Shown: positions 1-64,000 of the stretch, piece after piece
Numbering within the stretch: the first letter of the stretch is position 1
Layout: every line of letters starts with the position of its first letter
Source of the DNA: a virus
Length of the DNA stretch: 64,000 nt
Strand: one strand, 5' to 3'
IMG/VR virus record: IMGVR_UViG_3300027974_000020
Coordinates: 105,198 to 169,197 of that record
The notes under the pieces: model-generated
Told to the model about the DNA's origin: nothing
The model's database searches: none
Seen by the model: only the letters and a program-made list of their open reading frames with translations
Position numbers and translations under genes: made by a program

Positions 1-86
1 CAGATTTAATGATACGAACTCATAGAAATGATGATCAATACAATTTAATACACACCTTAGCAAAAAAGAACCATGGAGTAATTTAA
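1..86 (+). CDS. 3' end of an unidentified gene (partial)
   Basis: An open frame enters from the left edge (codons in phase with base 3) and ends at TAA 84-86, four bases before the next start. Only 27 residues are visible, basic and hydrophilic. The tight spacing to the next gene suggests one operon. The family cannot be told from this fragment. Confidence 0.45.
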   Translation, partial: DLMIRTHRNDDQYNLIHTLAKKNHGVI

Positions 87-90
87 TAAA

Positions 91-747
91 ATGAAAAAAA
101 TATACTTAATTGGAGACTGTCATTTATCTAGAGTTTCTGAACATTATGAAGAAGATAACAACCAAGTTGACATGACTTTTTGGGGCAAGGCAGCAAAGAA
201 AATTTGGGATCTAGATTTTCAAGAAATGTATAAAGAGGATGAATTGTCTTCTGGCAAAGAGTCACAAAAATTTCAAAATGATGGTGTTATTCCATTTTCT
301 GAAATAAAAGATGATGGAATATTATTTTCTTGGTTTGGATATGTAGATGTAAGAACATTCTTATCAGCATATGATAACGCAGAAACTGTGGCAAGAAAGT
401 ATATAGACCAATTAAAACAAAATTTTAATAATTCAAAAATAGTGATAATAGAACCACTCCCGCAGTTTACGGAGATGCTATTAAAGTATGAAGGGATCAG
501 CCCATCTTATACCTATGAGCAAAGATTGGAGCAGAATAGAAAGTTCTTAGACTCCATGCATGTGCATGCGCGTGAGGCTGGAATAACAGACTTTATTCTT
601 CAATCGGAGATACTGGATTCATTAGGTGTATCTAAGTTAATTCCTGAAATGACACATGATAAAGCTCCTCATCCAGTAGATGGCCTTCAAGACAAATATA
701 ATAAAAAAATATTAGATCTATTTATAAAAAAGGCATTAGAATTATAA
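91..747 (+). CDS. SGNH/GDSL-like hydrolase-fold protein
   Basis: The 218-residue product opens with a hydrophobic strand followed by GDCHLS, which fits block I of SGNH hydrolases (G-D-S/C). Near the C-terminus it has HPVDGLQDKY, which fits the block V D-x-x-H region loosely. A central SWFGYVDVR segment could be the Gly-containing block. Such proteins act as esterases or acyltransferases on glycans, but some phage members are only sugar-path accessory proteins. It abuts the 2OG oxygenase with no gap (TAA then ATG), so the two are co-translated. The catalytic Ser would be Cys or absent, so activity is uncertain. Confidence 0.45.
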   Translation: MKKIYLIGDCHLSRVSEHYEEDNNQVDMTFWGKAAKKIWDLDFQEMYKEDELSSGKESQKFQNDGVIPFSEIKDDGILFSWFGYVDVRTFLSAYDNAETVARKYIDQLKQNFNNSKIVIIEPLPQFTEMLLKYEGISPSYTYEQRLEQNRKFLDSMHVHAREAGITDFILQSEILDSLGVSKLIPEMTHDKAPHPVDGLQDKYNKKILDLFIKKALEL

Positions 748-1290
748 ATGATTAAGTTAACTAAAGATATTTTATTATTTACAGATTTATTTGAAGATTT
801 AGATAAAATATTTTTAAATTTAACAGAACTAGACTGGAAAATGTGGGGTCGAAATAACAATGATCCAAACTACAGAATTGGCGAAACAGGCACAATAGAC
901 GATAACGAGTATTTATCTACTCAGATAAAATCTGCTACTCAAAAATGCCTAGATGATTATATGCTAAATTTGGGTATAGATAAAAATTTATATTATCATT
1001 ACCAACATGGTCTATATGTAAGAAAATGGGATTTTCCAATGGCCGGCATGAGTGCTCATAGAGATTACACTTATGATGATCAAGGTGGAATCAAAAAAGT
1101 TGCATATACAATATGCGGTTACCTTAATGATGATTATGAAGGTGGATTAATAGAATTTCCGGAACACGATCTTTCGATTAAACCGCCGGCTGGATCCGCA
1201 ATTGTTTTTAACTCAAATGAATTACATCTGGTAACAGACTTAAAAGATAAACACAGATACATGTGGTCTTGCTTTGTTTATAACAAATAA
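748..1290 (+). CDS. 2-oxoglutarate/Fe(II)-dependent oxygenase (prolyl-4-hydroxylase-like)
   Basis: 180 residues. The double-stranded beta-helix core is seen as an H-R-D triad (SAHRDYTYDD), then CGYLNDDYEGGLIEF, then the distal iron His in NELHLV and an Arg about 10 residues on that would bind 2-oxoglutarate. The NDDYEGGxIxF block is the hallmark of the P4H-like phage subfamily and recurs in the 269-aa protein at 55575. The substrate is unknown: protein prolines or glycans of virion or host are possible. It starts immediately after the stop of the SGNH-like gene. Confidence 0.8.
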   Translation: MIKLTKDILLFTDLFEDLDKIFLNLTELDWKMWGRNNNDPNYRIGETGTIDDNEYLSTQIKSATQKCLDDYMLNLGIDKNLYYHYQHGLYVRKWDFPMAGMSAHRDYTYDDQGGIKKVAYTICGYLNDDYEGGLIEFPEHDLSIKPPAGSAIVFNSNELHLVTDLKDKHRYMWSCFVYNK

Positions 1291-1371
1291 TCGACTCATG
1301 CTAATCCTTTGATCCCCCGCCCCAAATCCGCGGCGAATTATTTTTTTTATTTTTAATAATTTGTAGTATTA

Positions 1372-1380
1372 TGATACTAT
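1372..1380 (+). promoter_or_regulatory. Extended -10 promoter, probable leaderless transcript
   Basis: TG-A-TACTAT fits an extended -10 element. Its last base is 7 nt before the ATG at 1387, so the transcript would begin at or next to the start codon. Leaderless mRNAs are common in Actinobacteria. The same geometry recurs at 53562-53570. Confidence 0.5.
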
Positions 1381-1386
1381 AAGGGG

Positions 1387-1776
1387 ATGGAAGAAAAATA
1401 CTTATGGATACTTTTAGGGCTTATATTTGGAGTTACTATTAGACTTATGAATGAACACATCTTTAGAAAGATTCTATCCTTTTTTATGACCTCTAGAGAT
1501 CCGCACTATGACGAGTCTGGCCTCTGTTCATTTGCAGTTGGTGAATCTGAAGAGTTAACCAAGTTTATCACCATTCATGGAGACGCAAAAGGTAATCTTA
1601 TATTCTCTGCTTTTGAACCAGAAGAATGGGAGATGATGGTTGGTATGTGTGAAATTACCGGTAAAGACATTTCTCAGTTTATTGAAGAAATCCAAGAGGA
1701 TAATAAATCAAGAATGCTAGTAGTAGATCCAACTAAATTTACAGATGATGATGAGGATCCATTCGGAATGTTCTAG
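1387..1776 (+). CDS. Membrane-anchored acidic protein, unknown function
   Basis: 129 residues. Residues 5-20 form one hydrophobic membrane segment, followed by a soluble acidic domain ending in a run of Asp/Glu. No family is recognised. The likely start lies directly at the predicted transcription start, so SD use is doubtful. It is convergent with the minus-strand gene at 1851, with a shared terminator between them. Confidence 0.7.
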   Translation: MEEKYLWILLGLIFGVTIRLMNEHIFRKILSFFMTSRDPHYDESGLCSFAVGESEELTKFITIHGDAKGNLIFSAFEPEEWEMMVGMCEITGKDISQFIEEIQEDNKSRMLVVDPTKFTDDDEDPFGMF

Positions 1777-1797
1777 TAAGATATAAAAAGATATATA

Positions 1798-1836
1798 AAA
1801 AAAGACCCCTATCCATTCGGAGAAGGGTCTTTTTTA
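1798..1836. terminator. Bidirectional terminator between convergent genes
   Basis: AAAGACCC pairs with GGGTCTTT around a 16-nt loop, with A-rich left and T-rich right flanks. It can therefore stop both the plus-strand gene ending at 1776 and the minus-strand gene ending at 1851. Confidence 0.8.
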
Positions 1837-1850
1837 ATTTATATAGGTTT

Positions 1851-2069
1851 TTAGAAGTCTGAGCTATATTCGTAGTTATCCATATCATAATTATCGTAAT
1901 TTACTCCAACTTGGGCTGAAGCGCCATAATAAGTCTTTACACTAAGAGCATCCTCAAATTCATCTTCAACCCACTGTAGACAGTCTGGACAACGTAGATT
2001 ATCATCATACATTCCCTCTGATACCACTATCTCTGATGAACAGTATGGGCAATCTATAAAGCTTGACAT
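1851..2069 (-). CDS. Small zinc-ribbon protein
   Basis: 72 residues. CPYC near residue 7 and CPDC near residue 27 make a classic four-cysteine zinc ribbon, followed by an acidic and Tyr/Asp-rich tail. A purine-rich AAGGGAAG lies upstream on the minus strand. Function unknown; such ribbons often bind nucleic acid or RNA polymerase. It is one of only two supported minus-strand genes in the window. Confidence 0.7.
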   Translation of the reverse strand: MSSFIDCPYCSSEIVVSEGMYDDNLRCPDCLQWVEDEFEDALSVKTYYGASAQVGVNYDNYDMDNYEYSSDF

Positions 2070-2473
2070 ATTCTTATCTTCCCTTCGCCTTATTAGGCAT
2101 TGTTGTTATGGATGTTTATTCTTCTTATTATATAACAGCTCAATCATAATACACATTTGTATAGATCAAAACAACTCCTGATCAAACTTTTTTTCTGCGG
2201 GCCAATTCTTATTCTCAACCTGTATAAACATATATAAAATTCCTATAAGCCTAAAAAATAGGTAAAAAATATAAGGGGGTAATAGTGAGTATATGTTGTG
2301 CTTCATAAGTTTTAACGAGGCCACCCCTGTATACCCCATCGCTCCTCTGTTTACAAGAGCTAACCGTTGACAATGAGGTTATAAAACACAATGTAAGTCT
2401 GACACTACATAGGCGAAGGTGATATGGATGCACCTACCAATACATCCCACTACATGTTCCTTAAGGAGGAGAC
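2070..2473. other. Intergenic: divergent control region
   Basis: 404 bases without a gene. A minus-strand TATAAT (plus 2127-2132) could drive the zinc-ribbon gene, but no good -35 box was seen. On the plus strand a TTGACA occurs near 2369, with only a weak -10 behind it. The rest looks like a long leader for the gene at 2474, which has a perfect SD (AAGGAGGAG). Confidence 0.4.
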
Positions 2474-2767
2474 ATGTTTACATCAATCATTGAGTGGTTA
2501 GTATTCCTTACAGTAGTAGGCAGTATCGCAGCATCTGTAGGCCTGATGGTCTATGGTGTGTATGTGGTCGTGTCAGATATAAGTACTGTTAATGCAGTGC
2601 TGGTCTTGACAGGGCTATTTGGTACAGTGTTCTCACTGCTTGCGCCATTTATATTCAATGGTGTTATCCCAGCTAATAACTGGGGATTAATGGTTGGTTT
2701 TAGCTGCTGGTTGGTAGCTCTTCCTGCCTTTATAATACTGGGTGCTTGGGCTATAGAGCGCAAGTAA
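2474..2767 (+). CDS. Small integral membrane protein
   Basis: 97 residues, almost entirely hydrophobic, with three probable membrane helices (about 6-30, 38-60 and 68-90) and a short basic end (IERK). Strong SD. No family recognised. It is the first of the separate cassettes that fill 2.4-14.4 kb. A similar-sized membrane protein is encoded at 4683. Confidence 0.7.
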   Translation: MFTSIIEWLVFLTVVGSIAASVGLMVYGVYVVVSDISTVNAVLVLTGLFGTVFSLLAPFIFNGVIPANNWGLMVGFSCWLVALPAFIILGAWAIERK

Positions 2768-2786
2768 TCAGTTAATCAACTAAGAA

Positions 2787-2824
2787 GGCTCTTCCATGGT
2801 AGTGCATGGGAGAGCTTTCTTTTT
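2787..2824 (+). terminator. Intrinsic terminator
   Basis: GGCTCT-CCATG pairs with CATGG-AGAGC around a 6-nt loop and is followed by a T-rich tract. Confidence 0.85.
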
Positions 2825-2827
2825 TAT

Positions 2828-2855
2828 GGCTAGGTATAAGACATCTAGCTATGTC
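2828..2855 (+). repeat. Post-terminator stem-loop, copy 1 (diverged)
   Basis: GCTAG pairs with CTAGC around an 11-nt loop. It sits directly after the terminator T-tract, as in the other copies, but its loop differs from the AxAGG consensus. Confidence 0.5.
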
Positions 2856-2887
2856 TCATCAGATCGACATTAACTGTCTGTGACCCC
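2856..2887 (+). promoter_or_regulatory. Conserved leader block, copy 1
   Basis: The segment matches three other leaders (7952, 8748, 9461) around ATCGACxTTAACTGTC and a closing TGACCCC. It lies in the 5' untranslated region of the ATC-start gene at 2968. Confidence 0.6.
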
Positions 2888-2967
2888 AGCGTAGGTAGTG
2901 GCTGGACAACACACTGCTATGGAGACACGCGTGCCATATATAACAGCGTGTAATAAGGAGGTAGCTT

Positions 2968-3252
2968 ATCGCTGCTATAACACAAGGTAAGACAGTTACA
3001 TTCAAGCAAGTTGATGATATCATCAATTCTGCCGCTAAGGAATACCGGGTTTACCACTACAATGGTGGACAGGTCTTCATCCGTTTAAGCGCGTTGGATA
3101 ATATGATGATGGTTATCGACCATTCAACAGTAGACATTACAGTTGAGTTGTTTGACGGAACTGCATACTTGGCTGCATATGCCAATAACAACACTGAATA
3201 CAGCAACCGTTTTATTGCTGCGCCATCACAATTGGCTGTGTTGTTTGCTTAA
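2968..3252 (+). CDS. Unknown 94-aa protein with apparent ATC start codon
   Basis: The frame is open from a TAG at 2962 to TAA 3250, and the translation looks like a compact beta-rich protein (VYHYNGGQVFIRLS, TVDITVELFDGTAYLAAY). No ATG, GTG or TTG occurs in phase until about 28 codons in. A perfect AAGGAGG lies 6 nt upstream of ATC 2968. The gene at 9577 has the same arrangement: GTGTAATAAGGAGG, four bases, then TTATC. I therefore call ATC the start. It could instead be the nearby ATA. Confidence 0.6.
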   Translation: MAAITQGKTVTFKQVDDIINSAAKEYRVYHYNGGQVFIRLSALDNMMMVIDHSTVDITVELFDGTAYLAAYANNNTEYSNRFIAAPSQLAVLFA

Positions 3253-3260
3253 GTAAGTAA
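3250..3260 (+). other. Three-frame stop TAAGTAAGTAA, copy 1
   Basis: The gene's own stop is the first TAA. The next two are in the other two frames, closing all plus-strand frames within 11 bases. The motif recurs at 3629 and 8733, and with TAG at 9356. Confidence 0.6.
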
Positions 3261-3269
3261 TAAAGAAAG

Positions 3270-3306
3270 ATACCCTGGGGTCTTCGGACCCTGGGGTTCT
3301 TTTTTT
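3270..3306 (+). terminator. Intrinsic terminator
   Basis: The hairpin has a UUCG tetraloop (GGGGTC-TTCG-GACCC core) and is followed by seven or more T. Confidence 0.9.
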
Positions 3307-3308
3307 AT

Positions 3309-3331
3309 GACTAGGACAAAGGTCTTATGTC
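3309..3331 (+). repeat. Post-terminator stem-loop, copy 2
   Basis: GACTAGGAC pairs with GTCTTATGTC around an AAAG loop, giving nine pairs with a single bulge and one G-U pair. Confidence 0.7.
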
Positions 3332-3356
3332 AATACTCTCTAGGAGGGGAGTAGAT

Positions 3357-3626
3357 ATGAATATGAAAGACAAACTAATAATGGCAATAATTGCAGTATT
3401 ATCAGTGCTTGCAATTGTTAGCTTTGTAGATGCAAGTAACAACCCAGTATCCTGCCAAGTTGACAGTTTGGTAGCGACATATGGAGATACCTATTGGACA
3501 TTGAGCAGTGATGCTGGTTGTGTTGGTGGGTATGATAAGCAAAGTAGGGTTGGGCAGATAATTGATCTTAATGGAGGTTCTGCGGATCTCCGTCATGGTC
3601 AATTGGTAATATTCCCAACTAAGTAA
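3357..3626 (+). CDS. Secreted or anchored LysM-like protein
   Basis: 89 residues from ATG 3357, chosen for the AGGAGGGG 7 nt upstream. An N-terminal signal or anchor (residues 4-22) leads to one domain with GDTYWTLSS near the start and LRHGQLVIFP at the end. This is the usual beginning and end of a LysM repeat (GDTxWxIA ... LxxGQxLxIP), so peptidoglycan or glycan binding is likely. Two Cys could form a disulphide outside the cell. An 11-base TAAGTAAGTAA (3629-3639) follows the stop. Confidence 0.6.
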   Translation: MNMKDKLIMAIIAVLSVLAIVSFVDASNNPVSCQVDSLVATYGDTYWTLSSDAGCVGGYDKQSRVGQIIDLNGGSADLRHGQLVIFPTK

Positions 3627-3653
3627 ATTAAGTAAGTAAACCCAAAAAGAATT

Positions 3654-3695
3654 CCCCGAGCTGGTACCCTCTGCCAGCTTGGGGTTTTCTTTTTA
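3654..3695 (+). terminator. Intrinsic terminator
   Basis: CCCC-AGCTGG pairs with CCAGCT-GGGG around a short loop, followed by TTTTCTTTTT. Confidence 0.9.
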
Positions 3696-3696
3696 T

Positions 3697-3718
3697 GACT
3701 AGAGCTCAGGCTTTAGTC
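3697..3718 (+). repeat. Post-terminator stem-loop, copy 3
   Basis: GACTAgAGC pairs with GCTTTAGTC around a TCAG loop. The stem sequence differs from copy 2 while pairing is kept. Confidence 0.7.
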
Positions 3719-3830
3719 GGGCTATAAGCGTTACGCCCTGAAAGTAATGCACCGGTCGTTGGCTACCGTAAAGCTAACACCTGTTGCGCAATTTGGGACT
3801 TTCTCTCCCAAAAAAACAGGAGGAATACTA

Positions 3831-4154
3831 ATGATTACAATGATCATTATCGCAACACTCATGGTTGTGGCTGCAGTTGCAGTTACAGTCTGCGTGATGC
3901 AGCAAAAGGCAATCGTTCTGATCAATCAGATCAAGAACCTCATCGTTCAATTGAGCGAAGAGAAAGCAAAAGCAGCCAAGGTTCTTTCCGAAAAGGAACA
4001 AGAACTGAGGGAAGCCAAGGATACAGCACGCCGTCATTTAAATGATTGGAATGCTCTCTACTTGGAGAAAAGGGCAGCTGAAGCCAAAAAGGCAGAAGCA
4101 GCAAAGAAGACAGAAGCGAAAGCTACTGTAAAGAAGACCAAAACAACCAAATAA
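3831..4154 (+). CDS. Membrane-anchored coiled-coil protein
   Basis: 107 residues from ATG 3831, which has AGGAGG 8 nt upstream; the longer in-frame start at 3747 has none. Residues 3-24 form a single membrane helix. They are followed by a highly charged helix (about 35-80) with heptad character and a Lys/Ala/Glu tail ending KKTKTTK. The layout resembles phage spanin or septum-interfering anchors, but no family can be assigned. Confidence 0.65.
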   Translation: MITMIIIATLMVVAAVAVTVCVMQQKAIVLINQIKNLIVQLSEEKAKAAKVLSEKEQELREAKDTARRHLNDWNALYLEKRAAEAKKAEAAKKTEAKATVKKTKTTK

Positions 4155-4193
4155 GACAAATTAGGGAAAGTCCTAATTGCGCAACAACAAAAG

Positions 4194-4230
4194 ATGCCCT
4201 GGGGGTTAACACCCCTGGGGTTTTCTTTTT
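4194..4230 (+). terminator. Intrinsic terminator
   Basis: CCCTGGGG pairs with CCCCTGGGG across TTAACA and is followed by TTTTCTTTTT. Confidence 0.85.
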
Positions 4231-4232
4231 AT

Positions 4233-4247
4233 ACCTAGAACATAGGT
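4233..4247 (+). repeat. Post-terminator stem-loop, copy 4 (short)
   Basis: ACCTA pairs with TAGGT. The CATAGG core of the longer copies is kept, but the outer stem is eroded. Confidence 0.5.
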
Positions 4248-4279
4248 CCTTATAATAAGTGAAGGGAGGTGAAATAGAA

Positions 4280-4453
4280 ATGGAAAACGCTAGGAATGGC
4301 ATATTCCCACATAAGTGTGGATGGCCATCCTGTGAGTTTGTAGTGGAATTGGACGATGAGCCCAATTGCTTTACTCATTCACCAGACAGCGGCAGTTCCG
4401 AGGTCGGCTACTCTGCAAGGAGAGATGCTGAACGCGGAATCGTACGGTTCTGA
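4280..4453 (+). CDS. Small putative zinc-binding protein
   Basis: 57 residues from ATG 4280, with GGGAGG upstream. The N-terminal half holds HKCGWPSC then CFTH, a possible Cys3-His zinc site. The C-terminal half is polar. Alone in its cassette between two stem-loop/terminator boundaries. Function unknown. Confidence 0.6.
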   Translation: MENARNGIFPHKCGWPSCEFVVELDDEPNCFTHSPDSGSSEVGYSARRDAERGIVRF

Positions 4454-4529
4454 TGGGATGGCAGCCAACTGACTAAGAGTCGGGGCAGATGAATAGTGCC
4501 TGGCAACAGAAACTATCATGAAAGAATAA

Positions 4530-4562
4530 TCTCAGGGGTTAGCATCCCTGAGATTTTCTTTT
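4530..4562 (+). terminator. Intrinsic terminator
   Basis: CTCAGGG pairs with CCCTGAG around an 8-nt loop and is followed by a T-rich tract. Confidence 0.85.
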
Positions 4563-4565
4563 TAT

Positions 4566-4588
4566 GACTAGGGAAAAGGTCTCTAGTC
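4566..4588 (+). repeat. Post-terminator stem-loop, copy 5
   Basis: A 9-bp stem with an AAAGG loop: GACTAGGGA pairs with TCTCTAGTC, including one G-U pair. Confidence 0.8.
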
Positions 4589-4682
4589 TGGTTAGCAGAC
4601 CATAATCTGTTTAGCCGTAGCTGTACATACGGTGCCAGCGTGATGGGCGCATCCCATCTTTATGATTTCTTAAGGAGGAATC

Positions 4683-4973
4683 ATGTTCGGCATCATATTG
4701 CTACAAAACTGGTTGACTTTTGCGATATTCGCAATTTTGATATCAGTCTCGGTAATGATCATTATCGAGGAAACAAAAGGTAAAGGTATCATTAACACTA
4801 TCCTATACACTTTAGGATTTGTGTCACTGTTGTCTTTATGGCCTGTATTTAATATCTATACAGCCATACCTATCACAAACGATAATAATTTATTATTTAT
4901 AATAGCTTTATTTACAACATATTTTGCTCTGGTATTTGCTGGAACAGAGTTGATGGATAAAGCTACAAAATAA
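4683..4973 (+). CDS. Small integral membrane protein
   Basis: 96 residues with three probable membrane helices (about 8-25, 38-55 and 67-90) and a C-terminal DKATK. The SD is TAAGGAGG. It has the same size and topology class as the protein at 2474, though clear sequence identity is not visible by eye. Function unknown. Confidence 0.65.
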   Translation: MFGIILLQNWLTFAIFAILISVSVMIIIEETKGKGIINTILYTLGFVSLLSLWPVFNIYTAIPITNDNNLLFIIALFTTYFALVFAGTELMDKATK

Positions 4974-5031
4974 TAAAAAACTAGAATACTTTAGTTGTAC
5001 AGAGCTAAAGTTTTCTTACCAAACTAAGAAG

Positions 5032-5065
5032 TCCTTGGGGTTAGCATCCCAGGGATTTCTTTTTT
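5032..5065 (+). terminator. Intrinsic terminator
   Basis: CCTTGGG pairs with CCCAGGG around GTTAGCAT (the same loop as the terminator at 4530), then TTTCTTTTTT. A weaker hairpin ACTTTAG/CTAAAGT precedes it at 4990-5013. Confidence 0.8.
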
Positions 5066-5067
5066 AT

Positions 5068-5090
5068 GCCTAGTGGATAGGTCACTAGGT
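5068..5090 (+). repeat. Post-terminator stem-loop, copy 6
   Basis: GCCTAGTGG pairs with TCACTAGGT in a 9-bp stem with two G-U pairs around an ATAGG loop. Confidence 0.8.
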
Positions 5091-5139
5091 AGGCAATCTT
5101 ATTATGCCTACAAATAATAAGAGGAAGGGGAGCCTCATC

Positions 5140-5325
5140 GTGTCTGACACCTTGAAGCGCTTTCCTACCCTGACCTTACAATGCGCAGACACAATCTGCT
5201 TCATTTGTAAGACAGAAACCAAAGTCAATGGGGATACCAACCCCTATGACCTTGGTTTTGCCAGGGTAGGTGGCAACTCCGCCAACGGGTACGAGATCTA
5301 TCACATCTCGTGCTGCAACGGCTGA
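5140..5325 (+). CDS. Small Cys-rich putative zinc protein
   Basis: 61 residues from GTG 5140, chosen because GAAGGGGAG lies just upstream; the in-frame ATG at 5104 has no SD. CADTICFIC and a terminal HISCC give five Cys and one His for metal binding. Its C-terminal ISCC recalls the Cys clusters of other small phage zinc proteins. Function unknown. Confidence 0.6.
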   Translation: MSDTLKRFPTLTLQCADTICFICKTETKVNGDTNPYDLGFARVGGNSANGYEIYHISCCNG

Positions 5326-5385
5326 GTTAGCCTAATACTGGCCACCTGTGCCTGTCTCATAACTGGGGGACATTAAACTACTCAG

Positions 5386-5428
5386 TGAGAGGGTAGCCCA
5401 AAGCATTAGCTAGGGCTACCCTCTTTTT
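5386..5428 (+). terminator. Strong intrinsic terminator
   Basis: GAGGGTAGCC pairs perfectly with GGCTACCCTC and is followed by TTTTT. Confidence 0.95.
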
Positions 5429-5432
5429 ATAT

Positions 5433-5455
5433 GACTAGGAGAAAGGCTTCTGGTT
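5433..5455 (+). repeat. Post-terminator stem-loop, copy 7
   Basis: GACTAGGAG pairs with CTTCTGGTT around AAAGG: nine pairs, three of them G-U, which only an RNA helix explains. Confidence 0.8.
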
Positions 5456-5483
5456 AAACCAAACATACAACAAAGGAGAAACC

Positions 5484-5753
5484 ATGCGTACATCACCACG
5501 CTGTGTTGGTATAGTAAAACCAACAAGTAGGCGAGTGTTAAAGAAGGGGTTGGAGAGGTATCCTCAGATAAAGGGGGATGTAACTCAACAACGGTGCTTA
5601 AAAAGTATCAACTGCCCACACCACAGGGTTGCTAATGCTAGAATTATGGAGCTTCCATTAGAAGAACCATATGTAGAGCTAACAAGAGAGCAAATAAGGC
5701 AATTGATTAACATCGGTTACATGGCTGAAACAGGCCGTCCATACTACTTATAG
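5484..5753 (+). CDS. Unknown basic 89-aa protein
   Basis: A basic N-terminal half (multiple Arg/Lys, with C-x17-C-P-H-H) precedes an acidic helical C-terminal half. Strong SD (AAAGGAG). The CLKSINCPHH segment could bind metal. It shares its cassette with the secreted protein at 5778, 24 bp downstream. Family not recognised. Confidence 0.6.
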   Translation: MRTSPRCVGIVKPTSRRVLKKGLERYPQIKGDVTQQRCLKSINCPHHRVANARIMELPLEEPYVELTREQIRQLINIGYMAETGRPYYL

Positions 5754-5777
5754 ACCATAGGTCAAAGGAGAATAACA

Positions 5778-6905
5778 ATGAAATCATTAAAGCGTTTATT
5801 AATAATCTCTACTGTTGCAATTTCTTTTATTGGGGTCAATGAAAGTTCTGCTTCAGCTAGAAATAACAAATGTGTAAAAGTTGGCACATTTAAAACGGCA
5901 GTAAAAGTTAAGTACGAATGCAAGAGATTGACCACAGGTCTCAGATGGGTAAAGGTACAAACAAAAGTTGTACCAACAACACCTGCTGAAGTTATAATAC
6001 CAATACCAACTGATTGGTCAAATATTGAAAAGTATGCACAAAACATACCATACGCAGCATGGAAGGCAAGTGTTGGCGCGATCACCACTGGTATGCCTCA
6101 GATGCCAACAGTGAATATCATTAATGGACCAAATGCCCTTATAGCTTATTCAACTCCGGAAGTTAAGATTAATTTAACATCACGTTTATTTTCATCTGCA
6201 AAGCAACTTTCGCAGGTAAATATTATGCGTTTTGGGTATGATGATATTGGATGGGCTAATTCAAAGTGGTTAGAGCAATTTAATGGCCAAGATAATTCTG
6301 TTCCAAGAGAAATATTCGATACGTGTAAAACTACCACGACATGTTGGGGTGGCATTTCGCGCAATACCAAAAGTGGAATAGCTTGGTTTGCTTTGGCAAC
6401 AATGAAAGATAATCTATCTGAACCTAAACTTGTAAACGGGACTAACTACGCGCACTCATATGCTCATGCAATCCAATACGCAGCACTGTCTGAAATACCA
6501 GCACAAAGACTGCCAAGATGGTTGCTTGAAGGAGTTGCTACTTATTCACAAGCTGCTGTTGAAGGCATGGTAAGTTTTGATTTATACAAGTCTGAACGCA
6601 CAAGAGAAACAGGAGGATTAAATAACTCTCTTGAATGGCTTGAATCATTTCTTGCCCCAACAGGCAATGATTGGTCTCATTGGAACAAATATACTGGTAA
6701 TGATTCTTGGAGAGTTTATGATGTTGGTTTTATGGCAACCGAAGCGTTAGTAGCCCTCAGAGGACCAAACACTGTAATGAGTTTGTATACAAAAGTAGGA
6801 AGTGGTCAAACTTTTGATCAAGCGTTTAATGAGCTATATGGAATCTCTTGGGCTGAAGCTCACAAGATAATTGCTCGTGTAATTTCCTTACAAATTAACA
6901 AATAA
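5778..6905 (+). CDS. Secreted metallopeptidase-like protein with HSYAH in place of HExxH
   Basis: 375 residues. A signal peptide covers residues 1-28 (basic start, hydrophobic core, SSASA cleavage region). The C-terminal half resembles peptidase-MA/gluzincin domains: a first zinc helix H226-S-Y-A-H230, then W248-L-L-E-G about 20 residues on, where the third zinc ligand Glu251 would lie. The general-base Glu of HExxH is Ser227 here. It is therefore either a catalytically dead binding protein or a divergent enzyme. It is exported, so it would act at the host envelope. Confidence 0.6.
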   Translation: MKSLKRLLIISTVAISFIGVNESSASARNNKCVKVGTFKTAVKVKYECKRLTTGLRWVKVQTKVVPTTPAEVIIPIPTDWSNIEKYAQNIPYAAWKASVGAITTGMPQMPTVNIINGPNALIAYSTPEVKINLTSRLFSSAKQLSQVNIMRFGYDDIGWANSKWLEQFNGQDNSVPREIFDTCKTTTTCWGGISRNTKSGIAWFALATMKDNLSEPKLVNGTNYAHSYAHAIQYAALSEIPAQRLPRWLLEGVATYSQAAVEGMVSFDLYKSERTRETGGLNNSLEWLESFLAPTGNDWSHWNKYTGNDSWRVYDVGFMATEALVALRGPNTVMSLYTKVGSGQTFDQAFNELYGISWAEAHKIIARVISLQINK

Positions 6906-6920
6906 TCTTATTAAAGAATA

Positions 6921-6946
6921 GAGGGTCCTTCGGGGCCCTTTTTTCT
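6921..6946 (+). terminator. Intrinsic terminator (GGGTCC-TTCG-GGGCCC type)
   Basis: A UUCG-capped 6-bp GC hairpin followed by TTTTTT. The same terminator type is reused at 7902, 9408, 10077 and 11634. Confidence 0.95.
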
Positions 6947-6950
6947 TTAT

Positions 6951-6973
6951 GACTAGTGGATAGGCCACTAGTC
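6951..6973 (+). repeat. Post-terminator stem-loop, copy 8 (perfect)
   Basis: GACTAGTGG-ATAGG-CCACTAGTC: nine Watson-Crick pairs. Confidence 0.85.
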
Positions 6974-6993
6974 TTTAGTTAAGGAGAAGAGTA

Positions 6994-7320
6994 ATGAAAG
7001 AAATGGAATGGTGTGGATGCATGGATGTGCGTTCATGGAAAGATGGCTTTGCTGATATTTTTAGCAGAGAGTTAGTAGAAGGTAAAAGAAAAGGTGAGTT
7101 GTATGAATTGTTTGAAGTTAAAAGCTTTGAAGAATTTAAGGATGAGTTAAGTGATATTGCATGGGGTGTAGGACGTATTGTTGGTGGTTTGGTTGGTAAG
7201 CCATATGTACGGATTATTGGTGATGCAATACATTACAATAAGGTTGTTTCTCGTATGAATGAATATGGTTGTATGAGGAGCAAGCGATTTCTTATTAAGG
7301 GTGAATGTCCTAATAAGTGA
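6994..7320 (+). CDS. Unknown helical phage protein
   Basis: 108 residues. Acidic helices (residues 20-55) precede a Gly-rich segment (GVGRIVGGLVGKPYVRI) and a C-terminal MNEYGCMRSKRFL block. The overall pattern recalls small phage proteins distantly like MazG/dUTPase helices, but key metal-binding motifs are not clear, so no enzyme call is made. Good SD (AAGGAGAAG). Confidence 0.6.
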   Translation: MKEMEWCGCMDVRSWKDGFADIFSRELVEGKRKGELYELFEVKSFEEFKDELSDIAWGVGRIVGGLVGKPYVRIIGDAIHYNKVVSRMNEYGCMRSKRFLIKGECPNK

Positions 7321-7348
7321 TTTAAGTTAATTAGTAAATAATTGACGG

Positions 7349-7390
7349 GGTATGCCCCTAGGGTCGTTTGATCCTAGGGGTATATTTTTT
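7349..7390 (+). terminator. Intrinsic terminator
   Basis: ATGCCCCTAGG pairs with CCTAGGGGTAT around a 9-nt loop and is followed by TTTTTT. Confidence 0.9.
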
Positions 7391-7392
7391 AT

Positions 7393-7415
7393 GCCTAGTG
7401 GAATGGCCGCAGGTT
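7393..7415 (+). repeat. Post-terminator stem-loop, copy 9 (weak)
   Basis: GCCTAGTGG faces CCGCAGGTT around AATGG. Seven of nine positions pair. Confidence 0.55.
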
Positions 7416-7436
7416 ATAGATTATAGGAGAAGAGAA

Positions 7437-7868
7437 ATGAAAGAGAAAGCAATTATAGTTGATATTGATGGTACTTTGTTTGAAGAGGTGCCAGGTTGGA
7501 CAATGGAGACTGATGCATGGTGGGTGGAAGAAACACTTAAGATGCGTGAGTTGAAAGTTGGAATTGGATTAATTAAAGTATTTAAGGAAATGGGATTTAA
7601 GTTGGTTTTCTTGACAGCAAGAGGACAAAGCTGCAAGAAGAATACTTTGATTAAGTTTAAGGAAGCTGGTATTGATAACTTGGTAGATTCGATGTGGCAC
7701 AGGCCAGTTAAGTGGAATGGCGTGGCACCAGTTGAATATAAGAAGTTCATGATGCAACGGATTATGAAAAAGTATGATGTTGTGTTTGCTATGGATGATA
7801 GCGACAAGAACTTGGAAATGTTTAAGGGATTGGGTATCAAGGTATTTGATGCAAAGAGGTGGTGGTGA
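7437..7868 (+). CDS. HAD-family phosphatase (polynucleotide 3'-phosphatase-like)
   Basis: 143 residues from ATG 7437, next to AGGAGAAG. HAD motif I is DIDGTLF (Asp nucleophile), motif II is VFLTARG, and motif IV is AMDDSDKNLEMF near the C-terminus. The TARG and DDxxKN pattern matches the phosphatase half of T4 polynucleotide kinase and related stand-alone phage enzymes. Repair of 3'-phosphate RNA or DNA ends is therefore plausible, but a nucleotidase cannot be excluded. Alone in its cassette. Confidence 0.75.
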   Translation: MKEKAIIVDIDGTLFEEVPGWTMETDAWWVEETLKMRELKVGIGLIKVFKEMGFKLVFLTARGQSCKKNTLIKFKEAGIDNLVDSMWHRPVKWNGVAPVEYKKFMMQRIMKKYDVVFAMDDSDKNLEMFKGLGIKVFDAKRWW

Positions 7869-7901
7869 GGTTATTGATAAACCTCAGACCAAAGAAACTA
7901 G

Positions 7902-7926
7902 GGTCCTTCGAGGCCCTTTTTTCTTT
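7902..7926 (+). terminator. Intrinsic terminator (UUCG type)
   Basis: GGGTCC-TTCG-AGGCCC followed by six T. Confidence 0.9.
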
Positions 7927-7928
7927 AT

Positions 7929-7951
7929 GACTAGGACACAAGTCTTAAGTC
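7929..7951 (+). repeat. Post-terminator stem-loop, copy 10
   Basis: GACTAGGAC pairs with GTCTTAAGTC around ACAA: nine pairs with one bulged base. Confidence 0.7.
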
Positions 7952-7983
7952 TGTCTATTGGTAGACATAAACTTCATGACCCC
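7952..7983 (+). promoter_or_regulatory. Conserved leader block, copy 2 (diverged)
   Basis: ATTGGTAGACATAAACTTC then ATGACCCC follows the same order as the other leader copies. A GGTAGTA/TACTACC stem comes next, before the gene at 8055. Confidence 0.5.
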
Positions 7984-8054
7984 ACTATTGGTAGTAGGTG
8001 GCAAATCATACTACCAGGGCACAGCCTTCACTGTGACTAATAAAGGAGAATAAA

Positions 8055-8735
8055 TTGGAAATGAACGAAGAGCCCAAAGCAATGCCAAAGTGGTTGGGTA
8101 AATTCCCAGCCTACATCAAACAATTGTGGTTGGATTCAAACAAAATTGAACCCACACCACCAGTGGAACCATCACTGCCAGCAGAAGGCGAATTTCGTTT
8201 TCTGTTGATTCCACAAAATGACACAAGCAACTCCGAGGCGGTACCGATGTTGGTGCTCATCCAGAAAGTACTTCAAGATGGGTACTTCCAGGTAATGCTT
8301 ACTCATTGTGAAGATGCAATGCAAACATACTCTGATCTTTACGTCACTAGTGGCGAAACAGGTTTGGGGTATGGTGTTTTCATTAGCACCGCAATACAAA
8401 ATCAAGCTAACGTGAATTGCTTGAGCGAAACTGCAGTTGGTAAGTTGATTCCTTCAATGGTACGAGCTAGGGGTACATACAATTTTGGACCTAATGATGA
8501 GTGGCGCAGAGGACGTCGCTTTTCTTCAGATCGATTTGTTGCACAACTAGATCCACGTTGGAAGTTCGTTAATGAACAACTTACTGCAATGCAATACCTA
8601 CTGGGCGCATATGAAGATGAAGGCGATACTCGTGACTCTGAATTGAGCGCAAAACACCAAGCAGAAGACATGAAATCGTTTTACCAAGTTGACCGTGACA
8701 ATGGTGAACTTCTTCCATCGCAGAAAAACAACTAA
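8055..8735 (+). CDS. Unknown 226-aa protein
   Basis: Starts at TTG 8055, 6 nt after AAGGAG. An acidic, Pro-rich start (PTPPVEPSLPAEGE) links to a mixed alpha/beta domain (FRFLLIPQ, GYFQVMLTHCEDAM) and a charged tail. No motif was recognised. It is first in a two-gene cassette with 8844. No terminator separates them, but a leader block does, and TAAGTAAGTAA closes the gene in all frames (8733-8743). Confidence 0.65.
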   Translation: MEMNEEPKAMPKWLGKFPAYIKQLWLDSNKIEPTPPVEPSLPAEGEFRFLLIPQNDTSNSEAVPMLVLIQKVLQDGYFQVMLTHCEDAMQTYSDLYVTSGETGLGYGVFISTAIQNQANVNCLSETAVGKLIPSMVRARGTYNFGPNDEWRRGRRFSSDRFVAQLDPRWKFVNEQLTAMQYLLGAYEDEGDTRDSELSAKHQAEDMKSFYQVDRDNGELLPSQKNN

Positions 8736-8747
8736 GTAAGTAATAGG

Positions 8748-8780
8748 TCTGATTGGATCGACCTTAACTGTCCATGAACC
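8748..8780 (+). promoter_or_regulatory. Conserved leader block, copy 3
   Basis: TCTGATTGGATCGACCTTAA then CTGTCCATGAACC. It nearly matches copy 4 at 9461, but here it is not preceded by a terminator/stem-loop, so the block is a module of its own. Confidence 0.65.
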
Positions 8781-8843
8781 AACCGTTAACCAAGAGGTTG
8801 TAATTCACATGGTTATTTAATCACAAACAAAAGGAGAAGGATA

Positions 8844-9362
8844 ATGTCAGATAACAAAAACAAATTCCAGTCAAGGCTGGATGCAATCTCAAAGGTTGCA
8901 ATTGTTTTACATGCCTTTGGCACATGGTATGAACTACAAATTGAATCCAGTGACAAAAATCGGTTGACTGATGGGGCACTGAAGTATACACAGCATGTTA
9001 GCTTGTTCCCAAGCAGCAGAACATTGTATTCTTTTGTTGGTGTTTCAGAAGATGGTGCAATTGTCAATGGTTTCATGCATGATGGAACAAGCAACGACAA
9101 TGGTGGTTATGGCAGTGATTCGTTTGAATTGACGATGAAAGATGGATCACACAAAGTCATAACAGGACCATGGAGCTCAAGACCAGGAGTTCATACTGTT
9201 AACAGCGGTATTCAATACACTGAAGTTAGAGTTGGTTATGGTATGTATGGATTCTCAAGGGAATTCATTGAAGCCATAATTGATCGATTTAACCTCGATG
9301 TAAATCTTGACTCAGTAACTTTGGAAGACAAAGAAATTAATCTGAAAGTAACACCTAAGTAA
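8844..9362 (+). CDS. Unknown 172-aa protein
   Basis: A start with AAGGAGAAG is followed by mostly beta-strand sequence with GVSEDGAIVNGF and GYGMYGFSREFIEAI. The C-terminus is acidic then basic. No family recognised. The stop (TAA 9360) lies inside TAAGTAAGTAG (9356-9366), the stop motif also seen at 3250, 3629 and 8733. Confidence 0.65.
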   Translation: MSDNKNKFQSRLDAISKVAIVLHAFGTWYELQIESSDKNRLTDGALKYTQHVSLFPSSRTLYSFVGVSEDGAIVNGFMHDGTSNDNGGYGSDSFELTMKDGSHKVITGPWSSRPGVHTVNSGIQYTEVRVGYGMYGFSREFIEAIIDRFNLDVNLDSVTLEDKEINLKVTPK

Positions 9363-9407
9363 GTAGCAGCGGTGAGCCTGGAGTTAGGTTTCAGGCTAAG
9401 GAAATTA

Positions 9408-9433
9408 GGGTCCTTCGGGGCCCTTTTTTCTTT
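9408..9433 (+). terminator. Intrinsic terminator (UUCG type)
   Basis: GGGTCC-TTCG-GGGCCC followed by TTTTTT, identical to 6921. Confidence 0.95.
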
Positions 9434-9435
9434 AT

Positions 9436-9458
9436 GACTAGGAATAAGGTTCCAAGTC
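9436..9458 (+). repeat. Post-terminator stem-loop, copy 11
   Basis: GACTAGGAA pairs with TTCCAAGTC (8 of 9) around TAAGG. Confidence 0.75.
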
Positions 9459-9460
9459 CG

Positions 9461-9494
9461 TCTGATTGGATCGACGTAAAATGTCCATGACCCC
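9461..9494 (+). promoter_or_regulatory. Conserved leader block, copy 4
   Basis: TCTGATTGGATCGACGTAAA then ATGTCCATGACCCC. It is followed by a CCTGG/CCAGG stem and then the ATC-start gene at 9577. Confidence 0.65.
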
Positions 9495-9576
9495 TGGTTA
9501 TTGGTTACCCAGGACAACTACGTAACCAGAGAGACACTATCTCTCTATAATAAAAAGTGTAATAAGGAGGAATGTT

Positions 9577-9966
9577 ATCAAAGAGCAAATCAACAAAATC
9601 AACCAGGTCACTGATGGTGACAAGGTCAAGTGCGAGCCGTGCTTTGGCACAGGTAAGTACATGAGCAAAACCGTCATCGATGGAACATGTTTCCGTTGCA
9701 AAGGCACTGGTTCAGAAAAAGCAATGTCAATCAAGCAATACAATTTCATCAAGGAATTGTTCATGGCATTGGTGAAAATGAACATCATTGTGAAAGAGAA
9801 CAATGAATGGCATGAAATGGTTAACACCATGAACCAACACAAGGATGGAATTACATTGCGGTCATCCAAGTGGGCATCAGACAAGATTGAGGAATACAAG
9901 GCTCGCAAGAACCGTGTCCTCAAACCTAAGAGGCCAGTGTATTCAGTTACCCACTGTGGAATTTGA
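9577..9966 (+). CDS. DnaJ-type zinc-finger protein with apparent ATC start
   Basis: 129 residues if read from ATC 9577. CEPCFGTGK and CFRCKGTG are two CxxCxGxG repeats, the DnaJ central zinc-finger signature; a helical basic domain follows. The first ATG in phase (9661) would cut the first zinc knuckle off, so a start further up is required. AAGGAGG lies 6 nt before ATC, and the spacing TTATC after GTGTAATAAGGAGG is identical to the gene at 2968. An ATG at 9572 is in another frame that ends soon. Confidence 0.65.
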   Translation: MKEQINKINQVTDGDKVKCEPCFGTGKYMSKTVIDGTCFRCKGTGSEKAMSIKQYNFIKELFMALVKMNIIVKENNEWHEMVNTMNQHKDGITLRSSKWASDKIEEYKARKNRVLKPKRPVYSVTHCGI

Positions 9967-9997
9967 GCAGTGGGATGAACCACAGTGGGTAACTGAA
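9942..9997 (+). repeat. 18-bp perfect inverted repeat around a stop codon
   Basis: Arms 9942-9959 and 9980-9997 are exact reverse complements (TTCAGTTACCCACTGTGG type). The 20-nt loop holds the TGA of the zinc-finger gene. There is no T-tract, so this is not a normal terminator. Confidence 0.8.
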
Positions 9998-10039
9998 GAA
10001 TGGAAAGCTGGAGAAGATGCAGAGGCTGACATATACTAG
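9956..10039 (+). CDS. Possible 27-residue overlapping reading frame
   Basis: GTG 9956 to TAG 10037 reads an acidic, Trp-rich peptide in a different frame from the zinc-finger gene. It overlaps that gene's end within the 18-bp hairpin. No SD. It could be a coupled peptide, a frameshifted extension, or chance. Confidence 0.25.
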   Translation: MEFEQWDEPQWVTEEWKAGEDAEADIY

Positions 10040-10076
10040 CACCGCCAGGTGTATAGGTAGTCATCAAGTCAAAGAA

Positions 10077-10106
10077 GAGGGGGTCCTTCGGGGCCCTCTT
10101 TTCTTT
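10077..10106 (+). terminator. Intrinsic terminator (UUCG type)
   Basis: GGGTCC-TTCG-GGGCCC with extra flanking GA/TC pairs, then TTTTCTTTT. Confidence 0.9.
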
Positions 10107-10109
10107 TAT

Positions 10110-10131
10110 GCCTAGGACACAGGTCTCAGGC
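10110..10131 (+). repeat. Post-terminator stem-loop, copy 12
   Basis: GCCTAGGAC pairs with GTCTCAGGC (8 of 9) around ACAG. Confidence 0.75.
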
Positions 10132-10157
10132 TAACACTCTCTAGGAGGGGAGTAATC

Positions 10158-11609
10158 ATGAAGAATAAACCAACAACAAACAAGGAGGAAACGGTGTATA
10201 AAGACACTGTCTACGCAAAACTGAGAAGGGCACTTTACAATGTCATTCTCGAAGGTAAATTCATGCAAGAAACTCAATGGGACGAGAATGGACGATGCCA
10301 CATGGTTCAGACATTTGGTGACCGTGGAATTATTGCAACAATGCAACGAAAAGCAAATAACAAAGGATGGGTTGTATTCTTTACTTTGTGCATGTACAAG
10401 CACGAGCAAAATCACATTCCATTCATGCGTGATTTGAAAGTTAGATTGACTATCAATGAAACTCCATCTGGAGTAAGATTATTGTGGTTTGTTAATGGTA
10501 AGCCACAATGGATGGTAGAAAGTAGTCAAATGGCTTTCTCAAATAAATTCCATCATACTGGACATATAGTTCAAGAAGTTATTAATCAGATCAAGAGTAT
10601 ATATTCTCCTGAAGATTTTATACCGATCTTGAAGTACATGCAAAATCCAACATGCAAAGAGTATACTTTGTATGGCCTTAACCAAAGGTGGATGAAAAAG
10701 TTATCAGGTGGAACAAACCCTAGGCAAATCTTGAATAAAATCTATGGCAAAGATGGGCAGGATGGGTTGAGCAGAAATGCTTTTGGTTCAAATATTGGCA
10801 AAAAGAGTTTTGCTACATTTGCTATAGCAGCTGAGCTAGTGCGATATTTGAAATCATTTCCTACATCATTCTTTGATAAAATCATTCTTGATGACTTTGC
10901 AGTACAAGATATTGCATACTTGGGGATGATGTATCAAGATGTAACTTACATCCAATATTTCATTAAGTACTTTAATCACAGTAAAATCCAACAAGATTTT
11001 ATTAATGCGATTAATAACTTTGAAATGTATCCACATTCTGATTATGACATTTCAGATGCTACAGAACGTTTCTTTAGGATGAGCATTTGGCAGGAAGCAC
11101 GTGATACCGGCAGGATGTTCAAGGAAATAAAGAACAGAGCTGTTCGGAGAAACATCATTGCACTTAAAGGCACGGTTCAAGAAACCCATGACCTTGTCAC
11201 TATCGAGAATGCAAAGCTAGCTCGAGAAGATAAGCAAATCAAATACAGTGATAAGAGCCTTATCCTGGATGGTCAACAGATAACAGATAATATTATTTCT
11301 GTTCTTCCGAAGACAACGTTTGATTTAATATTATGGGGTTCACAACAGCACAACTGCATAGGTAGCTATGGAGATCGTGTTGCTCGTGGCACAGGTGCGA
11401 TTGTTGTTGGATTCAAAGATGTGACAACAGATACTTGGGTCGGCCATGCTGAACTCAATAACTATTTCAACAGCTTTGGAAGTTCTTGGACAATCATGCA
11501 GTTGAGGGGCAAATATAACTCAAACCTTGATGAGTCAGATGAAACTACTATTCGTTTGTTTCTGGACAACATACTCAATGCTTGGAATGAAGAGTTAGTA
11601 TTGCCATAA
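10158..11609 (+). CDS. PcfJ-like protein
   Basis: 483 residues. The C-terminal third has QHNCIGSYGDRVARGTG, then VGHAEL, then QLRGKYN. This is the conserved order of PcfJ-like domains (LHNCVGxY..R...G, E-x, Q-x-R-G-x-x-N) found on conjugative plasmids and many phages. The biochemical role is not established; involvement in DNA or RNA processing has been suggested from context. The N-terminal two thirds are helical. Strong AGGAGGGG SD. Sole gene in its cassette. Confidence 0.65.
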   Translation: MKNKPTTNKEETVYKDTVYAKLRRALYNVILEGKFMQETQWDENGRCHMVQTFGDRGIIATMQRKANNKGWVVFFTLCMYKHEQNHIPFMRDLKVRLTINETPSGVRLLWFVNGKPQWMVESSQMAFSNKFHHTGHIVQEVINQIKSIYSPEDFIPILKYMQNPTCKEYTLYGLNQRWMKKLSGGTNPRQILNKIYGKDGQDGLSRNAFGSNIGKKSFATFAIAAELVRYLKSFPTSFFDKIILDDFAVQDIAYLGMMYQDVTYIQYFIKYFNHSKIQQDFINAINNFEMYPHSDYDISDATERFFRMSIWQEARDTGRMFKEIKNRAVRRNIIALKGTVQETHDLVTIENAKLAREDKQIKYSDKSLILDGQQITDNIISVLPKTTFDLILWGSQQHNCIGSYGDRVARGTGAIVVGFKDVTTDTWVGHAELNNYFNSFGSSWTIMQLRGKYNSNLDESDETTIRLFLDNILNAWNEELVLP

Positions 11610-11633
11610 AGTTTTACCTCAGGTAAATAAGAG

Positions 11634-11662
11634 AGAAGGGTCCTTCGGGACTCTTTTCTTTT
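11634..11662 (+). terminator. Intrinsic terminator (UUCG type)
   Basis: GAGAAGGGTCC-TTCG-GGACTC followed by TTTTCTTTT. Confidence 0.85.
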
Positions 11663-11664
11663 AT

Positions 11665-11703
11665 GCCTAGTTCACAGGTCTCAGATCACTGAGGTCGCTA
11701 GGC
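11665..11703 (+). repeat. Post-terminator stem-loop, copy 13 (expanded)
   Basis: GCCTAG pairs with CTAGGC on the outside, and CTCAG with CTGAG inside. The left half keeps the CACAGGTCT sequence of the other copies. Confidence 0.55.
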
Positions 11704-11739
11704 AAGTAATACAAACCAATAAACCCTTAAGGAGGGAAT

Positions 11740-14331
11740 ATGGAAGACCAACCGGTCAAACCGCCCGATGCAGCGGCCAATGCATCAACAAAGGAGAAGA
11801 AGATGCCAAAAGGTATCATCACTTTCCTGAAGGGGCGCTTTCGCGTTCTGACAAATAATCCAACTCCGAAAGAGGAGCAGGCATACAATTTGTCTCAGGA
11901 AACCAATAAGCCAGTCCCGTTTGGACGGATCAAGACTGTTACTGGATACAATTATGTCCAGGACGTCTACGCTGTTCAGACTGGTGACTTCACCTACTCC
12001 TTGTTGGAGAACAAACTTACTAAGCGGGGAATTAAGTTCCGTTTAGGAGTCGTCTCTAACAAGGATCTATCAGAGCTCGTAATCAAACACGAACTGTTCA
12101 GTCTTAATGACATGATCAGTAAGTGCAGGTTCGCATGGGCTAACGCATCATACACCTTCTTCCTGGAGGTTCAAGACAGTAAAGAAGCATCAAGCTTTGA
12201 TCTGTCTGATCTTGGGTTGGAGGTCTATGACTTCAAGAAGACCAGCAAACGTTTGCAGGAAGTGACTCGTATCACTCAAATGCATTCGTCTGGTCCGATT
12301 GGCAAACTTGATTATCGCATGTTGGAAGATCTTCCTGGTGAAGAACTTGCATATGATGGTCCAGTATTTGTCAGCGACTCATTTGCAGTGCGTTCTTGCT
12401 TTAGTATGACTGATGGTCCTGCTAAGAACAAGCACATTGCAATGATCAATCGCGGTAAGATCGGTCCAATGATTGGTCGTATTCTGATGGATCAAGGTGA
12501 AGTTAAGGGCCTTGTCCACGTTGTTCCACGACAACAGCTAGGTGCGGATGTGGTTTTCCACAAATCTGCTCTGAAGCGAGAGTTAAAGACTGACGATGGA
12601 CGTTGGCACTATACTGCCTTCAAACACAAGAACCTCCACACTGCTATGTGGGATATGCAAACTATGTTCAATAACCATACCTGGTTAATGACCAAAGAGC
12701 AATTCACACTGGACATGGAGTCTGTTATCACTGACTTTAACAAGTCTGTTGAGAATGGACAGCTTCCTGACTGGATTATCCACCAGGAAACTGACGGGCA
12801 CAAGGATGACTCAGCTCCACAAGTAGAGCATGTGACATCTGGCTGGAAGAAGAGTTACATCCGCTGGCAACAAGCTGGTTTGGATGTAACTGCATCTAGC
12901 AACCTCGTCTACATGGCTTTCGGATCATTGCTGAACCAAATGCGTTCTGCTTTGAAACGAAACACGTGGTGGGTTCCCATCTCTAATGCCTTTACGGCGA
13001 CAGTAACCACCTTCGATGCTTTGGAGGTCATGGGTAACTTTGAGCTGCCTCAGCACAAACGAGACATGGTGTTCTTTGATGAACGCTTTGGCTGTATTGT
13101 GCCGACTAAGCGGTTCATTGAGACTGCTGACCTTCATGACACGTGGGATCAGGACGGTGACCAAGCTAAGTTCATCCGCATTAAACTGTGGAGTTCTTCG
13201 CTTGTTATGAGCCTTGATGGATACAACCATCCGGAACTCAGGGAAACATATGTCATTCCTGCTGATTTGGTAGTGCCAAGCACTCCTGAAGAGGCAATTG
13301 ATATGTGTGTCGTTATCCGTTCACCAAACGGTCCTGGCGGTTACTCTATCGAACGGTTTGATGCTGAAACGATGCCATGGCTTCGTGTAGCGGAAGATCG
13401 TGTACAGGTAATTGATCTGGCCAAAGCACCAGCTGCAATGAGCACTTTGCTCGTTACAACTGAATGCGGTCAGATTAATAGCTCCACTACCTACAGCAAG
13501 GAATTGTTCAACCGGGATCATGCTCTTAATATGATCTTGGCACAGATGAATAACCCTGGTGTTGGTAGGTACGCTAATCTCATTATGGTTTGGGCTGCAA
13601 CATTTGGTCCAAGCTATCCTGATAAGTTGCCTGCAATTGGTAACGATGTCATTGACTGTGTTCAACAGACCGCAGACCTTGGTTCATTTGTTCAATTGCA
13701 AAGTGACTACTCAGAAATGGCTGAAAGCATTGCTCAGGCGATCATTGACAGCGGTTGTGGTATTGACCGTTATGTTCTTGAGACCCGGTTCCCTGCACTC
13801 AGCGATGAGACACGCCAAATGCTGGTAGATATTGCAGTAGACGGTCAGTTTACTGAGATGTACAACGCATACAATCAAACTATTACAAAGGTGCAAAATA
13901 TCGCATCCAAGGGTAGCTTTGATCTGCGTTTGACATCTGACACTCGTAACAAAGTGTACAATGCAATTCCAGCTATGAGGGAGTCAACCTCTGTTTGGTG
14001 CCGTGGCATCTGGTCAAAGTATGAACGTGAACTCTCAAGGGTTGACGGTAAGTACTCTGAACTGTCCAAGAATACCAATCGCTTTGTAAAGATGTCTGCT
14101 GTTGCACAACGCACAGAAGAAATCTCTACCATCATTGGTGCACTGTTGGATGAAGTCAAGGCAACATCACATCCTGAGCTCTATGCTCTTGCTATCTACC
14201 GTTGGATCATTGATCCGGAACTGACTCGCAGTAAGTATGGCGTGTCTGACCGTATCATCTTCCAGAACGGAATAGACGGACAAGAGACCATCATGGATCT
14301 CATTATCACAGCAATCAAGGACCTGAAGTAA
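11740..14331 (+). CDS. Two-barrel RNA polymerase-like protein A (YonO/RdRP-type motifs)
   Basis: 863 residues, better GC content than its neighbours, strong SD. Visible motifs in order: V-K256-G-x-V then S276-x-x-K279 (first double-psi barrel; compare the KG...SxxK pattern of eukaryotic-type RdRPs), W469-D-Q-D-G-D474 (the catalytic DxDGD of the second barrel), RSPNGPGGYS, and NNPGVGRYAN from N604 (compare LGxIxNAH after DxDGD in RdRPs). This set and order point to a single-subunit two-barrel RNA polymerase. A paralogue sits at 23563. It could be the phage transcription enzyme. Family membership is inferred from motifs only and needs a structure prediction. Confidence 0.5.
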   Translation: MEDQPVKPPDAAANASTKEKKMPKGIITFLKGRFRVLTNNPTPKEEQAYNLSQETNKPVPFGRIKTVTGYNYVQDVYAVQTGDFTYSLLENKLTKRGIKFRLGVVSNKDLSELVIKHELFSLNDMISKCRFAWANASYTFFLEVQDSKEASSFDLSDLGLEVYDFKKTSKRLQEVTRITQMHSSGPIGKLDYRMLEDLPGEELAYDGPVFVSDSFAVRSCFSMTDGPAKNKHIAMINRGKIGPMIGRILMDQGEVKGLVHVVPRQQLGADVVFHKSALKRELKTDDGRWHYTAFKHKNLHTAMWDMQTMFNNHTWLMTKEQFTLDMESVITDFNKSVENGQLPDWIIHQETDGHKDDSAPQVEHVTSGWKKSYIRWQQAGLDVTASSNLVYMAFGSLLNQMRSALKRNTWWVPISNAFTATVTTFDALEVMGNFELPQHKRDMVFFDERFGCIVPTKRFIETADLHDTWDQDGDQAKFIRIKLWSSSLVMSLDGYNHPELRETYVIPADLVVPSTPEEAIDMCVVIRSPNGPGGYSIERFDAETMPWLRVAEDRVQVIDLAKAPAAMSTLLVTTECGQINSSTTYSKELFNRDHALNMILAQMNNPGVGRYANLIMVWAATFGPSYPDKLPAIGNDVIDCVQQTADLGSFVQLQSDYSEMAESIAQAIIDSGCGIDRYVLETRFPALSDETRQMLVDIAVDGQFTEMYNAYNQTITKVQNIASKGSFDLRLTSDTRNKVYNAIPAMRESTSVWCRGIWSKYERELSRVDGKYSELSKNTNRFVKMSAVAQRTEEISTIIGALLDEVKATSHPELYALAIYRWIIDPELTRSKYGVSDRIIFQNGIDGQETIMDLIITAIKDLK

Positions 14332-14356
14332 TAGGTTCTTCCGAGTAAAGAGAGAG

Positions 14357-14389
14357 AGCCCCTGGGGAAACCTAGGGGTTCTTTCTTTA
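14357..14389 (+). terminator. Intrinsic terminator
   Basis: GAGCCCCT pairs with AGGGGTTC around GGGGAAACCT and is followed by TTCTTTAT. Confidence 0.8.
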
Positions 14390-14391
14390 TT

Positions 14392-14447
14392 CCTAGATCC
14401 TAGGTCTTTAGTTATTATATTAATATTTTTTTTTCCTAGATCTTAGG
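14392..14447 (+). repeat. Post-terminator stem-loops, copies 14 and 15
   Basis: CCTAG-ATC-CTAGG (14392-14404) and CCTAG-ATC-TTAGG (14435-14447) are two short members separated by an AT-rich run. They are the last of the series. Confidence 0.55.
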
Positions 14448-14525
14448 ACCCTATTCTAAAGTCACTCGGCGATTGCTTAGCCCTCAGACTCAAAATAGGC
14501 TGAGATTCTAAATCCTCTTTGGCTC

Positions 14526-14615
14526 ATTTCCCTTGACGGGCTTGGGCTAAAAGGGGGGATTTTCTCTCTTCTTTGCTCAATGTCCCTAACGGGTCTGGGC
14601 CAAAAGGGGGGGATT
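14526..14615 (+). repeat. Tandem imperfect repeat with AAAAGGGGGG motif
   Basis: Two copies about 53 bp apart read TCCCTxACGGG, then TTGGGCT or CTGGGCC, then AAAAGGGGGGATT. The G-run motif alone recurs at 15448, 16192, 17020 and 17343, upstream of further small genes, so it marks this 3-kb block as the stem-loops mark the previous one. Confidence 0.65.
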
Positions 14616-14675
14616 ATTCCCTATTATAAAGGCATTCTTGGGAGCCTACAATTCCAAGAGAACAAGGAGACGATT

Positions 14676-15188
14676 GTGACACTCACAGTCTACATTAATA
14701 CCCCTCCTGCTGTTCGGGAGAACAAGACCACAGGTGAGACTTTCTTCTCATCTTTGGTTGGCGTTTCTGCCGAACTCAGGGCAACACTTCCACAGGTGGA
14801 CGTTCTCAACTGGAACATCCAAAAGTGGGAAAACCTCACGCTTGACGCTGAAGTTGCTGCACTCATTGGCTACACCGCTGATGAGCCAGTTGACGAAGTG
14901 GTCATTCCAAAGCACGAAGCCATTGACGCCTTCTTCCAATCTGCTGTTGCAGGTGGACTGAAGTTGGCAATCGTTTGTGACTCCGTCCAGCACGGGAAAG
15001 TCACTGAAGGTGTTAACCCTAACACTAACAAGAACGAGCGCCGTATGGCTATCTGGCCTGAAGGTGAGTTCAGCATTGAACTGTTCAAGCCGACTGCAAA
15101 GGCTAAAGTCAGTGCTGCTACGGCAGACCGCTTGCGTAACAACAAGCAAGAAACAGCAGTAACTTCGGACGGAGATGCACCGTTCTGA
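14676..15188 (+). CDS. Putative ssDNA-binding-type protein with SSB-like acidic tail
   Basis: 170 residues from GTG 14676 (AAGGAG upstream). Beta-rich N-terminal half (LTVYINTPP, FFSSLVGVSAEL); the C-terminus is polar and ends SDGDAPF. That tail imitates the acidic Pro-Phe tip of bacterial SSB (DDDIPF, or DxEPPF in Actinobacteria), which recruits replication and repair proteins. A DNA-binding role is inferred from this only; the core fold was not recognised. Confidence 0.5.
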   Translation: MTLTVYINTPPAVRENKTTGETFFSSLVGVSAELRATLPQVDVLNWNIQKWENLTLDAEVAALIGYTADEPVDEVVIPKHEAIDAFFQSAVAGGLKLAIVCDSVQHGKVTEGVNPNTNKNERRMAIWPEGEFSIELFKPTAKAKVSAATADRLRNNKQETAVTSDGDAPF

Positions 15189-15213
15189 GTTGACTGCTCA
15201 TTCCCCAAGGTGT

Positions 15214-15263
15214 GGAGTGTGGGACATTTGCTTCGGCGAGTGTCCTACACTCCCCCTTTTTTT
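15214..15263 (+). terminator. Intrinsic terminator
   Basis: GGAGTGTGGGACA pairs with TGTCCTACACTCC (one mismatch) and is followed by CCCTTTTTTT. Confidence 0.9.
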
Positions 15264-15274
15264 ACTTAGTTCCT

Positions 15275-15490
15275 CGGCTACTCCTACGGAGTAGGCCTCA
15301 GAACTAATTCGCTGGCTGACGCCAGCTCAGACTCTTGCTATCCCCTCCTTGGATGTGCTAGCTCAGTAGTATAATAATATTGTATTACTGGGCTAGACAT
15401 TCTAAAAAAAAATTCAACTAGTACAATAGTCACCAAAACTCAACTACAAAAGGGGGGTTTTCTAAATATTCCTATCTTGAAAGGATTGTT
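15275..15490 (+). promoter_or_regulatory. Structured leader region
   Basis: Successive inverted repeats: CTACTCC/GGAGTAG (15280-15296), CTGGC/GCCAG, and CTAGCTCAGTA facing TACTGGGCTAG (about 15358-15395) around an AT-rich centre. An AAAAGGGGGG copy follows at 15448-15457. The last palindrome could be an operator over a -10-like TATAAT. Confidence 0.45.
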
Positions 15491-15709
15491 ATGACATCAG
15501 AAGATACCGTATGGCACATCTCAAGTGCAATCATTGCTGCAATGTTTCCACCTAAATCATGGTGTGAAGAAGCAACCAACGATGAACTTGACAAAGCATT
15601 GTTCAGGGTCCTCAACAGTGAAGGGGAATCAAAAATCTCTCACATCAAAGGACTGAACAAGTTGGATGAAGTCCTTGCTACTCTTGCTAAAGAAGCAGGA
15701 ATAAAATAA
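15491..15709 (+). CDS. Unknown 72-aa protein
   Basis: Small helical, slightly acidic protein (TVWHISSAIIAAMF, LDKALFRVLN). It ends with TAATG shared with the next gene's start, so the two are translationally coupled. No family recognised. Confidence 0.6.
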   Translation: MTSEDTVWHISSAIIAAMFPPKSWCEEATNDELDKALFRVLNSEGESKISHIKGLNKLDEVLATLAKEAGIK

Positions 15710-15930
15710 TGTCAACAATAAGAATTAACACAAACACGTGTTTGCATTGCAAGCAAGAAGGTTTCATCGAAATGTCAGAAGATGAATACAATCGAGGCAT
15801 CAATGCATTCAACGAAGGAGAATTAATTCAATGTGCATTCCCAGGTCTATCTGTAGATCAAAGGGAACAAGTCATTTCTGGAACTCATCCAGAGTGTTGG
15901 AATGAACTGTTCGCAGAAAAAGAACATTAG
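15709..15930 (+). CDS. Actinophage-type zinc protein (CxxC ... HPECW)
   Basis: 73 residues. CLHC near residue 11, then LIQCAFPGLSVDQREQVISG, then HPECW. This order (CxxC, ELIQxAFP, DxRExxISGxHxxC) is a familiar small protein of actinobacteriophages, with two Cys, a His and a Cys as a likely zinc site. Its function is not known. Coupled to 15491 by a TAATG overlap. Confidence 0.7.
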   Translation: MSTIRINTNTCLHCKQEGFIEMSEDEYNRGINAFNEGELIQCAFPGLSVDQREQVISGTHPECWNELFAEKEH

Positions 15931-16210
15931 ATCTACGGGCATTTGTTTGTAAAAGCTGACCCTTTTTGGGTTGCGCAGACATTTGCGCCGTATACAGGTA
16001 ATCAACACCTGAAAACCCCTCGGTAGTCCTATCGAGATGAAGTTGATTATGGATAGACGAGCTATAGCGTCTTTAAACATTTAGGATAGCCTAGGCCACT
16101 GGTACAAGGGCGACACAAGAACACTGTCTGGTATATGCAGAAGAAGCGTTGTATCAATATACTTTTAAAAAATAAGACTAGTACCCTACGTAAAAGGGGG
16201 GAAGGGCAAT
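15931..16210 (+). other. Intergenic leader before the micro-gene run
   Basis: About 280 bases. Short hairpins (GACCC/GGGTT; GCGC/GCGC around 15975-15990) and an AAAAGGGGGG copy at 16192-16201, only 10 nt from ATG 16211. No gene of convincing composition was seen. Confidence 0.45.
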
Positions 16211-16312
16211 ATGAAAACAATAACATTAATATTAACATCATTCATCGCCGGCGGACTTACCATGATCGTATGGGTTCGCAGGATGTTCAAAACAATGGAA
16301 GGACAATTATGA
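16211..16312 (+). CDS. 33-aa membrane micro-protein
   Basis: One hydrophobic helix (residues 4-21), then a basic and polar tail (VRRMFKTMEGQL). GGGAAGGG lies upstream. Its stop overlaps the next start (ATGA), making it first in a run of five genes joined by 4-nt overlaps. Confidence 0.6.
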   Translation: MKTITLILTSFIAGGLTMIVWVRRMFKTMEGQL

Positions 16313-16494
16313 GTTACAAAAAGTTATTTTGGGGCTATGTAACACTAAACGTTATTTGGGGATTTCTTTATGGAATCTACCTTGGTGGCAAACAAGTCCA
16401 AGCAAGCGACAGGATCAGTGAGTTCAAGTTCAGCGATAAAATGCAAGAAATGGTCAAGTACTACGAAAACAAGAATAAGGAACAAGTAGCATGA
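16309..16494 (+). CDS. 61-aa membrane protein
   Basis: Hydrophobic segment at residues 6-25 with a Gly/Trp-rich face (NVIWGFLYGIYLGG), then a charged helix. Coupled on both sides through ATGA overlaps. Function unknown. Confidence 0.65.
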   Translation: MSYKKLFWGYVTLNVIWGFLYGIYLGGKQVQASDRISEFKFSDKMQEMVKYYENKNKEQVA

Positions 16495-16664
16495 TGATCC
16501 AAGTCATAGATGGTGAACTACGTACAGGCGTATGTGCAATATGTCACAAAAGAAAACCAACCATAACTGTATCAATAAACACTAAAGGAAGTCGGATACT
16601 CACCACTGAAGATTGGTGCTTAGAAGACTTTAATAGTCTAAAAGAAAGAATATCACTAAAATGA
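16491..16664 (+). CDS. 57-aa CxxC protein
   Basis: A CAICH motif at residues 16-20 and a later WC may form a small metal site. Both ends overlap neighbours by ATGA, so it is expressed with the membrane micro-genes. Function unknown. Confidence 0.55.
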   Translation: MMIQVIDGELRTGVCAICHKRKPTITVSINTKGSRILTTEDWCLEDFNSLKERISLK

Positions 16665-16762
16665 AGAAACTCACAGCAATCACTACAGCAATAGCATTTG
16701 TTCTTGCCGGCTTAGCCGTATATCTCAAGAAAATGAGACTATTCAAAAAGGATAAATCATGA
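16661..16762 (+). CDS. 33-aa membrane micro-protein
   Basis: A single helix (ITTAIAFVLAGLAVYL) with a basic tail (KKMRLFKKDKS), the same plan as 16211. ATGA overlaps on both sides. Confidence 0.6.
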   Translation: MKKLTAITTAIAFVLAGLAVYLKKMRLFKKDKS

Positions 16763-16998
16763 ACTCAATACTTATTATTTCACTTGTATTGTCTCATCTA
16801 CTAGCCATAGCCATAAGCGCAAAATGGACATCTAAACTCATCTACACTGACATTAAAACTAATTACGATGTTATTGAGTTTGTGCGGGTGATAGAAGAAG
16901 TTCAATCTAGAAGAAACCACCCCACAGCTAGGCCTCAGTTCTATGATTGGGAAACGGAAGAAAAGTTCGAAAACATCATCGATCAATTCGACAAATAA
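16759..16998 (+). CDS. 79-aa membrane-anchored protein
   Basis: An N-terminal membrane helix (residues 2-20) and a soluble charged remainder (RVIEEVQSRRNH, WETEEKFENIID). Last member of the overlap-coupled run. Function unknown. Confidence 0.6.
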   Translation: MNSILIISLVLSHLLAIAISAKWTSKLIYTDIKTNYDVIEFVRVIEEVQSRRNHPTARPQFYDWETEEKFENIIDQFDK

Positions 16999-17051
16999 TC
17001 ATTCTAAACCACCTCCTATAAAAGGGGGGCAATCATAGAAAGGGGTGATGA

Positions 17052-17111
17052 ATGTTCGATTGGTTCTTTGATTTAATAGCTGATCTAATAGATGCAATAT
17101 TCGGAAACTAA
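17052..17111 (+). CDS. 19-aa amphipathic peptide
   Basis: MFDWFFDLIADLIDAIFGN is an acidic amphipathic helix preceded by AAAGGGGTGATGA, and its stop overlaps a downstream ATG. An AAAAGGGGGG copy (17020-17029) is 23 nt upstream. It may be a membrane-active or regulatory peptide. The assignment rests on SD and composition only. Confidence 0.4.
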   Translation: MFDWFFDLIADLIDAIFGN

Positions 17112-17125
17112 TGAAAGGAAAAAGT

Positions 17126-17338
17126 ATGCGTAAGCTTGGAGAACTGCTTGGTAAAACCACAGCAGGAAGTAAGGAACTGGTTAAAAGTTCAATTACTGGT
17201 TCTAAGAAAGTGGCTTCTGTCACTAAAACAGCAGTAGTCGATGCAAAATCTGACTTTGTTGCTGGCTTCAAAGCTACTTCTGGTACTCCTGTTGTTCCAA
17301 CAGTAGATACAATAGAAGTTATTGAAGTAACGGAGTAA
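17126..17338 (+). CDS. Small basic-to-acidic protein, unknown
   Basis: 70 residues from ATG 17126 (GAAAGG upstream); ATG 17111, overlapping the peptide stop, is possible. Ser/Thr/Lys-rich repeats (AGSKELVKSS, GSKKVASVTK) precede an acidic end (IEVIEVTE). No family recognised. Confidence 0.5.
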   Translation: MRKLGELLGKTTAGSKELVKSSITGSKKVASVTKTAVVDAKSDFVAGFKATSGTPVVPTVDTIEVIEVTE

Positions 17339-17342
17339 ACCC

Positions 17343-17384
17343 AAAAGGGGGGATTGCGTATCTAGTGCAATCTCTTTATATAAT
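17343..17384 (+). promoter_or_regulatory. AAAAGGGGGG copy, GATTGC hairpin and candidate promoter
   Basis: AAAAGGGGGGATT is followed by GATTGC/GCAATC. TTGCGT (17354) and TATATA/TATAAT (17377-17384) are spaced 17-19 bp, a plausible promoter for the abundant-looking protein at 17429. Confidence 0.4.
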
Positions 17385-17428
17385 ATCACATAACAACATA
17401 TCCCATAATATCACAGAAAGATAATATC

Positions 17429-18472
17429 ATGTCAACACTAAGCAATATGTTTGGTATCAATAGCGATGATCTCGCTCTTGTTACCGAAAATCCCGATGCG
17501 TTCAAAAGCCAAAGCAATACCACGCTACTCCGTAAGGATAAGCGGGTAAAGGCAAAAGGCTCGATCAACAACATCGAAATCCCAACCTACGTCACACTTG
17601 AGAGTGCCTTCTGGACTCGTCTCACTGTGCGTGACCACTACATCAACCGTGCAGGCGCAGAAGCTCGTACCAGCCAAGTATTTGGTGGTGTCTTCAAGCC
17701 AGTCAAAATGAAGGTTGAAGTTGAAATCAACGGTAAAACTATGCTCTTGCAAGAGCTCATCCGCGACCTCATCGCTGAAACCTCTGCAGGCAAGTCAGCC
17801 GACGAAATCAATCGTATCATTGAAGATACAAATCTTCTTCGTGGCTTTGCCGATGGTATGCCGTTGATGTTCCAACAAATGGGTGCCAGCGAAAACGGCT
17901 TCCAGCATGCAATTGAAATCTTCCGTTCCGCAGGAGCAGTAGATGACCTTGCTTCATTGAAGGGTAACAGCCGATTCCACACCTGCTATGACATGAAACA
18001 GAAACAGGGTCTTGAAGTTGTAGCCTTTGAACTTGGTTCAGCAGACCGCACACAATCAAAAACAGGACAGGGCTTTACTGACATCATTGATGCAGTAATC
18101 AGCAATCTTGTTCGTGTCATCGGTCACAAAACAACTGCTGCTATTCTTCGTAAAGAAATTGAAGAAAAAGTTGCAAGTCTTTCGCAAGGTGACATCAAGG
18201 CTAAGCAGACTAAGATTGATTCTGAATTGGCAATGAGCCGTCAGTATCCAGTCATTTGGTCTGGTGCTGCGCGTCAGAAAGACACAACAGAAACTGGCGA
18301 TATGGTTACCCGTGATAAGTACAATGCTGTCAATGCACCTTGTGGTCGTTGGACTGTACTTCTCAATGGTCAAACAGAAGATCTGGATGTATGGTCAAAT
18401 TCGACCAAGCAACCAATCAATGCTGTAACCACCGCAACTGCAGTTGTAGATACAACGGTTAAACCGTTCTAA
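17429..18472 (+). CDS. Unknown 347-aa protein, probably abundant
   Basis: Soluble alpha/beta protein with a codon choice richer in C/G-ending codons than its neighbours, as in the 11740 and 14676 genes, which suggests high expression. Contains VEVEINGKTMLLQELIRDLI and a long helix (EEKVASLSQGDIKAKQTKID), and ends VKPF. No catalytic motif was seen. A role in DNA binding is possible but unsupported. A strong 12-bp hairpin follows. Confidence 0.65.
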   Translation: MSTLSNMFGINSDDLALVTENPDAFKSQSNTTLLRKDKRVKAKGSINNIEIPTYVTLESAFWTRLTVRDHYINRAGAEARTSQVFGGVFKPVKMKVEVEINGKTMLLQELIRDLIAETSAGKSADEINRIIEDTNLLRGFADGMPLMFQQMGASENGFQHAIEIFRSAGAVDDLASLKGNSRFHTCYDMKQKQGLEVVAFELGSADRTQSKTGQGFTDIIDAVISNLVRVIGHKTTAAILRKEIEEKVASLSQGDIKAKQTKIDSELAMSRQYPVIWSGAARQKDTTETGDMVTRDKYNAVNAPCGRWTVLLNGQTEDLDVWSNSTKQPINAVTTATAVVDTTVKPF

Positions 18473-18495
18473 CTATAACCAACATTTAAGTTCTG

Positions 18496-18531
18496 CTCTG
18501 GAATATGTTAACCTCATTGCATATTCCAGAG
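18496..18531 (+). terminator. 3' hairpin without T-tract
   Basis: CTCTGGAATATG and its exact complement, 12 bp, with a 12-nt loop. Downstream is A-rich, not T-rich, so it may protect the mRNA end or terminate by another mechanism. Confidence 0.6.
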
Positions 18532-18581
18532 TAGACTTAATTAAAAAAATAACACTAGACCTTTAATGAAAGGAAGGCTCT

Positions 18582-18863
18582 ATGTATATATTAGCATTAG
18601 CAATCCTTCTTGGACTCGCTGTGGCAACCGTCACAGAAATTGTCTATGAAGTTGCACCAGCTATAAGTAAGATTAAGTACCTCGGCAACCCAGATCTTCT
18701 GTTCCCACTGCTTGCAATCCTCGCAGTATGGGCAACTGATACATCTATCCTAGGTGCCTATGGTCTTAACGGTGCAGAATGGTTTGACGTTGTAGGTTCA
18801 GGTTTGGCTGTCGCCGCTGCAACCAAAGCAACTGATGCCGTAGTTAACTATCTTAACAAATAG
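18582..18863 (+). CDS. Small membrane protein, holin-like topology
   Basis: 93 residues with two to three hydrophobic segments (2-22, 40-60, 68-88) separated by charged turns, ending NYLNK. Size and topology fit small phage holins, but such proteins are diverse and the lysis enzyme is 3.5 kb away. Good SD (GAAAGGAAG). A hairpin (18884-18924) follows. Confidence 0.5.
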   Translation: MYILALAILLGLAVATVTEIVYEVAPAISKIKYLGNPDLLFPLLAILAVWATDTSILGAYGLNGAEWFDVVGSGLAVAAATKATDAVVNYLNK

Positions 18864-18883
18864 TAAACTATAAACAATGATGT

Positions 18884-18924
18884 TAGCGTGGGTGGTAGAA
18901 CTCTATCTCTATCACCCACACTAA
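18884..18924 (+). terminator. Hairpin terminator
   Basis: TTAGCGTGGGTG pairs with CACCCACACTAA (one mismatch), with a T-run starting about 12 nt later. Confidence 0.65.
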
Positions 18925-18965
18925 TCATAATATTATTTTTTTATTCTAACTCAAAAGGAAATAAG

Positions 18966-19229
18966 ATGAGCACACCAACTGAAGTAGTCGAAATCCAACG
19001 TTGGATGAAAGACGCAGCATGTAAGGGGAACACTGAAGGTGACTGGTTCCCAGAAGCCCCAGGCAATAACTCTGGAGTAAAAATAGCTTTAGCAATATGT
19101 AAAGATTGTCTAGTCAAACAAGAATGCTTTGACTATGCAATAACAAGACCAGAACTATCAGGTATCTGGGGTGGAGTAACATCACGCAAGCGTGGATCCT
19201 TACGAGCCGAAAGGAAAAAAGGTGAGTGA
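18966..19229 (+). CDS. WhiB-like Fe-S transcription factor (copy 1)
   Basis: 87 residues from ATG 18966 (AAAGGAAAT upstream). Four cysteines in WhiB order (C-x-n-CKDC-x5-C, with the first at AACKG) bind a [4Fe-4S] cluster. GIWGG is the conserved turn, and a basic SRKRGSLRAERKK tail would contact DNA. In Actinobacteria and their phages, WhiB proteins bind the sigma factor and alter host transcription (as with TM4 WhiB). This is the strongest sign of an actinobacterial host. Confidence 0.95.
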   Translation: MSTPTEVVEIQRWMKDAACKGNTEGDWFPEAPGNNSGVKIALAICKDCLVKQECFDYAITRPELSGIWGGVTSRKRGSLRAERKKGE

Positions 19230-19599
19230 ATACCCAACAGATTATCCTCGCAATGGTTTCCATATCTGTCATGGGTGTGGGTCTATGGCTCCGCATCATA
19301 GTCAAGAAAGCCTTCCAGATAATGGATGGACATTCGATCTCAACCTATTCGGATACTATGGCGGTTTTACAGATCCCATTGGAGAAGAACCACAAAGAAT
19401 AAGGTTATGCCACGACTGTGTGCTTAAGTTTCTAAACACATTTCCTCTATTAGGAGTACTCATAGGATCAGGCTGTCATAGTATGTCTGGCCCCAATGAA
19501 AAACCATGCTGCAAATATGCATGGAAACTAGACTCCATAGAGAATAATCATATCACGTGGATAGCCACTGAAGATGGTGAATCTTGGACTGTGTTGTAA
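19222..19599 (+). CDS. Unknown Cys/His-rich protein
   Basis: 126 residues from GTG 19222, overlapping the WhiB stop by 8 nt and thus coupled to it. CHGCGSMAPHH, then LCHDC, then CCKY suggest one or two zinc sites. A hydrophobic stretch FLNTFPLLGVLIGSG lies in the middle. No family recognised. The GTG start is set by the overlap and AAAGGAAA. Confidence 0.6.
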   Translation: MSEYPTDYPRNGFHICHGCGSMAPHHSQESLPDNGWTFDLNLFGYYGGFTDPIGEEPQRIRLCHDCVLKFLNTFPLLGVLIGSGCHSMSGPNEKPCCKYAWKLDSIENNHITWIATEDGESWTVL

Positions 19600-19605
19600 T
19601 GCTTC

Positions 19606-19793
19606 TTCCCTATAGGCTTATCTATATATGTCTATAGGGAATAAGTACCCTTTGCCCTTGTTTTCGGGGGGGACCCGCGAAGCGGGGGGGTCCCCGATAT
19701 TAAAATGACAACCCTTGTGGTTGTCTTAAAAAATAGAGGTAGTCTTTAGACTACCGAATAAAAAATAAGCCTAGGCTTTAGTCCGCCGGCTTA
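19606..19793 (+). repeat. Array of five consecutive hairpins
   Basis: In order: TTCCCTATAG/CTATAGGGAA (19606-19641); GGGGA-CCCGC-gaa-GCGGG-TCCCC with a G-bulge (19665-19697); GACAACC/GGTTGTC (19707-19725, then TTAAAAAA); GGTAGTC/GACTACC (19738-19755); TAAGCC/GGCTTA (19766-19793). No coding frame runs through it. Confidence 0.7.
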
Positions 19794-19814
19794 AAAAACT
19801 TTTTCTACTACGTG

Positions 19815-19844
19815 TTGTCATAGGCATGTTATACCTGCTATGAT
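19815..19844 (+). promoter_or_regulatory. Sigma-70-type promoter for the HicA-like gene
   Basis: TTGTCA and TATGAT spaced by 18 bp, with a transcription start expected near 19851, ahead of GATAGGAG and ATG 19884. Confidence 0.6.
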
Positions 19845-19883
19845 ATACATATCAAGTAGTACACGACGATAGGAGTAATACAG

Positions 19884-20105
19884 ATGCCTCGGCAACATCA
19901 ATCAAAAGCAATCAAACGGGTCTTTTCAGAACTGACAAGACTCGGCTTTGTAGTAGAGCAAAAAAGATCAGGGTCGTATAGGATTGTACCCCCTTCAACA
20001 ATCCAAGGACCCGTATACACAACTCACGGTACAGAGTCGGCATTGCACCCAATGCGCCGTGACTTTAAAAAATATTATAATATAAACTTAAACTCTATCT
20101 CCTAG
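19884..20105 (+). CDS. HicA-like dsRBD-fold protein
   Basis: 73 residues with the pattern of actinophage HicA-type proteins: LTRLGFVVEQKRSGSYRI, PP, YTTHG, then LHPMRRDFKKYY. HicA toxins are mRNA interferases with a catalytic His in a GSHH motif. Here GSY replaces it, so RNA cleavage is doubtful and simple RNA binding or an antitoxin role is possible. No HicB partner is adjacent. Confidence 0.6.
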   Translation: MPRQHQSKAIKRVFSELTRLGFVVEQKRSGSYRIVPPSTIQGPVYTTHGTESALHPMRRDFKKYYNINLNSIS

Positions 20106-20409
20106 AGATGCGGTTTACTCCTTGTAGGGTGTAGGGTAATATCAGAGCAATCTGAGTTACCTTACACCTTAATAATAAGATTTAACTATAAGAATAAGAA
20201 TAAGAATTAACTTAAAATAAGAATAAATTGTTATCAATATAAAGAATTGGACCCCTCTCAGGGGTGGACCCATTTATAACATATATAAAGTATACAAAGT
20301 GTACATATATGTTCCCCCACATGTCCCCATTTATCCCCATTCTTCTATCGTTATGCACATAACTCAAAACAATGCTTAATTACTCCTAGAAAGAATATGA
20401 GGATTACTC
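20106..20409 (+). other. Intergenic region with hairpin and AT-rich tract
   Basis: 304 bases. GTGTAGGGTAA faces TTACCTTACAC (20129-20171), probably ending the HicA-like transcript. Then come repeats of AATAAG, a CCCCT/AGGGG hairpin near 20252 and one DnaA-box-like TTATGCACA at 20351. One box is too little to call an origin. Confidence 0.4.
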
Positions 20410-20856
20410 ATGAATAACCCTAAGATTGTAGTAGAACAGTTCCTATCAGATCTAATCAATGATGTTTACCCTACCCTTAACAAAGATATGTCTTATCTCT
20501 ATGGAATAGAGAATAAGCAATGTTATGTTTCGGGGGCGGCTCAACTGTTAACTACAAAAAAAGACATATACCAAATACTAGAAGATGATGCGACAGAAGC
20601 TTATACAGCTATGTATGATATTCTCGCATTCTTCATTTGGGGATGGGCTGCACCCCTCCAATCAGATGAAGACCTCAACGTTCCACCTAGTCAACATCCA
20701 GACAAAGTAAGAATATTCTTATCTATGTTCTCCTATAGTGATGGAACTATAATGTCAGCGTTAAAACATTGTGAAGATCCAAATATGCAGTTGCAATTCC
20801 AATATGGAGAAACGCAAGGTCCATTATATGAAACCCTATCTCAACTATATAACTAA
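20410..20856 (+). CDS. Unknown 148-aa protein
   Basis: Acidic, mostly helical (VVEQFLSDLINDVYPTL, AYTAMYDILAFFIWGWAAP), with Leu/Tyr-rich segments. No motif recognised. Last gene before the tRNA-Arg. Confidence 0.6.
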   Translation: MNNPKIVVEQFLSDLINDVYPTLNKDMSYLYGIENKQCYVSGAAQLLTTKKDIYQILEDDATEAYTAMYDILAFFIWGWAAPLQSDEDLNVPPSQHPDKVRIFLSMFSYSDGTIMSALKHCEDPNMQLQFQYGETQGPLYETLSQLYN

Positions 20857-20899
20857 TCTCTAAAACGTCAAAAAATTACAAAAAATTTTGCGGCGGATC

Positions 20900-20970
<71 letters not shown>

Positions 20971-20972
<2 letters not shown>

Positions 20973-21050
20973 CGAGGCATGGTAATCTAAAGCAATGGCT
21001 TATTACCAAGCCACCAGCAGTGTAATCCCCGGGCATGAATTGCCCTCGTG
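20971..21050 (+). ncRNA. tRNA-like structured RNA of unknown kind
   Basis: CACGAGG (beginning on the last bases of tRNA-Arg) pairs with CCTCGTG 80 nt on. Inside, TGGTAAT pairs with ATTACCA and GGGCA with TGCCC. The outline is tRNA-sized, but no normal anticodon arm or T-loop sequence is present. Confidence 0.4.
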
Positions 21051-21113
21051 TGACAGTAACCAATCAAAGATTGAGTCTCTACCTCCAGTTAAGAATCTCT
21101 TTGTGTCCACCCA

Positions 21114-21158
21114 AATTACCCCATAATTGGGTGCCGGGGTTTACACCCCTTTTTTTAG
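21114..21158 (+). terminator. Intrinsic terminator
   Basis: GGGGT/ACCCC hairpin (preceded by CCCA/TGGG) followed by TTTTTTT; ends the tRNA transcript. Confidence 0.8.
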
Positions 21159-21191
21159 AAAGGCAATATCTAGTATATTAGAAGGAATGAA

Positions 21192-21671
21192 ATGACTATC
21201 TTAGAACAAGAAAGTAAACTTAAGTCGTTAGGCACAAGAGTGCCTTTGACGGATGATCCTAAAATTAGGGGCATCTTAGCAGTCCATTACAGCCTTTGGC
21301 AGGGCCGCGAATCTATTGAGCATAATGGCAAACAACTGACGGTTTACCAGCCGGCACATAAAGGATATTCATCCGTAGTTATCCCTTCAGAATCGGGTTA
21401 TAATTTTCTGTGGATTACACAGAATATGGAACCCTCTAAAGATAGCTACGGTTCAATGGCTATCCGTAGATCTCAACAGCTTGGGGACAACAAAATGATC
21501 ACCTGGATTGTAGACAATACTGGTGGTAAATTTGTTTATGTAGGTAGCATACATACTACCCATTACTTCAACGGAGACCAAGATGTTATAATCGAAAGAT
21601 ACGTAGAAGGACAGACTGAAGTAGTCTACACAAACATGCCGTTCTATTATCAAGCTAAATCCAAATATTAA
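21192..21671 (+). CDS. Unknown 159-aa protein
   Basis: Mostly beta-strand, soluble (LTVYQPAHKGYSSVVIP, GGKFVYVGSIHTTHYFNGD). No motif recognised; SD GAAGGAATG. Stands alone between the tRNA terminator and a new promoter at 21765. Confidence 0.6.
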   Translation: MTILEQESKLKSLGTRVPLTDDPKIRGILAVHYSLWQGRESIEHNGKQLTVYQPAHKGYSSVVIPSESGYNFLWITQNMEPSKDSYGSMAIRRSQQLGDNKMITWIVDNTGGKFVYVGSIHTTHYFNGDQDVIIERYVEGQTEVVYTNMPFYYQAKSKY

Positions 21672-21764
21672 AATTGTTATACCCCTAAATTTATATAGGT
21701 TTGCATGCCAACCCTATATAATAATATATGAGTTGTAACAATAAAAAAAACATTATCAACAAAC

Positions 21765-21793
21765 TTGCTTAATTTTCATTTTTATACTATAAT
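21765..21793 (+). promoter_or_regulatory. Sigma-70-type promoter
   Basis: TTGCTT, 17 bp, TATAAT; the start is expected near 21800, ahead of the small HTH-like gene. Confidence 0.7.
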
Positions 21794-21843
21794 ATTTATA
21801 TACCCTTATACACCTAAATAACCCACAGAAAACGGAGATTGAA

Positions 21844-22059
21844 ATGGCTAAGCCATCAAAAACCCCACTTATTAATCAATTCATTAATTCCAATACAGAC
21901 AAAATTTATTCCACAAAAGAAATGTGTGTACAAATTGGCGTTAGCCTTCCAACACTTCTTAGTTATATTAAGAGCAACACAGAGCGTTTTGAACTTGTTC
22001 AATACGGTGTTTACAAGATCGTTAAGAGTGGTCAACAACCTATTGCAGTTGAGATTTAA
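21844..22059 (+). CDS. Small putative HTH DNA-binding protein
   Basis: 71 residues. IYSTKEMCVQIGVSLPTLLSYI reads as a helix-turn-helix (helix, Gly turn, then a Thr-Leu recognition helix), followed by a beta-hairpin (FELVQYGVYKIV) as in small winged or excisionase-like proteins. Its own strong promoter suggests a regulator. Confidence 0.5.
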   Translation: MAKPSKTPLINQFINSNTDKIYSTKEMCVQIGVSLPTLLSYIKSNTERFELVQYGVYKIVKSGQQPIAVEI

Positions 22060-22199
22060 TAGTTAGTTTATTTAAAAATAAAGTTACTATTATTGCATCA
22101 TCTATAAACATAGACGGTGCGCAGTCAAGTCTGCTTTAAAACAAGATCTTTTAAGTTAAAAGATTAAGTAGACCCAACCAAGGAGTATTGGTATAAATA

Positions 22200-22227
22200 C
22201 TTACAATAACAAGAAATGTGATATAAT
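22200..22227 (+). promoter_or_regulatory. Promoter for the riboswitch-like leader
   Basis: CTTACA, 16 bp, TATAAT (22222-22227). The start is predicted at about 22234, exactly at the first base of the closed RNA structure. Confidence 0.6.
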
Positions 22228-22233
22228 AAATAC

Positions 22234-22329
22234 AATGCCCGTAACATGCGGGCAGGGAAATAATCCCTAACGTAACAGAGTAATACTGTGAAGTCGGAGA
22301 TGGCTAACCTGCCAACTGTGACGGGCATT
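22234..22329 (+). ncRNA. Riboswitch-like leader of the lysis gene
   Basis: AATGCCCGT and ACGGGCATT, exact complements, enclose 78 nt. Inside are GGGA/TCCC and ACAG/CTGT hairpins and a conserved-looking single-stranded core (GAAGTC ... GGCTAACCTGCC). The GCTAACCT core and the downstream Rpf-type gene resemble c-di-AMP (ydaO) riboswitches. ACTGTGAAGTCGGAGA and ACCTGCC also recall cobalamin riboswitches. The class is unresolved. Confidence 0.5.
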
Positions 22330-22422
22330 TCGTATCTGTCCGCACATCTTCGGTTTCGCAACCTGCGCCGTACTAATGGTGTTTCGCAACACCAGACAAA
22401 GACGAAAAGGAGCGAACACGAA

Positions 22423-23013
22423 ATGCAAGTAAAATACAAAAAAGCAATGCTAGTATCTATTGTTGCAGGAATATTCCTGTCTTCTGGTATAGCCAATTCT
22501 AGTGCTACTAGGATTGAACAACCAGTACAGGAACCTCCCAGTACCGTCAAGGTACTAACTGCACCCGATAGATTAGACAAATATAATGCAATTGATTCAA
22601 TTGTGTTTAAACATGGAGATATATCTTGGCTTCCATTATTAGCCAAAGAGGCTGGTTGGCCCCGTAAAACGTGGGACAAACTAGGCGATATTATTCTCCG
22701 TGAATCAGGTGGATGCCCCAATCGAATTGGTGGTTCCATAGTTGACAAAAATTGTAATGTAGTTGGGCACTCAGGTGCTGCAAATAAATCCGATTCAGGA
22801 TTGCTACAAATCAATGGAGTCAATTGGGATCCCAAAAGAGATGGCAGACAACTACTTTGTGCAGATTATAGAATCTGTACTCAAGAACAACTCCTGGATC
22901 CGGTTACCAACTTAGTTGCAGGCTATGTCCTGTATCAAAAATCTGGTTGGGATCCATGGGACCCATGTGCATGGGGGCCTAGTTTTGCCCATAGGTGTAA
23001 AACTGGCAAATAA
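22423..23013 (+). CDS. Secreted lysozyme/transglycosylase (Rpf/SLT-like)
   Basis: 196 residues from ATG 22423 (AAAAGGAG upstream). A signal peptide covers residues 1-25. The catalytic domain starts at about residue 75: LGDIILRESGGCPN (catalytic Glu in RESGG), SDSGLLQIN, then NLVAGYVLYQKSGWDPW. This is the order of SLT/Rpf-type lysozyme-fold domains cutting peptidoglycan glycan chains. Six Cys could form disulphides after export. Probably the phage lysin, or a wall-entry enzyme. Controlled by a structured 5' leader. Confidence 0.8.
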   Translation: MQVKYKKAMLVSIVAGIFLSSGIANSSATRIEQPVQEPPSTVKVLTAPDRLDKYNAIDSIVFKHGDISWLPLLAKEAGWPRKTWDKLGDIILRESGGCPNRIGGSIVDKNCNVVGHSGAANKSDSGLLQINGVNWDPKRDGRQLLCADYRICTQEQLLDPVTNLVAGYVLYQKSGWDPWDPCAWGPSFAHRCKTGK

Positions 23014-23035
23014 TTACAAATAAATATTATGAATA

Positions 23036-23066
23036 AAAGGGGGGGCCTTGTGCCCCTCCTTTTTGT
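23036..23066 (+). terminator. Intrinsic terminator
   Basis: AGGGGGGGCC/GTGCCCCT hairpin, then CCTTTTTG. It contains AAAAGGGGGG on its left arm. Confidence 0.8.
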
Positions 23067-23111
23067 TAATTCAAAACAAAGCATCCCATCGAACTAAAGA
23101 AAGGCTAGTTC

Positions 23112-23534
23112 ATGCTACTAACTATGATGTTAATCTTAGCTATCACTTCAACTCTAGTAGAGTTGTTGATTGCTTCTAAAGTTAAATGGTGGAGACAGAA
23201 GTCTCACGACAGCAAACTGTTCAACATGTTGAACTCGCTATTCCTATCATTCTTGATAGGTTTAGCATTCAGTGCCTCTGGCTTAATTGCCATGGGTGCT
23301 GGCGTAATATCAACCGTGTTGTCCGTTCCCGGCTATCAATTCCTGTATTGGAATTATGATGGCCCAATGGCACAAAAACATGGTGGTAATATGATGTTAC
23401 ATTTGAAATCTAAATGGTTTCAAACAATTAAGGATTTCTTTACACTTGTGTATAAAATCCTGAGAATAATCACATTCCCAATTTGGGGAACTAGATGGGC
23501 AGTAACTAAACTAAAGACAATCAAAACTAAATAA
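23112..23534 (+). CDS. Membrane protein next to the lysin, holin candidate
   Basis: 140 residues. Helices at about 2-22 and 38-70 (LFLSFLIGLAFSASGLIAMGAG), with a basic amphipathic C-terminal half (KTIKDFFTLVYKILRII). Its place directly after the transglycosylase fits a holin or anti-holin, but no family is recognised. SD AAAGG. Confidence 0.5.
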   Translation: MLLTMMLILAITSTLVELLIASKVKWWRQKSHDSKLFNMLNSLFLSFLIGLAFSASGLIAMGAGVISTVLSVPGYQFLYWNYDGPMAQKHGGNMMLHLKSKWFQTIKDFFTLVYKILRIITFPIWGTRWAVTKLKTIKTK

Positions 23535-23562
23535 AAAAATCGAGTAGACCGTAGGAGGTAGC

Positions 23563-26124
23563 GTGTCACTAATCACATACAGACCAATTGTTCGGCTTCG
23601 CTCAGAAGCAAATGGGCCACTTCGCAGCATGAATGATTACCAGTTCGGATTTTACGATACTGGTTTTCTTCGTCAAGCTATGAAGTCTATCCCTAACGCA
23701 ACAAATTATCGAATGGCTACTATGCCCATTCCACAGAATCCACACGAAGCTCGGATTGCTGAACAGATTATTAAGCACCCCGATGTATGCTATGCCGTAG
23801 TTGATAAAAATAAGATTGCAATTGTTATCATAGAGAACAATCCAGGATGGTTGTCAATCTTTAAAGAAATGGGCTATGAAGTCTTTGCCGGCGATAAGAC
23901 TGGCAAACGACTCAAGACCTTTCATCGTCCAGCATTGTTGAACGCTCACTTTGAAAAAGATGAGATTAAAGTTCACGTTGCTGATTCAACAGACTATTGC
24001 TCATATGACTTTGAGAATGGAGAAGTTGCAAAACAATTTTGCGACCCATCCATTACTAAACGCCTTCTTGATGGCGGTTTTGTAATTTCTCGCAAGTTCG
24101 TTAAAAGAGCAATAGAAAATATTCCAATGTATCATCCAGAAGATACAACTGACAACAAAGAATATTATTATGATTGGCGTATTCGTAAGAAGCTTGTAAA
24201 GAATCTTATGAAAGCTCCAATCCTTAATGTTCGCATTGTCTTTGAAGGAGGCTTCCTCAAGGGCAATGCAATCGTTGTTGACGAAGAACAAATGCCAGAT
24301 GATATTGATATTATTACCAGTAGTGAAAATATTAAATCTGAAATAAAATATCACAATGGTTTTCAATTTCTGGCCGAACCTCAAGGTTCCCATGAACGAG
24401 TCATCACTGACGATCAAACTGTAATCAATTTGGATAATCTTTTCATCACATCCGATATGGATTTCTGGTTAACAGAAGAATATGAGAAGATGTTCAATGA
24501 TGCTATTAATTCTAAACTATTGACTAATTGGCAAGAAATTTACAAACGTCAGTTTCGTAATGTTGCATCAGCAGAAGATGAAGAAGCTAACTCTCGCATG
24601 TCCTATGTGGGATATCGTTGGGTGGCAAGCGGTATGAAAATTACCGATTCTCCATGGCTCTTTGAGACATTAGCAACAAGTCATGCAAAGCCATTTCAAA
24701 AGCGTATTCCAATTCCTTGCACAGTTTATGAGCAAGTAATTCCAGAATCTTTAGCTCGTGTGGCTGGCTATGACATTGATGTTGAGACAGAAACTATTCA
24801 GCGTATTAATGAACTTGGAGTTCATGTTGTCAATGATCTTGACTGGCTTGAGATGTATGAATCTCATGGCGGTCACGACGAGGACGACTACTTCAAATGC
24901 TTTTATCGCACAATGGTTGGTGGACAACAATTCGATGGCGAACGTGTCGTCATCATTTGTCGTTCTCCTAATGGCTATGGTGAGTATTCAATCTTTAGAT
25001 ATGTAGAAGGACAATGGTCTCCAACATGGCATAAAGCAGATGGTACTCCAATTCAGTTTCCTGAAGTTTCTGGACGTGGATGGCCAACTCGTTTGAGTGA
25101 AGCTATCTACCAGAATGAAGTTAAATATGACAAACTTCCATCTGAGTATCAAAATAAAGTAAAACCAAATGGTCATTATACTCCAGACGACGTTATCCAC
25201 GACATGCGTGTAGCTATGGGTGGTGGTAATGTCGGTGGATATGTAAACGCCGTTATGGCTCATTCCCTTGTTTTACACACTCATCGTCCAAACCAACTCT
25301 GCTCCATGGAGAAAGCAATCGACAAATGTATCAATCCAGATTATATCGAAGATGCTCTTGCTATCGATGCCGAAGCTAGAGCTATCGTTAGAGAAATCAT
25401 TGATTCTAAACAACCAATCGATTCTGAATTCTGGAGCCGCAGAGGCTTTTCACGTTATCTAAAAGATGGTGAAACAGTAGATCTTTTCGAAGGAAAGATG
25501 AGTCACATGAACACATTGTGTTCAGAAAAATATCGTGACTACTGTTCTCGAATTCGTGAATGGTCACAAGCAAATGCTGGCCCACCACAGATAGTTCATG
25601 ATCTTGGTAAGCGTTTGTATTTTCACGCACTGCCTATTGTAAGAAACTTTAGAAGTACTATTTATACAGTAAATACTTCTGAAGCTACTCAAGCAACAGG
25701 TACAATTGTTCGCAATTCTTGGGAAGAATTGTATTCTGATATTGTAAATATTGTTAATTCTTTTGATAGAGAAGAAGACAAGCATGATTTTATTATTGCT
25801 ATGTATTCTGTATCTTTAAAAGTACCAACTTCTAGTGGTAAAATAACAGATCAAATTGTTATGAATCGATTTGTATATCCTTATCTAGAAGCAGCTTTAC
25901 AATTTTATGGCATTGCAAATACCGTTGTATTTTCTCCTACCGAAGATGGAGACGTTGATATATTCAACGTTGAAAACAAAGAATGGAGATATCCTAATCC
26001 AAATGGAGATATTGTAGTTTACAATGATCCAATTGAATTTCAAAATGCTCATCGAATAGATAGCACAGTTGTTTTTACAACTCAAGAACCACCAGTCAGA
26101 CAATCTAATATATCCAAATATTAA
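23563..26124 (+). CDS. Two-barrel RNA polymerase-like protein B (divergent active site)
   Basis: 853 residues from GTG 23563 (GTAGGAGG upstream). A distant paralogue of the 11740 product: GGFLK233G then SSENIK258 (first barrel), GGHDEDDYFKCF at 436-447 where the other has DQDGD, RSPNGYGEYSIFR, and GGNVGGYVNAVMAHS. The catalytic DxDGD is altered to DEDDY, so it is either a divergent polymerase or an inactive partner subunit. The last 150 residues are more AT-rich than the rest. A 14-bp hairpin follows the stop. Confidence 0.5.
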   Translation: MSLITYRPIVRLRSEANGPLRSMNDYQFGFYDTGFLRQAMKSIPNATNYRMATMPIPQNPHEARIAEQIIKHPDVCYAVVDKNKIAIVIIENNPGWLSIFKEMGYEVFAGDKTGKRLKTFHRPALLNAHFEKDEIKVHVADSTDYCSYDFENGEVAKQFCDPSITKRLLDGGFVISRKFVKRAIENIPMYHPEDTTDNKEYYYDWRIRKKLVKNLMKAPILNVRIVFEGGFLKGNAIVVDEEQMPDDIDIITSSENIKSEIKYHNGFQFLAEPQGSHERVITDDQTVINLDNLFITSDMDFWLTEEYEKMFNDAINSKLLTNWQEIYKRQFRNVASAEDEEANSRMSYVGYRWVASGMKITDSPWLFETLATSHAKPFQKRIPIPCTVYEQVIPESLARVAGYDIDVETETIQRINELGVHVVNDLDWLEMYESHGGHDEDDYFKCFYRTMVGGQQFDGERVVIICRSPNGYGEYSIFRYVEGQWSPTWHKADGTPIQFPEVSGRGWPTRLSEAIYQNEVKYDKLPSEYQNKVKPNGHYTPDDVIHDMRVAMGGGNVGGYVNAVMAHSLVLHTHRPNQLCSMEKAIDKCINPDYIEDALAIDAEARAIVREIIDSKQPIDSEFWSRRGFSRYLKDGETVDLFEGKMSHMNTLCSEKYRDYCSRIREWSQANAGPPQIVHDLGKRLYFHALPIVRNFRSTIYTVNTSEATQATGTIVRNSWEELYSDIVNIVNSFDREEDKHDFIIAMYSVSLKVPTSSGKITDQIVMNRFVYPYLEAALQFYGIANTVVFSPTEDGDVDIFNVENKEWRYPNPNGDIVVYNDPIEFQNAHRIDSTVVFTTQEPPVRQSNISKY

Positions 26125-26126
26125 TA

Positions 26127-26163
26127 ACTAACAGTGTGAGTATATTCTGCTCACACTGTTAGT
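26127..26163 (+). terminator. 14-bp perfect hairpin without T-tract
   Basis: ACTAACAGTGTGAG and CTCACACTGTTAGT, exact complements, with a 9-nt loop. It could end or protect the polymerase-like mRNA. Confidence 0.65.
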
Positions 26164-26185
26164 ATAAATAAAGAAAGGAGTGCTC

Positions 26186-26566
26186 GTGAGCACTACTACA
26201 TCATATACCAATACACATCCAATTGATGAAATGTTTAATAATATTCGTAATATCATTTCATCTCAACCTATTAGGTCAGATTATATTCCATATGTTGAAG
26301 AAAGAAATTCTGTTTCTTACAAACTTGGAAAATATAGCCGCAAAACTGTATCTTACTTTAAGAGATCAGAGACAAAAGCCTCTATGTTAATTGCAACATG
26401 GGCTGTAGAGAGTTTAGCATACGCTCTTACATTCCTAGTTCTAGTAACTTCTGGAGCTTTTATCACTGCAGCTCTTTGGACAGCTCTTTATGGGTATATT
26501 TCATATGCATTCTTTGCTATGTTGCGCGACGCAGCTGTAGCAAATGTAATTTTTACAAAGAAATAA
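26186..26566 (+). CDS. Unknown protein with two membrane segments
   Basis: 126 residues from GTG 26186, set by AAAGGAG 6 nt upstream. A soluble N-terminal half, then a hydrophobic hairpin at about 75-110 (TFLVLVTSGAFITAALWTALYGYISYAFF). No family recognised. Confidence 0.6.
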   Translation: MSTTTSYTNTHPIDEMFNNIRNIISSQPIRSDYIPYVEERNSVSYKLGKYSRKTVSYFKRSETKASMLIATWAVESLAYALTFLVLVTSGAFITAALWTALYGYISYAFFAMLRDAAVANVIFTKK

Positions 26567-26576
26567 TTACACAACA

Positions 26577-27179
26577 ATGAACTATTCTCAAATTAAATCC
26601 TATGTTTCTGATCCAGAACAAGAGATATTGTCAATAAAATCTTCTTTTGAAGAACACGTATCTTTAGCTGGAAAAGAAACTTATCGCCCAAGAGTTATGT
26701 TCTATAACTTTTTTGGCGAAAAACTTTTTGGCATAGTCTCTAGGCCATACGTTGATCAAACTGATTATATTAGTTCTATCGCAGAAATGATGTATTCTTA
26801 TACTGCTTTAACTGCATCTTCTGCTGTTATAGTTTTAGAAAGTAACATCACTAAAAATGGAAACCTAATTGGCAGTTGTCTAAATGCTTATTTGGTATCA
26901 TCAGATACTGCTCACGCAGTAACCATTCCTTATGATCATGCCCCAGATAATAAAGTTATTTGGAAATCTTCTGAAGAAATTATTAAAGAAGTAGATATGA
27001 ATACAAATTCAGGCATGCCTTTGGAAATGCTAGAATTATCATATGCTTTTTCGCATATTGATGATGCTCCATTTTCAATGCCAGAATTGTTATCGTATTA
27101 TACTTCTATGGGGTTTATATTTAAATCCTTTAAGAAACTTAATTATACATACATAGATTATGCAGAAAATAATACATAG
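26577..27179 (+). CDS. Unknown 200-aa protein
   Basis: Soluble alpha/beta protein; central strands include AVIVLESNITKNG and a Ser/Thr-rich face. No motif recognised. The start has no clear SD and probably depends on coupling to the gene 10 bp upstream. Confidence 0.6.
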   Translation: MNYSQIKSYVSDPEQEILSIKSSFEEHVSLAGKETYRPRVMFYNFFGEKLFGIVSRPYVDQTDYISSIAEMMYSYTALTASSAVIVLESNITKNGNLIGSCLNAYLVSSDTAHAVTIPYDHAPDNKVIWKSSEEIIKEVDMNTNSGMPLEMLELSYAFSHIDDAPFSMPELLSYYTSMGFIFKSFKKLNYTYIDYAENNT

Positions 27180-27182
27180 ATT

Positions 27183-27344
27183 ATGTCTTACTCAAACTCC
27201 CCAGAAAAAAAGCAAAAGCTTTATTGCTCAATTAAAGATAAAACTGTTATAGTGTACACTAAAACAGAACCACTTACCGATGAACAATTAGAAGACATGA
27301 TGGTAGATTCTTTACCACATGGATATACGGAACCTTTTATCTAA
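27183..27344 (+). CDS. 53-aa protein, unknown
   Basis: Starts 3 bp after the preceding stop. A basic N-terminus, a beta-hairpin (TVIVYTKTEPLT) and an acidic helix (DEQLEDMMVD). Likely co-translated with its neighbours. Too short to classify. Confidence 0.55.
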   Translation: MSYSNSPEKKQKLYCSIKDKTVIVYTKTEPLTDEQLEDMMVDSLPHGYTEPFI

Positions 27345-27351
27345 GGAAAAC

Positions 27352-29043
27352 ATGACTATAACATTACGACCATACCAAACAGAAGCACTGCAGTCTATTG
27401 TAGATTATCTTGAAAAAGGAATAAATAAACAACTAGTAGTGCTACCAACTGGTTCTGGTAAAACTGTAATATTTAGTCATATCCCTCAGATCATACCTAA
27501 TAGTTTACCAATGTTAGTATTAGCTCACCGTGGTGAGCTATTAATCCAAGCAAAAGATAAGATATTAATATCTAATCCTCGTCTTGATGTACAAACAGAA
27601 AAAGCAGAAGATACCGCAGAGCTTAATGGCGATGTCGTTGTAGCTTCTGTCCCCACTTTGGGAAGAGCAGATTCTAAAAGATTATCTAAATTCCCTAAAG
27701 ATTATTTTAAAACTATAATTGTTGATGAAGCACATCACGCTTCTGCTGAATCATATAGAAGAATTCTAGATTATTTTAAACCAAACTTGTTGCTTGGTGT
27801 AACTGCTACTCCTCAAAGATCCGATTCTGTTCGTCTTACAGATGTCTTTGATGAAATTGTATATTATAAAAATATAATTGATCTTATTCAAGAAGGTTAT
27901 CTTTGTAGACTAGTAGGATACAGAGTTAAAACAGACACCGATATATCAGAAGTGGAGACTTCACATGGCGACTACATGGCTTCCCAATTGGAAGATACGA
28001 TTAACACTCCTAGGCGCAATGCTACTGTTGTTAAGTCTTATCTTGAGTTTGCTCCGAACAAAAAAGCAATCGTATTCGCATCCGGAGTTGCTCACGCCAA
28101 AGACTTGGCCACATCCTTTGCGCAAAAGCAGATACCTGTACGAGTAGTACTAGGTGAAACATCAGATGAAGAAAGAAAAGAAATCTTTTCTAAATTCTCA
28201 TCTGGTGAAATTAAAGTAATTGTTAACGTAGGTGTGCTCACTGAAGGATTCGATGAACCCTCTGTCGAATCAATCATATTGGCTAGACCTACTAGATCTT
28301 CACTTCTTTATACTCAAATAGTAGGACGTGGTACACGTTTATTTGAAGGTAAAGAAAACTGCATTATCATAGATATTGCGGACATGACCAAAGGTAAAAA
28401 GCCTCTAGGTTTGCCAACCTTATTGGGCATGCCTGCAGATTTTGATTTGCAGGGTAGTGATCTAGTAGACATCTCTGAAAAATATAAAGAGCTTGAAGCT
28501 TATTGTCCGGGAGAAGCAGTACGTGTACTTTCTCCTGATGACATAGACTTAGCTTATAAGCGTATTGATCTCTTCATGCCTCCTCCACCAAATGAATTCA
28601 TTATGCAATATTCCAGCTTTGTCTGGGCTGAAATTGCAGAAGGTGAATATCACCTTGGATTAAATAATAATGAATCATTAAAGATTTTTGCTGATACTTT
28701 AGGTAGAATAGTTGTATCTCATACACAAAAAACTACTGCTGGTAATCCTCCAAACATAACTATTCTAGGTTATCCAGATGATATTCGAGAAGCATTTGCG
28801 CGAAGCGATAGATGGGTGATGAACAATCGTCCAGTCTCAGTAAATCTTATTAACAATACTGCTGCTTGGAGAACTGATTATCCAACTGATAAACAAGTTA
28901 AACTACTCAAGCGCATTGGTGTACCAGTTACGTCAGACATGACCAAAGGAACAGCAAGCAATATTATTTCTAAATATTACGAAGCTAATCCTAAACCAAA
29001 ATGGCTTGAAAACAAAATAACTTATAACAAAAAATGGAATTGA
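27352..29043 (+). CDS. SF2 DEAH-box helicase
   Basis: 563 residues from ATG 27352 (TAAGGAAA upstream); the in-frame ATG 27319 overlaps the previous gene. Motif I LPTGSGKT, motif II DEAH, motif III TATPQR, motif V-like GFDEPSVESIILARPT and motif VI QIVGRGTR are all intact, so it is an active-looking SF2 ATPase of the UvsW/RecG-neighbour type. The C-terminal 190 residues are a separate domain that ends KQVKLLKRIGVP ... ASNIISKY, like the helicase-associated tail of phage DEAD helicases. It would unwind DNA or RNA branches during replication or repair. Confidence 0.9.
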   Translation: MTITLRPYQTEALQSIVDYLEKGINKQLVVLPTGSGKTVIFSHIPQIIPNSLPMLVLAHRGELLIQAKDKILISNPRLDVQTEKAEDTAELNGDVVVASVPTLGRADSKRLSKFPKDYFKTIIVDEAHHASAESYRRILDYFKPNLLLGVTATPQRSDSVRLTDVFDEIVYYKNIIDLIQEGYLCRLVGYRVKTDTDISEVETSHGDYMASQLEDTINTPRRNATVVKSYLEFAPNKKAIVFASGVAHAKDLATSFAQKQIPVRVVLGETSDEERKEIFSKFSSGEIKVIVNVGVLTEGFDEPSVESIILARPTRSSLLYTQIVGRGTRLFEGKENCIIIDIADMTKGKKPLGLPTLLGMPADFDLQGSDLVDISEKYKELEAYCPGEAVRVLSPDDIDLAYKRIDLFMPPPPNEFIMQYSSFVWAEIAEGEYHLGLNNNESLKIFADTLGRIVVSHTQKTTAGNPPNITILGYPDDIREAFARSDRWVMNNRPVSVNLINNTAAWRTDYPTDKQVKLLKRIGVPVTSDMTKGTASNIISKYYEANPKPKWLENKITYNKKWN

Positions 29044-29046
29044 TAA

Positions 29047-29508
29047 ATGACTAGAATATTAGCTAAACATCCAACAATTCAACCTGAGAATTATCAAAGA
29101 AGTAAAAATTCAAAAGATTTACGTGTTAAATCTTTGCTTCTTCCTTCTTCTGATTTAATGTATCCAGAATTAATTTTTGATTCTTCTTTAAATATAAAAG
29201 AAAAAGTATTTTATAATTTAGAGGATATTTACCTACTTCCATTACATCCTTATTATCATATCTATATTGATAAATCTGTACAGTATGATTTAAAAAATGT
29301 TAATCCTGTAGCTACTTACATTTATCGTCAATCTATTCGTTCTTTTATCGGCAAAAACAGTATCGAAACAATACATGGAGATGTATTATTTTTCGGTTCT
29401 GTTAATGCAGATACAAAAGAGAATGATGATATCGACTATTCTGTTCCTTACGAAATCGTAGAACAGATAGCTAGATATTATGATTTTAATATTTTCCCAT
29501 CTAGTTAA
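29047..29508 (+). CDS. Unknown 153-aa protein
   Basis: Starts 3 bp after the helicase stop. The C-terminal half has HGDVLFFGSVNADTKENDDIDYSVP, reminiscent of small phage nucleotide-related proteins, but no firm family. Expressed with the helicase. Confidence 0.6.
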   Translation: MTRILAKHPTIQPENYQRSKNSKDLRVKSLLLPSSDLMYPELIFDSSLNIKEKVFYNLEDIYLLPLHPYYHIYIDKSVQYDLKNVNPVATYIYRQSIRSFIGKNSIETIHGDVLFFGSVNADTKENDDIDYSVPYEIVEQIARYYDFNIFPSS

Positions 29509-29553
29509 AATAAAAAAATAGGGTTCGTCAGAATTCCTATAAAGGAGACATTC

Positions 29554-29778
29554 GTGTCACTAAGTATAATGATAAATCAAACATCAGAAGATATCAGCAT
29601 GATTTCTTCTATTAAAAGTTATCTGGTTCAACTCGATCATAATAGTTATGATGTATCTGAATTAGATCTAATACCTTTAGACAACACTATCAAGTGGTTA
29701 AACAATATATTATTAGTTCTTGATGATCCAGAATTTGGTCAGGAAGAACTTTATAATCCACTTGAAATATCTGGTTAA
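29554..29778 (+). CDS. Small acidic protein, unknown
   Basis: 74 residues from GTG with AAAGGAG 8 nt upstream. Acidic, helical. It ends 5 bp before tRNA-Leu. Confidence 0.6.
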   Translation: MSLSIMINQTSEDISMISSIKSYLVQLDHNSYDVSELDLIPLDNTIKWLNNILLVLDDPEFGQEELYNPLEISG

Positions 29779-29783
29779 CATTA

Positions 29784-29869
29784 GCCCAGGTGGCGGAATT
29801 GGTAGACGCAAGGGGCTTAAACCCCCTCGGCTAGAAATGGCCGTACGGGTTCAATTCCCGTCTTGGGCA
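29784..29869 (+). tRNA. tRNA-Leu (anticodon TAA)
   Basis: A class II tRNA with a long variable arm (CTCGGCTAGAAATGGCCG). Anticodon loop CTTAAAC on an AGGGG/CCCCT stem; T-loop TTCAATT. It decodes UUA, common in AT-rich genes. Confidence 0.95.
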
Positions 29870-29890
29870 CATTAGATAGAAAGTTGAGTT

Positions 29891-30220
29891 ATGCGGCATA
29901 TCCCCAAAATCAAAAATGTATTATATAATGTTTCTTGGATGAATAAAGCCGCTTGCAAAGGTCTTACTCATATATTCTTTGGCAAATATGCAGAAAGACC
30001 ACAATCTACTGTAAGGAGAGAAGCCAGAGCTAAATCTATTTGTAGCCAGTGTTCTGTCTTTGATCAGTGCCGTCAATATGCTAGAGATAATATGGAACTT
30101 GGTTACTGGGCCGGCGAAAACGAATATGATAGATATTTAATTTCTCCTTCTGAAAAAGTTCCAAGCATACATGCTAGAGCTTTAAAAACTTATTCTAATA
30201 AATTAAATAAAAACAATTAA
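29891..30220 (+). CDS. WhiB-like Fe-S protein (copy 2)
   Basis: 109 residues. Cysteines at AACKG and CSQCSVFDQC follow WhiB spacing, and GYWAGE is the turn. The N-terminal extension (MRHIPKIKN) and the C-terminal basic tail differ from copy 1. It lies between tRNA-Leu and tRNA-Asn. Likely a sigma-factor-binding regulator with a role distinct from copies 1 and 3. Confidence 0.9.
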   Translation: MRHIPKIKNVLYNVSWMNKAACKGLTHIFFGKYAERPQSTVRREARAKSICSQCSVFDQCRQYARDNMELGYWAGENEYDRYLISPSEKVPSIHARALKTYSNKLNKNN

Positions 30221-30229
30221 AAAATTTAT

Positions 30230-30300
30230 GGCGAGTAGCTCAGTTGGCAGAGCAGCGGACTGTTAATCCGCTTGTCGTAGGTTCGAGCCCTACCTCGCCA
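30230..30300 (+). tRNA. tRNA-Asn (anticodon GTT)
   Basis: Acceptor GGCGAG/CTCGCC, D-arm TAGCTCAGTTGGC, anticodon loop CTGTTAA, T-loop TTCGAGC. One mismatch at the base of the acceptor stem. Confidence 0.95.
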
Positions 30301-30303
30301 GCT

Positions 30304-30450
30304 ATGACAAAACAAATTACAGACCTTATAGATAATGCTATTAAACAAATATCAGGAAGACAATTAGTTTCATCTTCCGAGATGACTGATCTTCTTCTTG
30401 ATATTAGACTTCATCTTATGATAGATGAAGAATTAATTAAGGTTAATTAA
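30304..30450 (+). CDS. 48-aa protein, unknown
   Basis: Starts 4 bp after tRNA-Asn and ends by sharing TAATG with the next gene. Helical and amphipathic (ITDLIDNAIKQI, MTDLLLDIRLHLMI). Without an SD it may use the tRNA processing product as its 5' end. Confidence 0.5.
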   Translation: MTKQITDLIDNAIKQISGRQLVSSSEMTDLLLDIRLHLMIDEELIKVN

Positions 30451-30578
30451 TGAACCCTTTACTAAGAAAATGTTCATCGCTTACAATTAATAAAACTTCT
30501 TGTAAGCGTATAGCTTTAAGGTTTAGCTCTTATTGTAGAGCTCATGAACAACCACACAAAAGAAAGCATTCTTTATGA
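30450..30578 (+). CDS. 42-aa basic Cys protein
   Basis: Three Cys and two late His with many Arg/Lys (KTSCKRIAL, SSYCRAHEQPHKRKH): a possible tiny zinc knuckle binding nucleic acid. Coupled at both ends (TAATG and ATGA). Confidence 0.5.
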   Translation: MNPLLRKCSSLTINKTSCKRIALRFSSYCRAHEQPHKRKHSL

Positions 30579-30727
30579 TTTCTTCTATATTAAATCCTGG
30601 TGTATTTGAACCAGATTTTAGACCAATGATTATTTTAATATTAGCTATGACTTTTTCTATAGCTTATGTTATTAAAAAAAATTGGAATAATATTAAAGAT
30701 GATTTTGATGATGATTGGGAATCATAA
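30575..30727 (+). CDS. 50-aa membrane micro-protein
   Basis: One membrane helix (MIILILAMTFSIAYVI) and an acidic tail ending DDFDDDWES. Overlaps the previous stop by ATGA. Confidence 0.55.
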   Translation: MISSILNPGVFEPDFRPMIILILAMTFSIAYVIKKNWNNIKDDFDDDWES

Positions 30728-30753
30728 TATTATAATATAATACAAGGAGCAAT

Positions 30754-32163
30754 ATGAGAAAGTCTATTTCCTGGATTGTTTCCGCATCTTTGATCGGAAC
30801 ATTATTTTTTATAAACAGTCCTCAAGTTGATGCTAAGGTATCAATGGACGTAATGCAGGCCACTGGTCCTGTACAGTTTAAATTAAATTTAACTAAAGCT
30901 ATTCCTTACATCTCTGCAAACATCCCGTACGATTCGGGATACAAGGGACAAGGTAGCTACGTAGTAGTTATTGATTCTGGTGTGCAATCTGATCACCCAT
31001 TCCTTGCAGGCAAAGTAGCTCTTGAGGCATGCTTTGCTCCTGTATGCCCTAACGGTACCACTAAGCAGATTGGACCGGGAGCTGCTAAACCAGTTCACTG
31101 GCACGGCACTCACGTAGCTGGAATTATTGCAGGTTCCAATGCAACCATGCACGGTGTTGCACCAGAGGCAAAGATTATTGCTGTCAATATCTTTAATGCT
31201 GCTGGTTCAACTTACGATGAAAATATTATTGAAGCACTTACGTGGGTTGATTCAATATCTTCTGAGTATAATATCGCAGCGATAAATATGTCTTTGGGTA
31301 CTTCTCAAGTATTTAAAACTTCATGCAATAATTATATTCCAGCACTTACATCTATTATCTCTACGCTTAAATCAAAAAATATTGCTACTGTTGTTGCCGC
31401 AGGAAACGGCTATGCATACGGCATGAGTTCTCCTGCGTGCATTACTGACACTGTTAGTGTGGCAGCAACTTATTCTGACAGAGATCTTATTACAAACTTT
31501 TCTAATGTTCATGAAGATACAGATCTTTCTGCTCCCGGTAGTGGAATAAATTCTTCAGATTCTTATTCAAGCTATCGTGTAGCTTCAGGTACATCTATGG
31601 CCGCACCAATGGTTGCTGGTTCATATGCTGTATATCGATCTAAATTTGGCATTCAATCAGTTGATAAAGTCACTTCTGATTTTAGAACTACTGGTATTGA
31701 TGCCAAAGATGATTATACTTCTGTGATTACAAAACGTATAGATTTTAAATCTTTATTTAGTACTGGTTTACCTCCAACTACTACAACAATACCTCCAACA
31801 ACAACAACTACTTTACCCGGAGCAACCACTACAACAACCACAACAATACCTCCAACGGATGAAGAAGTAGAGTTTGGTTTATCAATTCCTTATATTGTAT
31901 CTTTAAAGAAATATAAACCTAATACATCTTATATGTATGTAGATTTTGTTTATAGATACAATGAAACTAAATTATCTTCTTTCATTCTTGATTGTAGATA
32001 TAACAATTTGCCAAATGCTACAAAAGAAGTTTCAGACCGTAATAAAAATTATAATAATTATTTTATTAAAATTTCTACTGCGTCTATTCGTTCATGCAGA
32101 ATGGCTGCAGTAGCTTACGATGGTACAATCGGCCAATATAGTAAATTTGTTTTAGTTAAATAA
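30754..32163 (+). CDS. Secreted subtilisin-family serine protease (S8)
   Basis: 469 residues, SD AAGGAG. A signal peptide covers residues 1-27 (QVDA end). The catalytic triad is intact: Asp74 in VVVIDSG, His117 in HGTHVAG, Ser281 in GTSMAAPM, with oxyanion Asn in AAGN. A Thr/Pro linker (PPTTTT units, about 345-372) joins a roughly 95-residue beta-rich C-terminal domain with a Cys pair. A secreted subtilase is unusual for a phage. It may clear surface proteins during exit or entry, or process virion proteins outside the cell. Confidence 0.92.
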   Translation: MRKSISWIVSASLIGTLFFINSPQVDAKVSMDVMQATGPVQFKLNLTKAIPYISANIPYDSGYKGQGSYVVVIDSGVQSDHPFLAGKVALEACFAPVCPNGTTKQIGPGAAKPVHWHGTHVAGIIAGSNATMHGVAPEAKIIAVNIFNAAGSTYDENIIEALTWVDSISSEYNIAAINMSLGTSQVFKTSCNNYIPALTSIISTLKSKNIATVVAAGNGYAYGMSSPACITDTVSVAATYSDRDLITNFSNVHEDTDLSAPGSGINSSDSYSSYRVASGTSMAAPMVAGSYAVYRSKFGIQSVDKVTSDFRTTGIDAKDDYTSVITKRIDFKSLFSTGLPPTTTTIPPTTTTTLPGATTTTTTTIPPTDEEVEFGLSIPYIVSLKKYKPNTSYMYVDFVYRYNETKLSSFILDCRYNNLPNATKEVSDRNKNYNNYFIKISTASIRSCRMAAVAYDGTIGQYSKFVLVK

Positions 32164-32189
32164 TTTTAACAAAAAACAATGACTTTGTT

Positions 32190-32265
32190 GCGCTTTTAGC
32201 TCAGCCGGTAGAGCACCGGACTTTTAATCCGTTGGTCCCGAGTTCGATCCTCGGAGGGCGCACCA
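32190..32265 (+). tRNA. tRNA-Lys (anticodon TTT), CCA encoded
   Basis: Acceptor GCGCTTT/AGGGCGC with G-U pairs, anticodon loop CTTTTAA, T-loop TTCGATC. Discriminator A is followed by a genomic CCA. Confidence 0.95.
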
Positions 32266-32335
32266 TACTAGAAATAATAACATACTGTGATATGTCTTTC
32301 TAGCTTTTTTAATTACAACAACATTAGGAGAATAT

Positions 32336-32680
32336 ATGCCACCATTTGGTAACAAACAAAAAAGAGCAGAAGACAAACGTTCTTCTAATGAAATCGCTAT
32401 AGATTCTGCTAAAACGTCTACCTATAATCTGTGTACTCCAATGTATAAAGCCGAACATATTCGTTTACGCAATCCCATTACTGGCTTAGACAAGCTGTAC
32501 TCTGTTTCTGATCCAGCATTTTATGAAGCTTTTTATGAACTTTCTCAATTGGGTCTTCAAGATAAACTCATGCTTGAAATTGAAACATTTACTGCATCTA
32601 TAGATCCCGACTGGCAACCAGTCTATGATTCTCTTCAAGGCTATTTAAAGGCTAAGGAAAAAGAAAACCAAAATGTTTAA
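32336..32680 (+). CDS. Unknown 114-aa protein
   Basis: A basic start (GNKQKRAEDKRS) then a helical domain (AFYEAFYELSQLGLQDKLML). SD AGGAG. Overlaps the next gene by 8 nt. No family recognised. Confidence 0.6.
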   Translation: MPPFGNKQKRAEDKRSSNEIAIDSAKTSTYNLCTPMYKAEHIRLRNPITGLDKLYSVSDPAFYEAFYELSQLGLQDKLMLEIETFTASIDPDWQPVYDSLQGYLKAKEKENQNV

Positions 32681-32873
32681 AAATATAGTTCTTAAAAATA
32701 TAGATTCAGCTCAAAAGAGAAGAGATTCTTTTATCAAAAAGACTCCAGATGATATCTCTAGTATTCGCTTTTGGGATGGATACATATACGCTTTAAATAC
32801 ACTTGTATCAGTTCTCCCCGAAGAGTCTGATCAACAGGATATCGAAGATGAATGGTGGCAGGCAATTAAATGA
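32673..32873 (+). CDS. Small protein with WWQAIK tail (paralogue of 33637)
   Basis: 66 residues. FWDGYIYALNTLVSVLP and a terminal EDEWWQAIK match the end of the 137-aa product at 33637 (YWEGYVDALDYAIDLVP, EEDWWQAIK). The two share a C-terminal module, probably from duplication. Function unknown. Overlaps neighbours by 8 and 4 nt. Confidence 0.6.
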   Translation: MFKNIVLKNIDSAQKRRDSFIKKTPDDISSIRFWDGYIYALNTLVSVLPEESDQQDIEDEWWQAIK

Positions 32874-33184
32874 AAATTAATAATATTAAACCTGGTAGTT
32901 CGACTATACTTATATTGAACTATCTTGGAATGAGAAAAAGAAACAAAAAACAATGGACTACTTTAAAGGAAATTGCAAACTTTTTTCCTCATAAGTTTAC
33001 AAGTAACACAAAAAAAACTGGTAATCTTTCTACTGCTATTAATCGTTTAGTTGAATCTAATTTTATTGTTAACAAAAAAATTAATAATGTAGATAACTAT
33101 TCTATTACTTCACTAGGTTCTGTTGTACCTTTTCAAGTTGCTTCCAATGCAAAAAAGAAATCAAAAGGTGTTATTTATGAATGA
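32870..33184 (+). CDS. Putative winged-helix DNA-binding protein
   Basis: 104 residues. LKEIANFFPHKF ... LSTAINRLVESNFIVNKK ... NYSITSLG reads as helix, recognition helix and beta-wing of a winged HTH. Basic overall. ATGA overlap upstream, 8-nt overlap downstream. A regulator is likely, but the target is unknown. Confidence 0.5.
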   Translation: MKINNIKPGSSTILILNYLGMRKRNKKQWTTLKEIANFFPHKFTSNTKKTGNLSTAINRLVESNFIVNKKINNVDNYSITSLGSVVPFQVASNAKKKSKGVIYE

Positions 33185-33635
33185 ACTACAATTACAGATA
33201 GAGGAACTTAAGAAAAAAATAGTTCCTGAATACTGGAAATCAATAGATGTTGACGAAGGCTGGTATCAAATTGTTATTGATTGCGATAAAGAACTAACAC
33301 AAATAGATCCTGACTATCAAATATATCAAATAAAAGAAAAGTTTGGTAGGCTTCGTTATTATCACAAGGCTTCTCAACCATTTGAAGAAAAAATTTATTT
33401 AAAACTAGCATCTATCGTAAGTAAATATGAAGCTCTTTCTAGTTGCACTTGTGAAGCCACTGGTCTTCCCGGTTTACTTATGAAGTCTCCAAATGGATAC
33501 TACAAAACATTAAATCCACAATGGACTTCTACATCTGAAGTTTATAGTAAATATACTATAGTTAAACATGATACTTATAAACAAACAGATGACATGTTAC
33601 CTTGGCAGCATTCTGATGATAGTGACTACATCTGA
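33177..33635 (+). CDS. Conserved phage protein (EKFGxLRYY family)
   Basis: 152 residues from ATG 33177, within the previous gene's end. WYQIVIDCDKELTQIDPDY, QIKEKFGRLRYYHKAS, then CTCEATGLPG is the pattern of a small protein found in many phages of Actinobacteria and other hosts: DPDY, EKFGxLRFY, CxxTGxPG. Its role is unknown. The two Cys may be part of a metal site. Confidence 0.65.
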   Translation: MNELQLQIEELKKKIVPEYWKSIDVDEGWYQIVIDCDKELTQIDPDYQIYQIKEKFGRLRYYHKASQPFEEKIYLKLASIVSKYEALSSCTCEATGLPGLLMKSPNGYYKTLNPQWTSTSEVYSKYTIVKHDTYKQTDDMLPWQHSDDSDYI

Positions 33636-33636
33636 T

Positions 33637-34050
33637 ATGGATACTGTAGATTGGTATAAAGTTTCTCAAGATTGGAAAAAAACAGCAGAACTTTTAGCAA
33701 TAAATATTGGCAATGTTAAATCTGCTCAAGAAATTTATCAGGATATTGCTGATGGTTTATATGATAGAGTTCGCGAAAAAATGGCTATTGAAAAAAATAC
33801 TCAAAATACATTTGATTCCATTCATGATTATGTAAATGTAATTTCTCAAAAAACTTTAATGGCAGAAGCCCAAAGATCGTTAGCAGAAGCTGATGGCACT
33901 AGTGATTATTATTACTGGGAGGGTTATGTTGACGCATTAGATTATGCTATCGATCTAGTCCCTAATTATAATGATTCTCCAGAAACTGAATCACCCGCCG
34001 TAAAAGCTGCTTATGATCTTGAAGAAGATTGGTGGCAAGCAATAAAATAA
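33637..34050 (+). CDS. Unknown 137-aa helical protein (paralogue of 32673)
   Basis: Starts just past the previous stop. An N-terminal helical domain is followed by the shared module YYWEGYVDALDYAIDLVP, then EEDWWQAIK. Ends 5 bp before tRNA-Met. Function unknown. Confidence 0.6.
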   Translation: MDTVDWYKVSQDWKKTAELLAINIGNVKSAQEIYQDIADGLYDRVREKMAIEKNTQNTFDSIHDYVNVISQKTLMAEAQRSLAEADGTSDYYYWEGYVDALDYAIDLVPNYNDSPETESPAVKAAYDLEEDWWQAIK

Positions 34051-34055
34051 TAAGA

Positions 34056-34128
<73 letters not shown>

Positions 34129-34157
34129 CTATATCTATAATTAACAAAGGATACTAT

Positions 34158-34304
34158 ATGAAAAAAATAAACGGTAATAAGCTGCGTAAAAAGCTGCACA
34201 AAATTCTTCCTAATTCTTCTTTTGATAAAGATAATGAAGGTCAGGTTATTATTTACACAGGTTTAAAAGAAACCAAAAACCAAAATTACAAGGTAAAAAA
34301 ATGA
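34158..34304 (+). CDS. 48-aa basic protein, unknown
   Basis: SD AAAGG; Lys-rich (KINGNKLRKKLHKIL), then a short beta-strand. ATGA overlap with the next gene. Confidence 0.5.
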   Translation: MKKINGNKLRKKLHKILPNSSFDKDNEGQVIIYTGLKETKNQNYKVKK

Positions 34305-34465
34305 ACAAGAAAAACTTTATTTCTTTATATAAGATGAATCGCCTATGGGGCGACAGTAGACTTGAAGCAGCATACTGGGCATTGCGCGGTAAAGCATTTC
34401 TTACTTCTTTTGAAGGTCGTCTATTAGAAGACCAAATAGTACAATATGAGAATTGGGGCGATTAA
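34301..34465 (+). CDS. 54-aa protein, unknown
   Basis: Helical: ISLYKMNRLWGDSRLEAAYWAL then RLLEDQIVQYENW. Overlaps the previous stop by ATGA. Confidence 0.5.
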   Translation: MNKKNFISLYKMNRLWGDSRLEAAYWALRGKAFLTSFEGRLLEDQIVQYENWGD

Positions 34466-34470
34466 ATATT

Positions 34471-34674
34471 GTGTCTCAAGGAATAAACTGCAATCCTAAA
34501 AAAATTATTCAATGGTTTACTGATAGCGAAAAATGTTTAATGCATTCAAATACATCGTTTCTTGAAGTTGTTGAGATTACTTTATCCAATGATCAATTAG
34601 ACGCATTGATTAAACAGGGAGAGAAAGTTACTAATCAACTTAAAGAAGATAAAAGAAACCCAAAATTATGTTGA
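34471..34674 (+). CDS. 67-aa protein, unknown
   Basis: GTG start 5 bp after the preceding stop, no SD, so coupling is likely. Two Cys and an acidic-basic helix (LSNDQLDALIKQGEKV). Overlaps the next start by 7 nt. Confidence 0.5.
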   Translation: MSQGINCNPKKIIQWFTDSEKCLMHSNTSFLEVVEITLSNDQLDALIKQGEKVTNQLKEDKRNPKLC

Positions 34675-34811
34675 CCGATTACATTGCCCACACATTAACA
34701 AAATTTAAAAAACAAAAATATGAAAACAAACGCAAAGATTCACACTCTATACACATGCGTATACGTCGTCATCAATCTAAGCGTAGGATAGACGGAGACT
34801 TCAATGCTTAA
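34668..34811 (+). CDS. 47-aa very basic protein
   Basis: Fourteen or more Lys/Arg and several His (HMRIRRHQSKRRID). Probably binds nucleic acid. Overlaps both neighbours. Confidence 0.45.
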   Translation: MLTDYIAHTLTKFKKQKYENKRKDSHSIHMRIRRHQSKRRIDGDFNA

Positions 34812-34905
34812 TAGTAAATTTAAAATTGCAGTTTATATCACCATAGCTACTATGTATATGTTTTTTATGATTTCACTAATTGCTTCTTGCGTTGAAAGTT
34901 TATAA
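34804..34905 (+). CDS. 33-aa membrane micro-protein
   Basis: A single hydrophobic helix (IAVYITIATMYMFFMISLIA) ending CVESL. TAATG shared with the next gene. Confidence 0.5.
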   Translation: MLNSKFKIAVYITIATMYMFFMISLIASCVESL

Positions 34906-35084
34906 TGAGTGATCAAATTAAAAATACAGAATCATTTAAACTTATTCAACAAATGCCAAGAGGAGAATGCTCTTATTGTGACCTAGAGTATGACAAGCCT
35001 ACTGGCTTCTTTCCGCCTCACACAGCGTCTCCTAGGTGCCAATCAGGGCATTATAATCACTGTACATGTGATACTTGTTTTTAA
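34905..35084 (+). CDS. 59-aa zinc-finger-like protein
   Basis: CSYCD near residue 26, then C, H and H, then CTCDTC at the end: enough ligands for one or two zinc ions. Function unknown. Coupled to 34804. Confidence 0.55.
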   Translation: MSDQIKNTESFKLIQQMPRGECSYCDLEYDKPTGFFPPHTASPRCQSGHYNHCTCDTCF

Positions 35085-35111
35085 ACAATATTAAACAACA
35101 AAGGATATATT

Positions 35112-35354
35112 ATGACAACTTTACCAGCTATAGAATTACCGCTTAATCCTGAATCTTATTACGGTCAAAGCAGCACTATACCAAACCTCATGCCTAATTC
35201 TTATATATATATTGGCCCTTCCCGCACTGCTACAGCTGTTCTTGTAAATCATATTAATTACAACCCACAAGGGTGGCATGAATTATACACAGATCATGCT
35301 GTTTATATTGCCTTACCAAATACTAGAGTAGCTTTTAAAAATGATAACTTATAA
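35112..35354 (+). CDS. 80-aa protein, unknown
   Basis: Beta-rich, Tyr/Asn/Pro-rich (NSYIYIGPSRTATAVLVNHINY). SD AAAGGA. No family recognised. Confidence 0.55.
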   Translation: MTTLPAIELPLNPESYYGQSSTIPNLMPNSYIYIGPSRTATAVLVNHINYNPQGWHELYTDHAVYIALPNTRVAFKNDNL

Positions 35355-35365
35355 GGAGATTTACT

Positions 35366-35860
35366 ATGGGCATGGATGTCTATGGAAGAGAACCAATCAG
35401 TGAGGTTGGATCTTATTTTAGAAATAATGTTTGGTGGTGGCGGCCACTTTGGAATTATTGCATAACTCAATATCCAGAATTAACTGAAGAAGTTGCAGAC
35501 AATGGTCACAGTAATTCTGGAGATGGATTAGATGCAAAGAAAGCTTATGAATTAGGTAAGAAGTTACAAGAAGATATAGATTCAGGAGTTGTTCTTCAGT
35601 ATAAAGAAGAATATATGCAATATATAGAATCTTTACCTATGTTAGATTGCGAATATTGTGAAGGCACTGGAACAAGACGTGACAAATTAATTGCTACTGA
35701 CACTCCTACTGTGCCTTGCGGTTCTGCTCCGGTTAATTGCAACGTATGCAGTGGTGCCGGTAAGGTTAAAGATTTTTCCGCAAATTATCCATTTTCTGTT
35801 GAGAACGTTCAAGAATTTTCTAAGTTCCTTGTTTGTTCTGGTGGATTTAATATATGGTAG
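35366..35860 (+). CDS. DnaJ-like zinc-finger protein
   Basis: 164 residues. CEYCEGTG and CNVCSGAGK, about 30 residues apart, are the two halves of a DnaJ-type zinc site. The N-terminus (MGMDVYGREP, VWWWRPLWNY) resembles a small phage family with a GMDVYG start. Probably a chaperone-like or protein-binding module. Overlaps the next start by 7 nt. Confidence 0.65.
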   Translation: MGMDVYGREPISEVGSYFRNNVWWWRPLWNYCITQYPELTEEVADNGHSNSGDGLDAKKAYELGKKLQEDIDSGVVLQYKEEYMQYIESLPMLDCEYCEGTGTRRDKLIATDTPTVPCGSAPVNCNVCSGAGKVKDFSANYPFSVENVQEFSKFLVCSGGFNIW

Positions 35861-36054
35861 ACAAGTCAATTCTTACTGTTCCTCCAGTTCATTTTATGAC
35901 AAAAATACTGGAACGTTATCAACAACAGCTCAAAACATTGGGTTATATAGATGCTCTTGTAAATTATAAAAACTCAATGCAGAATTTGTATATTAGATAC
36001 AATCCTCATATCAGGAGAAGATTTATCACTAGAGATAATGTTCTTCCTAATTGA
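35854..36054 (+). CDS. 66-aa basic protein, unknown
   Basis: Helical and basic (KILERYQQQLKTLGYIDAL, NPHIRRRFITRD). Overlaps the zinc-finger gene by 7 nt; stops 1 bp before tRNA-Thr. Confidence 0.5.
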   Translation: MVDKSILTVPPVHFMTKILERYQQQLKTLGYIDALVNYKNSMQNLYIRYNPHIRRRFITRDNVLPN

Positions 36055-36055
36055 C

Positions 36056-36127
36056 GCCCGTTTAGCTCAGTGGTAGAGCTCTGCACTTGTAATGCAGTGG
36101 TCCTCGGTTCAATCCCGAGAGCGGGCT
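36056..36127 (+). tRNA. tRNA-Thr (anticodon TGT)
   Basis: Acceptor GCCCGTT/AGCGGGC, D-arm TAGCTCAGTGG, anticodon loop CTTGTAA on a CTGCA/TGCAG stem, T-loop TTCAATC. Confidence 0.95.
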
Positions 36128-36129
36128 CT

Positions 36130-36224
36130 AGACAGCAGCGTGTCTTACTGGAAACAGTGGGTGAACCTAATGATGTAATTAGCACGTGAGACACATATTC
36201 TCTTGGCATCACTGCTGTCTTTTA
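36130..36224 (+). ncRNA. Two-tier hairpin RNA after tRNA-Thr
   Basis: Outer stem AGACAGCAG/CTGCTGTCT (9 bp) and inner stem GTGTCTTAC/GTGAGACAC (9 bp with one G-U), ending in TTTTATCTTT. It may be a terminator for the tRNA, or a stable small RNA. The loop (about 37 nt) has no coding sense. Confidence 0.55.
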
Positions 36225-36252
36225 TCTTTGATAATGATATGATAGGATCAAT

Positions 36253-36459
36253 ATGTTTTTTAAAAAAACTGTCAAAGTAGTATTGATATCTGATTCTACT
36301 GATAGAATTATAGATACAATAAAGTTTTCTAAAAAAGAATTTGATCTATTTAAACAATTGGCAGAAAACAACAATATGACCATTGATCAGTTTTTTTCAT
36401 TTGCTTTAAACAATGCTTTAAAACAGCACCCATTAGATTTAGAAGGAAAGTTACAATGA
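36253..36459 (+). CDS. Putative small RHH/HTH-type protein
   Basis: 68 residues. VVLISDSTDRIIDTIKFSKKEFDLFKQLAE and NMTIDQFFSFALNNAL give a beta-strand and two helices, a possible ribbon-helix-helix regulator. SD AGGA. Low certainty. Confidence 0.45.
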   Translation: MFFKKTVKVVLISDSTDRIIDTIKFSKKEFDLFKQLAENNNMTIDQFFSFALNNALKQHPLDLEGKLQ

Positions 36460-36490
36460 CGATTAATCGAATAGGCAGCATATAAGACAC

Positions 36491-36566
36491 AGGGCGGTAT
36501 ACCCTCACTCTTATAAGGTGTTGAAAGGTTAGTTGGTTCACGTGGGTTCAATCCCCACCCGCCCTA
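36491..36566 (+). tRNA. tRNA-like element with intact acceptor and T-arm only
   Basis: AGGGCGG/CCGCCCT (7 perfect pairs), T-arm GTGGG-TTCAATC-CCCAC and discriminator A are all normal. Between them, 41 nt do not fold into standard D and anticodon arms: CACTCTTATAAGGTG could carry TAT, and AGTTGGTT, a D-loop-like sequence, comes after it rather than before. It is a degraded, permuted or decoy tRNA. Confidence 0.5.
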
Positions 36567-36580
36567 CTAGAAAGAATTTT

Positions 36581-36862
36581 ATGAAGAAAAATCAAGTTGA
36601 TCAGTTATTTGAGGAAACTTATTCTTCTTATAGCAATAAAATAAACGATAAAGTTATTGAAATACAATCTATTATTATGGAGATAACAGATACTACTTCA
36701 AAGTATTCTTCATTAAAAGAAACTCTTACTTCTCTTTTTGTAAATGAAGATTTTGATGACAATGACACGTTACAAGTTTATGAACTTTTTTCTGCTATAA
36801 TAAGAGATATTAATAGATTGAATCAAGATCTATTTAACATCATGCAAAAAGAAATTAAATAA
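36581..36862 (+). CDS. 93-aa coiled-coil protein
   Basis: Continuous acidic helix with heptads (VIEIQSIIMEITDTTSKYSSL, IIRDINRLNQDLF). No family recognised. Starts 14 bp after the tRNA-like element. Confidence 0.55.
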   Translation: MKKNQVDQLFEETYSSYSNKINDKVIEIQSIIMEITDTTSKYSSLKETLTSLFVNEDFDDNDTLQVYELFSAIIRDINRLNQDLFNIMQKEIK

Positions 36863-36867
36863 TTTTA

Positions 36868-37182
36868 ATGTTAAATCAAAATCCTAATGAACAAGATTTT
36901 ACTTGGCACAATAAAGCTGCATGTAAAGACCTCCCTGCAGATGTATTTTTTCCACTTAACTATAATGCCTCTTCTTTAGAACAAGCAAAACAAATATGTT
37001 CTAGTTGTCCTGTCAAGGTTGAATGTTTTCAAGATGCAATTAGCAACAACGTTTACGGTATATGGGCCGGCACTACAGAATACCAAAGAAGAAATATTGT
37101 AAATAATTATTACAATGGTGAATATAAAGTAATTACTTTAAAAGAAGCTAAGTATATTTTAAATTCAATAATAAAATCTTAA
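36868..37182 (+). CDS. WhiB-like Fe-S protein (copy 3)
   Basis: 104 residues. AACKD, CSSCPVKVEC and GIWAG give the four cluster cysteines and the turn. The C-terminal region (NNYYNGEYKVITLKEAKY) is not the usual basic tail. Follows the coiled-coil gene by 5 bp. Likely modulates host sigma factor activity. Confidence 0.92.
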   Translation: MLNQNPNEQDFTWHNKAACKDLPADVFFPLNYNASSLEQAKQICSSCPVKVECFQDAISNNVYGIWAGTTEYQRRNIVNNYYNGEYKVITLKEAKYILNSIIKS

Positions 37183-37227
37183 ATCTAATTCAAAGTACTA
37201 GACCTACCTTAGTAAGGATGTACTCCC

Positions 37228-37980
37228 ATGAGCGAGAATTCATATTCTCAAAGCGATGATGATCTTTTCGATTACGATCCTTCTATCGAAAAACCAAAAG
37301 AACAATTATATAATCCGGTTTCAGATATTAAATCAGATAACACACTTCTTAGTGATTTATCCCGGAATATAAAAAATAATGATGACCAAACTTTTGATGG
37401 TCACACGGAAATACGTGTAAAATTAGCTGAAGCAATTCTTGGTTCTTACGACAAATGGATTAATAACGCTAGTTCTGTAGCCTATTTTAGCACCTTAAAC
37501 ACAATGCTTGACGAACTAACAAATGGTCGTTTTAGTGTTATGTATTTCTATAACACAATAGAACAAAAGATACTTCGTCGGATTAATATTAACACTTTAA
37601 TAGGTGAATCTTTTATTGTTAAAAATGACAACACTAAAGATAGTTTAAAAGATTTCTTAGGCAGAATAGGCATCTCTTATGATGGCCCTTATCTTTCAAC
37701 CTATGTAGGAACATTGGTTAGAATATCTAATCACATTCTTATACGGGAAAGAGCAATGTATCTTTCTTTGTCTGAAAGACTTCAGCTTCCTTGTAATCCT
37801 TTAATTTCTCAAGATAGTCCAAACTTTGAAGAAGTTATTGCACTAAGCCAATTTACTGTTACTGATCAACAAGAGAAAATTATTCAAAATCAATTTATCC
37901 ATAATTCTGACGAATACTTTTTAGAAAAACTTAACAATATTAATTTATCTAATATTAACTTTAAAATTAGATCTATATGA
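37228..37980 (+). CDS. Unknown 250-aa acidic protein
   Basis: A disordered acidic N-terminus (SQSDDDLFDYDPS) then a helical domain with FLGRIGISYDGPYLSTYVG and LSERLQLPCNPLI. No motif recognised. ATGA overlap with the site-2 protease gene suggests linked function. Confidence 0.6.
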   Translation: MSENSYSQSDDDLFDYDPSIEKPKEQLYNPVSDIKSDNTLLSDLSRNIKNNDDQTFDGHTEIRVKLAEAILGSYDKWINNASSVAYFSTLNTMLDELTNGRFSVMYFYNTIEQKILRRININTLIGESFIVKNDNTKDSLKDFLGRIGISYDGPYLSTYVGTLVRISNHILIRERAMYLSLSERLQLPCNPLISQDSPNFEEVIALSQFTVTDQQEKIIQNQFIHNSDEYFLEKLNNINLSNINFKIRSI

Positions 37981-38426
37981 ATTCAAAATTTAAGTCTATT
38001 TTTATGTTAATAATTACAGCTTCAGCCCTTGCTGCGATAAATTATACTATTGTTCATTCACCAACAGTATTTATTATCACTGCTGTACTTATTGCTCATG
38101 AATTGGGACATTATTTTGCTGCTATTTCTAATGGCGCAAAAGCAGACATCCCATATATTATACCTTTTCCATTTTTTGGAATAGGAATAACAAGAATTAA
38201 AAACTTTAAAAAATTAGATCCACAGGTTAGAAAGTCCATACTTCTGTTTGGACCTACTGCTGGTGTATTTACTGCTATTATAATTTTATTATTGTCTTTT
38301 ATAACTTCTCTTATAACTCCAATTTCAATTTTAATTATAGCATTGTTTGAAATCTTGTTTAATTACTTTGGTTCTGACGGAAAAAAGTACCGTCAAGCTG
38401 AAAAAGATATAGTGTTTGCTGCTTGA
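37977..38426 (+). CDS. Site-2 protease-like membrane metallopeptidase (M50)
   Basis: 149 residues. Two to four membrane helices hold AHELGH (His41, Glu42, His45), the M50 zinc motif. GPTAG and a later NYFGSDGKKYRQAEKD could supply the distal Asp ligand (N-x-x-x-x-D-G in the family). It is the minimal S2P core, without PDZ or CBS domains. It could cut membrane-anchored anti-sigma or host signalling proteins, which would fit the three WhiB genes. An M50 peptidase in a phage is very unusual. Confidence 0.75.
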   Translation: MNSKFKSIFMLIITASALAAINYTIVHSPTVFIITAVLIAHELGHYFAAISNGAKADIPYIIPFPFFGIGITRIKNFKKLDPQVRKSILLFGPTAGVFTAIIILLLSFITSLITPISILIIALFEILFNYFGSDGKKYRQAEKDIVFAA

Positions 38427-38469
38427 TATATTATCATATCCCACACTTATCTCACAGAAAGATCTAACA

Positions 38470-38691
38470 ATGAAAAATGAACAGGAACTTCGCAATACAA
38501 TATCTGAATACCTTGATGATTGTTGTTTTGATATTCACGGAATATCCTCTTCATCTTCTCTATCTTCTGCTTCCGAAGTTCAGCTTGCTAGAATTCTAAC
38601 AAAAATAGCCATAGGAACTGCTTCCATATGGTGGTCTGTAATTGAGTTTAGAGATTTTATATCTAACAGAAAAATATCGAAAGGGTTGTAA
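38470..38691 (+). CDS. 73-aa protein, unknown
   Basis: A Ser-rich middle (GISSSSSLSSAS) and an amphipathic helix (LARILTKIAIGTASIWWSVIEF). Start ATG 38470 with AAAGA upstream. TAATG overlap with the next gene. Confidence 0.5.
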   Translation: MKNEQELRNTISEYLDDCCFDIHGISSSSSLSSASEVQLARILTKIAIGTASIWWSVIEFRDFISNRKISKGL

Positions 38692-39050
38692 TGACTAATA
38701 TTGATAGATTTCATTTTTCATTTGAAATGGCTTCTAAAGTAAAAAAACAATTGGAAGATGAAGCTTTTATTTTAAAGCAAAGAATTGATAAAATTGTTGA
38801 TCATTTTACAATAAGCGACACACCCATATTGAGGTTTATTCTTAATATGGAACCTAATAGAGATGACTTAAAAAAATTATCTAAAGCCTTAGATCGCTTG
38901 GCTGATATAGTCCAAGTTTATGAAGGCATTATGACAAAGCTTTCTGTTGTTAAAGCAGCGGAATCAGATCCAAATTGGTTTGCTTTGGCATTTGGTGATT
39001 TTGAAAAAGAGATTGATCAAGATATAGAAACGTTCTTTAACGCAAATTAA
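38691..39050 (+). CDS. 119-aa helical protein, unknown
   Basis: Charged helices (VKKQLEDEAFILKQRIDKIV, DDLKKLSKALDRLADIV). Precedes the ubiquitin-like cassette by 22 bp and may be co-transcribed with it. No family recognised. Confidence 0.55.
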   Translation: MTNIDRFHFSFEMASKVKKQLEDEAFILKQRIDKIVDHFTISDTPILRFILNMEPNRDDLKKLSKALDRLADIVQVYEGIMTKLSVVKAAESDPNWFALAFGDFEKEIDQDIETFFNAN

Positions 39051-39072
39051 TATATTGAAAGGTTGCAGCATA

Positions 39073-40137
39073 GTGAATTCTAAAGCTGATTATACATTCG
39101 TCCAGGAAAATGATTCTATTGTTTTTCGTTCTAAAGTAAAGTCGTTTGATCTTGATCATGTTACCGATAAAGATTTAGCGTCTTTTTATTTTAGCTTCTC
39201 TAAATATGCCACTATGGATACAGGTTTACTTCCCCTTGATGGAACAGGTCTTCTTGGTATACGTAAAGCCGGCGATCATACTCAGGTGATATACCAGCAT
39301 AAGCCTGGTACATATTACGTTAATTGGGGCCAGTACGAAAGAGATGTTAATGCTAAAAAATATTATCTTGCTCAACCTTATAGAATTATAATTGTAGATT
39401 TTATCAATGACAATTTACTAGGTGCAAGAACTTTTTATTCCCCAATCCCAGCTACACATCCGGATATCCCTTTGTACCATGTTAATCTTCCTAACATAAA
39501 TTGCAGAGGATATCGAGGCAATGCTGTTGGTTGGATTTGCTTGTATCACAATGAAGATTGGTCTAATCTTCCATTTAACGAAAGACTTGTAAAAGCTATT
39601 GATCGCTGTTCTGGCACAGAAGCTTACAATGATGGAAACATGAGTGAGACTGATGGTCCAGGTTTTTATCGTGATCACCATAGAGATAATTCTGATTACC
39701 AGTATTTGTGGAATCCACAAGAATGGGAGAGAAAAACTTCTCAAGAAGGTTTTCTTTGGACCTTAGATGAAGATGCTTGGATTCCAGTTCATGTTGATTC
39801 AATTGATTCACAATCTCAACACAATCCAAAAGGAGAAGTTCTTACTCTTAAGATGGCTATTTTTGGAAATTATAAAGCCTATTATGACGATCAATATATT
39901 CCCAAACCAATTAATGCAATTCAACGTAATGAATTTAACAATGGAATTAAATTAATAACCAGTTGGTTTACACGAGCTTTTGTTACTGCAAAAACTAAGT
40001 ATAGTGGTTTAGATTTATTTTCTGAAAGTTCTAAAGTTAGACAAGAAAATATTAAAAATGTTTATGATCTTCAAACTGAACACGAAGAAGATGAACCAGA
40101 TGAAGATCACAACGAAGATGACGAAGGACCATTTTAG
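39073..40137 (+). CDS. E2-like ubiquitin-conjugating-type protein (PRTRC-B/Bil-like)
   Basis: 354 residues from GTG 39073 (GAAAGG upstream). The core shows strands then PLYHVNLPNIN and GNAVGWIC156LYHNEDW, like the P-x-x-x-P, G-x-V/I-C arrangement before the catalytic Cys of E2 folds and PRTRC system protein B. AYNDGNMSETDGPGFY follows. It ends in a long acid run finishing DDEGPF, an SSB-like tip. First gene of the JAB, E1, Ubl and AAA+ cluster, so a role in passing the activated Ubl to targets is inferred. Catalysis at Cys156 is a prediction. Confidence 0.55.
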   Translation: MNSKADYTFVQENDSIVFRSKVKSFDLDHVTDKDLASFYFSFSKYATMDTGLLPLDGTGLLGIRKAGDHTQVIYQHKPGTYYVNWGQYERDVNAKKYYLAQPYRIIIVDFINDNLLGARTFYSPIPATHPDIPLYHVNLPNINCRGYRGNAVGWICLYHNEDWSNLPFNERLVKAIDRCSGTEAYNDGNMSETDGPGFYRDHHRDNSDYQYLWNPQEWERKTSQEGFLWTLDEDAWIPVHVDSIDSQSQHNPKGEVLTLKMAIFGNYKAYYDDQYIPKPINAIQRNEFNNGIKLITSWFTRAFVTAKTKYSGLDLFSESSKVRQENIKNVYDLQTEHEEDEPDEDHNEDDEGPF

Positions 40138-40201
40138 TTCTTTAAAATCTAAATATAGAATTTCTTAATAATTTATTTAATTTTAATATGAAAGGAATGT
40201 T

Positions 40202-41956
40202 ATGTCTCAAGTAACTATGGACCAATTAAAACATTTTTGGATGCCCTCAGGGGTCCCATGTTTTATCGCAGATCGTTCAGACATCTGCGACTTAGTAGAG
40301 GGTATGGGTTTCCAAATTTATTACCTTTTGGCTAATGATATTAAAGAAACTAAAGTAACACCTAATACTGCTCACCAAGGAAAATCTTATGGATATGGTG
40401 CAACTACATATACTTATAATTCTCCAGCCGCTCCTCCACCTCCAATCATTACAAAAAATACAAAATTATTTAAAGTAGTTAATAATTTTGTTGGAAGATC
40501 AATAGCTATTTCCGCCGACCCTATGCCAGATGAGTTTTTGTCAATTAACGAATCTTGCGAATACTGCATGCCCCCAATTCCTAATGTAATCATTGATAAA
40601 CTTGATCAATTCTTTAGACTTGTTCATAGTCAACATGGTACAGAATCAATTGTTATTCTTACTTACAATATGAATGCAACTGGCTCAGAAGGTTGGGGCG
40701 TTCTTGTTCCAGATCAAACAAACACTCCAGCACATTGCAAATACGATGCTGACAGCATTGCTGAATTAAAACCTGAAGATGTTATGATTGTCGGATCTGT
40801 TCATAGCCATCCAGAAATGAGTGCTTATGCTTCTGGCACAGATCATGCAGACCAAGCAGATTTTGATGGTTTACATATTACTTATGGTTGGCAGAAGTCT
40901 CAAAACAATGGTGCAACTCAGTACCATCTTGAACTTCAAATGTCTGGTCAAAATTATATTCTTAAACCAGAAGATGTTTTTGAAGATATTTCACTTTTAA
41001 AAGATCCTGATCCAGACGTTGTAGAATGGTCCAATAAAGTAAAAAAAGTTCACCCCCCGTATTCAGCGGGGGTCCCGTCACAAATAACTCAGCAACAATT
41101 TCAGGCTACCCCTCAACGAGCTATACAACAAACGGCTGGGGACTTTAAATCTTTTCACAGTAGTACCCCTCAAATGCAAGAGGCACTATTGAATTTAAAG
41201 CTTCCCTCAGATGCTATTGTTGCTATTGAAATTCAACTTGAATCAGACAATAAAAGCTCTTGCCCATGTTGTGAATATGAAATTGATATTCATGATGTAA
41301 ACAGTGGAGCTTGTACTGTTTGTGATATTCCTTTAGTTTCTACTACTGATTCTATAAATCAAATGTGTTTAAAAATTCATGATTATATTTCCAAAAGAAA
41401 GATTAGTCATACTTCAGCAGTATATCTTTGGGGTTACGATGATAAAGACACCAGAGATTTTATTATAAACATTACTGAAGAATATGAATTTCATGCTTCT
41501 AAATATTCTACTAGTTATTTAGATTTAGGTAATTCCGTTGTACCGGTTACTTCTTCTCACTGGGATTATTGGAGAGATGACGTTGATGATGATGACTTTT
41601 TATTCAACAGTCTTCAGCATGCAACTGCCTGTTGCAACACTCCGATGACTAATGCTCACAGCCAATGCGAATGTCCTGTTATGCTGTTTAAAGAAGATTT
41701 AGTTGATTTTGATATTTATGTAAATAAAATAGAATCTGACATATATAGTTATGACGGAAATTGTTTTAATTGTTCATATTATCACACTACTGAATGCCCT
41801 GCTTTCTACAGTTTAGTTTCTGCATTTGTAACTGATAAAAGTAAATTTCTTTTAGATGAAAACACTCCTAAGATAACTGATTGTTCAAAATTTAAATTTT
41901 TTACTTACGAAGATGAAAGTTTACAAAATCAAACTATTGATATAACAAAAGAATAG
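40202..41956 (+). CDS. JAMM/JAB deubiquitinase-like isopeptidase with Cys-rich extension
   Basis: 584 residues. The JAMM motif is intact: H201-S-H-P-E-M-S-A-Y-A-S211-G-T-D214 (HxHP...SxxD), binding catalytic zinc. An upstream strand (VILTYNMNATGSEGWG) should hold the Glu. The C-terminal 230 residues carry zinc-ribbon motifs (CPCCEYE, CTVCD, then CCNTP, CEC and CFNCSYYHTTEC). These enzymes trim Ubl precursors or remove Ubl from targets. The next gene (E1) begins 11 bp later. The extension is not typical of known JAB proteins. Confidence 0.85.
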   Translation: MSQVTMDQLKHFWMPSGVPCFIADRSDICDLVEGMGFQIYYLLANDIKETKVTPNTAHQGKSYGYGATTYTYNSPAAPPPPIITKNTKLFKVVNNFVGRSIAISADPMPDEFLSINESCEYCMPPIPNVIIDKLDQFFRLVHSQHGTESIVILTYNMNATGSEGWGVLVPDQTNTPAHCKYDADSIAELKPEDVMIVGSVHSHPEMSAYASGTDHADQADFDGLHITYGWQKSQNNGATQYHLELQMSGQNYILKPEDVFEDISLLKDPDPDVVEWSNKVKKVHPPYSAGVPSQITQQQFQATPQRAIQQTAGDFKSFHSSTPQMQEALLNLKLPSDAIVAIEIQLESDNKSSCPCCEYEIDIHDVNSGACTVCDIPLVSTTDSINQMCLKIHDYISKRKISHTSAVYLWGYDDKDTRDFIINITEEYEFHASKYSTSYLDLGNSVVPVTSSHWDYWRDDVDDDDFLFNSLQHATACCNTPMTNAHSQCECPVMLFKEDLVDFDIYVNKIESDIYSYDGNCFNCSYYHTTECPAFYSLVSAFVTDKSKFLLDENTPKITDCSKFKFFTYEDESLQNQTIDITKE

Positions 41957-41967
41957 GAGTAAATTAC

Positions 41968-42729
41968 ATGACTGATAATAAACGTTTTGTTGTCATTGGT
42001 GCTGGCGGAATAGGCACTTGGCTTATCGCTGGTCTTGTTAGGCTCTTGGAATGGAAACTTCCTGGTTCAGGTTTAATTATAGTTGATGGTGATAACTATG
42101 AAGAGAAAAATAAAGAGCGTCAAGATTTTGGAAAATTAGGTAATAAAGCAGTTGTTAAAGCAGCTGAACTTACTTCTCAATTTCCTTCTACCACTATTAT
42201 TCCAGTTCCTAAATGGGTTGTTTCTGACGAAGATACGGGTGTATCTGCAGATGACGATGCACCAAGGATTAAAGCATCTCAGCTTATCCGCGAAGACGAT
42301 GTAGTGTTTGCGGTAGTAGACAATTTTGCAGCACGGAAGATTCTATTTGATGCAGCCGCTAAATTAGACAATATTGATGTTTTTACTGGCGGCAATGATG
42401 ATTTATTGTTTGGTTCTGTTTATCATTATCAAAAAAGAAACGGTATACAAGTAACAGAACATCCCGTTACGTTTCACCCTGAATACGAGAATCCACCAGA
42501 TAAAAATCCTGGTGAACTTTCTTGTCAAGAAAGATCTAAACTTGAAGGTGGCACTCAGCTATTGGCTACAAACATGGCTGTTGCGTCCTTTATTTTAGGA
42601 AGAGTCCATAAGACAATAGTGCTAGATCAAAGTCCTGACGAGACCGAAATCTATTTTGACTTAGGACTTGGTAAAGCTGAACCATACAACAGAACAGTTT
42701 CTCAGGTTACACAACCTGTGATGATATAA
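41968..42729 (+). CDS. ThiF/E1-like ubiquitin-activating adenylyltransferase
   Basis: 253 residues. The Rossmann ATP site VVIGAGGIG spans residues 8-16. IIVDGDNYEEKNKERQDFG matches the D-x-D ... N-x-x-R-Q block. ELSC186QER in a late loop is a candidate catalytic Cys. Fits single-domain ThiF proteins of PRTRC/Bil-type operons, which adenylate the Ubl C-terminal Gly and form a thioester. The Ubl gene follows at once. Confidence 0.88.
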   Translation: MTDNKRFVVIGAGGIGTWLIAGLVRLLEWKLPGSGLIIVDGDNYEEKNKERQDFGKLGNKAVVKAAELTSQFPSTTIIPVPKWVVSDEDTGVSADDDAPRIKASQLIREDDVVFAVVDNFAARKILFDAAAKLDNIDVFTGGNDDLLFGSVYHYQKRNGIQVTEHPVTFHPEYENPPDKNPGELSCQERSKLEGGTQLLATNMAVASFILGRVHKTIVLDQSPDETEIYFDLGLGKAEPYNRTVSQVTQPVMI

Positions 42730-42745
42730 AAAAAGGAGATATAAC

Positions 42746-42997
42746 ATGGATCAATCATCCAATCAACAGCAGCCATCTGCTGGAAATGGAATGGCAAACG
42801 TTAGATTTGGCGTTTACAATCAACCAGGCAATATCGCTGGTAAGTCTGTAAAAGACGCTAGAGACCAGTTTTCACGCCTTTGGGGAATTCCTCAAGATGC
42901 AGTTGCCTACAAAGGCAAAGATAAACTCGACGAAAACTATGTCATTCAAGCAGGCGACAACGTGGAATTCCACCGTCGTGCCGGCGAGAAGGGTTAA
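42746..42997 (+). CDS. Ubiquitin-like beta-grasp protein with C-terminal Gly
   Basis: 83 residues. After a Gln/Ser-rich start comes VRFGVYNQPGNIAGKSVKD, a helix and FSRLWGIPQDAVAYKGKDKLDENYVIQAGDNVEF: the strand-strand-helix-strand order of a beta-grasp, like PRTRC protein C. It ends RAGEKG, so the mature C-terminus is Gly without further processing and ready for E1 adenylation. Its neighbours (E2, JAB, E1, AAA+) make conjugation likely. Confidence 0.85.
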   Translation: MDQSSNQQQPSAGNGMANVRFGVYNQPGNIAGKSVKDARDQFSRLWGIPQDAVAYKGKDKLDENYVIQAGDNVEFHRRAGEKG

Positions 42998-43010
42998 TTA
43001 GTTTTTAAGA

Positions 43011-43061
43011 TCGTGGGGGAATCCGTGCGCCTTTCTCATGGGTTCCCCCACACATTTTTTT
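43011..43061 (+). terminator. Intrinsic terminator after the Ubl gene
   Basis: GTGGGGGAA pairs with TTCCCCCAC around about 20 nt and is followed by ACATTTTTTT. It separates the conjugation genes from the AAA+ gene, or makes the latter a read-through gene. Confidence 0.85.
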
Positions 43062-43094
43062 ACAAGGCACTGATCTATTCATAGAAAGAATATT

Positions 43095-44696
43095 ATGCTC
43101 TTTAATCAAATAAAATTAGGCTATCCATCTTTATGGATTAAATCAACAGAGTTTGATAGATTAATTAATTCAATTGTTCAATATAATTTTAGAGAGTATT
43201 TTACAATTGATACTGAAAAAGGATTTTCTCAGTACATTGATGGATCTTGGAAACCAGTTCTTGTAGACATTCCAGATCCAGAACAGGGTGGGACTATATT
43301 AACTACCCCATTTGATTTGTCTTTGTGTTACGAATATATTAATAAATATATTGAATCTTCTAATAAACAAGTTAGTCTTATTATTAAAGTTTTTGGCAAG
43401 CCTGAATCAATAATGAATTATGTTCCTTTAATATCATCTCTCCAATCCAAGCACCGTAATATGTTTTGGAGTGATGAAATTGCAAGCTATCCTCAAATTA
43501 TATTTTTATCTTCTTTTGATGTTCCAGAAGATTATTCTTATTTATTTAAATCTTCTAATTTTGCATTTCCAAACGCGCAAGAATTATACCAAATCATTGA
43601 TCATATTAATGTTTCTTCTGAAGGCAAGTTTGTTGCTCAAGATTCTATTAAAGAAGTAGTTAGATCTGGTTTAGGTCTTAATGAATCTGAATTTATAGAT
43701 TATTGCTTACAGTCTGTAGTCGAAAATGGAACTGTTGATCCTAAATATATTTATGATAATAAAATGCGTTCCATTAAACAGCATGGAATTCTTGAAATTA
43801 TTAAGCCAACAATGTCTTTTGATAACATTGGTGGTTTAGATAATATTAAAGACATAATCAGAAGAACTGCTTTTCTACGCGCAAATAAAGATCAAGCTGA
43901 TAAGTTCGGGGTAGTTCCAATCCGCAGAGTATTGATGGTGGGTATACCTGGTACTGGTAAATCTGCTATTTGTCAAGCTACTGCTAACGAGCTTCAACTT
44001 GACCTTGCTAGAACTGGTATAAGCCAAGTAATGAATTCTTTTGTTGGTCAATCAGAAGCTAATATGCGTGCAGTATTTAATCAGATTAAAGCAATGAATC
44101 CTCTTTGTGTTTGGATTGACGAGTTTGGTCGCGACCTTTCTGGTGGTGCTTCTTCTGCTTCTGTTGACGCTGGCACTACAGACAGAGTTCATGGTGAGTT
44201 TTTGACTGGTCTTCAAGAGTTGCCAGAAGAAACATTTTTGATGTGTGCTGCCAATCAATTGGATAATCTTCGTCCAGAAATGTTACGCGCAGATAGATTT
44301 GATAAGATTATATTTGTTGGTATGCCTTCGCTTAATGAGAGATTAGATATTCTCAAAATTTATCTTAAAGAGATCAACACTGATCACCAATTTGATTATT
44401 ATGCTCTTGCAGAATCAACTGAATATTTTACCGGTGCAGAAATTTCTTCTTTAATTCGAGAAGTAAAATTCTTTGTTGTTTCTCAAGATTTTAGACCTAT
44501 TAATACTCAAGATATTATATCTTATGTTCCAAAAATTAGAAATACAATTTGGAACAAACACAGAGACATGGTTCAGTCTATGTATCAGTTCGCTCTCGAA
44601 CAATGGGACTGGGCCTCGACAGAACAATATAATGATGCTAATATGATTATATCTGGCAGATCTTCGGTATCCCCTGAAGTATCTTGGAAAATATAG
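43095..44696 (+). CDS. AAA+ ATPase, unfoldase-type (FtsH/CDC48/Mpa-like module)
   Basis: 533 residues. An N-terminal 230-residue domain of its own kind precedes one AAA+ module: Walker A GIPGTGKS (G283-S290), Walker B VWIDEF (Asp342, Glu343), a sensor-1 Asn in CAANQLDNL, and RADRFDKIIFVGMP. The domain order and FDNIGGLDNIKDIIRR entry are typical of proteasomal and CDC48-type ATPases. Placed beside Ubl genes and upstream of the proteasome-like gene, it could unfold Ubl-tagged proteins. Confidence 0.85.
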   Translation: MLFNQIKLGYPSLWIKSTEFDRLINSIVQYNFREYFTIDTEKGFSQYIDGSWKPVLVDIPDPEQGGTILTTPFDLSLCYEYINKYIESSNKQVSLIIKVFGKPESIMNYVPLISSLQSKHRNMFWSDEIASYPQIIFLSSFDVPEDYSYLFKSSNFAFPNAQELYQIIDHINVSSEGKFVAQDSIKEVVRSGLGLNESEFIDYCLQSVVENGTVDPKYIYDNKMRSIKQHGILEIIKPTMSFDNIGGLDNIKDIIRRTAFLRANKDQADKFGVVPIRRVLMVGIPGTGKSAICQATANELQLDLARTGISQVMNSFVGQSEANMRAVFNQIKAMNPLCVWIDEFGRDLSGGASSASVDAGTTDRVHGEFLTGLQELPEETFLMCAANQLDNLRPEMLRADRFDKIIFVGMPSLNERLDILKIYLKEINTDHQFDYYALAESTEYFTGAEISSLIREVKFFVVSQDFRPINTQDIISYVPKIRNTIWNKHRDMVQSMYQFALEQWDWASTEQYNDANMIISGRSSVSPEVSWKI

Positions 44697-44704
44697 GAGT
44701 TAAA

Positions 44705-45325
44705 ATGGATTTTGAAAACATCGATGAGTTTATAGAAACGGTTGAACAACCAACTGTAACAGATACTCTACAAAAAGAATACGATAAAGACCTTTATAAA
44801 AAATGGTTTCGTTCTAAAACTCAGAGTGGATTTTTGTCCATTAAGCCTTGGTATCAGGGTTTAAAATTTAAAGTTGATATTGGCAAAACTTCTATCGATG
44901 GCAAATTATTGTCTAGCACAATGGTTTATTTAGACGCTATAGATTTTTCTGCTTATCTTAATTCTGTTGCTAATGGCACTGGTAAATTAAATTATATTCA
45001 GAATGATAAAAGTGGTGTACCAACAACTGAAGGATTTGTATCTTACGGTGGCGGCATTATAGAATCAAAGCCTATATCAAGAATATTTAAATCTCATTAC
45101 TGGCAGAATTCAGACCAGTCTTATGATGATTCTGCTTTTGTATGGAAGTGCGGTCATTTTGCTGCTCGAAAAACTGAATCAGGAGCTTTTATACCAGACA
45201 TGAAAACATCTCTGTCTGTAGATAGTATCAAAGTTACAAGAGCTGAACTATGCAGCATTGCAAATATTATTAACCTATCTTTAATATCTCATGTTACCAA
45301 TAAGTCTGATTGGTACGCAGTATGA
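44705..45325 (+). CDS. Unknown 206-aa protein
   Basis: Start ATG 44705 with AGGAG. Beta-rich (SFLSIKPW-type strands: GFLSIKPWYQGLKFKVDIG). One WKCGHF. Directly after the AAA+ gene and coupled (ATGA) to the coiled-coil gene. No family recognised; an adaptor role is only a guess. Confidence 0.55.
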   Translation: MDFENIDEFIETVEQPTVTDTLQKEYDKDLYKKWFRSKTQSGFLSIKPWYQGLKFKVDIGKTSIDGKLLSSTMVYLDAIDFSAYLNSVANGTGKLNYIQNDKSGVPTTEGFVSYGGGIIESKPISRIFKSHYWQNSDQSYDDSAFVWKCGHFAARKTESGAFIPDMKTSLSVDSIKVTRAELCSIANIINLSLISHVTNKSDWYAV

Positions 45326-45690
45326 TTTACGATAACGATAATGATACTCTCCAGGCTACTTTAAACACTATGCTTGATACTTTAAATAAAACTGTTCAAA
45401 ATTCTTTTTCTGATTTAGACAATCGTATTGAATCTTTAGAAAAACAAATGGCTACTTTAGTATTGGCTTACGGCGAGCAAGCTGTTTTTATGGAAGCTTT
45501 AATTTCTCAAATTTCTTTTGCTTCTGAACAGGCTCAAAAGTCTTTTCATGAGACTCTTAAAGAAGCTAGAAAGTCTATGTTAGAGGTGATGAAAGATGGA
45601 GCAGAAAATCTTGTGGCCCCAAGCGATCCAGTCCTTGGACAAGCCATTGTCAATATGGCTTCTGAAAAGTTATCTGACATTAATAAATGA
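45322..45690 (+). CDS. Coiled-coil protein, possible adaptor
   Basis: 122 residues; a long amphipathic coil (LNTMLDTLNKTVQNSF, DNRIESLEKQMATLVLAYGE). Overlaps the previous stop by ATGA. Coiled coils serve as substrate-docking parts in proteasomal ATPases, but here this is inference. Confidence 0.55.
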   Translation: MIYDNDNDTLQATLNTMLDTLNKTVQNSFSDLDNRIESLEKQMATLVLAYGEQAVFMEALISQISFASEQAQKSFHETLKEARKSMLEVMKDGAENLVAPSDPVLGQAIVNMASEKLSDINK

Positions 45691-45880
45691 TAACGAATGT
45701 GCTCTGTTTGTTGACAAGCAAAATTACGAGTTACTGAATAGTTTCGAGTATTTATCTAAAATATATGGGTGTGCTAAACAAGTTTACCCTTCTTTTAAAT
45801 CAATGCATTTTATTAATTCAAACTTTTTAGAACATCTTAGATCAAATAAAATAGAACTATATTCAATAGAGGTCCTTTAA
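45596..45880 (+). CDS. 94-aa protein, start uncertain
   Basis: The frame overlaps the coiled-coil gene by 95 nt from ATG 45596 (GAGGTG upstream). The convincing part starts near LINDNECALFVDKQNY. Either the overlap is real, or a rare start (ATT/ATA near 45684) is used. TAATG overlap with the next gene. Function unknown. Confidence 0.45.
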   Translation: MEQKILWPQAIQSLDKPLSIWLLKSYLTLINDNECALFVDKQNYELLNSFEYLSKIYGCAKQVYPSFKSMHFINSNFLEHLRSNKIELYSIEVL

Positions 45881-46602
45881 TGTCAATTATATCTTCTCCA
45901 ATATCTAAAGCTGATTTTAATGAATTGTACACTCAACGGATACAAAATTATAATCAGTTATTAAAGCTTAATCCTGTTACATATTTTGCTGCTTCTGTAG
46001 GGTCTCGTTCCTATCTTAGGATGCTTGTTTCTGGACAAGCACAGGATCATGTTCCGGAAACTCTTAGACAATCAGAAATTGAAGTTATTTTAAATCATAT
46101 AGATAAAGGTAGAACTGTTACTCCATTAGCTATTGAAAAGATTATAAATGAATATCCCCATGTACAGGTTGATCATTCTGGCCAATATGTATTTCCTGGA
46201 GATATAGAAGAATTTTCTTCGACATTTTTTCCCGGTATGCTTCCATCTATAAATAAAGTTATTATTGAACATTTGTTATTTAATAAAGTTATAAACGTTT
46301 TTGGTTCTTCAGCAAAACGATTTTTATTACTTAAAAATTACGATATTTCTGATATATCAATTACCGTAATTCAAAATAAAATAAATTCATGTTCTTATGA
46401 TAAACAAAGCTATGATAATTATTCTAATGTTTTAGAAAAGTATATCGCTACCATTGATGAATCATTAAAGAATTATCAGGTCGATCAACAGTATTTACTT
46501 GATATAGTTGATCGTTTATCTAAACGTGTTTTTGAACTGGAAACTGCTTTGGAAACTCAACAAAAAGAAGGTGTCAGTGGATATCTTCTCAGTTGGCATT
46601 AA
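45880..46602 (+). CDS. Unknown 240-aa protein
   Basis: Helical with VIIEHLLFNKVINVFGSSAKRFLLL and a C-terminal coiled coil (YLLDIVDRLSKRVFELETALE). Part of the 45-50 kb operon between the AAA+ and the extra E2-like genes. No motif recognised. Confidence 0.6.
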   Translation: MSIISSPISKADFNELYTQRIQNYNQLLKLNPVTYFAASVGSRSYLRMLVSGQAQDHVPETLRQSEIEVILNHIDKGRTVTPLAIEKIINEYPHVQVDHSGQYVFPGDIEEFSSTFFPGMLPSINKVIIEHLLFNKVINVFGSSAKRFLLLKNYDISDISITVIQNKINSCSYDKQSYDNYSNVLEKYIATIDESLKNYQVDQQYLLDIVDRLSKRVFELETALETQQKEGVSGYLLSWH

Positions 46603-46625
46603 ATTGAAAGGTATTTATAAAAACT

Positions 46626-47873
46626 ATGGATTCATTTACTAATAAAGAATATTATCAAAAAATACTTCAGTATTTTTATTCTAAAAAAACTGCTCAATAT
46701 CAATTAATCCCATCGGAAAAAATAAACACAAAGGTATGTCAATTAAGTGTTTCTTTGCCCGATATTCCACCGTTTACATATGGTGTCATGCTTAACGGCA
46801 GAGAGAATTTATCAGATAACCACATTGTTATTTGGGATGTTTTTAATACTGGTGAGTTTTATGTCAGCGATGGAGTTTACAATGCTGTAACTTACTTTAA
46901 GGGATTATTTCCTGTATTTTATATTCATAATCTTAGTGATCAAAATACTGGTGTTTTTAATCCAAGTTTAGGAAATTCTTCTGCTGATTCACCAATTGCT
47001 CAAAATATAGGAGAAAAAACTTTTATATATTATAGATATAAAGATAATAATTATGATGGTTGGGCTTTTACCTGGACTTCATTGTTCAGTAATGAACCAA
47101 TAGATCCTACAGATTTTTCAGATAGTGATGAAAACAATTCTCAACTTGAAATTCCATTTGAAGTTGATAGCAATATAGACGTTAACAATGTCAGCAACGA
47201 TATCTTAGCTAATCTTTTCTCTGCGCTTTCAACTAACCAAAGTGCTTCTATGACAAATGAAAAGATTACTAAATTAATTAAAACTATCAAAATTGGCAAA
47301 CAAGCTAAAAATCTTTTGTCTCAAATAGATGAACTTTCTTCTGATTCTAAGAGTTCATCTTCTTGTATTTGTTCTAATTTTACTTGTGTATCAAAATCTT
47401 CTTCTATAAATATAGTTTCAAAAGATCATGCTTTTGCTAATGCACCAGAGGGGTTTAGTTATTGTTCACACAAAAATGCAGAAAAGTCCTTTAACGGAAC
47501 TGTTGCAGTTTGTGCTTGGCCCACTGGTAGCCAGCCTAGATGTTCTTTGTATAGTCCAAAAACTGAATTAGTTGAAAGAAGAAATTCTTTAGATACTTTT
47601 GGGAATATTTTATATGATTTTGAAGTTTCATTAAATACATTATCTAATTTTGATAATGTTATTTTTATTAAAAATATGATTAACAATGAAGTTGTTAATA
47701 CAATTACTTACCCAGCCAATGCTAAAAAAGAAGATGTAATAGCTGAATCTATTCGTGTTCTTGAAGAGTTAATTTTAGCTTGGACAGATCTTCCTCAAGA
47801 AAATAAAAATATTATTTTTCCACAAGTTGAGTCTAGACCAAAGAAAGAAAGTTATATACTTTCATTGGCATAA
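46626..47873 (+). CDS. Unknown 415-aa protein, possible E2-like relative
   Basis: Begins with strands ending VVFYIHNL-like FPVFYIHNLSD. The middle is acidic and Ser-rich. The C-terminal part has several Cys (CICSNFTC, YCSHKN, CAWPTG). It precedes two E2-like paralogues in the same operon, but the P-x-N ... GxxC pattern is not clear, so no enzyme call is made. Confidence 0.5.
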   Translation: MDSFTNKEYYQKILQYFYSKKTAQYQLIPSEKINTKVCQLSVSLPDIPPFTYGVMLNGRENLSDNHIVIWDVFNTGEFYVSDGVYNAVTYFKGLFPVFYIHNLSDQNTGVFNPSLGNSSADSPIAQNIGEKTFIYYRYKDNNYDGWAFTWTSLFSNEPIDPTDFSDSDENNSQLEIPFEVDSNIDVNNVSNDILANLFSALSTNQSASMTNEKITKLIKTIKIGKQAKNLLSQIDELSSDSKSSSSCICSNFTCVSKSSSINIVSKDHAFANAPEGFSYCSHKNAEKSFNGTVAVCAWPTGSQPRCSLYSPKTELVERRNSLDTFGNILYDFEVSLNTLSNFDNVIFIKNMINNEVVNTITYPANAKKEDVIAESIRVLEELILAWTDLPQENKNIIFPQVESRPKKESYILSLA

Positions 47874-47885
47874 GAAAGGTTTAAT

Positions 47886-49403
47886 ATGATAAATATCTTA
47901 AATTACGATAGTCAGTATACTGAGTTGGTTACTCTTAATTTTACTAAATATTCTGAAGATTATTGTTACGTAAAAGATTCATATTACCATAATACAAGAA
48001 GTATTCTTCCTTCTATTTTTAATCTTTTTATAGATGCTAGTTATCAAGTTCCAACTCGTTATATAGATCACGACAGGTCTATGAAGAGTACAATTGTTAA
48101 TCCGAATAGTTTGTATCCTATTGCTGTTCGGTATGTAACTACAGATAATGTTTACGTAATTGAACGACCTCCTTTTAAGCTATCTGTTGATTTTAAAAAT
48201 TCTCGAGCTGCTCATAATTCTCCAAAAGTAGAACCTGTTGAAATTTGGATTCCTTGGACTGTAATGGTTCTTCCTTGGAATCAAGTAGTTAATGGTGATC
48301 CTAGCAATTTAAGACTCTATTTTAATGATGGTCCAATACAATCCTTAGATGATTGTGTAGTAGCACCTTATCTTCCTAATTCTTATTCAGATGGAAGAAT
48401 ATGCTGGTCTCATTCTTATAATCAGCTCTTAACTCAGCTTAATGTTTCTGAACCAAATACTGTAGATGTTAATTATTTATATTCCTCTATACTTAATGAT
48501 TATTTAATGGGTGGATGGAACACGGATCTAAATTTTCATTATCGTTATCTTCAGTATAGAGATTCTCACACATTTAATGCACAACTTGAATCTAACAATT
48601 ATCCAATGATTTCTTTATTTGTTGATACATTAAAAACAAATTTAGATTTTTCAAATAAAGTTAGGTCAATTCTTGAAAGTAAGTTTGGATTAACTAAACG
48701 CAGAAGTCTTTCTTGTGTTGATGGTTCTATAATAAAAGATAAAAATAATGTTCCTTGTTCTAAAGATATATACCTTAAATTATTTGCTTTTATGTCTGCA
48801 GCGTCTCTTTCTGATACTCTTGCTTTTGTTTCTGAACTAAAAAGTATTTCACATTCTTCAAAAAGTATTTATAATAAAAAAAATACTATTTTAGAAATAT
48901 CTTCCGTTAATCAAAATGCACACAATAATGATGATAGCATTACTTTATTAGCTTCTACATCCCCGATTAGAAGTGCCGCTGTTAATAATTCTATAGACCC
49001 AGAATTGCGAACAATGAATGCTATCGTAGTTTATGCTAAAGATTATACTCCTGAGGAATCTGGATTTGTATCTTATGCTTCAAGAAGAGGTGATAATCTT
49101 GAGGCTATTTTAAGTGCGGATTTTGCATCGGAAAGTGATTTGCATGAGCTTATATATTTGTCAATGTATAAATTATGTAAACATAGATATAGTTATGAAA
49201 CACAAGATGAGCATAAGCCTTTTGTTGTTGTTATAAATGGTAACACTGGGACATTATCCATATATGATACTGACTATTTAGATGTTTTATTTTCTCAAGT
49301 ATCCAGTAGAATAAAAGAATCTATGTCTAAAAACACTCATTTGAAATCTAATATTCGTGTATCAACCTATGTTGAACAGCATCTAAAGGAGCAAAATGCT
49401 TGA
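47886..49403 (+). CDS. E2-like protein (paralogue 2)
   Basis: 505 residues. VYVIERPPFKL, IPWTVMVLPWN, LRLYFNDGPIQSLDDC, then PYLPNSYSDGRIC173W. This strand, P-N and G-x-I-C order matches that of the protein at 49396 and, more weakly, the E2-like product at 39073. Cys173 is the candidate active-site residue. The C-terminal half (from about 230) is unique. It could pass Ubl to a separate set of substrates. Overlaps the next gene by 8 nt. Confidence 0.5.
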   Translation: MINILNYDSQYTELVTLNFTKYSEDYCYVKDSYYHNTRSILPSIFNLFIDASYQVPTRYIDHDRSMKSTIVNPNSLYPIAVRYVTTDNVYVIERPPFKLSVDFKNSRAAHNSPKVEPVEIWIPWTVMVLPWNQVVNGDPSNLRLYFNDGPIQSLDDCVVAPYLPNSYSDGRICWSHSYNQLLTQLNVSEPNTVDVNYLYSSILNDYLMGGWNTDLNFHYRYLQYRDSHTFNAQLESNNYPMISLFVDTLKTNLDFSNKVRSILESKFGLTKRRSLSCVDGSIIKDKNNVPCSKDIYLKLFAFMSAASLSDTLAFVSELKSISHSSKSIYNKKNTILEISSVNQNAHNNDDSITLLASTSPIRSAAVNNSIDPELRTMNAIVVYAKDYTPEESGFVSYASRRGDNLEAILSADFASESDLHELIYLSMYKLCKHRYSYETQDEHKPFVVVINGNTGTLSIYDTDYLDVLFSQVSSRIKESMSKNTHLKSNIRVSTYVEQHLKEQNA

Positions 49404-50523
49404 TACAATCAGTGTTGTAACTGTTAATTCCCCTTATAATTCAATATATTCTGTTGCTAAAGTTGTTACTCAATATGGCAGTGAGTATGTTTTGAATCAA
49501 GAGCAGACAAGAGATTATTTACTTAATCATTATTCTTTGGGATATACTACTTTTTCTTCTCATTCTAAACCTACTGGCCTTATGCCTCCTGGTGTAAAGG
49601 CTATTTTCCCTAATGTAGTTGTTTTTGAGCGTCCGCCAACTTATCAGAATGTATTCTATATTGCAGATACAGTATCTGAACGAATGTCTGAAGAACAACA
49701 TGTTTATAGAGTTGCTCTTCCTTGGCAGCTTTATGTTGCTGTTTATAATTCTGATTTTTATTTAACTAATGTTTATATGTATTTTATGGATGCGCCTCTT
49801 ACTTCTATACAGCAGAATATTTATGCTCCAAACATTCCCAATTTCTTTGCAAATGGATTATTGTGTAGGCCTAATTTTTCAACAATGGATGAAGTAGAAA
49901 GATATTCAAAAGATGTTTCTGGTATTATTCATTCTACTTTTGATTGGGTTTGGAATAACGGAACCAATCACGATTTAACTGAATCAATGGTTCTACTTCC
50001 AAAATATACTAAAGATCTTTCTACTACAGTAATCGGTGGCTTACCTATATCTGGTCATTATTTTGATAAAAGCTACTGCAATGGTTATAAGCTTTCTGTA
50101 GCACAAGTTAAAACAGCTTTTGCTTCTTGGGAAAAAATTGAAATTAAAGATATTTTAAATTATAAATGGGTTTCTCCATCTACCCAACTTCATGATGTCA
50201 ACAGTGATAATTATATGTCTTCTATTCAAGAGTCTGCTCCTTATTCTGATAATGTTTATAGTTGGTTATCTGACCATTATTCCGATGAAGATGAAGACGA
50301 TATTATTAATAGAATGGATAATGGAGAATATGATATAGCTGAATATATTTCTTATCTTATAGATAATAATTATGTTTCTCCTCCATTTAATAAAAGAGCT
50401 GATTTTTCTTATGAGCAAATGTTAAATGTTATTTTTTCAGAAAACAATACTTTAAGAAGAAAAACAGTAGGTATTTTGTCTGATATTAAAAAAATAACTG
50501 AGATACTTCAACCTGTTTCTTGA
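49396..50523 (+). CDS. E2-like protein (paralogue 3)
   Basis: 375 residues. VVVFERPPTYQNV, LPWQLYVAVYN, VYMYFMDAPLTSI, then PNIPNFFANGLLC157R align block by block with the upstream protein. It has Cys157 at the E2-like position and WNNGTNHDLT matching its neighbour's GGWNTDLN. Tandem duplication is clear. Strong SD (AAAGGAG) inside the previous gene's end. The C-terminus is acidic then helical. Confidence 0.5.
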   Translation: MLDTISVVTVNSPYNSIYSVAKVVTQYGSEYVLNQEQTRDYLLNHYSLGYTTFSSHSKPTGLMPPGVKAIFPNVVVFERPPTYQNVFYIADTVSERMSEEQHVYRVALPWQLYVAVYNSDFYLTNVYMYFMDAPLTSIQQNIYAPNIPNFFANGLLCRPNFSTMDEVERYSKDVSGIIHSTFDWVWNNGTNHDLTESMVLLPKYTKDLSTTVIGGLPISGHYFDKSYCNGYKLSVAQVKTAFASWEKIEIKDILNYKWVSPSTQLHDVNSDNYMSSIQESAPYSDNVYSWLSDHYSDEDEDDIINRMDNGEYDIAEYISYLIDNNYVSPPFNKRADFSYEQMLNVIFSENNTLRRKTVGILSDIKKITEILQPVS

Positions 50524-50548
50524 CACATTTTTCTTTTAATGCTACTAT
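50520..50548 (+). promoter_or_regulatory. Strong sigma-70-type promoter
   Basis: TTGACA, 17 bp, TACTAT; the start is predicted near 50555, ahead of the frameshifted HTH gene and the SSB/UDG operon. Confidence 0.8.
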
Positions 50549-50583
50549 ATATAGATATATAAACTTAAATAAAGGTAGATAAA

Positions 50584-50878
50584 ATGGTCAAAAATGCTAT
50601 TACCGAGCCAATATTTAATAGGTCCGAAGTTGCTCAAATTCTTAATGTATCTACTTTAACCGTTTCTAATAGGGAAAAAAATCGGTAAATATCCTCAAGC
50701 TAAAAGAGATTTAAATAATTATAGAGTATATACTCTAAATGATTTATTTAATCTTCAATTAATTACATATAGTCATGTAGATCCCAAGCCTATTATATCT
50801 ATATTGTATGACAAAGGATATCAAAATATAAAAGTCTTGGGTCAAATGATTGATGATATCTTATCAAAGAGGGTGTGA
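50584..50878 (+). pseudogene. MerR/excisionase-like HTH gene split by a frameshift at A7
   Basis: Frame one (ATG 50584, stop 50686) reads NRSEVAQILNVSTLTVSNREK, a HTH like those of MerR or excisionase proteins. After seven A (50675-50681), the next frame continues IGKYPQAKRDLNNYRVYTLNDLF ... to TGA 50876, giving about 97 residues if one base is skipped. The join restores a normal winged-HTH layout. It is a programmed slippage, an old mutation or a sequencing error in the homopolymer. TGATG overlap with the next gene shows the second half is meant to be translated. Confidence 0.6.
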
Positions 50879-51123
50879 TGGACAAAGAACGTTCTAATTC
50901 AGAGTCATACAGTTTAGTAGATGAAGTCCCCGAAGAAATATCGACTGATGTTATAACCGACCTTAAATCAGGTATTTATAATTTATTTATATCATTATAC
51001 AGTCACCTCGTAATTGATTTTGGTGTTGACGAAGCAGTCAATCAATCAACTGCTTTTATCGACGACATATCACTAAACTTTAAACAAATAACCAATAAAA
51101 ACACAGAAAGCCAAACAACATGA
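50878..51123 (+). CDS. 81-aa acidic protein, unknown
   Basis: ATG 50878 overlaps the previous stop (TGATG). Acidic N-terminus, then an amphipathic helix (LISLYSHLVIDFGVDEAV-like). ATGA overlap with the SSB gene. Confidence 0.55.
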   Translation: MDKERSNSESYSLVDEVPEEISTDVITDLKSGIYNLFISLYSHLVIDFGVDEAVNQSTAFIDDISLNFKQITNKNTESQTT

Positions 51124-51563
51124 TAGATCCAAAAAACATAATAAATATTACCGGTGGAGTCGTTGCTGATCCAGAACTAGTAAACGATGGAAAGATTGCT
51201 AACTTTACCCTTGCAGTTGACTACGCTGGTTCAGAAAAAGGCTCTGATAACAATACAGGTTATTTTGATATAGTTTACTACCTCAAAGATGGAAGTGCTT
51301 TTGCTAGCAAAAATGCATCTTTTATTCATAATCAAATTTCTGAGTCTAAAATCAAAAAAGGTGCTAGACTTTCAATTGTTGGTCGCGTAGTCCAGCAACG
51401 TTGGAAACAAGATGACAAAACTAGAACTAAAATAGTTATCATTGCAGAGCACATTGCTTACGCAGTCACGTCAGGTGCAAAGCCAGCAAATGGTTCAACT
51501 ACTTCTTCAGATGCAAAAGAAACAACTTCTGCTTCAGCCGCTTCGGTTCCAGATAGCTTTTAA
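51120..51563 (+). CDS. ssb: Single-stranded DNA-binding protein (SSB)
   Basis: 147 residues. OB-fold order: NITGGVVADPEL, IANFTLAVDY, FDIVYYL, then GARLSIVGRVVQQRWKQDDKTRTKIVIIAEHIAYA. The tail is Ser/Ala/Thr-rich and ends VPDSF, without the usual acid DDDIPF tip; that tip appears instead on the products of 14676 and 39073. Coupled with the glycosylase downstream (TAATG). Confidence 0.88.
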   Translation: MIDPKNIINITGGVVADPELVNDGKIANFTLAVDYAGSEKGSDNNTGYFDIVYYLKDGSAFASKNASFIHNQISESKIKKGARLSIVGRVVQQRWKQDDKTRTKIVIIAEHIAYAVTSGAKPANGSTTSSDAKETTSASAASVPDSF

Positions 51564-52297
51564 TGGAAGAAGAATTTGACGAAGCGTATTTAGCTTCTTT
51601 AATTGAAGAAGCTTTAGGCGATAAAGGCAATAACCAAATGCATCCGTCTTCTGGCATGCATCTTGGTTTTGCCGAGTCGAATTTGATGTCTTTGGTTTAT
51701 GATAAATTAACTAAGTATTTTCCTGAGTCTAATTTAAATTCTTTTTTTCAAGATTTTAGATCTGATTTAACATCAAGAAAAGTTTCTTTGTCTATCAAAG
51801 AATTGCATACTATAACCAAAAATTGCAAGAAGTGTTCTTTACTTTCGGCTGCAGAGCTTCCAAAATGGAATGTTGTAGATCCTGATGTTTTAATAATATT
51901 AGAATCTCCAAATATACAATCGGATGCTGTAGATCTCTTGGTTAAAAAAATAAAATCAATTGGATTTACGTCTTCACAGATGTGTTTGACCTATGTCAAT
52001 AGGTGTCCAAAATATGGTAAGTATGAAAATAAAGAAATAATTAATTGTTCTCCTTATTTGCATAACGAAATACAATTACTTAATCCCAAAGTCATTGTGC
52101 CAATGGGTTCTTTAGTTACATCTGTTTTATTAAATTCAGACATAAAAATTAAGGACTATCGTGGTAATTTAGTTTGGCTAGGACATTGGCCTATAGTACC
52201 AACGTATTCTCCTTCATATGCTTTGCGCTCTGGTTCAACCGCGCTGCAGAGTTTTGAAAATGATTTATCTTATGTTTATAAATTTATAAATACATGA
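51563..52297 (+). CDS. Family-4-type uracil-DNA glycosylase
   Basis: 244 residues. CKKC near residue 92 and CPKYGKYENKEIINC further on are the Fe-S ligands of UDG4. VLIILESPN stands at motif A, VIVPMGSLVTSVLL is the next conserved block, and TYSPSYALRSG replaces the HPS motif. Acts on uracil in DNA during repair or replication. The altered motifs (ESPN for GEAPG; no His in the HPS motif) leave the specificity open. Confidence 0.75.
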   Translation: MEEEFDEAYLASLIEEALGDKGNNQMHPSSGMHLGFAESNLMSLVYDKLTKYFPESNLNSFFQDFRSDLTSRKVSLSIKELHTITKNCKKCSLLSAAELPKWNVVDPDVLIILESPNIQSDAVDLLVKKIKSIGFTSSQMCLTYVNRCPKYGKYENKEIINCSPYLHNEIQLLNPKVIVPMGSLVTSVLLNSDIKIKDYRGNLVWLGHWPIVPTYSPSYALRSGSTALQSFENDLSYVYKFINT

Positions 52298-52307
52298 CAG
52301 GAAAAAT

Positions 52308-52682
52308 ATGACATTACATACTATCTACAATAGAAATGAATTATCTGCATTTGAAGCTTTAGTCACTAAAGATGTTAAATCTCAAATATCTGATTCAGAG
52401 ATGGATACACTTGTTCTAAACATTGATAAGTGGTTATATTGTTTATATGTAATGAAGAGAGATGTGGAATATTATCTTTCTTCTAGAGTTTCTACCAGAA
52501 AAATTTCTACACAACAAATGAAAGATAGATCTGCTCCCCAAGAGGAGCTGACTGTTTTTCTTGCTTCTGAATCTCTTTGGAAAGTTAATACTTTAAAGTT
52601 TTTAAATTCTTTAGAAAAGAAGATTTTGTTTGTTAAATTTTTATCTAAAGAATTATCTAATTCTAAAACATTAGAAGCTTAA
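52308..52682 (+). CDS. Unknown 124-aa protein
   Basis: Helical, charged (VLNIDKWLYCLYVMKRDVEYYL, LWKVNTLKFLNSLEKKILF). Follows the glycosylase by 10 bp; the next gene starts directly after its stop. No family recognised. Confidence 0.6.
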   Translation: MTLHTIYNRNELSAFEALVTKDVKSQISDSEMDTLVLNIDKWLYCLYVMKRDVEYYLSSRVSTRKISTQQMKDRSAPQEELTVFLASESLWKVNTLKFLNSLEKKILFVKFLSKELSNSKTLEA

Positions 52683-53135
52683 ATGTCAGAATCACTTCTT
52701 CATACTCCAGAACTATTGTTTTCAATAGATTCTACTGTAGATGAAGAATCTTCCTATAATTTAGTTTCTTTGTATAGGTCTACTTTTATTCTAAATAATT
52801 ATTATGATTCAAAAGAATATACTTTAGAACAAATTTTGTATTTATGCACACAATTTGCATTATTTTCTGGTAGAGTAAAAATTGCTTCCAAACAGGATTC
52901 TCCCACTATAGCCTCTAAAATACCTTTAGAGGTTTTTAGATATAAGATGTTAGATGATGGTTCTTGGTATTATGCTAAAACCACACCTAGAAATCATAAA
53001 CCTGGATATATAGTAGAAGGTGCTCTATGGACAAATGGCATGTTCTATTTAACCAGAACTGAAGATACTAAACAGATTTTAGAAGCCACTCTATCCGTTG
53101 ATCAATATACAAAGGATTTACACGGTTACCCATGA
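52683..53135 (+). CDS. Unknown 150-aa protein
   Basis: Starts at the base after the previous stop. Helical N-terminus, beta-strands near WYYAKTTPRNHKPGYIVEGALWTNGMFYL. ATGA overlap with the KTSC gene. Confidence 0.6.
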   Translation: MSESLLHTPELLFSIDSTVDEESSYNLVSLYRSTFILNNYYDSKEYTLEQILYLCTQFALFSGRVKIASKQDSPTIASKIPLEVFRYKMLDDGSWYYAKTTPRNHKPGYIVEGALWTNGMFYLTRTEDTKQILEATLSVDQYTKDLHGYP

Positions 53136-53392
53136 CAATTAAAACAACTTTTTACCGGTCGAGTTCATTTATTACGAATGTCTCTTGGGACGATGATACC
53201 GAAACTTTACTTGTACAGTTTATCAGCGGAACTACTTGGTTATATCATGATGTACCTCAAGATACGTACAACCGTTTAGTTCGTTCTCCTTCTGTCGGAC
53301 AATTTTTTAATAAAAATATTAGAGACAAATATCCAAGCGAAGTAATAAATAGAGCATCTCAGCAGGTGGTGAAAAATGGGGAAGAAAAATAA
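53132..53392 (+). CDS. KTSC-domain protein
   Basis: 86 residues. FYRSSSFITNVSWDDDTETLLVQF then WLYHDVPQDTYNRLVRSPSVGQFFNKNIRDKYP is the KTSC pattern: strand, hairpin, then VPxxxYxxLxxAxSxGxFFNxxIR. In bacteria the domain sits with lysyl-tRNA synthetase; in phages it is stand-alone and its role is not known. Confidence 0.8.
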   Translation: MTIKTTFYRSSSFITNVSWDDDTETLLVQFISGTTWLYHDVPQDTYNRLVRSPSVGQFFNKNIRDKYPSEVINRASQQVVKNGEEK

Positions 53393-53555
53393 AAATAAAC
53401 GTTTTAAAAACTATGGTTATAATTATAGAAACCAGCATTTCTATGAGAATTTTTCCACAAATACCACTGGTTATATCGCTAAATCAGACCAAATAAATAA
53501 AATTGCTTTAGAAGTTTTTGGTTCTTTACATTTTCAAGTCACTGCAGAAGACTAG
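53376..53555 (+). CDS. 59-aa basic protein, unknown
   Basis: A very basic, Asn/Tyr-rich start (MGKKNKNKRFKNYGYNYRNQ) overlaps the KTSC gene's end by 17 nt. The GGTGG-like upstream sequence gives a weak SD. Ends 22 bp before the proteasome-like gene. Confidence 0.5.
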   Translation: MGKKNKNKRFKNYGYNYRNQHFYENFSTNTTGYIAKSDQINKIALEVFGSLHFQVTAED

Positions 53556-53561
53556 AATATC

Positions 53562-53570
53562 TGCTATAAT
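53562..53570 (+). promoter_or_regulatory. Extended -10 promoter, leaderless
   Basis: TGCTATAAT (TG-n-TATAAT). The start is expected at about 53577, the A of ATG. No SD precedes the gene, as for a leaderless mRNA. Confidence 0.7.
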
Positions 53571-53576
53571 GTTATT

Positions 53577-54185
53577 ATGACTACCATAGTTGCCCTCCAA
53601 GGTGACGGCTTTGCTTTAGTTTCTTGTGATTCCCGTATATCAGATGTAGACAGTAGCGGTTATATTTCACAAGTTAGCACCTTAAAAGAAGGTACTGCAA
53701 AGGTTGCTTTAAACGGCAAATATCTTTTGGGTGCTGCTGGCGATCTTAGGGCAATAAACATTCTTCATCATGCCTTTACTCCTCCTCCACCACCTGCTGG
53801 AATAAAGGGTAAGAAACTCGATCAGTTTTTTACTGTTAAGTTTATTCCTGCACTTCGTGAATGTTTTGAATCTCAAGGCTATGCTACTCCAGACAAAGAC
53901 GAGAAAATGCATATGGCTGAACATGATTCATTATTGATTGTTGCTGTATGCGGGAATATTTATGTTGTTGACGGCGATTATTCTTGGCTATCTGATACAT
54001 CCGGAGTCTATGCTCTTGGTAGTGGTTCTTCTTATGCTCTTGGAGCATTAACCGCGTTAATGCCAAAGACTGCACTAACGGTGCAAACAGCAAAAAAAAC
54101 CGCACTTAAAGCAATGAGTATAGCTTCTAGATTTGACCCTCACACTGGATCTCCATTTCATACTTTTGTTCAGGAAAATCAATAG
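53577..54185 (+). CDS. Proteasome/HslV-like Ntn hydrolase
   Basis: 202 residues. MTTIVALQ then SCDSR at 16-20: after Met removal Thr2 is the nucleophile. Asp18 and Lys42 (GTAKVAL) match the D17/K33 pair of proteasome beta-type subunits, and GAAGD and YALGSGSSYALGAL are two family blocks. Starts with TTIV as in HslV. The gene lies 9 kb after the AAA+ unfoldase and has a leaderless promoter. It would form the proteolytic part of a Ubl-linked system. A Pro run (PPPPP) after about residue 68 is unusual. Confidence 0.8.
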   Translation: MTTIVALQGDGFALVSCDSRISDVDSSGYISQVSTLKEGTAKVALNGKYLLGAAGDLRAINILHHAFTPPPPPAGIKGKKLDQFFTVKFIPALRECFESQGYATPDKDEKMHMAEHDSLLIVAVCGNIYVVDGDYSWLSDTSGVYALGSGSSYALGALTALMPKTALTVQTAKKTALKAMSIASRFDPHTGSPFHTFVQENQ

Positions 54186-54259
54186 CTTATAAATTGTTTA
54201 TAATACGTTTTTATTGATTATTATATTCTTTAACTACATTATTGATTTTAAGGTCTAAC

Positions 54260-54637
54260 ATGAACGAAACTTTAGTTTGCACAGTGTGTGACAAGAAATG
54301 GCAAAGATTACGTGCCCGTGGCAGAAAACCAATTGTTTGCCCTGCATGCGTTGTCCAAGAAGCTTCTGACAATAAAGAACTTCTTACTACCCCTAAAGTT
54401 GAAACTCATAATAATGATTTAACTTCTGATGTAAAAAGCATTCTTTGTAACGTATATAGTGCTTATTATCCGAAAGATATTAATGTTTACAAAATAACAG
54501 AATCTAAACCCAAGGTAAAATGGGTTTGTGTTCATTGTAATTTTGAAATGGTTAGTGTTATACCATTAACTGCTGTGCCTTTGCACAAGTGTTCCAAAAA
54601 CACCTCTTCTCTTACTGAACTATCCTTAGCTAAGTAA
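54260..54637 (+). CDS. Two-zinc-ribbon protein
   Basis: 125 residues. CTVC ... CPAC near the start and CVHC ... C at the end. Acidic centre. The first ribbon (CDKKWQRLRARGRKPIVCPAC) resembles small DNA-binding ribbons of phage. Function unknown. Confidence 0.6.
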   Translation: MNETLVCTVCDKKWQRLRARGRKPIVCPACVVQEASDNKELLTTPKVETHNNDLTSDVKSILCNVYSAYYPKDINVYKITESKPKVKWVCVHCNFEMVSVIPLTAVPLHKCSKNTSSLTELSLAK

Positions 54638-54687
54638 GTTATATATTATATTAATATATCACTCATTTCATAGCTCAAAAGGATTAT

Positions 54688-54855
54688 ATGGAGACTCAAG
54701 AACAAATTAATACACCATTAGATAAGATAAAATATTTTTTATTAAATTTAATTAAAAAGTTATCTGATTTTAAAGTTTTTGTTAGAATAACTGAACTTAT
54801 ATTATCTTTATTATTTACTTTTATTTATGGCAGGAAACCTATAGTATCCTGGTAA
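54688..54855 (+). CDS. 55-aa membrane-anchored peptide
   Basis: METQEQ start, then a basic amphipathic helix (KYFLLNLIKKLSDFKVFVRI) and a hydrophobic segment (ELILSLLFTFIYG). SD AAAAGGA. Confidence 0.5.
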   Translation: METQEQINTPLDKIKYFLLNLIKKLSDFKVFVRITELILSLLFTFIYGRKPIVSW

Positions 54856-54935
54856 TCCAGAATATTGGATTTTATCTAATTTTATAATTTATTATATTTT
54901 TTTTATTTACCTATTTACCACAACAGGAGTTTGTC

Positions 54936-55286
54936 ATGTCTACCGCAGCCGTTTCTACTGAAACACAAGTTCATTTAGTCCCAAAAAGGTTTGCAATTGC
55001 TGAACCATCAAAACTTCTCACCTTTCTCAAGGGAGAACCACCAGTAAACGCAGGCAAAGGCCGCAGGCGCAATCCAGTTATCACCCAGATCTACAACTCA
55101 CTTATCGAGAACCGTAATGTATGGGCACACATCAACATACCAATTACAAGCAAAGAGCAGCTTGCATCGCTTCGTGCAGCACTGTACTCAAGAGCAGAAA
55201 AAGATAATTTAACAACTCAGACTTCATCATTGTTTAACGATCAAACAAAAATGTATGACGTTTGGGTAATGCTCACAAACCGATAA
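54936..55286 (+). CDS. Unknown 116-aa protein
   Basis: GC-richer codon usage, like the 17429 and 14676 genes, suggesting high expression. Basic centre (GKGRRRNPVITQIYNSL), then helices (KEQLASLRAALYSRAEKD) and a beta-end. It could be a small nucleoid or RNA-binding protein, but no family is recognised. Followed by two long RNA hairpins. Confidence 0.6.
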   Translation: MSTAAVSTETQVHLVPKRFAIAEPSKLLTFLKGEPPVNAGKGRRRNPVITQIYNSLIENRNVWAHINIPITSKEQLASLRAALYSRAEKDNLTTQTSSLFNDQTKMYDVWVMLTNR

Positions 55287-55293
55287 TAAAGTT

Positions 55294-55365
55294 TTACCGT
55301 AAAAGTTTAAATGCTTTTTATGTTGCAAGCATAAAATAGCTCCTTTCGTTAGACTTTTACGGTAA
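55294..55365 (+). ncRNA. Long two-stage RNA hairpin 1
   Basis: Outer stem TTACCGTAAAAGT with its exact complement (13 bp), an internal loop, and inner stem GCTTTTTATG/CATAAAATAGC with a 7-nt apical loop. No reading frame. Confidence 0.7.
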
Positions 55366-55372
55366 TTAAGTT

Positions 55373-55454
55373 TTACTATGGGGTTAATCTTATTATTTGT
55401 AAATACTTATTGTACTCATTTGTATTTATGCCTATAAGATTAACCTCATGGTAA
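55373..55454 (+). ncRNA. Long two-stage RNA hairpin 2
   Basis: The outer stem is 20 bp (55373-55392 with 55435-55454); the only two non-Watson-Crick positions are both G-U. Inner stem TGTAAATAC/GTATTTATG (9 bp with two G-U). Same two-tier plan as hairpin 1, 7 bp upstream of it. Confidence 0.75.
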
Positions 55455-55527
55455 GCCAAATTCTTTTTTTTTATTTTAATTCAAAAAGTCTTTTTTTATA
55501 CTAGTTCCTCAAGTCGTAACTTTAATG

Positions 55528-55536
55528 TGGTATAAT
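55528..55536 (+). promoter_or_regulatory. Extended -10 promoter
   Basis: TGGTATAAT, with no clear -35. The start is expected near 55543, ahead of the oxygenase gene (AAAGGA then ATG 55575). Confidence 0.6.
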
Positions 55537-55574
55537 AGATGTTTAAAGTCCATAAAACAAAGGATGCATAGAAT

Positions 55575-56384
55575 ATGGAATATACTGAACTTTATCCAAA
55601 AGTAGATGTTTATACCGGGCTCTTGCCTGACGCAGATGAATTATATAGAATAATGAAACAGTCTGAAACTGATGCCGATGGAAGATTCTATTTAAGAAAA
55701 TGGGATCAATGGTCCGTATTCGGAACATATACATTGCCAAAAGACAGTGATCTAGAACCAAGAGAATTTGGACAAAGATGCGATGAAGAAAAATATTTAA
55801 GCGATAGAGTATACGAAGCATATAAATCAGCCATAGATGATTACGTTGCTCGTCATAATATTGAACTTCCAGAAGGATCTCATTTAATGACTTCGTCATT
55901 TTCTAAATACAATGATCAGATTGATTATCTAGACAATGACCTAACCATGCAGTACCATACCGATTTTATAATTTGCGAAAAAGACATGCCTGGAGATAAG
56001 TTCTTTTTGACCTGCACTACATATATTAATGATGATTACGATGGCGGAGATATTTGTTTTTACATAGATGGAAAATTTATTAATCATAAACCAAAAGCTG
56101 GAGATATATTAATATTTCCATCAACCGAACCTTATTACCATGGAGTTAAATCAATTACAAAAGGCAATAAGTTTTTTGTAAGAAATTTTATTGTTTATAA
56201 TTTTAATGGAACTGAAGAATGGTTAAAGAATCAAAGATTCTATGGTGCTCATAGGTGGGGCAAAGTAGAACAAGAAAGAGTTGAGCATGAGATGGCCCGC
56301 AGCATGCTTTACATCGTTGATGGTAAAGTGGTACCCTTCGAAGAAGCAAGACCAGATCCAAGATATAAAAATTTAAAAAAATAA
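55575..56384 (+). CDS. 2-oxoglutarate/Fe(II) oxygenase (prolyl-4-hydroxylase-like)
   Basis: 269 residues. QYHTDFIICE gives the H-x-D pair; TYINDDYDGGDICFYIDG is the subfamily block; PYYHGVKSI has the distal His, and an Arg (FFVRNFIVY) would hold 2-oxoglutarate. Related to the 180-aa enzyme at 748, but with longer termini. First gene of a glycan-type group (HAD/nucleotidyltransferase, GT61). Substrate unknown. Confidence 0.85.
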   Translation: MEYTELYPKVDVYTGLLPDADELYRIMKQSETDADGRFYLRKWDQWSVFGTYTLPKDSDLEPREFGQRCDEEKYLSDRVYEAYKSAIDDYVARHNIELPEGSHLMTSSFSKYNDQIDYLDNDLTMQYHTDFIICEKDMPGDKFFLTCTTYINDDYDGGDICFYIDGKFINHKPKAGDILIFPSTEPYYHGVKSITKGNKFFVRNFIVYNFNGTEEWLKNQRFYGAHRWGKVEQERVEHEMARSMLYIVDGKVVPFEEARPDPRYKNLKK

Positions 56385-56398
56385 TATCAAACAAAATT

Positions 56399-57739
56399 AT
56401 GAACAATAGATTATTTATATTTGATTTAGATGGTGTTTTAGTGGATAGTAAAAAAATTCACTACGATGCTCTAAATGAGGCTTTATTTACCGTTGGTGAA
56501 AAATATATCATTTCATTAAATGAACAGAAAGAATTTTTTGAAGGCCTAACAACAAATCAAAAGTTACAAATACTAACGCAAACTCGTGGGCTTCCTGAAT
56601 ATAAATACGATTTAATTTGGAAACAAAAACAATTAAATTCAATAAGTTTTTTTCAAGAATTAAAAACAGATACTGAATTAATAAATATTTTTAAAACTAT
56701 TAAAAATAATAATATTAAAATTTGTGTTGCCAGTAATAGTATAGAGTTAACAGTTAAAACATGTTTAGAATCTCTCGGATTAATGGATTTTATAGACTTT
56801 TATATAAGCAACGAGAGTGGTATTTCCCCTAAGCCAAGTCCAGATATGTACATCAAGTGTATGGAGCATTGCGCAGTAAGCACTAGCGATACGGTAATTT
56901 TTGAAGATAGTTACATCGGAAGATTAGGCGCTTTTAAAAGTGGAGCAAGAGTTGTTTCTATTGAAAATAGGATAGATTTAACTATAGAAAAAATTACAGA
57001 TGAAATAAATAAACAAGTTAAAAAAATTAATGTATTAATACCTATGGCTGGAGAAGGCTCTAGATTTAAGGCTGCGGGATTTGATTTGCCTAAACCACTT
57101 ATTGACGTTAACGGCATTAGCATGATAGAAACAGTGTACAAAAATATAGGCATTAGTGCTCACTATATTTTTATCGCGCAAAAAAAAGACATTGATAAAT
57201 ATGAAATCAAAGAACATTTATCAAAATTCTGCATGGATTTTACCTTAGTCGAACAAGATGGTAAATTAGACGGAGCAACTAAAAGCTGTCTTTTAGCCAA
57301 GAATATCATTGATAATGATAGTCCGCTTGTAATAGCTAATTCAGATCAATATGTTAAATGGAATCCTAATTTTGTTATACATCAATTTATTAATTCTGGA
57401 ATTGATGGATCAATACTTACATTTCATTCAACCGACACAAAATGGTCGTATGCCAAAAACAATGAGCAGGGTGTTGTCTCAGCTGTAGCAGAAAAAAATG
57501 TCATTAGTGATCAAGCTACATGTGGAATTTACTACTGGAAAAAGGGTAGTGATTTTGTTAATTATGCGGAAAAAATGATACAAAAAAACATTAAAACCAA
57601 TAATGAATTTTATGTTTGCCCTACTTATAATGAAGCTATTGAAGACGAAAAAATTATTATTACTCATAAAGTAGAAGAAATGCACGGTCTTGGCACCCCC
57701 GATGATTTAAAAACTTTTTTAGAAAATCATAGTATTTGA
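56399..57739 (+). CDS. Fusion: HAD phosphatase (beta-PGM-like) plus sugar nucleotidyltransferase
   Basis: 446 residues. The N-terminal HAD domain (1-205) has FDLDGVLVDS, then ASNS, PKPSPDMY, and FEDSYIGRLGAFKSGARV, so motifs I-IV are intact. The C-terminal domain (212-446) has LIPMAGEGSRF and PKPLIDVNG, the GxGxR and K-P-L/M of nucleotidylyltransferases, and ANSDQYVKW with the metal Asp. It would make an NDP-sugar and act on a sugar phosphate, feeding the GT61 genes. Such fusions are seen in cell-surface and capsule loci. Confidence 0.85.
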   Translation: MNNRLFIFDLDGVLVDSKKIHYDALNEALFTVGEKYIISLNEQKEFFEGLTTNQKLQILTQTRGLPEYKYDLIWKQKQLNSISFFQELKTDTELINIFKTIKNNNIKICVASNSIELTVKTCLESLGLMDFIDFYISNESGISPKPSPDMYIKCMEHCAVSTSDTVIFEDSYIGRLGAFKSGARVVSIENRIDLTIEKITDEINKQVKKINVLIPMAGEGSRFKAAGFDLPKPLIDVNGISMIETVYKNIGISAHYIFIAQKKDIDKYEIKEHLSKFCMDFTLVEQDGKLDGATKSCLLAKNIIDNDSPLVIANSDQYVKWNPNFVIHQFINSGIDGSILTFHSTDTKWSYAKNNEQGVVSAVAEKNVISDQATCGIYYWKKGSDFVNYAEKMIQKNIKTNNEFYVCPTYNEAIEDEKIIITHKVEEMHGLGTPDDLKTFLENHSI

Positions 57740-57741
57740 CC

Positions 57742-59376
57742 ATGCATCTTATATCTCATAGGGGAAATATTAATGGAAAAATACCAGATAAGGAAAATAG
57801 TCTTCGCTATATAGAGTCGGCTATAAATCTTGGATATGAAGTAGAAATAGATATTTGGTATTTAGTCGATGAGCGTAAATACTATTTGGGCCATGACAAA
57901 CCAGAGTACCATGTTGATCTATGGTTTATAGATAATATAAAAGATAAACTTTGGCTTCATTGTAAAAATAAAGATGCTCTTTCATATCTCAGAGATGATT
58001 TTGATAATATTAATTTTTTTTGGCATCAAGAAGACAGTTACACGATAACCAGCAAGGGATACGTATGGGCTTTCCCTGGTGAAAAATTAGTAAAAAATTC
58101 AATTATTTTATTTCCAGAAAATTATCCAGATGATAGAAACAAGTTAATTTTATCTTCTGGCATTTGTAGCGACTATATCTCTGATTATGAAACTTATAAG
58201 AATATAGAAAAAATTGAACACAATGAAAACGAGATTATTTTAAAATTAAAAAACCCAGTCTATAATTTTTTTAGTCATAAATTTAATATAAATACAAAAT
58301 ATGAAAATGAATTAAAACTAGCGAGCGATGAAGAGTTTGCTGGATTTAGCATGGGCGTGTCCGGGGACCCATCTATTGATCGTTTATTGCCGATAGTAAC
58401 TGAATTAACAAGTATCGAAAAATATTATGAATACTATAATCACATATCTGATGAAGCTTCTATGAAAATAGAAAATGTTTTTATTTATCCATTTACTGTA
58501 AGATATCACCATAATTTAATGGAACTTTTTCCTAAATTAATTAAATTAAAAAACATTGATCCAAATTTTACATTTTTATTAGCTTCTTGGGCACACGAAG
58601 AAGATATAAAAGAATCTAGTAAACATAGGGATAAAAATAATAAAGATTTATATTTTAATTATTTAATTGAATTTTTAAATGTATTAAATATAAAATATAA
58701 ATTTATTTATAAAGAAAATTTTAATGAAATAATTTTTAAAAATAGTTATATATTTTATGAAAAACAAATTTCTGTTAATCAAAACTTAATTAATAATAAT
58801 GATTCACCACATAATTTTCTTGAAAAAAAATGGGATGAAAAACTTTCCATTTATGGCTATTCCCATAGCCAATTATTCTACAATTTTCACCCAAGCAATA
58901 ATCAGTATCGATTAAAATATATAAATGATTATATTAATAATAACTTAAATTTAAAACAAGATAATTATCCTAAAAAAATATTTATATCAAGAAAAAATTT
59001 TTCTGTAAGAAAAAATATTAATATTATAAATATTGACAATACTAAAGAAAAAAACGTAGAAAAAGTTTTTGAAAAAAATGGATACCATGTTATTAACATG
59101 GAAGATTTTAATTTTTTAGAACAATTAAAATTTTCTTACAACGCATTAGTGATAGCCTGTTTTGTTGGTTCATCAATTTTAAACGCATTTTTTTCTCATA
59201 AAGATGTAAAAATTTTTTATTTAAACCCAATAAATGAAGAATACAACAATGAACCTCACTTAAAGCGTTATTATGATTTTATCCTTGGGGATGCCAAAGT
59301 GCAGCACAGTAGTTACGATATAGACATGAATAGTGAAAACTTTATTGAATTAGAAAATATAATAGAAAATTTATAA
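57742..59376 (+). CDS. Fusion: GDPD-like domain plus GT61-type glycosyltransferase
   Basis: 544 residues from ATG 57742; the TTG 57736 overlaps the previous stop. The N-terminus (LISHRGNINGK ... ENSLRYIESAINLGYEVEIDIWYL) matches glycerophosphodiester phosphodiesterases: HRG, E-N-S, E-x-D. The C-terminus (FISRKNFSVRKN, YHVINMEDFNFLEQLKFSYNALVIACFVGSSILNAFF) matches DUF563/GT61. Very AT-rich. Predicted to add a sugar or glycerol-phosphate group to a surface glycan or virion protein. Confidence 0.7.
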   Translation: MHLISHRGNINGKIPDKENSLRYIESAINLGYEVEIDIWYLVDERKYYLGHDKPEYHVDLWFIDNIKDKLWLHCKNKDALSYLRDDFDNINFFWHQEDSYTITSKGYVWAFPGEKLVKNSIILFPENYPDDRNKLILSSGICSDYISDYETYKNIEKIEHNENEIILKLKNPVYNFFSHKFNINTKYENELKLASDEEFAGFSMGVSGDPSIDRLLPIVTELTSIEKYYEYYNHISDEASMKIENVFIYPFTVRYHHNLMELFPKLIKLKNIDPNFTFLLASWAHEEDIKESSKHRDKNNKDLYFNYLIEFLNVLNIKYKFIYKENFNEIIFKNSYIFYEKQISVNQNLINNNDSPHNFLEKKWDEKLSIYGYSHSQLFYNFHPSNNQYRLKYINDYINNNLNLKQDNYPKKIFISRKNFSVRKNINIINIDNTKEKNVEKVFEKNGYHVINMEDFNFLEQLKFSYNALVIACFVGSSILNAFFSHKDVKIFYLNPINEEYNNEPHLKRYYDFILGDAKVQHSSYDIDMNSENFIELENIIENL

Positions 59377-59414
59377 AAACCTAGGCCTCAGGTTACTTCT
59401 TTCAAAAACATATA

Positions 59415-59478
59415 TGCTATACTAGAGGAACGAAGTCAGATGCTCTCCACGGGCAGGGTTAGCAATAGCTCTGCCCGT
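59415..59478 (+). promoter_or_regulatory. Extended -10 promoter and leader hairpin
   Basis: TGCTATACT (59415-59423). A leader follows with ACGGGCAG/CTGCCCGT (59449-59478) and an inner AGC/GCT, ending 18 nt before GTG 59497. Confidence 0.55.
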
Positions 59479-59496
59479 TGAGTTACAGGAGATATT

Positions 59497-59868
59497 GTGG
59501 GATTATACGACTCAATTCACTTAGAATATAAAAACATTCCGATGCCCCTCAATGCCAATGAGGAAGAAATAGAGTTTATTAAGCAGGCGGTTTATACTGA
59601 TTCTTTTCAGACAAAAGATCTCGCCAACTGCCTTGATCATTTTTTAATTGATGAATATGGAAGATTTTTTAGCCTAAATGTTTCTGAATTTGACCAAACA
59701 ATTGACAAAGAAGAATATATACATCAACATATAGAGTGTTATATGGTGGTAAATGTTGATGATGACAAACACTGGTTAAACTACGACATCAAATTTACTG
59801 ATGGAATTGTGTCAGATATAAAAGTTTTGGAATGGAAAAAGATGAAGATGGGCCTTCAAAAGGGATAA
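59497..59868 (+). CDS. Unknown 123-aa protein
   Basis: GTG start with AGGAGAT. Acidic mixed fold: MGLYDSIHLEYKNIPMPLN, FQTKDLANCLDHFLIDEYGRFF, CYMVVNVDDDKHWLNYDIKF. The MGLYDSI start and FQTKDL block recall a small phage protein family, but its role is unknown. Ends 10 bp before a tRNA. Confidence 0.55.
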   Translation: MGLYDSIHLEYKNIPMPLNANEEEIEFIKQAVYTDSFQTKDLANCLDHFLIDEYGRFFSLNVSEFDQTIDKEEYIHQHIECYMVVNVDDDKHWLNYDIKFTDGIVSDIKVLEWKKMKMGLQKG

Positions 59869-59878
59869 GTAATGATTT

Positions 59879-59954
59879 GCGGTTGTAACTTAACAGTAGA
59901 GTACATGAGTTTCCGATCCATGGTGTGAGGGTGCAATTCCCTTCAACCGCTCCA
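59879..59954 (+). tRNA. tRNA-Gly (anticodon TCC), CCA encoded
   Basis: Acceptor GCGGTTG/CAACCGC, D-stem ACTT/GAGT-type, anticodon loop TTTCCGA on a stem with one mismatch, T-loop TGCAATT, discriminator T then CCA. The less regular loops lower the score. Confidence 0.75.
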
Positions 59955-59962
59955 ACACTGTT

Positions 59963-61117
59963 ATGTTTGAACGACCTAATTTTATTAAAAATTATTATGA
60001 TGATTTAATAATAATAAAATTTAAAAATCCAAATTTTTCTTTATTTAAGATAAAAAATTCCCCAACTTCTCCTGTTCCATTGCCAATAAGCGCAGAAATA
60101 AATCTGAATAAACATATAAATAAAACTGTTTTTGTTACAGCATTTACGCCTAGATATTTTCATCTACTTCTAGAATGTTTTCCATTAATTCTTGAATTAA
60201 AAAATAAAGTTAATTTATCTGATTTAGTTATTGTGTCACCAATGCCTTTGGATGAGGAAACTGGTTTATTCAAACATTTTACAAATAAATATCAATATCC
60301 ATACTATGATATAAATAATCCAGAAGATACAAAAGTTTTTAGCTTTACTTCTTTATATGGTATTAAAAGCAATTTTAGTATAATACCAGATTTTTGTAAA
60401 TATTTTGGGATTAACTTAATCTGCATTCCTGAACACGAATTCAATAACACATCTTTCGATTATGCGTATTTTATCTATGGAGAAAAAAATCAATATGTTG
60501 ATGATGAATTTGTTTTTATAAGTGAAGAAATGTTTAATCGTGGAACTGTACAGGCAGTTGATCCACCACGTGTTTTAGTGCCTATAAAAATTAGAAAAGA
60601 ATATGGAATAATTTGTCCAGAAATTATACAAAAAGAATATATTGACTACCACATGCTTCTTCCTCATAAAACAAGAAAAGATGATTCGTTTAATTCTTTT
60701 AAATTACTTATAGATAGTTATCCAAAATTTAGTATTATACCAGGAAAAAAAATATATGTATCTAGAAAAAATTTTCCAGATAGAAATGTTTATGAAGAAA
60801 AATATGTAGAAGAATATTTTAAAAAATTAAATTATGAAATAGTATATTTTGAAAATTTGAATATATTTGATCAGTCTAGGATTTGTCAGGAATCAGAAAA
60901 GATAGTTTGCTTGTATGGAACAAGTTTATTAAATTGTGGATTTTGTTCAGATAAAACTATTGTAATTTCAATAAAATATAATATGCCAAAAAATGATTAT
61001 ACAATTAACAGCGCCTACAATTCTATCTTTAGGGGAAATTCAATAGAACATATTGAGCTAGATTACAATGGTGATGATCTACTTGGTTTTATCCAAGATC
61101 AAAAAGACTTGTGGTAA
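59963..61117 (+). CDS. GT61-type glycosyltransferase
   Basis: 384 residues. FTPRYFHLLLECFPLI is the N-terminal GT61 motif, and IYVSRKNFPDRN ... EIVYFENLNIFDQSRICQESEKIVCLYGTSLLNCGF is the C-terminal one, the same as in the fusion at 57742. The GTSLLN block is the conserved G-x-x-L-x-N. Starts 8 bp after tRNA-Gly. Acceptor unknown. Confidence 0.7.
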   Translation: MFERPNFIKNYYDDLIIIKFKNPNFSLFKIKNSPTSPVPLPISAEINLNKHINKTVFVTAFTPRYFHLLLECFPLILELKNKVNLSDLVIVSPMPLDEETGLFKHFTNKYQYPYYDINNPEDTKVFSFTSLYGIKSNFSIIPDFCKYFGINLICIPEHEFNNTSFDYAYFIYGEKNQYVDDEFVFISEEMFNRGTVQAVDPPRVLVPIKIRKEYGIICPEIIQKEYIDYHMLLPHKTRKDDSFNSFKLLIDSYPKFSIIPGKKIYVSRKNFPDRNVYEEKYVEEYFKKLNYEIVYFENLNIFDQSRICQESEKIVCLYGTSLLNCGFCSDKTIVISIKYNMPKNDYTINSAYNSIFRGNSIEHIELDYNGDDLLGFIQDQKDLW

Positions 61118-61131
61118 TAAAAGGAACTACT

Positions 61132-61536
61132 ATGAAAGAAAAGAAAATAAAGAGCCACGAAGAACGCAGAGAAATATATTTGAAGCGTAGAGAATATATG
61201 AAAGCTTATCAAAATAAATGGATGCAAGATCGTCGTACTGAATGGCTTCAGGAAAATGGACCATGTAAACAGTGTGGTTCTTGGGAAAATTTAGAGATTG
61301 ATCACATAGATCCAAATCAAAAAAAATATAATATATCTACTTTATGGAGTAGAAAAAAAGAGTTTAGAGAAAAAGAATTGGCTAAATGCCAAGTTCTTTG
61401 CAAGTCATGCCACTTCATGAAAACAAACCGAGAAGCCAAAGAATTCGGTCACGGCACGCCCGTAAAATATGCTACCTGTAAATGTGTTCTTTGCAATCAG
61501 ATGAAAAAATTTCATCAAAAGAATATTATCAAGTAA
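61132..61536 (+). CDS. HNH endonuclease
   Basis: 134 residues from ATG 61132 (AAGGA upstream). CKQCGS ... LEIDHIDP ... CKSCHFMKTNR: two zinc knuckles around the H-H-N core of an HNH nuclease. Basic N-terminal helix. A free-standing HNH may be a homing enzyme or the DNA-packaging HNH; no terminase is in view. Its end overlaps the convergent minus-strand gene by 8 nt. Confidence 0.85.
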   Translation: MKEKKIKSHEERREIYLKRREYMKAYQNKWMQDRRTEWLQENGPCKQCGSWENLEIDHIDPNQKKYNISTLWSRKKEFREKELAKCQVLCKSCHFMKTNREAKEFGHGTPVKYATCKCVLCNQMKKFHQKNIIK

Positions 61537-63190
61537 TTGCCCTTAGAATAGTTGCTGCGGCTGCAGCCTCTCTTAGCAGGCCAGATTTTGCTGCTCCGCC
61601 GGCAACATGGGCCGATGCTTCAGTCGCAGCACCAAGTAACCTACTAGTTGCTCCAGATCTTTGAACAACTTTTTCAACATTATCCTCAATTGTTTCCATT
61701 GCTATTGAGCCAGCTATCTTTGCTTGTGTAGCTGCAGTAGCTCTTTGTATTGGCATTCTTCTTGGAGCACCAGCAATTGTTTTCATTTCTGCGGGAGAAC
61801 CGACTGCTAATCCCTGCATAGGGAGTCTTCCTGAATTAGTTTTTAAAACATCATCTATTGTTCCAGTAAAACCAATCCCCTTTGCTCGGCCATATTCTTC
61901 TAAATGACTTCCAATTTCTTTTGAAACAAATTGCCTATCCCCTTCAATCATGGCATCTAATCCAGGGATTTTTGATGATTCTACGCCAGAATCAATAGCT
62001 TTTTTTGTACTATGCAAATAGGCTTCAAATGGTGTAGCGCTTTTTGGCAATTCGTCCATAGTAACAGGCACGGGTAAACGACTACCTGGGCCGCCAATAA
62101 ACGTCTCGGTCATTGCTGGGTTATGCATTTCAACATTAAATCCTCTGTTATCTTGGACATAATCTATTCCATAACGAGCTGCTTTCATTCTCTCTCCTGA
62201 TTGATGCATCATTGTGCCAATATCAAGCGCTCTTCCATACTTTTGATTCATCCCAGATATTCTTCTTAGCGGATCGGATAAACTTTCTACGCCTATATGC
62301 TGCGGTTGAACAATCATAGCCTCAATATCGTGCATTCCTACACCAAGTGTCATGGTTTCAAATTGACGAAAATTATTAACAGAACCTCTACCTGGTATAA
62401 AATCGTTTGCAGATTTAATGTGCTCCAAACCTGAGCGACTAGCCTGAGCGGATATATGTTCTGCATCGGTGCCAACAAGAACGGATGCTTGAGCGCCTTC
62501 CGATATTTGAGATAATGGAATTGTAGGATTTTTATGACCTAAGTAATCTCCGGAGGTTATTCTAGTTCTATCAGCAACTTCTCGTCTAAGAATTATTTTT
62601 TCACCCTCCAAACGCGTTTCTGTATCATAACCAAAAGCAGAGAATGCCGTTTGTCCCTTCTCGACGGTCGCCCCATAGGCATATCTGTGCATGATGGGGA
62701 TGTTCTCCCCATAAGTAGCTCTAAGTTCATTTGCGCGAACTTCAGATAAACTTCTTGGAATATTTTCTCCACTTGTAGGCCTTAGCCCAGGTATTGGATC
62801 CTTTTGTCCTTGTGTTGCATTGTAGTATGGTAATCCTTGTTCAAGTTCTGCATTAGCACGTATTTCTGCTAAACTAATTTCGTCAACCAAACCCCCAGTG
62901 TGGCCAACGCCCTTAAGGTCATGGGGTGTCAAAACAACTCCAGAAGCTAATATTTTTCCTGATGTACCACGCCTAGCGTGAACTAAAGATCTTTCATCAC
63001 GACTTGCAGCCCATTGCCCTAATGCATTCTTTAGCCCGGGATCTGGGGCTTGAGGGATTAACCTTTTAGCTGCTTCAGATAACTCAGAATAACCTGGGGC
63101 TGAGACTGAAAGAGCTTGTCTGATAGCGGAGGTTCTTCTAGATGAAATCTGAGATGCACTATTATAGAACTGGTCAATTGTTGCTGCCAT
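61529..63190 (-). CDS. Unknown 553-aa minus-strand protein, virion candidate
   Basis: Minus-strand start at 63190. Polar middle with many Gly/Ser/Thr/Arg; repeated RRG/RR segments (GTSGKILASGV, RGTSGK); the C-terminal 100 residues are Ala-rich amphipathic helix (LLGAATEASAHVAGGAAKSG). This Ala/Gly-rich amphipathic end is common in injected or membrane-interacting virion proteins, but that is inference. The only long minus-strand gene in the window; it is divergent from 63249 across a palindrome. Confidence 0.6.
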   Translation of the reverse strand: MAATIDQFYNSASQISSRRTSAIRQALSVSAPGYSELSEAAKRLIPQAPDPGLKNALGQWAASRDERSLVHARRGTSGKILASGVVLTPHDLKGVGHTGGLVDEISLAEIRANAELEQGLPYYNATQGQKDPIPGLRPTSGENIPRSLSEVRANELRATYGENIPIMHRYAYGATVEKGQTAFSAFGYDTETRLEGEKIILRREVADRTRITSGDYLGHKNPTIPLSQISEGAQASVLVGTDAEHISAQASRSGLEHIKSANDFIPGRGSVNNFRQFETMTLGVGMHDIEAMIVQPQHIGVESLSDPLRRISGMNQKYGRALDIGTMMHQSGERMKAARYGIDYVQDNRGFNVEMHNPAMTETFIGGPGSRLPVPVTMDELPKSATPFEAYLHSTKKAIDSGVESSKIPGLDAMIEGDRQFVSKEIGSHLEEYGRAKGIGFTGTIDDVLKTNSGRLPMQGLAVGSPAEMKTIAGAPRRMPIQRATAATQAKIAGSIAMETIEDNVEKVVQRSGATSRLLGAATEASAHVAGGAAKSGLLREAAAAATILRAIT

Positions 63191-63209
63191 GAGAATCCTT
63201 ACGGGGTTA

Positions 63210-63229
63210 CTACTATATGTTTATAGTAG
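63210..63229. promoter_or_regulatory. Palindrome between divergent genes
   Basis: CTACTATA-TGTT-TATAGTAG, 8 bp arms. Each strand shows a TATAGT -10-like sequence, so it may be a shared promoter/operator for the minus gene (start 63190) and the plus gene (start 63249). Confidence 0.55.
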
Positions 63230-63248
63230 CACATCTAGGAGGTGTATC

Positions 63249-63464
63249 GTGGCCGGTAAAAAACCAGCAAAAGTTAATTCTGGTGGGAAAATTAAACAAG
63301 AAGATAGACCAGGTAAAGCTACTCTTTACGTAGCTGGATTCAAGGCGGAGAGAAACATATGTCCAAATTGCAAAAAAGAAACACGAAAAGGCATTGTTTA
63401 TGAGCATCAATCATTGTTGTATTGCAGTAGAGGTTGCATAGCAGCTAGTGGAGTGGTACTATAG
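63249..63464 (+). CDS. Small zinc-ribbon protein
   Basis: 71 residues from GTG 63249 (AGGAGG upstream). A basic start (KKPAKVNSGGKIKQED), then CPNCKKETR ... YCSRGC: a four-Cys ribbon. Short gap to the next gene (4 bp). Function unknown. Confidence 0.65.
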   Translation: MAGKKPAKVNSGGKIKQEDRPGKATLYVAGFKAERNICPNCKKETRKGIVYEHQSLLYCSRGCIAASGVVL

Positions 63465-63468
63465 CACT

Positions 63469-63849
63469 ATGCAAAATTACTGGCTTTCAGATATTGACTA
63501 TCAAAAATCGTTAGTTAAAAATATTAACGAGATGAAAGATGGGCAGATGCAGGGCAAGGTCGCTCCAGCTGAAAGAGAATTCGCTGATTCTTTATTATCA
63601 ATTGCAAAAAAATACGGCAAGCTTTCGGATAATGACGGTAACGGGATTTGGGTTGGTTACGTCCCTGAAGCAGAAAATGACAACTACGAAATTGGAGTAC
63701 GTTGCGAAAATTGCATTCTTCATGAATCAAAGTCAGTTTGTAAAATTATCAAACAAAGAATCCAACCTGGAGGATATTGCAGACTAGCTGCTATACCAGA
63801 CGGAGTTGTAGGATCATCTAAAAATGATGATGATTCAGATGAAGAATAA
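63469..63849 (+). CDS. Conserved actinophage protein near virion genes
   Basis: 126 residues from ATG 63469. PAEREFADSLLSIAKKYGKLSDNDGNGIWVGY, then GVRCENCILHESKSVCKI, PGGYCRLAAIPD. This order (KYGKL-D-D-G-x-GIW, CxxC, GYCR-AxIP) is a recurring small protein of actinobacteriophages, often near head or packaging genes. Acidic tail (DDDSDEE). Function unproven. Confidence 0.65.
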   Translation: MQNYWLSDIDYQKSLVKNINEMKDGQMQGKVAPAEREFADSLLSIAKKYGKLSDNDGNGIWVGYVPEAENDNYEIGVRCENCILHESKSVCKIIKQRIQPGGYCRLAAIPDGVVGSSKNDDDSDEE

Positions 63850-63864
63850 GTTTATAAATAAACA

Positions 63865-63897
63865 ATGAAAGTGTGGATTGACCAAGACCTATGTTGA
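63865..63897 (+). other. Ten-codon frame like a ferredoxin N-terminus
   Basis: ATG 63865 reads MKVWIDQDLC, then TGA at 63895-63897. Actinobacterial ferredoxins begin with almost the same residues (a KVW-D-DLC start before CTGDGLC). The frame stops here and overlaps the next start at 63891. Confidence 0.35.
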
Positions 63898-64000
63898 GCG
63901 TTCCTGACCACATTGTGAAGCCGCCGTACGCAGAGACTGGCAAGGTCACGCGCTGGCAGGAATCTGCTGTGAAGTCCCCTGAAATTATTGAACGCATGCG
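63891..64000 (+). CDS. map: Methionine aminopeptidase, N-terminal part (truncated by window)
   Basis: Thirty-six codons are visible. VPDHIVKPPYA and KSPEIIERMR match the start of actinobacterial type-I methionine aminopeptidases (P-x-H-I-x-x-P-x-Y, T/SPExIExMRxAG). The catalytic part lies outside the window. The sequence is GC-richer than all neighbours, so recent host origin is likely. A MAP in a phage could act on phage proteins or replace a host-targeted enzyme. Confidence 0.6.
   Translation, partial: MLSVPDHIVKPPYAETGKVTRWQESAVKSPEIIERM

Follow-up and report, generated by a model that had tools for sequence, protein, structure and literature searches.

Ubiquitin-like, E1-, JAB- and E2-like genes form a conserved cassette in a contractile-tailed phage and its relatives: a probable phage-borne protein-tagging pathway

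Introduction

Machineries that tag proteins with ubiquitin-like modifiers (Ubl) have so far been studied in cells and in bacterial anti-phage defence, but not in phages. The described operons nearest to the locus reported here belong to the bacterial type 6d/PRTRC class (PMC1779556), which combines a standalone Gly-ended Ubl, a JAB protease, an E1 and an E2 with a conserved Cys, in the order E2-JAB-E1. The Bil/Bub systems share the same E1, E2, Ubl and JAB logic, but they are bacterial and immune-associated, and Bil has a double-Ubl BilA and a CEHH-type BilB (PMC11354881). TapI and TapK of phage lambda also pair a Ubl with a JAB; however, they come without an E1 or E2 and sit in a tail-assembly locus. 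A role in virion tagging or assembly was reportedly once proposed for them. We found no description of a phage E1/E2/JAB/Ubl set in the open-licence literature, and Ubl, JAB and ThiF go unmentioned in a survey of jumbo phages (PMC7824862).

Here we describe a gene cassette in the right-hand 64 kb (the window) of a 169,197-base IMG/VR virus record. We consider that it encodes a functional Ubl conjugation and deconjugation pathway belonging to the phage itself, and we put the probability of this reading at roughly two in three.

Results

Gene content of the cassette and its phage setting

The preliminary description had placed five consecutive genes at 39073-44696, and their coordinates, + strand and short gaps were confirmed. 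They encode, in order, the E2-like protein E2a (354 aa; 39073-40137, from a GTG start), a JAB/JAMM metalloprotease (584 aa; 40202-41956), an E1/ThiF-type activating enzyme (253 aa; 41968-42729), a Ubl modifier with the C-terminus RRAGEKG (83 aa; 42746-42997) and an AAA+ ATPase of the classical clade (533 aa; 43095-44696). On the same strand, the gene for a conserved, co-inherited 119-aa protein lies directly upstream of E2a (38691-39050). The AAA+ gene is followed by its conserved partner, which encodes 206 aa of no known family with 55-78% identity across relatives (44705-45325), and by the gene for another conserved, co-inherited protein of 121 aa (45325-45690). Beyond the five genes of the preliminary description, we observed two further E2_D-like genes on the + strand at 47886-50523, namely E2b (505 aa; 47886-49403) and E2c (375 aa; 49396-50523), which overlap by 8 nt. 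The predicted full set thus has three E2-like proteins beside a single E1, a single Ubl and a single JAB, and the components of a type 6d set all occur together in the cassette. Pfam recognises the JAB, ThiF and AAA proteins, while E2a and the Ubl have no Pfam match.

Outside the window the record has genes for the large subunit of a terminase (9e-33), a portal protein (1.5e-54), a tail sheath, a baseplate wedge and a 3,504-aa ORF of tape-measure size, and because of these genes we assign it, from sequence, to a contractile-tailed phage. Close relatives of the E1 were absent from the bacterial genomes searched, where the nine matches were mostly 24-33% identical (one short segment reached 43%), and no plasmid relatives were found. 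A bacterial contig is rejected on the structural genes and on these low identities, so that the set does sit inside a phage, as had been claimed. The record also holds three WhiB genes, one of them at 36868-37182, a short way upstream of the cassette. Since WhiB is, to our knowledge, restricted to Actinomycetota and their phages, the host probably belongs to the Actinomycetota. Genes for a subtilase (PF00082; window 30754-32163) and an M50 membrane protease (37977-38426) were seen in the same region.

Conserved features of the E1, Ubl and JAB proteins

The ThiF/E1 assignment held (PF00899, 8e-13). In the alignment of relatives the GxGGxG, RQ and VDN motifs and Cys186 are invariant, and an adenylation domain and a conserved Cys are both present. 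The family has only one conserved Cys, and hence lacks CxxC zinc pairs. When the E1 profile was compared with the PDB, UBA5 was the best match (4.7e-20), ahead of MoeB, ThiF and other E1s. The single-domain phage E1 therefore resembles UBA5, but the UFM1/UBA5 system is eukaryotic and its Ubl and E2 are unrelated to those of the phage in sequence.

The 83-aa product, which had been called a beta-grasp protein ending in Gly, does end in GEKG, and a model based on 25 relatives gave a beta-grasp fold with pLDDT of ∼90 in the core and a free C-terminal tail that exposes the Gly. The top Foldseek matches of this model in the PDB were only ubiquitin variants, SUMO and NEDD8 (E 1.5e-4, probability 1.00). 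The KG end is conserved in 25 sequences. We looked for loss of the C-terminal Gly and observed that it is kept in every relative: each Ubl either terminates in KG or carries one or two further residues after it, as in GEKGSL (L007-L009), GEKGNI (L034), GEKGLA (L126) and KKGC (L043, L045). As such tails would have to be removed before activation, the JAB is likely to be functionally tied to the Ubl, and Ubl precursors of some lineages would need trimming by it. On the other hand, the end is KG and not GG, which counts against conjugation.

In three loci of distant relatives (L042, L043 and L045), a segment with weak resemblance to SAP/Rho_N is fused to the N-terminus of the Ubl. Two of these fusions, in L042 and L045, have a second E1-like gene and a gene of the RNA polymerase beta' type nearby. 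The second E1-like protein (L042:10244-11119 and L045:9278-10120), encoded downstream of the SAP-Ubl, is divergent, lacks the SC motif and ends in ETGAA.

The JAMM isopeptidase motif HSHP...SxxD of the preliminary description is intact as H201-S-H203-P-x6-S211-x2-D214, with all its residues invariant, and the Prok-JAB match (PF14464, 1.5e-6) exceeds the Pfam cut-off. The C-terminal half of the JAB is Cys-rich and, judged from its sequence, probably binds zinc. The protein as a whole is far more divergent than the E1 and Ubl.

Three E2-like proteins

The GTG start of E2a at 39073 lines up with ATG starts of its relatives. Cys156 (GWIC), already proposed as the E2-like Cys, proved to be invariant in 27 relatives together with Cys144. 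The E2a profile aligned with Prok-E2_D proteins of other phages over 91 columns (hhalign, E 4e-6). E2a was also found, at 1.8e-4, by an E2_D HMM that contained no sequence of the close family and was made from four phage contigs, one fecal phage contig and L041, of which the second E2_D protein was taken. The homology ends right before the Cys, and Cys156 is equated with the E2_D Cys by motif only (N-x-x-...-G-x-I-C). Although the AF2 model of E2a is confident (pLDDT 86.6), Foldseek gave no UBC-fold match in the PDB; there was no PDB sequence match either, and at E ≤ 0.001 the model matched only uncharacterised viral proteins in BFVD. The folds expected in the preliminary description are supported by structure for the Ubl and not for E2a, whose assignment rests on Prok-E2_D homology. 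By these profile comparisons E2a is a homologue of E2_D, and E2 activity would be expected of it from the published prediction for the family (PMC1779556).

The same HMM, applied to 5,026 ORFs, scored E2b (3.6e-11) and E2c (1.3e-11) better than E2a. Their hhalign matches to E2_D were 2.2e-8 (P 95) and 2.7e-11 (P 97), respectively, and a profile-profile link joins E2a and E2c (3.1e-7). E2b has Cys173 in LPNSYSDGRIC, invariant in 16 sequences, and WNxD at 211-214; E2c has Cys157 in NIPNFFANGLLC, invariant in 15, and NxD at 191-193. The two are a tandem pair in the relatives. Among the 5,026 ORFs, which included dozens of cassette-free phage loci, E2b and E2c were restricted to cassette phages or to contigs cut at that place, and none occurred in phage loci having a proteasome homologue without the cassette. 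The recognition of E2b and E2c as further Prok-E2_D-like proteins is new here. A 304-aa Prok-E2_D protein downstream of the AAA gene in L041 (15424-16338; Pfam 4.6e-4, below the cut-off) bridges E2b to classical E2_D.

A different way of reading these proteins is that the E1 and Ubl conjugate directly, as in E2-independent tagging of the SAMP/Urm1/TtuB kind, and that the E2-like proteins serve as scaffolds or as adaptors for substrates, and not as cysteine-transfer enzymes. The missing PDB matches of E2a fit this view, as do the length and divergence of the E2-like proteins (E2b has ∼25% identity across relatives). However, each of the three proteins keeps the Prok-E2_D Cys without exception in its relatives, and even very remote phages and bacteria have E2_D fixed beside JAB-E1, and we regard direct conjugation as unlikely.

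The C-terminal tail of E2a is acidic and lacks the extension found in most relatives (for example L004, L008 and L010), in which some 200-300 Cys-rich (CxxC) residues follow; in L003 this extension is a separate ORF of 261 aa. The Cys-rich extension of E2a, or the Cys-rich half of the JAB, could be a zinc-binding, E3-like part.

Conservation, co-inheritance and selection

Searches of IMG/VR with the E1, E2a and the 206-aa gene found 41, 46 and 44 loci, respectively, and the close family comes to ∼50 distinct phage contigs with the cassette block. The order E2a-JAB-E1-Ubl-AAA-206 aa-121 aa is kept throughout the relatives, with an insert of ∼2 kb between the Ubl and AAA genes in L041, L124 and L126. 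Wherever enough upstream DNA was present around the 206-aa gene (41/41 loci; the remaining 3 of the 44 begin at a contig end), the E1, Ubl and AAA genes were all found.

The AAA+ claim was sound (PF00004, 9e-24, with the lid PF17862). The protein is CDC48/PAN-like, and is perfectly co-inherited with the cassette. Remote AAA homologues do occur in phages without the Ubl cassette, which counts against the conjugation reading, as does the ∼2-kb gap between the Ubl and AAA genes in some relatives. The possibility that the AAA and 206-aa genes form an independent phage module was rejected, as the 206-aa gene was only ever found with the cassette.

From a single pair of relatives, L008 and L009 (dS ∼0.4), we obtained dN/dS values of 0.017 for the E1, 0.012 for the Ubl, 0.067 for the AAA, 0.20 for the JAB and 0.26 for E2a. 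The E1 and Ubl are therefore under very strong purifying selection. A decaying or chance gene set is excluded because the cassette is conserved, co-inherited and low in dN/dS.

Relation to type 6d/PRTRC and Bil operons

The preliminary description had likened the set to both Bil and PRTRC operons. The likeness to PRTRC/type 6d, which extends to the E2-JAB-E1 order, stands. The best NCBIfam matches were PRTRC_A for the JAB (8.5e-5; 22.2 vs 101.8 bits) and PRTRC_ThiF for the E1 (25.9 vs 144.75 bits), both below the curated cut-offs by wide margins. We observed no ParB in the whole record, and no matches to PRTRC B-F among the proteins of the cassette and its neighbours. Unlike type 6d/PRTRC, the cassette has three E2-like genes, has gained an AAA+ gene with its 206-aa partner, and is phage-borne. 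The likeness to Bil was not supported, as PADLOC gave only weak E1-E2 hits on the cassette. Neither a double-Ubl BilA, a CEHH-type BilB nor an IAD+AAD BilD was found there: the Ubl is single-domain, and so is the 253-aa E1. An AAA+ gene is part of neither Bil nor PRTRC, but is present here.

These comparisons suggest that large mobile elements (plasmids, phages), and not host immunity, are where the 6d/PRTRC type belongs. With a single E1 and a single Ubl shared by several E2-like proteins, the predicted set shows a eukaryote-like branching, which we have not seen in the bacterial operons of the open-licence literature.

A proteasome homologue in the window

At 53577-54185 the window encodes a proteasome-family protein (PF00227, 1.3e-6), in which the N-terminal Thr (after Met), Asp18 and Lys42 are invariant. 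Its presence allows the idea that the phage has a counterpart of the ubiquitin-proteasome system, in which the three E2s would tag chosen host or phage proteins, the AAA+ would unfold them, and either this homologue or the host proteasome would degrade them. If true, the phage would have programmable protein turnover during infection. The homologue accompanies the cassette in 15 records, and its relatives number at least 464 loci in IMG/VR. However, an E1 was missing from 18 of the 21 proteasome-bearing phage records that were tested, and a cassette subclade (L018-L024, L041) has no proteasome gene. Because it is common in cassette-free phages and missing from this subclade, we rejected it as a dedicated partner of the cassette, and the whole scheme looks doubtful, at perhaps long odds.

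No Actinobacteria-specific phage carrying the proteasome homologue AAH was reported in Fuchs 2021 (PMC8665760); the cassette phages may carry AAH or something related. Outside the window, at ∼100440-101870 of the record (G000), lies the gene for a 474-aa ATPase that matches phrog_4871, 'ATP-dependent protease' (6.8e-104). One 267,766-base contig (IMGVR_UViG_3300042868_009074; L025 and L027) has two different whole cassettes separated by ∼215 kb. Each is accompanied by a proteasome homologue, and the contig is possibly two phages joined in assembly.

Relatives of the core genes in cultured phages

Vibrio phages D69, D181 and D148, Salmonella phage Arash, Bacillus phage KLEB27-3 and Acinetobacter phage ME3 have homologous JAB and E1 genes, and all but ME3 have an E2_D gene. 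The E2_D-JAB-E1 order is common to D69, Arash, KLEB27-3 and Alicyclobacillus contigs. In contrast to the cassette, the cultured phages have a single E2_D, and we saw no AAA gene adjoining their core genes. These genes of the cultured jumbo phages are labelled hypothetical, structural, PRTRC_A or ThiF; in ME3, ThiF and PRTRC_A are annotated separately. The annotated E1 of D69 starts at an internal ATG; the full frame (L016:5872-6816) holds GCGGTG and DGDEVEFKN, and its GxGGxG nucleotide-binding region lies upstream of that ATG.

In the GenBank record of Arash, the E1 and E2_D homologues are annotated as structural proteins. Gp246-Gp248 appear in the proteomics list of its particle preparation (PMC10585845, Table 2), which suggests that these are expressed. 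However, RNA polymerase and RNR are also among the 116 listed proteins, the authors themselves raise carry-over for the preparation, and GenBank and the proteomics table do not fully agree in their gene labels.

Discussion

In the conjugation and deconjugation pathway that we favour, the JAB would first trim the Ubl in those lineages that have extra C-terminal residues. The C-terminal Gly would then be adenylated by the E1, held as a thioester on Cys186, and passed to C156 of E2a, C173 of E2b or C157 of E2c. The three E2-like proteins would offer three routes, by which the Ubl may be attached to different target proteins during infection. The JAB would remove the tag, and extraction or remodelling of the tagged proteins might fall to the AAA+ ATPase and the 206-aa protein encoded next to it. 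Because the cassette lies beside SSB, UDG, helicase and RecA-type genes on its own strand, and the SAP-like Ubl fusion lies near an RNA polymerase gene, the likeliest targets might tentatively be sought among those proteins of the infected cell that associate with DNA or act in transcription.

The E1, Ubl and JAB could also be read as a sulphur-carrier system of the ThiS/MoaD or CysO type, with the Ubl carrying sulphur for metabolism and the JAB releasing the product. A ThiF-type E1, a small beta-grasp Ubl and a JAB do occur in cysteine/siderophore sulphur-carrier operons as well (PMC1779556). However, the neighbourhood of the cassette has no rhodanese, cysteine synthase, thiamine or molybdopterin genes; the absence of CxxC zinc pairs from the E1, the presence of E2-like proteins and the KG end in place of GG also speak against such a function, which we hold to be very improbable.

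Just as little weight is given to counter-defence, in which cassette proteins would reverse or poison host conjugation of the Bil/CBASS type. Ubls of the host could be acted on by the JAB and E1, JAMM proteases are plentiful in Borg elements (PMC12660748), and Hor 2024, as cited in PMC12660748, describes phage proteins to which Ubl is attached by bacterial Bil. Such a role would not need a complete set that includes a conserved Ubl, however; the likeness to Bil is limited to weak E1 hits, and the JAB, the part best suited to the task, diverges far more than the E1 and Ubl. The tagging or assembly of virion proteins, to which the structural annotations and particle listing in Arash might point, is the least likely role of all, since the cassette lies on the strand opposite to the structural genes and roughly 40-140 kb from them, and since the Arash preparation may contain carry-over and has inexact gene labels.

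Bacterial Ubl conjugation is known as machinery of cells, and Bil as one of the means by which bacteria fight phages. In a phage clade where an E1, a Ubl, a JAB and three E2-like proteins are kept under strong constraint, the question is reversed, and becomes what the phage tags, and when. With the core set present in cultured phages, this question can be tested now. Upstream of the E2_D-JAB-E1 genes of Arash, we noticed an unannotated 66-aa ORF (L268:107-307) that overlaps gp251c in another frame and ends in RTGTKG; it is possibly the Ubl of a cultured phage, and is the sole such candidate among the cultured relatives.
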